IMG/VR virus record: IMGVR_UViG_3300010379_001564
Span: 1 to 21,047 of that record
DNA from: a virus
DNA length: 21,047 nt
Direction: 5' to 3' (one strand)
The notes under the pieces were generated by a model, which worked only from the letters and a program-made list of their open reading frames with translations, searched no databases and was not told the DNA's origin. Within the stretch, counting starts at the first letter, position 1. Each line of letters begins with the position of its first letter. Positions 1 to 21,047 of the stretch are shown here, piece after piece. The translations under genes and the position numbers were made by a program.

Positions 1-608
1 GACAATCCGTGCGCCGCGCTCGTCGTAATGGTTACCAGGTAGCCGTTTTGCGCCGCGCCATTCGGACTCGCCACGATCGCCACCGCAGCTGGCTGCGTCG
101 CTCCGTTAGGGCTGGCCACGATGCCCACAATTACGTTTTCATCCACCACCGTTGGCCCGGCGCCTGGTCCGCCCTGGCTCACGCGGTCGAAATTCGTGTC
201 GTCGTACTGCCGCGGCAGATCATTGCCCGTCATCCCATCGCTGACCGCCAGATATTCCCTGCCGAACAATGTTGTCGAATTGGCGTATGCGTTCGCCGCC
301 AGGCCGCTGGCAAACTGTGTCAGCGTTCCCGGCGCCGATTCCTTGTAAAGATTCCCGGCGCCATCCATGGCCAGCGTGCGCAGTACGCCGCTGAGCGTCG
401 CAAACGTCTTCAAGTAATTCACGGTCGGATTTCCCGCCAGCGGCCCGAACAGCGTCTGCAATCCCGGCCGCGTCGTCACGCCCCCATTGGCGAAAAAGAC
501 GTCCTGGCAATCCGGCGACACCCCATGCGGCAGATCCGCGGGTGACATGTCGCTGACCAGCCCGCCAAAAATCTCAATCGGTGCATCCAATGATCCTATC
601 GTCGACAT
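1..608 (-). CDS. Phage tail structural protein, N-terminal part (runs off the left edge)
   Basis: An open frame of 202 complete codons starts at ATG 608 and has no stop before the window edge. AAGAAG lies about 5 bases before the ATG. The N-terminus (GGLVSDMSPADLPHGVSPDC around residues 15-34, then NGGVTTRPGL at 41-50) matches the opening I remember from many phage tail-tip, nozzle or virion proteins, in which a GGL...LP.G.SPDCQ segment precedes a beta-rich body. The rest is rich in Gly, Ala, Thr and Asn, with no membrane segment or signal peptide. The octapeptide IVASPNGA occurs twice, at residues 163-170 and 178-185. It is the last gene of the module seen here, downstream of the protease pair and separated from them by a repeat-filled gap. 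A tail role is inferred; the exact part is not clear. Confidence 0.6.
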   Translation of the reverse strand, partial: MSTIGSLDAPIEIFGGLVSDMSPADLPHGVSPDCQDVFFANGGVTTRPGLQTLFGPLAGNPTVNYLKTFATLSGVLRTLAMDGAGNLYKESAPGTLTQFASGLAANAYANSTTLFGREYLAVSDGMTGNDLPRQYDDTNFDRVSQGGPGAGPTVVDENVIVGIVASPNGATQPAAVAIVASPNGAAQNGYLVTITTSAAHGL

Positions 609-1044
609 ATGTTCTTCTTTTGGAGTGCGGTCCCGCGACTGCGAGGCCGCTTTTGCGGTCTAAAATCCTGCTACGTACTTCATTGCTTCACGGTCTCTCG
701 CGTCATGGCCGGTCTTTGCTCTGTCCGGGTCGGGCCCCCTTTGCTAGGCGAGCCGCCAACGTGACCACACCTCAACCCTACCCCTCGCTACGATCTTCGC
801 TCTTCGTAGCGACGCTCGGGCCCTGCGGGGGCGCACCACGTCCGCGCCCCTCACCCCGCTCGGCAACCTCTACCCGCCCAGCAATCCATCGCTTCGGGTA
901 GTGGTACAGGTTGAGGATTTAGGTCGGAAGATCGGCAACGAAAATGTCGTAATGGTGCTAGCTAGGCCTTTGTGGGCCAGAATACACAGCGTCAAAAATG
1001 AGTGGGACTAAGCTGAACTGCTTTGAGAAGGCAGAAGAGCACTG
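609..1044. other. Gap of 436 bases without a convincing gene; contains a large imperfect inverted repeat
   Basis: No open frame here has a ribosome site or protein-like composition. The stretch holds the leader of the tail gene on its left and, in the middle, a long inverted repeat (770-916) listed separately. The right part (918-1044) is less GC-rich and unremarkable. A promoter for the tail gene could lie here, but I see no clear pair of boxes. Confidence 0.5.
770..916. repeat. Nested inverted repeat, about 147 bases
   Basis: The outer arms are CCTCAACC (770-777) and GGTTGAGG (909-916), a perfect 8-base pairing. CTACCC (near 779) and GGGTAG (near 897) can extend it loosely. Inside lies a perfect 9-base hairpin, TCGCTACGA (785-793) with TCGTAGCGA (804-812). 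The interior is very GC-rich. It may be a chromosomal repeat element or a structured leader; no open frame crosses it. Confidence 0.5.
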
Positions 1045-1242
1045 CTACTGGTTCTTGGGTGCCATGAAACCAGTGCTGGTTATAAAATCCTCCCTCATGA
1101 TGGGACTGCCAGTAAATGAGGGCTGGACGTCCAACGTGGTCACAGGCTGAACCTTAGAAGGACTGGCAATGAGGTTGACCTCTGGAGCGCCGATATCCAC
1201 GGCAGGCACCTCGGTAGGGTTGAGAGGGTTTTTCTTTGTCAT
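1045..1242 (-). CDS. Unknown 65-residue protein coupled to the serine protease gene
   Basis: The start ATG (1242-1240) overlaps the stop TGA of the protease gene in an ATGA, so the two are very likely translationally coupled. GAAGAAGAG just upstream, inside the protease gene, can serve as ribosome site. A longer reading from 1266 exists but lies inside the protease frame. The 65 residues (MTKKNPLNPTEVPAVDIGAP at the N-terminus) are rich in Pro, Val, Thr and Ser, with no Cys, no membrane segment and no motif I recognise. The strict coupling suggests a partner, substrate or regulator of the protease, which is inference only. Codon use is less GC-rich than in the phage structural genes. Confidence 0.6.
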   Translation of the reverse strand: MTKKNPLNPTEVPAVDIGAPEVNLIASPSKVQPVTTLDVQPSFTGSPIMREDFITSTGFMAPKNQ

Positions 1243-2417
1243 TTCTCTTCTTCCCAGCGTTGCCATAGGACCTCCTGTCTAATCGCATCTTGCAGACTGC
1301 CAGCGAGATTCGCAGTCGTCCGCTCGATTCTGAGGTCAGTTTTGAAGACATCAGCACGCGCAGCCGACTCTATGTAGGCCCCCAAAATGGGGTCCAATTT
1401 CACCTTTCCTGGGGCAGCGGGAGCCCCACTAACAAAGGGTATCATTGCCGCGGCAAGCTTTACAAACTGATCTTCTTTAACCGCACCCAAAGTTATACCG
1501 GCCTCTGCAAGTGCGTGCATTTGTTGGACTAATTGCGCTGTCGAGAGATGGGTCGGCCCAGGGACAGGGCCCGACTTGAGTTCCAGTTCTCGAAGAGCGT
1601 TGAATGGTTCCTTCAGCTTCAAATCCTCTTCATACTCACGGTATAATTCCCACATCAGCGATTCAACTTCGTCAGTTGGCGCTTCGACCTTGAGCTTAAG
1701 GTCGTTTTTTGCCTCTTCCCGGTTTATGGGATGCCCATGGTAAAACAGGTTCGATTTTAAGTTGTCGATCAGCTGCTCAATCTCATGTTCCTCCGATTCA
1801 GCCATGTGCAGTCTAAGAAGCTTCCGCGCCATTAGTCGGGATTGATTATGGTGTCTCTGAACGTTTCCTATCGCCAGCGGATGAATCTTCTCTGTGAGCG
1901 CGACAAGGGCTTGAACCAGCTCGTCTTCATGGGTTATTCCAACGTCTTCCTTCACCAACTTGAAGAATGCGGTCACATCCTCAACGCTGATTGGAGCAAG
2001 CTGTCCCGGGGCCAGCGGATGGGGCGGATTAAAAATGTTGGCCACCGAAGGGTCTATCGGACCCAAACAACCCATCTTGTGCATTACAATCTTGTTCGCA
2101 CCGAGCGCAATGAGGGTCGCAGCACTGAATGCATGCGAAGGGACGAGAACGGAAACGTCCTTCGCGTACTGCCGAATTAAGCTTACGATGCGCCAAGGGA
2201 CTGTGCCAGAGCCACCGTTGCTGTAAATAAAGAGGTCCACCCCCTTCTGTGCCAGTTGCCGACCTGCCTCCAGGTGGTCGTACATAATTCTGAAGGCATC
2301 ATCGGCGATTTTAATTTCATGGCCAGGGCGAGTAGACGTAACGTAGGTAACTAACAGACGGTGTTCCCTAGCGACCTGCAGCTTTTCGATTAGACTCTTG
2401 CGAGTGGCTCGCGACAT
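1239..2417 (-). CDS. SDH/SppA-type serine protease (ClpP-fold, serine dehydrogenase proteinase family)
   Basis: This 392-residue protein has the ClpP/crotonase-like core of SppA-type and serine-dehydrogenase-proteinase (SDH) enzymes. Visible marks are IYSNGGSG (residues 64-71, oxyanion region), then PSHAFSAATLIALGA (93-106) with the likely nucleophile Ser98, and KMGCLGPIDPS (114-124). Family members usually pair the serine with a lysine or an Asp/His; I cannot assign the partner. No signal peptide is present, so a cytoplasmic or membrane-associated location is likely. The C-terminal third is helical and charged. An ATG with GGAG 9 bases upstream and a good promoter-like pair supports the start. 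It forms an operon with the 65-residue gene. Base composition is lower in GC than in the phage genes, suggesting separate acquisition. Confidence 0.8.
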   Translation of the reverse strand: MSRATRKSLIEKLQVAREHRLLVTYVTSTRPGHEIKIADDAFRIMYDHLEAGRQLAQKGVDLFIYSNGGSGTVPWRIVSLIRQYAKDVSVLVPSHAFSAATLIALGANKIVMHKMGCLGPIDPSVANIFNPPHPLAPGQLAPISVEDVTAFFKLVKEDVGITHEDELVQALVALTEKIHPLAIGNVQRHHNQSRLMARKLLRLHMAESEEHEIEQLIDNLKSNLFYHGHPINREEAKNDLKLKVEAPTDEVESLMWELYREYEEDLKLKEPFNALRELELKSGPVPGPTHLSTAQLVQQMHALAEAGITLGAVKEDQFVKLAAAMIPFVSGAPAAPGKVKLDPILGAYIESAARADVFKTDLRIERTTANLAGSLQDAIRQEVLWQRWEEEK

Positions 2418-2437
2418 GTGCGGATCTCCGAGTGCGT

Positions 2438-2466
2438 ACTATATCCGAAAATGCCTTACGCAGCAA
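2438..2466 (-). promoter_or_regulatory. Sigma-70-type promoter for the serine protease unit
   Basis: On the minus strand TTGCTG (2466-2461) and TATAGT (2443-2438) are separated by exactly 17 bases, and the ATG follows 20 bases after the -10 box. The region is AT-rich compared with its surroundings. A TTGACA at 2512-2507 lies further upstream but has no good partner at the right distance. This would let the protease pair be expressed apart from the structural operon. Confidence 0.5.
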
Positions 2467-2588
2467 TCCTAGTACCCATACTCAACAAATAAGTAATTTC
2501 CTTAATTGTCAAGGCGTGGTCAGACATCCCTACTGCCATCGTGGGAGTCACGCGCCGTGTAGAATTTTAGATTAAACCACCACCCCTT

Positions 2589-2613
2589 CCTGATATCTGA
2601 TCGCTGACATCTG
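2589..2613. repeat. R1 repeat (TGATCGCTGAT-type short tandem)
   Basis: CCTGATATCTGATCGCTGAC belongs to a family built of tandem 9-10 base units of the form TGATcgC/TGATatC. Related copies lie at 7177, 8525 and 8895 between genes, and at 12621, 13683, 15224 and 17346 inside genes. Confidence 0.75.
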
Positions 2614-2662
2614 TTGTCCTGAAGTTGCTTCTCAGGCGTGCCCGGTGCACGTTTCATTTTTC

Positions 2663-2684
2663 GGGCGGCGATCCTTCGCCGCCC
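2663..2684. terminator. GC-rich hairpin directly after the zinc-ribbon gene
   Basis: GGGCGGCG (2663-2670) pairs perfectly with CGCCGCCC (2677-2684) around a 6-base loop. It begins 3 bases past the TAA of the 2690-3326 gene. On the minus strand the stem is followed by GAAAAATG rather than a U-run, so it is not a canonical intrinsic terminator in that direction; on the plus strand TGTTTATTTT follows. Its position still suggests an RNA 3' end or a stabilising structure. Confidence 0.4.
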
Positions 2685-2687
2685 TGT

Positions 2688-3326
2688 TTATTTTGCATTT
2701 CCCTTTTCTCTCATCTTCCCCAAATCCAGCGTTGTCTCCGCCTCTCTCGGCACCAATCCAAACTCCGCCGCCTTCGCCCTGTTTAGAATCGCCCGGCAGG
2801 AGCGGCACACGGCCACGCCGGCCTTGATCTTCTCGCCGCAAGCAGGGCATTCCGCCTGGGGCTTTGGGTCATACAGCCACGGCTTGTCCAACTTCAATTC
2901 CCGCGCCGCGCGCCTCTCCAAGTCCGTGATGAACATCGGATTGTGCGAACGCTCCCACTCCAGGTCCGCCGCCTCCACCAATCGCCGGTGAAACGCATCC
3001 AGCTTCCTGTGCGCCTCCGCCAGTTCCGCTTCCGTCGGCACCGGCCCGGCCGCCACAAACACGCCGTGAAAACTCCCTTCGCCGGAATCGCCATTGAGCT
3101 CCCGCACCAGATCATCCGCAATCTCCCGCGCGGAAATCGGGAATTCCATGGTGCGCTTGTCCCCCAGGTCCATGATGCCCTTGCAGCCATGAATGGGAGT
3201 GACCGCGAATGCCTCGCCGGGCTCCGGCGCGCGGATCTCCAGCGAGCCAAAATAGGTGCGGTGGCGCGGCGGCCACTTTTGCGTGGAGATATTCACCAAC
3301 GCAACGACATCGTTCTGCGTGTTCAT
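2688..3326 (-). CDS. Unknown phage-module protein with C-terminal zinc ribbon
   Basis: A 212-residue protein; I start it at ATG 3326, with GAGGAAAAC just upstream, instead of the longer frame from 3389. The N-terminal two thirds (1-155) are mixed alpha/beta with no motif I recognise. A four-cysteine zinc ribbon follows: CPACG with Cys160/Cys163 and CRSC with Cys174/Cys177. The C-terminus is charged (LGKMREKGNAK). A possible helix at 98-127 is rich in Glu, Ala and Arg. It lies after the tail-spike-like gene and before the protease unit, with repeat-filled gaps on both sides, so it may have its own transcription. Function unknown; the ribbon suggests nucleic acid or protein binding. Confidence 0.65.
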   Translation of the reverse strand: MNTQNDVVALVNISTQKWPPRHRTYFGSLEIRAPEPGEAFAVTPIHGCKGIMDLGDKRTMEFPISAREIADDLVRELNGDSGEGSFHGVFVAAGPVPTEAELAEAHRKLDAFHRRLVEAADLEWERSHNPMFITDLERRAARELKLDKPWLYDPKPQAECPACGEKIKAGVAVCRSCRAILNRAKAAEFGLVPREAETTLDLGKMREKGNAK

Positions 3327-3420
3327 GTTTTCCTCATGTTGTTTTCTTGAACCTGAAATCCGAAGTTGACCCAACGCGCACAAGCGCACCTTCTTTTATT
3401 TCAATCGATTGCCCTAGGAG

Positions 3421-3445
3421 AATCCAACTTCACCCAAGTTGGATT
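3421..3445. repeat. Perfect 10-base hairpin upstream of the zinc-ribbon gene
   Basis: AATCCAACTT (3421-3430) pairs perfectly with AAGTTGGATT (3436-3445) around CACCC. It lies about 95 bases upstream of the ATG at 3326 and about 160 bases after the stop of the tail-spike-like gene. It is AT-richer than the other palindromes here and matches none of their families. It could be an operator or a terminator of the upstream gene. Confidence 0.45.
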
Positions 3446-3473
3446 TTATCTCCTCATCCACGTCCCAAAATCT

Positions 3474-3530
3474 GTCATTCCGACCGGAGGGACGGCGCTT
3501 TTGGCCGTCCCGGAGCGGAGGAATCCCTCT
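3474..3530. repeat. R2 repeat, full copy between genes
   Basis: It opens with GTCATTCCGACCGGAG and ends with GGAATCCCTCT. ATTCC pairs with GGAAT to close the element. The interior hairpin is GGGACGGC/GCCGTCCC around GCTTTTG. See 11585, 12566, 15145, 15907, 17309 and 19292 for copies that share the ends but not the interior. Confidence 0.8.
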
Positions 3531-3603
3531 TAAACTTCGGAATTCAAGTTGAATTCTGGTGCCAAGGGATGATGGGGTGTATTGCGTTCCGCAAAGCCTG
3601 CTT

Positions 3604-6600
3604 CTACTGCATGCGATACTGGATGCTCACATTCGCGTCGGCGGGTGACGTTGTACAACCCGCCGCGGCTGTCTGCACGCTCAACGTCAACGCCGTTCCC
3701 GCCGCGTAGTTCTGCGCAATGACGCCGGAATCGTTCGCCGCACCGGAGATCGTTAAGTTGACGGGTGATGTGCCGTCCGTCAGACACACCACCGCGTTCG
3801 TCGTGCACCCCGCCGGCGCCGTCTTCGCTTGCACCTGCACACGGGTTACCGTGACACCCTTATCCGGGGTCCACGTCGCGCCCGTCCACGTCGCAGTTAA
3901 CGCACCGGGAAGGAAGATGTTTTGTTCGCCGCGAGGAGCAGCCGTGAGGGCTTCACTTCCCAGATGAAGTTTGTACGTGGAGAGCCCTCCCGCGGAAACG
4001 AGCGAAGCCCCGGCTTGGTTTGAGTAGGGTGTGTTGGAGCTGCACCTGAACTGGTAGTTGTCCACGACCGTGCCGCCGGGCACAGCCACCTGCGGCATGC
4101 TACAACCTGCGTCATTCGGGTTAATCAGTCCACTGTCGCGGTACAGGTTCAGGCCAACCGCACCCGTAGGGAAGGTTGCCGGGGCTGTCACAGTGATGGT
4201 TTGATTGCCGGAAGTCGTGGTCCCCGTAATTGCCGGTCCGACCAGCGTTTCATTTCCATCCGCGTCCACTGCCGAGAACTGGTAGGAGTGCACCCCCACT
4301 GGAACTCCGCCGCCCCCGCTCACCACCGCGCTTTGTGGCGCTGCGGGAATACCCATTTGATAAGCGACGTGCGAGGTGTTTTGCAGGCGCGTGTTCCAGT
4401 TCAACTGGTCGCTGAATGAGGAAGTGTTATAAGCCACGATTCCGTTGTTTGCGCCGAGATAGGAACAGGGTGCCCCATAAACTTGCAGGCCGTTATAGTT
4501 TGTGCTGGTGCCCACCTCGAAGAGTGGCTGATATCCCGTCGCGCAGGCTGCGTTGGTAACGACTATACCCACGTTGCCTGCCACGTTCGTCAGGTCAATC
4601 GGGGGAGTGGACTGCCCGCCAATCAAGTCCGCGTAGCTGAAGTTGTACACGTTGATGTTGAATATGCCGTAGTTGGGATTGTTGACACGAATGGCCGGGA
4701 TGTAGCCACCCTCCACGAGGAGTTCCGTGAACGCCCAGTGATTCCACGCGCTGCTCAACACGCCGCAGCCGTCCACCAGAAGTCCTCCATAAATGGAGGT
4801 CAGGTAGGTGTAACCAATAGCTGGCAATATAGGAGAAGTCTGCCCCGTGCCGCAGTTGGTGGTAAACAGCGCCGCAGTTGGCGAACTAAAGTCGTTCGCA
4901 CTGGTCTGCCAGACGCCGCGTGTCCAGAATCGCCCGAAACCCGACTTGGCTACATAGACGTTGGAGTTTCCGTTCGTGTTGGTAAGGTACACGTCGTCGT
5001 ACCGGAAGTCGGTCGGCCCATCGCCGTTCGAGGCCTCGTCCTCGTAGAGACAGGTCTGGTAAGGCTGAGCGCATGTGACATTGAGGTTGGCCATGAAATC
5101 GTTCGTGGAAGCCTGCCCGTTGATGTAGATCATCGGGTAGGCAAAACCCGTAACCTGCGTTCTGGCCGCCTCCCAGTAGCCTGAACCAGCCGAAGTAGTT
5201 CCGCCCGGACCCCCACGCAACGTCATACCGTGACCAAGTTGTATGGGCGCGTTCAGCCAAAGCGGACCCTCGAAATCAAACTCTCCTCCGCAACCGGCAT
5301 TTCCTGCGGGCAGTCCACCGGCGAAGGTGTGAAAAGAGGAAAGCGGCGCGTAGCTACCAGCTCCGGCGCCCGGCTCCGAAGGCGCGTAGAATATCGCCCC
5401 ACCCGTGTTTGCCGGAATCGAAGCGCATGCTGCCACGATGGCTGGCCAGTTGTCGTGCACAACTTTCACGCCAGAAACCGCGTTGCTGGAGGAAGCCGCG
5501 AGCGTGAGTGTCGTCGTTCCTCCGCCAGATACGATGCTGGTAGAGAGCCAGCCGTTCGAGGTCGCTGTAGGAGCCGTCTGCGAAGCGTCGCCGTTGTCGA
5601 TGTTCGTGGCCAAGGCTCCAAGTCCGCGGTCAAGGAAGTAGCTGTCCTGACCCGTCGCCACGCCCACGAGATTGTAGTTGGCCGCGTTGGCGGGCAGCGC
5701 GCAAGACCCTCCCGTGCAGCGATAGATGAGATGCTTCAGGACGGTGTACGCTGTCGGCGCATTCCATTTCACCGCCACCTGCCCAGCTACGCGAAGGTTG
5801 CCGCTTGTTACCGTTCCGCTGGCATCGTTCACGCCGTATTGGTTATAGGTGATGTTGGTGCCGGAGGCCGAAGTCGTGGTAAACGCGCCCTCGAAACCGG
5901 ACTGGCCCGTAGTCCCGCTCTGCACTTCAATCTGTGAACCGGAAATGATGCTGTTCGCGGCGGTGATGGTCACTACGCCCGAAGCCCGCGCTCCCGCAGT
6001 GATGGTGTACGTCTGAATCCCAAGTGTCGCTACCGCATTCGCCACGCTTCCCGCCGCGCTGCATGCGGTTTTGCCGTTCTGATAGTCCTCGTCCACCACG
6101 CAGTAATAGTAGGTGGTCGAGCCGGTCGCCCCCACCGCCGCTGCCGTTACGCCCGTAGGCGTCGAAATCGTTGGCGTCGGCCCCGCTCCCAGCACCACAA
6201 GCCCCTGCCCATTGGCGAAATCCAGCGCGCTCGCCAGCGTCAGCGTCGAGGACGATGCCAACATGGTGCCCGTGGTTCCGTTGCGGTAATACGTCGGGCT
6301 CATGTACCACCCATACCGCGACAAGTCGTACCAAGGATTCGGCCCCTTGGTGTGGAAGTCCGCGTCAATATTCTGTGGCGCCGTGAACGTGTTCGGCGTA
6401 TTTGTCTGCGCTCCGGTACCGCTCGCAATCGGGCCCACTTCCACGCCGGTGTCATCTTTGTAATACAGCCGCTTGTCCGCCGTCTTCGTGTAGAAGTTCA
6501 CGGAGCCCGCGCCCGGCGTGCCTGGCGCCGTGCTCTGATTCGTGAGGCTCAACGTGCTGCTCGCCAGGTTTCCCACCACCGACGTGCTGCCATTCACCGT

Positions 6601-7050
6601 CAGGTTGCCGCTAAGGCTCAAGGTAAACGCGTTGATCGCGCCCGTGGAAGAAATGCTGCTGAACGTTGGCGAAGAGGGATCGCTCGGCAGAATCACATTC
6701 GGCAATTGCTTCGTGGTGATCCCGGGGCCGGAGATCTCGATCTCATACTTCCCCGGCACGGCGTAAAAGCTGTAATTCCCCATGCCATCCGTGACCGTGG
6801 GATTAGCTAGCGCCTGGGTCAGCCCCGGATCGGAGTAAATCAGCGCGAGCGGCGTACACGGCTGCCCGCTCGCCGGCATCGCGCACACCCGCACCCCTGC
6901 ACCGGCCAGCGGTACCCCGCGCGTGTTGAACACGATGTCGTCTTTGCGCGACCCCTGCCCCTGCGCCGGTCCCACCACTCCCGGCCACAAGTGCAGCGCC
7001 ACCGCCAATATCGCCCACAAAATTCCCATACTGACTTTTGATCGTATCAT
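3604..7050 (-). CDS. Tail-spike/fibre-like protein with N-terminal signal peptide
   Basis: A protein of 1148 residues. Residues 1-33 form a good signal peptide (MIRSK, a hydrophobic stretch from about 9 to 28, then AQG). Residues 36-120 look like a carboxypeptidase-regulatory-type beta sandwich (GVPLAGAGVRV ... GNYSFYAVPGKYEIEI). Residues 175-210 (APGTPGAGSVNFYTKTADK, then LYYKDDTG) are typical of phage tail-fibre stalks. VHDNWPAIVAACASIPANTG begins a pectate-lyase-like beta-helix part rich in Asn, Gly and Thr. Two similar FN3-like modules with YYYCVVDEDYQNGKT and YQFSAVDADGNET flank the helix. Scattered cysteines fit an exported protein. No catalytic site can be assigned. The signal peptide is odd for a virion part; a secreted adhesin or surface protein carried on the element is the alternative. 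Confidence 0.7.
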   Translation of the reverse strand: MIRSKVSMGILWAILAVALHLWPGVVGPAQGQGSRKDDIVFNTRGVPLAGAGVRVCAMPASGQPCTPLALIYSDPGLTQALANPTVTDGMGNYSFYAVPGKYEIEISGPGITTKQLPNVILPSDPSSPTFSSISSTGAINAFTLSLSGNLTVNGSTSVVGNLASSTLSLTNQSTAPGTPGAGSVNFYTKTADKRLYYKDDTGVEVGPIASGTGAQTNTPNTFTAPQNIDADFHTKGPNPWYDLSRYGWYMSPTYYRNGTTGTMLASSSTLTLASALDFANGQGLVVLGAGPTPTISTPTGVTAAAVGATGSTTYYYCVVDEDYQNGKTACSAAGSVANAVATLGIQTYTITAGARASGVVTITAANSIISGSQIEVQSGTTGQSGFEGAFTTTSASGTNITYNQYGVNDASGTVTSGNLRVAGQVAVKWNAPTAYTVLKHLIYRCTGGSCALPANAANYNLVGVATGQDSYFLDRGLGALATNIDNGDASQTAPTATSNGWLSTSIVSGGGTTTLTLAASSSNAVSGVKVVHDNWPAIVAACASIPANTGGAIFYAPSEPGAGAGSYAPLSSFHTFAGGLPAGNAGCGGEFDFEGPLWLNAPIQLGHGMTLRGGPGGTTSAGSGYWEAARTQVTGFAYPMIYINGQASTNDFMANLNVTCAQPYQTCLYEDEASNGDGPTDFRYDDVYLTNTNGNSNVYVAKSGFGRFWTRGVWQTSANDFSSPTAALFTTNCGTGQTSPILPAIGYTYLTSIYGGLLVDGCGVLSSAWNHWAFTELLVEGGYIPAIRVNNPNYGIFNINVYNFSYADLIGGQSTPPIDLTNVAGNVGIVVTNAACATGYQPLFEVGTSTNYNGLQVYGAPCSYLGANNGIVAYNTSSFSDQLNWNTRLQNTSHVAYQMGIPAAPQSAVVSGGGGVPVGVHSYQFSAVDADGNETLVGPAITGTTTSGNQTITVTAPATFPTGAVGLNLYRDSGLINPNDAGCSMPQVAVPGGTVVDNYQFRCSSNTPYSNQAGASLVSAGGLSTYKLHLGSEALTAAPRGEQNIFLPGALTATWTGATWTPDKGVTVTRVQVQAKTAPAGCTTNAVVCLTDGTSPVNLTISGAANDSGVIAQNYAAGTALTLSVQTAAAGCTTSPADANVSIQYRMQ

Positions 7051-7069
7051 GTGCTTCGCAGTCCTGTAG

Positions 7070-7122
7070 CTCAGGCCTTCAGGCCTGAGGTTTTTCTCTT
7101 GTCATTCCGCGGTGACGAATCC
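7070..7122. repeat. R3 hairpin plus remnant of R2
   Basis: CTCAGGCCTTCAGGCCTGAG (7070-7089) is a perfect stem with a TTCA tetraloop, followed by GGTTTTT. Next to it GTCATTCCG (7101) and CGAATCC (7116) are the ends of a shortened R2 element. The same R3 stem recurs inside the scaffold gene at 12584-12603, there nested in an R2 element. Confidence 0.7.
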
Positions 7123-7176
7123 GGTTTCAGTGCTTGCCTCAAGCTCACATTCTAAATGCGGCTAGCAGAATCGCTT

Positions 7177-7207
7177 CCTGATCGCTGATATCTGATCGCT
7201 GATATCC
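7177..7207. repeat. R1 repeat in the gap before the tail-spike-like gene
   Basis: Three adjoining units of the type TGATCGC/TGATATC lie here, ending 4 bases before the stop codon of the 115-residue gene (7211). Confidence 0.75.
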
Positions 7208-7210
7208 CGT

Positions 7211-7558
7211 TTACAACAGCTTCCTCGCTGTGATTGAGAGCTGCACAATGTCCGTCGTCACGCTGGCGGGATACGCTCCCGCCGTGATTTCCGTCCCGCC
7301 TCCAACGAACGCTTTCAACTTCCAGTTATTCAACGCCGTGCCCTGCACCGGAATGTAATACCCGCTGTTGCCGTTCTGGCTCTCAGCAAACACCTGCACG
7401 ATCGTGTCCGACGGCAGCTTGTCCGCCACTTGCGTGAAGTCCAGCGTGTCTCCGCCCGTGGGATAATTTCCCGTGAATGCCAGTGTCGCCACCGCGTACA
7501 CAAAATTGCTCGCACTCGAGTCCACATTCAACGGACCCAAAGAAATCGTAATCGCCAT
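7211..7558 (-). CDS. Small virion-type protein, unknown part
   Basis: The protein has 115 residues from ATG 7558, which has a strong GGAGAGGGGTGAGGGG upstream; the frame upstream to 7582 is the ribosome-site region read as protein. It opens MAITISLGPLNVDSSASNFV and is predicted as all-beta, with Thr, Ser, Gly and Val alternation, no Cys and no charged tail. Such small beta proteins next to head-tail adaptors are often capsid decoration or tail-surface proteins, but I recognise no family. It lies between the adaptor-like gene and the tail-spike-like gene. Confidence 0.6.
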   Translation of the reverse strand: MAITISLGPLNVDSSASNFVYAVATLAFTGNYPTGGDTLDFTQVADKLPSDTIVQVFAESQNGNSGYYIPVQGTALNNWKLKAFVGGGTEITAGAYPASVTTDIVQLSITARKLL

Positions 7559-7639
7559 CCCCTCACCCCTCTCCTGGCTCAAAAGCCTCTTGCTGAAAAC
7601 TCTTTACTTAAAACTTAAAACTGCGAACTGAAAACTGCC

Positions 7640-8362
7640 TCAAAACGGCGTATACCCGCTCCTCGCCGAAAACGGCCGCCGCCTCCGGCTGCTCTGCTGC
7701 TCTCGGCGCACTGCCGCCACGACCAAGTCCTCGATCGCGTCGCTCGCGGCATCGTCCCACTTCTCCGCCAGCGGGCTGCCCCTCGCCCATCCCGCCAGCG
7801 CCGCCGTGGCATACGCCAGCGCTTCCTGGGCATTGCGCACCAGTACCGGTGAAGTCGCATCCGTGAAATCGGGATACGCTTTCAAGTAGCGCAGCCGGAT
7901 CTGCGTGTCCTGCGTCGCCCCGATGAACCACAACCCGTCGGCGCGCCATTCCCACACGCTCAGCGTGACGTCCTGCACGCGCGAAGGCAGCCCGCCGTGT
8001 GTGGTCAGGTCCACCATCTCGTCAAATTCTTGTGCTGAACCGTTGGGTCTCTCCCACAACTTCAGCGGCACCAGCAGGTCCGTCGGCAGTTGATTCGGCG
8101 GCGCGCTGGCATCGCTGATCGACACCTGCAGCGACGCATCCTGTCCCGTCACTGCGGCCACCACCAGCAACGCATCATCTTGAATGAATCCACCGCCGCC
8201 GGCATTCCCAATCGCTCGCTGCACCTTGCGATAAGCCGAATTCAGATATGGCAGGAGCAAGGTATCCGTGAACAGGTTCCCCTGTGCATCATTCAGCAGC
8301 GACCTCACCAGCGACGTTATCTGTCCCGCCGTGTTATACGCACTCGATCCCACTACTGGCAT
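7640..8362 (-). CDS. Head-tail adaptor-like protein
   Basis: A protein of 240 residues. The helical N-terminus (ITSLVRSLLNDAQGNLFTDT, then LLLPYLNSAYRKVQRAIGNAGG) follows the pattern of phage adaptor proteins that dock under the portal, in which a short helix carrying N..YR.VQ is typical. A beta-rich middle (VTLSVWEWRADGLWFIGATQ) and a helical C-terminal part (AQEALAYATAALAGWARGSP) follow, with an Arg-rich tail (RREQQSSRRRRPF). Its place after the capsid genes and before tail genes fits. P22 gp4-like or SU10-adaptor-like proteins are the closest idea; this is from memory, not a search. ATG 8362 is followed directly by the typical N-terminus, with GGAGGAAATCCC a few bases upstream. Confidence 0.6.
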   Translation of the reverse strand: MPVVGSSAYNTAGQITSLVRSLLNDAQGNLFTDTLLLPYLNSAYRKVQRAIGNAGGGGFIQDDALLVVAAVTGQDASLQVSISDASAPPNQLPTDLLVPLKLWERPNGSAQEFDEMVDLTTHGGLPSRVQDVTLSVWEWRADGLWFIGATQDTQIRLRYLKAYPDFTDATSPVLVRNAQEALAYATAALAGWARGSPLAEKWDDAASDAIEDLVVAAVRREQQSSRRRRPFSARSGYTPF

Positions 8363-8439
8363 AGTTTTGTTCCTCTACGGGATTTCCTCCCGCTCAACTC
8401 GGTCTTCTTTGTTTTTCCCTCTTGCGCCACCTTACTCAT

Positions 8440-8495
8440 GATCTTGAGGGTGCCCCATCCTTCGCGTTTTTGGCGAAGGGTGGGCTCTTACGTTC
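8440..8495. repeat. R5 repeat
   Basis: CTTGAGGGTGCCCCATCCTT leads into a stem pairing CCCATCCTTCGC with GCGAAGGGTGGG (one wobble-type mismatch) around GTTTTTG, then CTCTTACGTTCTAGCG. Copies with the same edges but different loops lie at 11687 and 19498. Confidence 0.75.
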
Positions 8496-8524
8496 TAGCG
8501 CCGCGGATTGCTTGCTCTTCGCTT

Positions 8525-8554
8525 CTTGATAACTGATATCTGATCGCTGATATC
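8525..8554. repeat. R1 repeat
   Basis: Three adjoining TGATAAC/TGATATC/TGATCGC units lie in the gap between the adaptor-like gene and the holin-like gene, close to the R5 element. Confidence 0.75.
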
Positions 8555-8583
8555 CGCCTACTGCCAGCGCAACCCGTGCCTCA

Positions 8584-8808
8584 CTACTCTTCCGGCAACG
8601 GCGACTTCTGCAGATACGCCGCCACGCCGATCACCGCGTTGATCAACGCCGCAGCCGCTCCAATCCTGACTGTCGCTCCCATCCCCGCCTGCAAATTAAA
8701 ATGTGCTGGATCGATGCCCACCGCCGCCAGCCCGGTCAGTACGCCGCCCGCAGCTCCGCTGATTCCCGCCGCGACAATTCCCCTGAGCCAAATCTGAAAT
8801 CGCGTCAT
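8584..8808 (-). CDS. Small membrane protein, holin-like
   Basis: The 74-residue protein starts at ATG 8808 (MTRFQIWLRGIVAAGISGAA). The much longer open frame extending to 9330 is antisense-type noise over the neighbouring gene. Two hydrophobic segments (about 9-31 and 44-64) are joined by a short loop containing DPAHFNLQ, with a charged C-terminus (KSPLPEE). Size and topology fit a class II holin or another phage inner-membrane protein. No endolysin is next to it, so the holin role is unproven. Confidence 0.6.
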   Translation of the reverse strand: MTRFQIWLRGIVAAGISGAAGGVLTGLAAVGIDPAHFNLQAGMGATVRIGAAAALINAVIGVAAYLQKSPLPEE

Positions 8809-8894
8809 AGACACACCCGTAGCAATCCACAGAATTTCCTGTCTGCGTCTCTTATGTGCAGGGCCCGTCCTTCTCAGACGGCCGTCTTTCTCTT

Positions 8895-8945
8895 CGCTTC
8901 CTGATCTCTGATCGCTGACATCTGATCGCCGAAAACTGATATCTT
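8895..8945. repeat. R1 repeat, extended copy
   Basis: Four or five units (CCTGATCTCTGATCGCTGAC and following) end near a small CAGCCTCAGGCCTG palindrome at 8948-8961. It lies just after the stop of the 198-residue gene. Confidence 0.7.
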
Positions 8946-8963
8946 CAGCCTCAGGCCTGAAAC

Positions 8964-9557
8964 CTACGCCACGGTCACAAACGGCGCCCCGTGCAGCGCC
9001 GGCGCCGCATCGTCCATCAACGTGTACGCCCACTCCTCGTATTCCCGCTCTTCCCGCGCCGCTCTCTCGTACAACATCCCGCGCTGCTTCGCCTTCGGGA
9101 AACGCCTCGCCCACTCGATCGCCCGCGCCACGTGCTCCACAAGCGTCGGTGTCAACTGCACAAACTCGCCCTTCGGACCTTGCAGCGTAAAACAATGCTC
9201 GTATTCGCCCCGCTCTGGATACGGGCCAAGCGCGGGCACACTCACTCCATTCGCAGTGTCCACCGTCTTCGCGTACCACTCCCGCGGCGGTCCATACGTT
9301 TCCGGAGGCACCCAGCGTTCCACGTGCCAACGGTTCACCTGCGGATACTTCGGCTCCAGTCGCAATTCCACCACTTCCCGCACCAGATCCCCGTGTGTGT
9401 CGCGGTCCTCAAACTTCCCGCCAATCCACGCCAACCTGTTCCAGCCCCAAATCACGCGATAATTGGCCTCGCCAAACCGATTCCGCCCGCCCGCCATTTC
9501 TAATCGCCGCGCCACCTCTCCCGGCGTCTCATGTATTTCTCGAACGAACTCGATCAT
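8964..9557 (-). CDS. Unknown protein of the phage module, 198 residues
   Basis: I start it at ATG 9557 (MIEFVREIHETPGEVARRLE); the longer frame from GTG 9611 would run into the HNH gene. No clear ribosome site precedes the ATG. The protein is rich in Trp, Arg and Glu (RVIWGWNRLAWIGGKFEDRD at about 34-53; RWHVERWVPPETYGPPREWY at about 75-94). The C-terminal half is helical (VEHVARAIEWARRFPKAKQR). No membrane segment and a single Cys. I recognise no family. Its place between capsid and adaptor suggests a head completion or minor virion role. The HNH gene starts divergently 15 bases away. Confidence 0.6.
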   Translation of the reverse strand: MIEFVREIHETPGEVARRLEMAGGRNRFGEANYRVIWGWNRLAWIGGKFEDRDTHGDLVREVVELRLEPKYPQVNRWHVERWVPPETYGPPREWYAKTVDTANGVSVPALGPYPERGEYEHCFTLQGPKGEFVQLTPTLVEHVARAIEWARRFPKAKQRGMLYERAAREEREYEEWAYTLMDDAAPALHGAPFVTVA

Positions 9558-9571
9558 GTTATATATCGCTC

Positions 9572-10186
9572 TTGAACAAGAAGAAACAGACGCCCCAACA
9601 AAGATGGGCACGCAAGAATCGTCCGAAACTCAGGGCCGCCTGCCGCCGCTGGCGCGCCCGCCACCCGGAAAAGCAAAAAGCCGCCACGTATAAATGGAGA
9701 GTAAGACATCTGAAGAAGTGGAATGCCTACCAGCGAAAATGGCGCCGAAGAAACCGCGAACGAACAAATCCAATCCTGCGCGCCAAACGCAAACTCCTTG
9801 GCGATGCGTACAACGCGAAGCGCCGGGATTATCGCCGCCGCAATCTCAACAAACTGCGCAAAGCGGCACGAAGATACTACTGGAAGAACTGGCAAAAAAG
9901 GCGTGTCGAACATCACGCTGCTGTCGCCAAGCGTAAGGGCGCGCCAGGAAAATATACGCAACAGGAATGGCTACGGCTCTTAGCCCAGTATCGCTATCGT
10001 TGCGCATATTGCAATCGAAAGCTGACACGCAAATCGGCTTCGGCTGATCATGTGCTCCCGTTGAGCAGGGGAGGCACAAACTGGATCGCGAACATCGTCC
10101 CAGCGTGTCTCCCATGCAATCAACGAAAGAACTTCCTTACCGCCCAGGAATATCTGAAGCGCCTAAGGAAGGAGCTCAGACGCTAG
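9572..10186 (+). CDS. HNH endonuclease on the opposite strand
   Basis: This is the only convincing plus-strand gene. The frame is open from 9395, but the part before about 9557 is antisense to the 198-residue gene; I take TTG 9572, giving 204 residues. No ribosome site is visible, and an ATG at 9556 lies in another frame. Residues 10-115 are a basic array of helices with recurring W/Y-x2-R/K patterns (RRWRARHPEKQKAATYKWR), typical of DNA-binding spacers in phage HNH proteins. The HNH domain is at 140-190: CAYC (Cys144/147), ADHVLPLSRGG (Asp159-His160), N174, CLPCN (Cys179/182, Asn183) and Lys186. It would cut DNA as a homing-type or packaging-linked nuclease. The stop TAG shares CTAG with the stop of the capsid gene. 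Codon use is A-richer than in its neighbours. Confidence 0.8.
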   Translation: MNKKKQTPQQRWARKNRPKLRAACRRWRARHPEKQKAATYKWRVRHLKKWNAYQRKWRRRNRERTNPILRAKRKLLGDAYNAKRRDYRRRNLNKLRKAARRYYWKNWQKRRVEHHAAVAKRKGAPGKYTQQEWLRLLAQYRYRCAYCNRKLTRKSASADHVLPLSRGGTNWIANIVPACLPCNQRKNFLTAQEYLKRLRKELRR

Positions 10187-11145
10187 TAACCCGACGGTCT
10201 CGCAAGGGTGTCAATGTAAGCTCCAGAGCGAGGGCTGTCGTTCCAGATCTGCATGGCCAGATCAAAATAAAAAATATAGCTCGCTGCAAGTCCGCCGCTG
10301 GCCCCGTAAATCGGAAACACCGTGTTGCCATTGACCTCGTAGAAATCAATGTCCTTCAACACGGCGCGGCCCCAGTGCGCCAAATCCAGGAAATCCACGC
10401 GCGTTTGGTCCGCGTTTACGCTGGACTTGATCGGAATCCCGCTCATAGTCTTCCTGCCGGTGAACAGCAGATCCAGGTCGTTTCCGTTTCCGCTGCCGCC
10501 TTCCTTGATGATGGAACTCACCGTGATGCCCAGATTTTCCCAGGCATGCTCCTGCTCGACCGCCATGTACGCGATCAGCTTGCTCAGGTGGTTGATGCCC
10601 AACGCCTTGCGCACCTTGTTGATCGCCAGCCGCACGTTGGCCGGCGTCAGTGCCGCGTTACCCGCGTTCACGCGCGGCGTCGCCAGTTGCACCGGATAGG
10701 TCGCGCGGTTCAAGTTGAGCCACGTGCCCGTCGTCGCGTTGTTCTGGTGATACTTGATCCCGAACAACGACACCGGCGAAGCGCCGCTCAACCCGTCATG
10801 CACGATCACGTCCGTCGCCACAGTACCGCTGGGAGCGGCGTCCACCGTGATGGTTTGCGTCGGGCTGATGGGATCGGCCGCCACCACGTTGCATGTGCCG
10901 CGGTTCGTCGTTAACGTCGTGTCGTACACCTGAATCGTCTGACCTGCGTACACCAATGCCGCGCCATTCGGCACGCTCATTGTCAACACGTTGCTGGCAA
11001 CGGAACTGATCGTTCCCAGAACCCCGTTCCCCGCCGTCTGGATCAGCTTGTCCAGGAACGAGCGAAACTGCTTCATTCCGTTGGCCACTTCACGCTTGGC
11101 CGCGTTTTCAATCGCCCGTTCCCTTCCCGTCGTCGCGTATTCCAC
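10183..11145 (-). CDS. Major capsid protein, C-terminal part after an in-frame stop
   Basis: The 320-codon frame is in phase with the upstream fragment and is separated from it only by TAA and four codons (ITKL). Its apparent start is GTG 11145, which lacks a ribosome site, so it is really the continuation of one 418-residue capsid gene. It holds the bulk of a coat protein: a helix with REVANGMKQFRSFLDKLIQT, a beta-rich inserted part (GTISSVASNVLTMSVPNGAA through VHDGLSG), then GIKYHQNNATTGTWLNLNRA and the A-domain (AYMAVEQEHAWENLGITVSS, DLDLLFTGRKTMSGIPI). The order fits HK97-fold coats with an insertion domain, as in P22-like phages (inference). It ends with TAG at 10183, overlapping the HNH stop. 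Confidence 0.75.
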   Translation of the reverse strand: MEYATTGRERAIENAAKREVANGMKQFRSFLDKLIQTAGNGVLGTISSVASNVLTMSVPNGAALVYAGQTIQVYDTTLTTNRGTCNVVAADPISPTQTITVDAAPSGTVATDVIVHDGLSGASPVSLFGIKYHQNNATTGTWLNLNRATYPVQLATPRVNAGNAALTPANVRLAINKVRKALGINHLSKLIAYMAVEQEHAWENLGITVSSIIKEGGSGNGNDLDLLFTGRKTMSGIPIKSSVNADQTRVDFLDLAHWGRAVLKDIDFYEVNGNTVFPIYGASGGLAASYIFYFDLAMQIWNDSPRSGAYIDTLARPSGY

Positions 11146-11157
11146 CAGCTTCGTGAT

Positions 11158-11439
11158 TTAAATCGCGAAGCGGAAGAAAATCGGCGACACCTGCGCGACG
11201 TCGTAGGCGGTTCCCGAGCCGCGGCCCAGGTCGCCTCCGTCCGCGTTGTACGACCCGGCCTTCCCACCGGGATTGACCTGCAACGGCAGGCGCAGGTTTC
11301 GTGAAGAAATCTTCTCCACGTCCCCGCGCTGCTGGATCATCGTCAAAAGAATGTCGTCGCGCTCATACAGCAAAGGTACCTTGTCGCGCACCTTCTCGAG
11401 CTGCAACGCGATGACATTCGCGTTTTGCTGTGCTGGCAT
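11158..11439 (-). CDS. Major capsid protein, N-terminal fragment (ends at premature TAA)
   Basis: This fragment starts at ATG 11439 with a strong AAGGAG 8 bases upstream. It reads MPAQQNANVIALQLEKVRDK and DGGDLGRGSGTAYDVAQVSP, typical of the N-arm and E-loop region of a coat protein, and ends SPIFFRFAI-stop after 93 residues. The TAA (11160-11158) is followed in the same frame by ITKLVEYATTGRER, so a single base change from GAA, CAA or AAA would restore the full gene. As it stands the fragment lacks the P and A domains and could not form a capsid. Confidence 0.75.
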   Translation of the reverse strand: MPAQQNANVIALQLEKVRDKVPLLYERDDILLTMIQQRGDVEKISSRNLRLPLQVNPGGKAGSYNADGGDLGRGSGTAYDVAQVSPIFFRFAI

Positions 11440-11584
11440 TGTTGTTTCTCCTTAGATGTGCTGCCCCGCTTCAGAAGGGCAGGCAGGCGTCTTGCGAGAA
11501 GGCGCCAAAACTGTTTTGTAATGCACTGCAAATGCAGGGGTCGAGTATTGCTCGACCACATCCCGGCAACCCGTATCGTTCCCC

Positions 11585-11656
11585 GTCATTCCGAACGCAG
11601 TCCGCGAAGTGAGGTATGGTTTTCCATCGCACGCCCCTCGTGCGATGAATCCCTCT
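11585..11656. repeat. R2 repeat, copy with long inner hairpin
   Basis: It opens GTCATTCCGAACGCAGTCCG and closes GATGAATCCCTC. The inner stem is ATCGCACG/CGTGCGAT around CCCCT. The closing stem is imperfect here (TGAAT instead of GGAAT). Confidence 0.75.
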
Positions 11657-11686
11657 CGGGTTTTCCTTCTAACGCCGCTCTACCCC

Positions 11687-11750
11687 TGATCTTGAGGGTG
11701 CCCCATCCTTCGCGCCGTTCGCGCAGGGTGGGTTCTTACGATCGAACGCC
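11687..11750. repeat. R5 repeat
   Basis: CTGATCTTGAGGGTGCCCCA leads into CCCATCCTTCGCG, a loop, and CGCAGGGTGGG, then TTCTTACGATCGAACG. The edges match the copies at 8440 and 19498; the loop differs. Confidence 0.75.
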
Positions 11751-11797
11751 AAAATCTCTCTTCTCTCCGGTTTTTCGTTCAGGTTCTTCTTTAGGGG

Positions 11798-11849
11798 GTC
11801 GGACCTTCAGGTCCGACATTAGGAACCTTGCGCATGGGGCTTCAGCCCC
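11798..11849. repeat. Two R3 hairpins with TTCA loops
   Basis: GTCGGACCTTCAGGTCCGAC (11798-11817) and GGGGCTTCAGCCCC (11836-11849) have unrelated stems but the same TTCA loop. On the minus strand, which is transcribed, the loop reads UGAA. Confidence 0.75.
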
Positions 11850-11914
11850 CGAGGAAGCTCTTGGCCATCTCCACTTTCTCTGAGGCCCTCTGTTCCTTTT
11901 GCGTTGGACTCTTT

Positions 11915-13351
11915 CTACAGTTCCAAAATCTGTTCGTCGCTCAACTTTCCGTAATCCACCCGCCCTCGATTCGCCGTTCTCACAGAAGCGCGTGGTTCCG
12001 ATCTCTCGGTCCGTCCGGAACTCTGCCCGTTCTTCCCAGTCTGCGGCGTGGGCTTCGCAGCGGTTTCTCTCCCCGCCCGCGAATCACCAATCCCCTCTTC
12101 CGCCGCTCGGCTCTTCCCTCTTGTGCCGAGCGTCGCCGCAGTCCAACTCCCCACCACCCGCTTCACCGCTCCCGGCACCAACTGCTGTGCCCGCGCATCA
12201 ATCACTCGCACCACCTGAGCCCTCGTGGCATCGTCAAACCGCCGCGCCCCCAAAATCTTTGCCACCTGCTCGCCCAGTTGCGCGTCGCTCTTTAGAGCCG
12301 CTTCCACATCCTCGCGCACCGCCGCGCCCAATCGTTCCTGCAAAGGTGTTCCCTGCGAAGCCGCATCTCGCCCCGCTCGATCCAGGCTCCTCAAATTGGG
12401 CAGTGCCTGTTCCATTGCTCGCGCAATCGCCCCGCCCACGCTCTTCTCCAAGTCCGCATTCGTCGCCTTCTCAAATCCCACATAAGCCGCTGCCACTTCC
12501 GGCGCAATGACCTCGTTCCGCTGCGCAACTCTCCCGCCCGCGCTCTCCCGTGTTAACTGTGAGTTGTCATCCCGAGCGCTGTAGCTCAGGCCTTCAGGCC
12601 TGAGGGACCTGCTTTTGACTTCCTGGTCGCCGGTCGCTGGTCGCTGGTCACTGCCTTTCCCTCTTTCCTCCAGCAACCTCATCCCCGCCGCCACCATCTC
12701 TCGAAACGCGCCGGGATCCTGCTCCATCAATCTCTGCGCCAATTGCAACCGCGCTGCGCTCAACGCCTCCTCCGGCTTCCCCGCCGCGCCGAAATACGCT
12801 CCATCAAACTCCTCCAACTGCCGCGCGCGTTCCGCCGCCGATTTCGCCTCGTTCACTCCGCCGGGATAAAGCTCCTTCAGCGCCCGCGCCTCGGCAGGCG
12901 TCGCAATCGCCTCGCGATAAGCCGCCGCCTCCTGCCTCGCCTGCACCGCGCCTTCCCACAACTCCTTCGCCTCTTCCCCATGCCAGGGATCGCGCATCCT
13001 CTCCGCCAGCCATTGCGGCGGCGCCTGTGGCACAGACACTCCTGCTTGCCCTGATCCTTGAAGGGTCTGTGCCGGCATCGCACTCGCTTTCCCTGGTTCC
13101 GCAATTCCTTGCCGCGTCGAGTCCCCAGTCGCAGTCTTGCCGTCCGCAACGCCTTCCCCCGCGCCACGTTCCACGCTCGTTCCGGCATCTTCCAGTAGTT
13201 GCTCGTCCGTCAGCGACGAGCCACTCACTTGCCCTGAGCCTCGAGGGGCCACTTCTCCCTCCGGCTCTATTTCCAGGATCTGCTCATCCGTCAGCGCAAA
13301 CACTTCCCGCCCCGCGCCTTGCGCGCTGCTTTGTGTCGCAATCGTTTCCAT
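11915..13351 (-). CDS. Phage scaffolding-type protein
   Basis: The protein has 478 residues from ATG 13351 (GGAGAGTGGG upstream); GTG 13375 is a weaker alternative. It is acidic and Ala/Glu/Gln-rich, with long predicted coiled-coil helices (WLAERMRDPWHGEEAKELWE at about 114-133; helices at 133-230 and 295-400), no Cys, and a basic, disordered C-terminal part. That is the usual look of a scaffolding protein, which shapes the procapsid and leaves it, and the position between portal and coat genes fits. A short motif occurs three times: LTDEQILEIE (20-29), LTDEQLLED (47-55) and LSDEQILEL at the very end (470-478). Residues 231-264 (SDQRPATGDQEVKSRSL and following) come from an R1+R2 repeat insertion; 94-108 come from an R4 element. 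The function is inferred. Confidence 0.65.
   Translation of the reverse strand: METIATQSSAQGAGREVFALTDEQILEIEPEGEVAPRGSGQVSGSSLTDEQLLEDAGTSVERGAGEGVADGKTATGDSTRQGIAEPGKASAMPAQTLQGSGQAGVSVPQAPPQWLAERMRDPWHGEEAKELWEGAVQARQEAAAYREAIATPAEARALKELYPGGVNEAKSAAERARQLEEFDGAYFGAAGKPEEALSAARLQLAQRLMEQDPGAFREMVAAGMRLLEERGKGSDQRPATGDQEVKSRSLRPEGLSYSARDDNSQLTRESAGGRVAQRNEVIAPEVAAAYVGFEKATNADLEKSVGGAIARAMEQALPNLRSLDRAGRDAASQGTPLQERLGAAVREDVEAALKSDAQLGEQVAKILGARRFDDATRAQVVRVIDARAQQLVPGAVKRVVGSWTAATLGTRGKSRAAEEGIGDSRAGRETAAKPTPQTGKNGQSSGRTERSEPRASVRTANRGRVDYGKLSDEQILEL
12560..12661. repeat. Composite R1+R2 (with R3 core) inside the scaffold gene
   Basis: R1 (12621-12652) abuts R2 (12566-12616). The R2 interior is the R3 hairpin CTCAGGCCTTCAGGCCTGAG (12584-12603). 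It is read in frame as GSDQRPATGDQEVKSRSLRP, then EGLSYSARDDN. The length keeps the scaffold reading frame. Confidence 0.8.
13027..13073. repeat. R4 repeat inside the scaffold gene
   Basis: GGCACAGAC (13029-13037) pairs perfectly with GTCTGTGCC (13065-13073). The interior CTTGCCCTGATCCTTGAAGG matches the copy at 18362. It is translated as PAQTLQGSGQAGVSVPQ. A partial copy (CTTGCCCTGAGCCTCGAGGG) lies at about 13229-13248 in the same gene, read as APRGSGQV. Confidence 0.7.
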
Positions 13352-13470
13352 CCCACTCTCCGTGCTCGCTCCCACGTCCGATGTAGGGGCGCAGCACTGC
13401 TGCGCCCCGTCTCGGCAAGATCACATCCAACTGGCGCTTATTGCGGTCACCTTGCTACGCCAAATTCTTC

Positions 13471-16077
13471 TTAGGCCTTCGATACGGCTTGCGTCTGCAT
13501 CGCACGCAAATGCGCTTCCGCGTGCGCCCGCACATTCGCGAAGCCTGCGGGATTCGTCATTTTCGCCGATTGCCCGGCCTCTGAATTCGCCCAGCGCTTG
13601 CACTCCTCGAACTCCACCGCATGATCATCCAGCAACACATCCACGGCCACCGAAGGCAACACAACGCTAGCTGGCCCTGCCTCCTGGTCGCTGGTCGCTG
13701 ATCGCTGATCGCCAATTCCCACCACAATCGGCGCGCTTCCCAGCAACACCTGGATCTCTCGCAACTGCTTATTCCGCGAGTCCTCCCCCGGAATCACCAG
13801 CTCCGTCAACCCCAGCACATTCTTGATGTAGCCAAGATTTGCCGGCTCCGCCAGCGCCTCTTGAATCAACGGATCTTTCAGCCCAAACAACTGCTGCAGC
13901 ACGCCGCGCTGCTGCGACTTCAGCCGCGGAAACGTTTCATCCGCCTCCGGATGCACGCAGATATTCCCTTTCAAGTCGCCCACGCGAATCATCCGCGCGT
14001 CCAGCGTCCCATCCGGACCCAGCAGCGGCACATCCACGTCTTCGGGCCGGTTCTTCCGGAAGCAGTCCACTCCCAGCAGCATCACTTCGCCATAAAACTG
14101 TTTCAGCCGCCGCCACACCAATCCCAATCGCCCCATCGCCTGGTCGCGCGCCATCGCATAGCCGCTCGCCGTCTTCACGTCCTCCATGTTTCCGCCGAAC
14201 ACCGCGGGAAACAACCCCGTCAAGAATTGCGACACCGGCCCAATCAAATCCTGCTGGTGGCGAATCATGTCCGGAGGCACCTGCGCCGCCGCAGGCTGGA
14301 AGAATCCCGCCGCCAAAGGCTGGCCTGGGCGCGCGCGTGCCGGAAAGTGCGCCGCCGGCTCCGCCACTTGGTTCGCCAAAGCGTCAAAGTCCAACACCTG
14401 CGGATCGGCGTAGATCGGCGGAATGCCGTACTCATACGTCTCCGCCTGCATGTTGCTCAACGTGTTGTAGCGTTCCTGCACCTGCACCAGCGAATCGCCC
14501 ACGCTCGGCCGGTTCTGCCCGTCCCCTGGCAGCGCGTGCAGCACCCGCCAGTGATCGTCCATACTTTCGTTGCGCGCCTCGCAGTACACATCGCCCGCAA
14601 AGCCCACGTAGCAGCCATCCGGGAAAAGCGCCAGCAGTTCGTTCCGCACCTCTTCATTCTCAATCCCGTAAAACGCCCACGGCCGCAGCCACGTCCGGTC
14701 AAACGTGATCAGGTTCATCAGCGCGTCGCCAGGATGAATCGACGGCAACCCCTGCTCCACGCTCAACCGCGACACGCGCGCGTACACATCTTCCGGTCCC
14801 TGCGATGGCGCTGCCTCGATTTTTCCCGCCGCCAGCGGATACGCCGCCTTCAATTTCGCGCGATGCACTTCCGCCTGCCATTGCAGGTACGGATACTCGT
14901 GCATTTCATTCGCCCAAACCGGCGTATTCAGCTCCAGCCCGCCGGCAATCGAAATCACTTCCTGGCCATTCGCCACGCGCCGCGTCTCCACCACCCGTGG
15001 CACCGTCACCCGCTCCGCCCTCTTCAGATCCTTCTCGCCCAACTCCGCCCCACACCCCGGGCACGTATAGCTCACCCCTTCAGGGGTGCGGCCTTCCCCA
15101 GCCTCAGCACTCAACCGTCCGTCATCCTCGCCAAGCCCATAATTGTCATCCCGACCGGAGAGCCGCGCCTTTGGCGGCTCGGAGTGGAGGGATCGGGGCA
15201 AGCTCTCCGCGTCTTGCGTGGCTTCCTGGTCGCCGGTCGCCGGTCGCGGGTCACCGTCCTTTTCTCCCCCGAACGGAGTCTCCTTCCCGCACTCCGGGCA
15301 AACCCACACATCCTCCCCCAACGGAATCTCCACCGCCGCCAAAATCTCTTCTTCCCGAAACCCGAACCGCTGCCCATCCTTCACGTACCGCACGTACGCG
15401 CCCAGCTTCCCATCCGTCCACAGAAAATACCCGATCGACGTCAGCAAATGCTCCACATGATTATTTCGCTCGACCAGTTCCGCCACGTCGCTCGCCGCGC
15501 GCGCCGCGGCAATATCCACCAGCGATTGCGCCGATTGCGGATAAAACCGCACGCTCGGCACATCCTGTGAAAGTACCGCCACAAACGACAGTCCAAACCC
15601 CTGATAAAAATTCGTCACAAACTGGTACCGCGGCATCTCTTCCAGCGCGCGGTCGTCATTGAACTTCTGCTCAAACGGCAAGTGCCAGTTCATGTCATTC
15701 GGGTTCCACCACGCATACTGCAACCCTTGCCAGAAAAGCCGCGCCTGGCGGATCCGCCGAATCTCGTGTCGCCGCGCCGTCACGCCCTCTTGCCGGTATT
15801 GCCGCACCAACTCCCGCAGCGCGTTCACCAGTTCCGGCCGCTCTTCCTCCAACTGCTCAAAGTTTGGCCCAAGGTCCATTCCCTGGCTCACCCGACTCTG
15901 CAACCCGTCATTCCGAACGGAGTCCGCGAAGCGCGGGTTTTGCGCCCCGTACGCTTCGTCGGGGCGAGGAATCCCTCCGAACCTCGCCCCAGCGTCACCC
16001 GCCCCCGCATTCCCATCCGCCGGCGCCGTCATTCCCGCTTCCCAATCTGTCATCGCGTTGTCCATGCCGTCTCTCAT
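13471..16077 (-). CDS. Phage portal protein, with several repeat-derived insertions
   Basis: An 868-residue protein from ATG 16077 (AGAAGAA upstream). It forms the ring at one capsid vertex through which DNA is packed. Marks are the helical N-terminal part after about residue 75 (LREL..QYRQEGVTARRHEI), FLWTDGKLGAYVRYVKDGQR (218-237), LITFDRTWLRPWAF (456-469) and the helical stem region EDVKTASGYAMARDQAMGRL (632-651) followed by WRRLKQFYGEVMLLGVD. Even without inserts the length (about 780) resembles large P22-type portals more than HK97-type ones. Two CPxCG knuckles (Cys260/263 and Cys339/342) suggest a zinc ribbon. Inserted repeat peptides occupy residues 34-58, 275-311, 330-336 and 789-799. 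It follows the 77-residue gene and precedes the scaffold gene. The stop is TAA. Confidence 0.75.
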   Translation of the reverse strand: MRDGMDNAMTDWEAGMTAPADGNAGAGDAGARFGGIPRPDEAYGAQNPRFADSVRNDGLQSRVSQGMDLGPNFEQLEEERPELVNALRELVRQYRQEGVTARRHEIRRIRQARLFWQGLQYAWWNPNDMNWHLPFEQKFNDDRALEEMPRYQFVTNFYQGFGLSFVAVLSQDVPSVRFYPQSAQSLVDIAAARAASDVAELVERNNHVEHLLTSIGYFLWTDGKLGAYVRYVKDGQRFGFREEEILAAVEIPLGEDVWVCPECGKETPFGGEKDGDPRPATGDQEATQDAESLPRSLHSEPPKARLSGRDDNYGLGEDDGRLSAEAGEGRTPEGVSYTCPGCGAELGEKDLKRAERVTVPRVVETRRVANGQEVISIAGGLELNTPVWANEMHEYPYLQWQAEVHRAKLKAAYPLAAGKIEAAPSQGPEDVYARVSRLSVEQGLPSIHPGDALMNLITFDRTWLRPWAFYGIENEEVRNELLALFPDGCYVGFAGDVYCEARNESMDDHWRVLHALPGDGQNRPSVGDSLVQVQERYNTLSNMQAETYEYGIPPIYADPQVLDFDALANQVAEPAAHFPARARPGQPLAAGFFQPAAAQVPPDMIRHQQDLIGPVSQFLTGLFPAVFGGNMEDVKTASGYAMARDQAMGRLGLVWRRLKQFYGEVMLLGVDCFRKNRPEDVDVPLLGPDGTLDARMIRVGDLKGNICVHPEADETFPRLKSQQRGVLQQLFGLKDPLIQEALAEPANLGYIKNVLGLTELVIPGEDSRNKQLREIQVLLGSAPIVVGIGDQRSATSDQEAGPASVVLPSVAVDVLLDDHAVEFEECKRWANSEAGQSAKMTNPAGFANVRAHAEAHLRAMQTQAVSKA
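13683..13713. repeat. R1 repeat near the 3' end of the portal gene
   Basis: CCTGGTCGCTGGTCGCTGAT and following bases are read in frame as GDQRSATSDQE (portal residues 789-799), between a conserved-looking IVVGI segment and GPASVVL. No R2 element is attached in this copy. Confidence 0.8.
15071..15088. repeat. R3 hairpin inside the portal gene
   Basis: CACCCCTTCAGGGGTG (15073-15088) has a TTCA loop and is preceded by TATAGCT, as the other R3 copies are by TGTAGCT. It is read as RTPEGVSYT, in the same frame as RPEGLSYS in the scaffold gene. It lies next to the second CPxCG knuckle. Confidence 0.7.
15121..15255. repeat. Composite R1+R2 inside the portal gene
   Basis: R1 (15224-15255) is followed on the minus strand by R2 (15145-15196), with inner stem GAGCCGC/GCGGCTC and closing stem ATCCC/GGGAT. 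A further GTCATCC at 15121 looks like the end of an older copy. It is translated as DPRPATGDQEATQDAESLPR and onward to SGRDDN, and lies between the two zinc knuckles. Confidence 0.8.
15907..15977. repeat. R2 repeat near the 5' end of the portal gene
   Basis: GTCATTCCGAACGGAGTCCG opens it and GAGGAATCCCTC closes it (ATTCC/GGAAT). Inside is GCCCCG/CGGGGC around TACGCTTCGT. It is read in frame as portal residues 34-57 (GGIPRPDEAYGAQNPRFADS). Confidence 0.8.
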
Positions 16078-16097
16078 GATTTCTTCTCTGTGCCCGT

Positions 16098-16126
16098 GGC
16101 ACAGACACTCTTGTCTGTGCTCTTGG
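16098..16126. repeat. R4 repeat, short copy
   Basis: GCACAGAC (16099-16106) pairs with GTCTGTGC (16113-16120), followed by TCTTGGG. It lies in the 258-base gap between portal and the 77-residue gene, which otherwise holds no gene. Confidence 0.7.
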
Positions 16127-16244
16127 GTTTTCTTCTCTGCGAACTCTGCGCTCTCTGTGTCCTCTGCGTTAGTTCTTCGCTTTGAATCTTCGCTATCCCC
16201 GCCCCGTCACCCCTTCATTGCGTCCTGTTCCCTCTTCATCTGCC

Positions 16245-16290
16245 GGGTGCCCCAGGCACGGAGTGTGTGCCTGGGTCTTGGGTTTTTCTT
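16245..16290. repeat. R4-related repeat (CCCAGGCA type)
   Basis: CCCAGGCA (16251-16258) pairs with TGCCTGGG (16268-16275), followed by TCTTGGGTTTTT. The copy at 19427 has nearly the same sequence. The TCTTGGGTT tail is shared with R4. Confidence 0.7.
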
Positions 16291-16335
16291 CTCCGAAACT
16301 GAAAACTTATAACTGAATACTGCCAACTTCGCTCA

Positions 16336-16569
16336 TCACCCCTTCATCGCGTCCAATTCATTCTTCCTCTGCATCTGTTGCCACGACCTCTTCCGCAATC
16401 TCGGCAACTCCACCGGCTTCACCGGCTCCGCAAACTCCACCGGCGGAAATCCCGCCGTCCCCAGCAGCGAATTCAGCAGCGCCCGGTTCTCTCCCCGCAG
16501 TCGCGCCACTTCCTCCTCCAGCATCCCCACGTATCTCGTCTTAAAGAATCTTTTCACGAACTCCCACAT
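16336..16569 (-). CDS. Small coiled-coil protein between terminase and portal
   Basis: A protein of 77 residues from ATG 16569, 31 bases after the terminase stop, with AAGGGTGGGG upstream. Residues 15-38 (GMLEEEVARLRGENRALLNS) form a short coiled coil with leucine-heptad spacing. A Pro/Val/Glu-rich linker (FPPVEFAEPVKPVELPRLRK) and a basic tail follow. Position and spacing put it in the terminase-portal operon. I recognise no family; an accessory of packaging or portal assembly is a guess. Confidence 0.6.
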   Translation of the reverse strand: MWEFVKRFFKTRYVGMLEEEVARLRGENRALLNSLLGTAGFPPVEFAEPVKPVELPRLRKRSWQQMQRKNELDAMKG

Positions 16570-16599
16570 CGCCCCACCCTTCGCGCTTCCCTCTCGCTT

Positions 16600-18312
16600 T
16601 CACCAATTCCACCGCCGCCGCGGCAACCGCTGCGGCCCAAACTGCTTCCGCGCTTCCGCCTCCAACCTCTGAAACTGAATCGCCCGCGAAGTCGCATCTT
16701 CCGCCGTCACCTGCCGCGCGATCTGTTCGCCCAGCGGCATTCCTGGAATGAATCGCACTTGAGAATAAAGGGGCGGAGCCTGCCCCGCCCCGGGTCCGCC
16801 TCTGGCGGTTGCCCCAACACCGGCGTATCTTGCGCCGGGAACCATTCCATACCGCGCCGCATCGGCCGGATCGTCGCCTTCCACCTTGCGCACATCCTCG
16901 ACCCGCCGGTTGTCCCGTACCAGTTGCGGCAAGCACTCAATCAACTTCCCGCAATTCTCCGTGATCACCCAGGCGTCCTGCTCCAGCAGTTGATACATCA
17001 ATTGCCATCCGCCAATCCGGTCGTCATCCGCCTGGGAAGGCCGCGGCAATCCATTCGCCGCCAGCACTTCTCCCAGTTGCTCCGCAATCGAAGCCTCGCT
17101 GGTGCGGTGCGCAAAGGCATCCGGCGAAAGGTAAATCTCCTGGATCTTCTCGTCCTTACAACGCTCGGCAATCGCCTGCCCCAGCATCCGCGGCGACAAT
17201 CCGTTCTGCACAAACTCCCGGTACGTCACAATCCTTCCGGTCGCGCCCTCCCGCACTACGTCTGCTTGTGCGCCTGCCTCAAAACCGTCATCCCGCCGCC
17301 CCCCGTTTGTCATCCCGAGCGAAGCGAGGGATCTGCTTTTTTCTTCACTGGTCGCTGGTCGCTGGTAACTGGTCGCTGCTCTCGGCATCGCGCAATGCCA
17401 ATACACCGCGCTCGGATGCTGGAATCCCCAGTCAATCGAAATCCACCGCGGCCACCACGACTGCATGCCGAGCTCTTCGGGCCGCGCCGTGTGTCGCCCA
17501 ATTTCAAACAAGTCGAAGTACTGCCCCGCGAAAACGTCCCAGTCCCCGTCCAGAAACGCTTTCCGCAATTGTTCCGGCAGCGCCTCCAGCGTCTTCCGGT
17601 AATTCAGGTCGTTCGCATAAATCGGATTGTCTTCCATCCGTGCGCGTATGAAGTCGTAATCCTGCGGATCGTACTGCTCCGGCCTCTCGAATCCCGTCGG
17701 CGGTTGCTTGTCGACCCACAGCGCCTTCACCCACGCGTGCCCAATGTTCCCCGGGTTCGTCGCCCCCGCCATGCAGGGAAACGTTCCCGGAATCGGGCAC
17801 CTGTTCCGCGAGGTCAGAAATTGCCACTGCTTCAGCGTGAAATGCGTCAGCTCATCGATCCCGATGAACAGAAACTCCGCGCCCTGGTACTGGTAAACAT
17901 CATTCTCATCCCGGCAGTATCCGAACCGTATCGTCGAACCGTTGGTTAGGGTCACTAGATGTTTTGCTTCGTTGTAGCTGCGGTACTTGCGGCGCGGCAC
18001 ATCCCGTCGGAACTGCGCGATGAGCGAACTCTCCAGTTCCGGATACGTCCTCCTCAAGAGAAGTGAATCGCTTCCTGGATACTTTTTCGCTAGACGGATC
18101 GCTTCCTCGAGCAGCGCCCTTGTCTTTCCTGGCCCCGCCGCACCGCCGAATAGTCGGTATTTCGCCGTCGAGTCGTGGAACTCCTGCTGCCGCGGGAACG
18201 CTTCGTAGGATTTCTCCGATTCGCGCTGAATACTTTTCTTGTGCCGCCCCGCTCTCAGGCAGCCCGATATATGCACCGCCTTGCGACTATCTTCCCGTGT
18301 TCGCCTCTTCAT
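16600..18312 (-). CDS. terL: Terminase large subunit (packaging ATPase and nuclease)
   Basis: The 570-residue packaging motor drives DNA into the procapsid and cuts it. Walker A is GGAAGPGKT (56-64), Walker B is FLFIGIDEL (147-155, Asp153/Glu154) and the coupling motif is GATNPGN (183-189). The RNase H-like nuclease shows SIDWGF (Asp294), SPDAF (Asp398) and DPADAARYG (Asp481/Asp484). All key residues are present, so it could be active. An insert of about 30 residues (312-343, SYQRPATSEEKSRSLASLGM and following) lies in the loop after the first nuclease strand (SAVYWHCAMP) and before TGRIVTYREFV, where homologs as I remember them have a short turn. I chose ATG 18312 (AAAGGCGG upstream) over GTG 18336. 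Confidence 0.9.
   Translation of the reverse strand: MKRRTREDSRKAVHISGCLRAGRHKKSIQRESEKSYEAFPRQQEFHDSTAKYRLFGGAAGPGKTRALLEEAIRLAKKYPGSDSLLLRRTYPELESSLIAQFRRDVPRRKYRSYNEAKHLVTLTNGSTIRFGYCRDENDVYQYQGAEFLFIGIDELTHFTLKQWQFLTSRNRCPIPGTFPCMAGATNPGNIGHAWVKALWVDKQPPTGFERPEQYDPQDYDFIRARMEDNPIYANDLNYRKTLEALPEQLRKAFLDGDWDVFAGQYFDLFEIGRHTARPEELGMQSWWPRWISIDWGFQHPSAVYWHCAMPRAATSYQRPATSEEKSRSLASLGMTNGGRRDDGFEAGAQADVVREGATGRIVTYREFVQNGLSPRMLGQAIAERCKDEKIQEIYLSPDAFAHRTSEASIAEQLGEVLAANGLPRPSQADDDRIGGWQLMYQLLEQDAWVITENCGKLIECLPQLVRDNRRVEDVRKVEGDDPADAARYGMVPGARYAGVGATARGGPGAGQAPPLYSQVRFIPGMPLGEQIARQVTAEDATSRAIQFQRLEAEARKQFGPQRLPRRRWNW
17286..17378. repeat. Composite R1+R2 inside the terminase gene
   Basis: R1 (17346-17378) is followed by a minimal R2 (17309-17334: GTCATCCCGAGCGAAGCGAG ending GGGATC) and by a second truncated R2 end, GTCATCCCG, at 17287. 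It is translated as SYQRPATSEEKSRSLASLGM, then TNGGRRDDGF. Confidence 0.85.
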
Positions 18313-18361
18313 TCCGCCTTTGCGCCAGTTCCCCACTTATCCGCATTCGTGTGCGTCGTCC

Positions 18362-18445
18362 TGTGGCACAGTCACTCCTGCTTGTCCTGAGCCTCGAAGG
18401 GGCTGTGCTCTTGGGTTCCCCGGGAACGCCGATCTCCCGATCGGC
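18362..18445. repeat. R4 repeat and a second hairpin upstream of the terminase gene
   Basis: GCACAG (18366-18371) pairs with CTGTGC (18403-18408); the interior CTTGTCCTGAGCCTCGAAGG resembles that of the scaffold-gene copies. Next to it GCCGATC (18428-18434) pairs with GATCGGC (18439-18445) around TCCC. No gene lies in 18313-18496. Confidence 0.7.
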
Positions 18446-18496
18446 CTCTTGGGTCGCTCCCGGAACTCTCTTCAAGTCGAAGGTCCGCGCAAACGC

Positions 18497-18661
18497 TCAC
18501 GCTCCGCGCAGTTTCTTCCCCACGAAAAACGCGCCAATCCCGCCGACCAATGAAGCTGCAGCTCCCCAATGATGCAGGCTCAACACCACTCCCAACACCA
18601 CCGCAGCCACTCCCGCAATCTGTGCCACTTCCCCGATGAACACCACTTTTGCAGTCGTCAT
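18497..18661 (-). CDS. Small membrane protein of 54 residues
   Basis: ATG 18661 has an excellent AAGGAG 6 bases upstream, and the frame reads MTTAKVVFIGEVAQIAGVAA through KKLRGA to TGA at 18497. Two hydrophobic segments (about 14-29 and 34-49) flank a short SLHHWGA turn, and the C-terminus is basic. The strong ribosome site and the clean membrane pattern make it real despite its size. Holin-like or membrane-anchor roles are possible. It lies between the putative small terminase and the large terminase. Confidence 0.6.
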   Translation of the reverse strand: MTTAKVVFIGEVAQIAGVAAVVLGVVLSLHHWGAAASLVGGIGAFFVGKKLRGA

Positions 18662-18671
18662 TTCTTTCTCC

Positions 18672-19268
18672 TTAGTCCCGTATCGCTCGCGGCGCGCAAT
18701 CGGTCAACAGACCTGTCTCTGCCGCCACCGCGCGAGCATTCTTCCCGTATCTCATCTCCAGCAGCCGCTCCAACAAACTCTTCGACGACTTCTCGTCCGT
18801 TCCCCGCAATAAGATTTCCGTCAGCCGGATCAGGTCGATGTTGACGTTCACCGCATCCACAAACCCCACTCCGTCTTCCGGGAGTGGTACTCCTCCGTCC
18901 AGTTCGGCTCGCTCATCCCATAAACTTTCCACTGGACCGTTTCCGCCGACGTTCTCCGTCTTCGCCTTGCTCTTCCTCTTTTTCTTTTTGTCGGGAGTGC
19001 GCCTGGCCTCTTTCGCCTTCGTCTTAGCCGGGTCAGCGTCCGTCTTGTGGTCCGCAGCGTGTGCGGCGGAGGTATGCGCACTCCCGCCAGCGGTCAAGCC
19101 ACGTCCGGCGTCTGACCCCGCCAGCTCTGTCAGCAAGTTGCAACTCGCCCGGCGATTCTGCCGACGCACTCCCCTGCGCGTCCGGGATCCCCCTTCGACG
19201 CGCACACTTCCGGAGAACGTATCCGTACCCCGGAAAGCCCTCATCGTGATCGTCTGTGGTTGCCCCAT
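18672..19268 (-). CDS. Possible small terminase or DNA-binding accessory protein
   Basis: This 198-residue frame is taken from ATG 19268, which has GAGGAAGTG just upstream; the frame also opens further upstream to 19289. It begins MGQPQTITMRAFRGTDTFSG. The middle (74-106) is strongly basic (KTKAKEARRTPDKKKKRKSK) and looks disordered. The C-terminal 60 residues are helical (VNVNIDLIRLTEILLRGTDE, SKSLLERLLEMRYGKNARAV). Small terminases often lie directly upstream of the large one and end in such helices, but I see no clear helix-turn-helix. The N-terminal 100 codons have odd composition (Arg, Ser, Thr), and a wrong frame there cannot be excluded. Confidence 0.45.
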   Translation of the reverse strand: MGQPQTITMRAFRGTDTFSGSVRVEGGSRTRRGVRRQNRRASCNLLTELAGSDAGRGLTAGGSAHTSAAHAADHKTDADPAKTKAKEARRTPDKKKKRKSKAKTENVGGNGPVESLWDERAELDGGVPLPEDGVGFVDAVNVNIDLIRLTEILLRGTDEKSSKSLLERLLEMRYGKNARAVAAETGLLTDCAPRAIRD

Positions 19269-19291
19269 CACTTCCTCCGCCTCTTCCATTT

Positions 19292-19370
19292 GTCATCCCG
19301 ACCGAAGCGGCCCGATTCTTCTTCCGCGCTGCATTCCAGCGCGTCGGGCCGCGTAGTGGAGGGATCGGGG
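19292..19370. repeat. R2 repeat, longest copy
   Basis: GTCATCCCGACCGAAG opens it and GAGGGATCGGGG closes it (ATCCC/GGGAT). The middle holds GCGGCCCGA/TCGGGCCGC (perfect 9) and, inside that, CGCGCTG/CAGCGCG around CATTC. Confidence 0.8.
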
Positions 19371-19426
19371 CAACCTGTCTGCTACTTCCCATCACTGTTT
19401 TGCCTGTTCGTCAATCCAAGCCGCGT

Positions 19427-19476
19427 GCCGGGTGCCCCAGGCACGGAGTCTGTGCCCGTGTCTTGGGTTCCCCCCG
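19427..19476. repeat. R4-related repeat
   Basis: GTGCCCCAGGCACGGAGTCT, then GTGCC and TCTTGGGTTCCCCCC, match the copy at 16245 almost base for base on the left side. Confidence 0.7.
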
Positions 19477-19497
19477 GATACGTCTCCCAACGAAGTA

Positions 19498-19560
19498 CTT
19501 GAGGGTGCCCCATCCTTCGCCCGCCTCCGGCGGGAAGGGTGGGTTCTTACGCTCTAACGT
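19498..19560. repeat. R5 repeat
   Basis: CTTGAGGGTGCCCCATCCTT, then CGCCCGCCTCCGGCGGGAAG and GGTGGGTTCTTACGCTCTAA. The inner stem is CCCGCC/GGCGGG. Edges match the copies at 8440 and 11687. Confidence 0.75.
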
Positions 19561-19604
19561 CACAGACTCTCTTCGCTTAACTCTTCTCTGTGAAATTTGT
19601 GCCC

Positions 19605-19859
19605 TTAGCGTCGGCGTTTACTCCGATCTGGCCGGGGCGGCTCCGCGTTATCTTTATCTTCTCTTCGCGGCCACTTCTCCGCCTCCACGTGCACTTCCTC
19701 ATCCACCGCCTTCTCGTACACGATCGCCCCCAGCATCGCTCCAAAAATCGCGTCTCCATGCCGCCGGCAATATCCGGATCCCGTCTCCGCCCTTCGCATA
19801 CAAGGAATCCAAGCCGTTCGCGACCCCGCGATCGCATAAAATGCCTTGCACTTTTTCAT
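19605..19859 (-). CDS. Small Cys/His protein, unknown
   Basis: An 84-residue protein from ATG 19859 (MKKCKAFYAI); a GTG at 19868 is an alternative start, and neither has a clear ribosome site. Cys4, Cys20, Cys31 and His34 (GSGYCRRHGD) could bind one zinc ion. FGAMLGAIVYEKAVDEEVHV follows, and the C-terminus is rich in Arg, Asp and Pro (NAEPPRPDRSKRRR). It lies 33 bases after the 207-residue gene, probably in the same transcript. I recognise no named family. Confidence 0.6.
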   Translation of the reverse strand: MKKCKAFYAIAGSRTAWIPCMRRAETGSGYCRRHGDAIFGAMLGAIVYEKAVDEEVHVEAEKWPRREDKDNAEPPRPDRSKRRR

Positions 19860-19892
19860 TGCAATCACGCGCCGCAGTTCGCGCAGCTTCTG

Positions 19893-20516
19893 CTAGCGGA
19901 ACGCTGGCATCCCCAACCCCAACCTCGCCGCTCTTCCCCTTGGCGCAACACCGCCAGTTCCTCCGCCAGCCGGCGCGTTTACAAAATCGTCCATCGCCAC
20001 CAACATCGCCAATCCCCGCGCGCCAAAATCATGATTCCACTCAATATCGTCCCAGCCCAGATTCGGCACCGGCGGCGGCGTGAACGGCAGCCTCTGCGGT
20101 TGCTCATCCTCCACAGGAAACGCCGCGAACCACCCAAATGCTCGCTGCCAATCGGTTTCGTCCCAGGCCCGCCCAGGCACGATCGGCGTCAACCCGGTCT
20201 CCGCCTCGCTCGTCGCTTGCGAGAACCGCGTCCCCGCAAACCGTTGCCACTCCACTTCATCAAACGCCGTGGGGGGGCGCCCCAACAGGATCCACCGTGC
20301 ATCGAACTCCGCGTTGGCTTGCAATCCCGCGCGAAATTCGGTGGCCTTGTACCCACCCAACTCGTCGTAGAAGAATTCCGCTTCCGCAGGCAGCGGTGGG
20401 AGCAGCATTCTCCGCTCCTCCAAATCCAGCAGGCACCCCAGCACTTGCCGGTTTGCCGGCGCGGGCTGCACACTCACTTCGTTGTACAGCCCCGCCACCC
20501 ATGTTGTTGTCGCCAC
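19893..20516 (-). CDS. Unknown 207-residue protein with three Trp-acidic motifs
   Basis: The start is GTG 20516, 3 bases after the stop of the preceding gene; no ATG is available in frame near it, and the ribosome site is weak, so coupling is likely. It opens MATTTWVAGLYNEVSVQPAP. A motif of the form (A/G)(F/W)D(D/E)x(D/E)W(Q/N) occurs three times: AFDEVEWQRF (84-93), AWDETDWQRAF (117-127) and GWDDIEWNHDF (154-164). Between them lie Pro-rich linkers (LPFTPPPVPNLG). The C-terminus is Gly/Arg-rich. No signal peptide or membrane segment. It follows a virion-type gene, so a structural or surface role is possible. Confidence 0.6.
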   Translation of the reverse strand: MATTTWVAGLYNEVSVQPAPANRQVLGCLLDLEERRMLLPPLPAEAEFFYDELGGYKATEFRAGLQANAEFDARWILLGRPPTAFDEVEWQRFAGTRFSQATSEAETGLTPIVPGRAWDETDWQRAFGWFAAFPVEDEQPQRLPFTPPPVPNLGWDDIEWNHDFGARGLAMLVAMDDFVNAPAGGGTGGVAPRGRAARLGLGMPAFR

Positions 20517-20519
20517 GCG

Positions 20520-21008
20520 CTACTCGCTGAAAATGATCTTGAAGTTCACCGGCACCGATGTCCCCGTCGCCTGGCTATCCAGCACCACCAACCCGTTGAC
20601 GGCGTTGTTCGCGCCGGAGATCCCGATGGCCTCGTCCACGGTGAACGCCGCCCACAATCCCGTTCCGCGCTGATTGAACGCCAACTGGATCGCCGGCACC
20701 GCATTCAGCACTCCGGTCCCCAGCGATGGCAGCGTCGACGCCAGCGAGGCTGCTGCCGGTGCATCGGGCACCAAAGGCGCCGCTGTCACCGCCGTTCCCG
20801 ATGCATACGTCCCTAGCGATGTCAGTCGGTGCAAGCGCAGGCGAATCGCGTTGTCGGCGGGCGTTGCGTACGAACCTGCCTGCAGCTTCTGCACATACGC
20901 CCGCAATCCTGCGTTGGCGCTGGCCGTCTTCAAATCCGCCAGCAGCGTATCCGTGTTCGCCGTGGCGTTGGTATTCTGTTGCGAGGAAACCGCGTAATAA
21001 AATGGCAC
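20520..21008 (-). CDS. Possible virion structural protein, 162 residues
   Basis: GTG 21008 with AAAGGAGAG at the right distance is a strong start. The protein (MPFYYAVSSQQNTNATANTD) has an Ala/Thr/Asn-rich helical N-terminal half (TLLADLKTASANAGLRAYVQ) and a beta-rich C-terminal half (IQLAFNQRGTGLWAAFTVDE, LDSQATGTSVPVNFKIIFSE). No Cys, no membrane segment, no signal peptide. It resembles small phage capsid or tail surface proteins in style, but I cannot name a family. It is the first gene of the run at the right edge, and its ribosome site lies within the last 39 bases of the window. Confidence 0.6.
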   Translation of the reverse strand: MPFYYAVSSQQNTNATANTDTLLADLKTASANAGLRAYVQKLQAGSYATPADNAIRLRLHRLTSLGTYASGTAVTAAPLVPDAPAAASLASTLPSLGTGVLNAVPAIQLAFNQRGTGLWAAFTVDEAIGISGANNAVNGLVVLDSQATGTSVPVNFKIIFSE

Positions 21009-21047
21009 GTCAACTCTCCTTTGTTCGCTTCAATTCCAATTCCGGCA

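Follow-up and report, generated by a model that had tools for sequence, protein, structure and literature searches.

The repeats carried inside the head genes of this phage are probably host repeats of the REP class that hit phages in a strand-specific manner, selection having kept those copies that are open to translation, compatible in length and located in dispensable loops. Their location on one strand is apparently due to DNA replication and not to peptide design. Their probable source is the dispersed repeats of acidobacterial hosts, namely RAYT-linked REPs (R3 and E4 to E7), the palindromic R2 and the heptamer arrays of R1, which would have entered the phage and prophage lineage many times. 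Insertion, or survival after it, may be tied to the strand exposed in replication, as in single-strand mobilisation by HUH/Y1 transposases; selection would purge copies that shift the frame, add a stop or strike the folded core, and the survivors may persist as tolerated, probably disordered peptide.

Repeats in the window and its late genes

In the window (the whole stretch of DNA analysed, 21,047 nucleotides), 25 elements of six families were detected, nine of them located in three late genes. These genes lie on the minus strand, and all elements, intergenic copies included, lie on the plus strand (25:0). R1 is a tandem array of 7-nt units (CTGATCG, CTGATAA or CTGGTCG) without a hairpin, while R3 consists of TGTAG plus a palindrome, E5 of GTGG plus a palindrome, and E4 and E6 of GGGTGC plus a palindrome. 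Shuffled relatives gave a single R1 match and zero for the other families; a first, lax R1 heptamer detector had matched shuffled host DNA about as often as real DNA, and its threshold was raised. The E7 and CCCAGGTTC families are outside the detector set. The features of the three genes are as follows.

16600..18336, minus: large terminase gene with an in-frame R1+R2 insert in a beta-hairpin of the nuclease domain (PF04466/PF03237 and PHROG; alignment)
17348..17382, plus: R1 array of CTGGTCG units in the terminase, read ATSYQRPATS
17309..17336, plus: R2 GTCATCCCGAGCGAAGCGAGGGATCTGC in the terminase, read RSLASLGMT
13471..16077, minus: portal-like gene, named by its position in the interval between the terminase and major capsid genes; it carries repeats N-terminally, within the CxxC...CxxC linker and close to the C-terminus
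15907..15973, plus: in-frame R2 at the N-terminus of the portal (GIPRPDEAYGAQNPRFADSVRNDG)
15226..15253, plus: R1 array in the zinc-ribbon-like portal linker (DPRPATGDQE)
15145..15194, plus: R2 in the portal linker (RSLHSEPPKARLSGRDDN)
15065..15091, plus: degenerate R3 in the portal linker (TPEGVSYT; family D9, 74%)
13684..13711, plus: R1 array close to the C-terminus of the portal (GDQRSATSDQE)
11915..13375, minus: gene between the portal and major capsid genes, "scaffold" by position, with E5, R1, R2 and R3 inserts
13027..13072, plus: in-frame REP of the E5 family in the scaffold gene (AQTLQGSGQAGVSVPQ)
12623..12657, plus: R1 array in the scaffold gene (SDQRPATGDQE)
12566..12609, plus: R2 in the scaffold gene, its loop formed by the R3 palindrome
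12580..12605, plus: R3 TGTAGCTCAGGCCTTCAGGCCTGAGG, a GTAG-type REP nested in the scaffold R2, read LRPEGLSYS

The intergenic copies are listed below.

2590..2610, plus: R1 array
3474..3525, plus: R2
7065..7090, plus: R3, identical to the scaffold R3
7178..7205, plus: R1 array
8448..8485, plus: E4 (GGGTGCCCCATCCTTCGC...GAAGGGTGGG)
8526..8553, plus: R1 array
8901..8942, plus: R1 array
11585..11651, plus: R2
11691..11733, plus: E4
11797..11820, plus: E7 (GGTCGGACCTTCAGGTCCGAC), palindrome shared with the flanks of host RAYT genes
16096..16121, plus: E5
16245..16275, plus: E6 (GGGTGCCCCAGGCACGG...CCTGGG)
18363..18408, plus: E5
19292..19366, plus: R2
19430..19448, plus: E6
19503..19540, plus: E4

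A sequence-only reading of this DNA had placed R1 in the terminase, portal (twice) and scaffold genes and had described three of the four arrays as joined to R2. All four arrays were located, the peptides it quoted are correct, and the adjacency holds for three of the four; its R3 peptides also read as quoted, the scaffold copy being nested in R2 and the portal copy degenerate. The copies it listed are real, and its count missed the portal N-terminal R2, the scaffold E5 and about 16 intergenic plus-strand copies. Its assignment of three head genes is borne out by Pfam and PHROG for the terminase, whereas "portal" and "scaffold" follow from gene order, neither gene matching a Pfam or PHROG model. 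The terminase insert site is a loop of a few residues in some relatives in the alignment, in agreement with the proposed position between two nuclease strands. AlphaFold, run on the terminase and portal as had been suggested for the inserts, gave models too poor for use (mean pLDDT 36.5 and 46.9, respectively), so the loop position is taken from the alignment; the terminase profile had no match among solved structures.

Probable host origin and the strand rule

R1 and R2 are dispersed in host genomes. R3, E5 and E4/E6, each with a conserved tag to one side of its palindrome, are dispersed in two of them (G001 and G006), as is characteristic of RAYT-mobilised REPs. A class-wide pattern search found elements in 33 of 121 genomes, the short contigs giving no strand information. 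Palindromes flank most of the RAYT (Y1_Tnp) genes examined: E5 in Ca. Acidiferrum typicum (E5 at locus L274), R3 in G003 (R3 at L276), and palindromes with shared tags of the E7 type (L273/L287), E6 type (L286-L292) and E4 type (L284/L293). Because the R3, E5 and E4/E6/E7 types match RAYT-flanking palindromes, they are regarded as REPs, and their tags and flanking positions mark them as putative members of the RAYT-mobilised class. Neither R1 nor R2 was seen beside the RAYT genes examined.

The strand bias extends well beyond the window: the phages are dense in elements, nearly all of them on the strand opposite to that of the late genes, with 181:5 in 14 phage genomes and 338:19 across 80 viral loci, counts that overstate independence since elements are partly inherited among related phages. 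A pattern search for R2 likewise gave 57 matches in 12 viral records, all those of a given record being on the same strand. The sequence-only reading had proposed counting the repeats in host genomes by frame and orientation; on MAG contigs, with genes called by a simple codon-usage caller, the strand proved non-random by replication skew, with no gene-orientation bias. Host elements are biased to one strand per contig (chi2 70.5, df 15, p 4e-9) and lie on the strand of negative GC skew in a ratio of 154:28, to an equal extent whether they run in the sense (50:10) or the antisense (47:8) direction of genes, and their orientation relative to genes is 60 sense to 55 antisense. Control of orientation by gene direction in hosts was rejected on these sense and antisense counts. 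On contig C145 of G006, the skew and its few elements switch strand near dnaN, contigs C71 and C186 are exceptions to the skew rule, and the host copies of the two families outside the detector show a like bias (E7 15:3, CCCAGGTTC 33:14). A bias to one replication strand of the IS200/IS605-like kind is thus found in both host and phage. The earlier claim of a constant orientation is upheld in that all copies lie on one strand, but in both host and phage counts the orientation follows the replication strand and not coding.

It is the negative-skew strand that carries the GTAG-first orientation. A G-rich leading strand is supported by the switch at dnaN and by most rplB/atpA clusters, with rpoB pointing the opposite way in two genomes; an opposite polarity, assigned from rpoB alone, was overturned by these further markers. 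On this assignment the GTAG-first strand would be the lagging strand, that is, the template of the leading strand. For IS608 it is the lagging-strand template that is used, and the polarity of the phage and host elements appears opposite to this rule. TnpAREP requires the GTAG-first strand (PMC8266576). The simplest RAYT model would therefore be wrong in polarity, which opens the way to biased loss in place of biased insertion, with one template strand losing asymmetric hairpins more frequently as it is replicated. Such loss would fit both this polarity and a rule common to host and phage, and palindromes are known deletion substrates; it is nevertheless unlikely, as the sign in phages is the same for families that differ in their loops and for the heptamer arrays, which have no hairpin.

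A role for transcription is more improbable still. Plus-strand hairpins with T-tracts would act like terminators, so that only antisense copies survive in the late operon, and the late module is indeed one long operon-like run, with terminator-like plus-strand sites at 7070, 8446, 16098 and 16251. Host orientation is nevertheless almost evenly divided with respect to genes while strand tracks replication skew, the phage-wide strand is kept beside opposite-strand genes in 10 of 10 cases (partly small ORFs), and the hairpin-free R1 follows the rule in phages.

Loops and reading frames among relatives

In some 75-110 relatives, prophages from Acidobacteriota MAGs among them, the same loops have been refilled by different host repeats: the terminase nuclease hairpin (6-80 aa), the portal CxxC...CxxC linker (15-120 aa) and the portal C-terminus (0-89 aa), with short empty loops in other relatives. 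Each of three sites has seen at least 7-13 changes of state for R1 and R2. Alignment with repeat-free relatives, as had been proposed, identifies the terminase hairpin and portal linker segments as inserts absent from some relatives, and such in-frame insertion in protein genes is RPE-like behaviour. In a few relatives, the portal gene is frame-broken or stopped within the linker. The earlier suggestion that selection kept harmless inserts is supported by these variable or empty loops, by frames that track the open frames and by the few broken portals. Elements lie in genes in 67 of 186 cases in phages against 13 of 194 in hosts. Most of the 13 host matches look like chance hits of R1 or R2 to conserved proteins or to questionable ORFs, so the real host rate is lower.

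It is very doubtful that the inserts are adaptive, with phages lengthening or diversifying their portal and terminase linkers by means of repeats. Refilling of the same loops in many lineages and the far greater richness of phage genes in inserts would suit such a benefit, but there is no constraint on length or sequence, many repeat types serve equally well, and relatives with empty loops exist.

The sequence-only reading had further argued from a shared frame within each family that the element itself might be shaped for translation into a peptide. The argument fails in every family concerned. For R1 it is a matter of arithmetic: as 7 mod 3 = 1, every frame of a strand yields the same heptapeptide. 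R3 is read in one frame in 31/31 copies, yet its common form has a single open frame on either strand, so this use is forced; the one-frame use of E5 (11/11) and E4 (5/5) rests on a small number of sites. Among relatives, every one of the three frames of R2 is in use, two of them at one terminase site; its halves differ in relative frame (terminase LGMT, scaffold ARDD), and R2 is more open on the strand unused in phage genes (2.6 frames) than on the used strand (2.0). Some relatives carry elements of both orientations within genes. An element evolved to be read as peptide, open in one frame and orientation, would account for these one-frame counts and for the openness of the R1 reverse strand (mean 2.54 of 3 frames, against 0.46 on the canonical strand), but the strand rule holds for intergenic copies as well, and host copies are nearly all intergenic, follow replication and ignore gene direction, so this highly improbable reading is already largely refuted.

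Relation to known repeats

Intragenic GTAG/CGTC REPs are known from O. terrae, Thauera and Rickettsia (RPE-4/6), and acidobacterial RAYTs have been mentioned (PMC3733652). Those repeats are likewise short dispersed palindromes in frame in genes, the GTAG class being RAYT-linked, but they occur in cellular genes, often for DNA repair, whereas the present copies occupy phage head genes, recur at few loops and obey a phage-wide strand rule (PMC3733652). RPE-1 is a similar case of palindromic repeats tolerated inside proteins. RPEs end in CGTC, and CGTC repeats lack an associated transposase gene (PMC3733652); the tags here are GTAG, GTGG or GGTGC, with a heptamer array in addition, a distinction drawn from the description of RPEs. 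As in REPINs/BIMEs with their RAYT (PMC3116915, PMC8266576, PMC6006769), R3, E5 and E4/E6/E7-like elements flank RAYT genes, and the chemistry would be that of single-strand HUH enzymes, but the phage copies are mostly single and not inverted doublets. TAACTGA heptamer direct repeats occur in Beggiatoaceae, cyanobacteria and Bacteroidetes, those in genes being mostly reverse because the forward strand has stops, and in a Microcystis sample sets of them lie between stop codons in one chromosomal orientation (PMC4679880). R1 is a 7-nt array of this type, with stops on the forward strand and an open reverse strand, but its units are richer in G+C, it is often joined to R2, and it lies inside phage structural genes.

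REPs and RPEs within cellular genes are already known; for phage structural genes, the literature searched gave no description of such repeats. What surprises here is the replication-locked strand rule; no replication-relative strand bias of dispersed REPs was found described in the literature searched (PMC3116915, PMC8266576, PMC6006769). Tentatively, a single-strand process that is coupled to replication and also operates in the host may write repeats onto one strand of replicating phage DNA, so that orientation records replication direction and head-protein loops serve as recurrent in-frame landing sites that make new protein segments. The strand rule implicates a step linked to replication, its polarity apparently misfitting the simplest IS608-like model. 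Shared by phage and host, and not governed by transcription, the rule makes the question of how REPs spread directly testable. The recurrent filling of loops across the phage lineage provides a natural map of insertion tolerance for the terminase and portal proteins.

Host repeats in the late genes

A 27,849-base record (G011) includes the whole window, itself a 21,047-base virus record, at 99.96% identity. The window's late genes lie on the minus strand in the order terminase, portal, scaffold and major capsid gene, with the names portal and scaffold given by position, as HMM searches returned no match for either gene. A detector for six families (R1, R2, R3, E4, E5 and E6), which gave one match in all on shuffled viral DNA, identified 25 repeat elements in the window, all on the plus strand, nine of them inside three genes:

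terminase, 16600..18336, minus strand
portal, 13471..16077, minus strand
scaffold, 11915..13375, minus strand

Sequence features of R1, R2 and R3
R1: heptamer arrays
R2: GTCATYCCGA...GAGGRATC
R3: TGTAG plus palindrome

These repeats are of host origin. The two closest hosts carry 15 and 10 Y1_Tnp/RAYT (REP transposase) genes, and palindromes flank most of those examined: E5 flanks one in G001 (Ca. Acidiferrum), R3 flanks one in the host genome G003, and others are flanked by palindromes sharing tags and tails with window E4, E6 and E7. E5, R3 and the E4/E6/E7-type palindromes thus qualify as REPs as the term is usually defined (PMC3733652, PMC6006769). R1 resembles TAACTGA heptamer repeats (PMC4679880), and R2 is a palindrome scattered through acidobacterial genomes.

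Other features of the window include an in-frame TAA in the major capsid gene (window 11158-11160, in the stretch 11145-11160), absent from G011, which is a sequencing error or a variant; a plus-strand HNH endonuclease gene (9395-10186) opposite to its late-gene neighbours; and a ClpP-like SDH-type protease gene (1239-2417; PF01972, PHROG 11747), seemingly separate cargo or a head-protease-like gene.

Tolerated loops in phage proteins

The copies inside genes sit in tolerated loops. Portal relatives comprised 80 viral loci and 47 Acidobacteriota MAG loci, some of the latter being prophages in long contigs (e.g., Candidatus Acidiferrum typicum UBA7541). The linker that separates the two invariant CxxC pairs (window protein C260/C263 and C339/C342) spans 15-120 residues, and its contents vary by phage: YQRSATSDQE, RSLDSGLQKAQTSARDDN, LTPEGVSYT, EGWGTR, LNAEVAETQRARR or LVAQG repeats. 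In the portal linker of L096 (422-3178), about 11 LVAQG-type repeats in a row represent tandem expansion of a short repeat.

The terminase insert is flanked by WISIDWGFQHPSAVYWH and RIVTYREF, which, as terminases are generally built, are adjacent strands of the RNase H-like nuclease. The hairpin loop has few residues in some relatives (YWHATRSDGVVVTYREF, YWHSQDKTRTVTYREF) and up to 80 in others, and alignment with the short-looped relatives supports the loop position proposed in the sequence-only reading. The L143 insert (>150 residues) far exceeds every other. Further unrelated host repeats, outside the six-family detector, occupy the same terminase and portal loops (NAEFAESAEHAEK, LRSFGPAKGAGPQDD, LNTATPRGHRG and LTAETQR; L038, L041, L042, L048, L050, L103).

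Over the portal tree, R1, R2 and R3 switch between present and absent many times at three sites. For R2, the minimum number of changes is 13 in the linker, 12 for the portal C-terminus and nine in the terminase hairpin, counts that depend on the detection threshold and do not separate gain from loss.

Reading frame and strand

Open frames set the frame of in-gene repeats. Any frame of one strand of a 7-nt array encodes an identical cyclic heptapeptide, so the common frame claimed earlier carries no information for R1; for R2, with about two open frames on the strand used, that claim fails, all three relative frames being occupied (41, 12 and 14 distinct peptides). Terminase R2 reads RSLASLGMT in some phages and DPSTAAAKAAASARDDS in others at one and the same site. 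In the common 26-base form of R3, TGA closes two of the three frames of the strand used; the remaining frame is the one read in all 31 distinct copies. E5 (11/11) and E4 (5/5) keep a single frame, little proof from about three and 4-5 sites, respectively. A few portals (L074, L095, L042) are frame-shifted or stopped within the linker, possibly through assembly errors. A design for being read as peptide is unneeded, and is contradicted by intergenic copies, the hosts and R2.

Repeat density is high in phages. Of the elements in 14 genomes of phages or prophages, 181 are on the strand opposite to the late genes and five are not; R2 pattern matches (57) keep a single strand per record in 12/12 viral records, and elements adjoining opposite-strand ORFs retain the phage-wide strand (10/10, small numbers). 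In 1.48 Mb of host DNA, elements (0.13 per kb) are mostly intergenic and lack gene-relative bias in tandem gaps (60 sense versus 55 antisense), yet are strongly strand-biased per contig (p 4e-9). Their strand tracks codon-3 GC skew, averaged across both gene directions (106:17 where skew >0.1; 154:28 above 0.05 in a larger set). Phage and host follow one strand rule, because skew is positive on the phage late-gene strand (about +0.02 to +0.26) and the elements lie opposite. A region of host DNA (L149-L151; G006:C78 20000-50000), where skew is very strong (+0.3) and closely packed elements share one strand, is possibly a further prophage or island.

Replication and a possible mechanism

Most rplB and atpA clusters, together with the strand switch near dnaN in G006:C145, support positive skew as the mark of the leading strand, but rpoB disagrees in 2/2 genomes tested. 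TnpAREP works on the GTAG strand (PMC8266576). Here, the GTAG strand is apparently not the lagging-strand template; therefore, either polarity is unlike that of IS608 or the bias arises by loss. A replication-linked single-strand step may write or preserve repeat copies, while selection would remove harmful ones.
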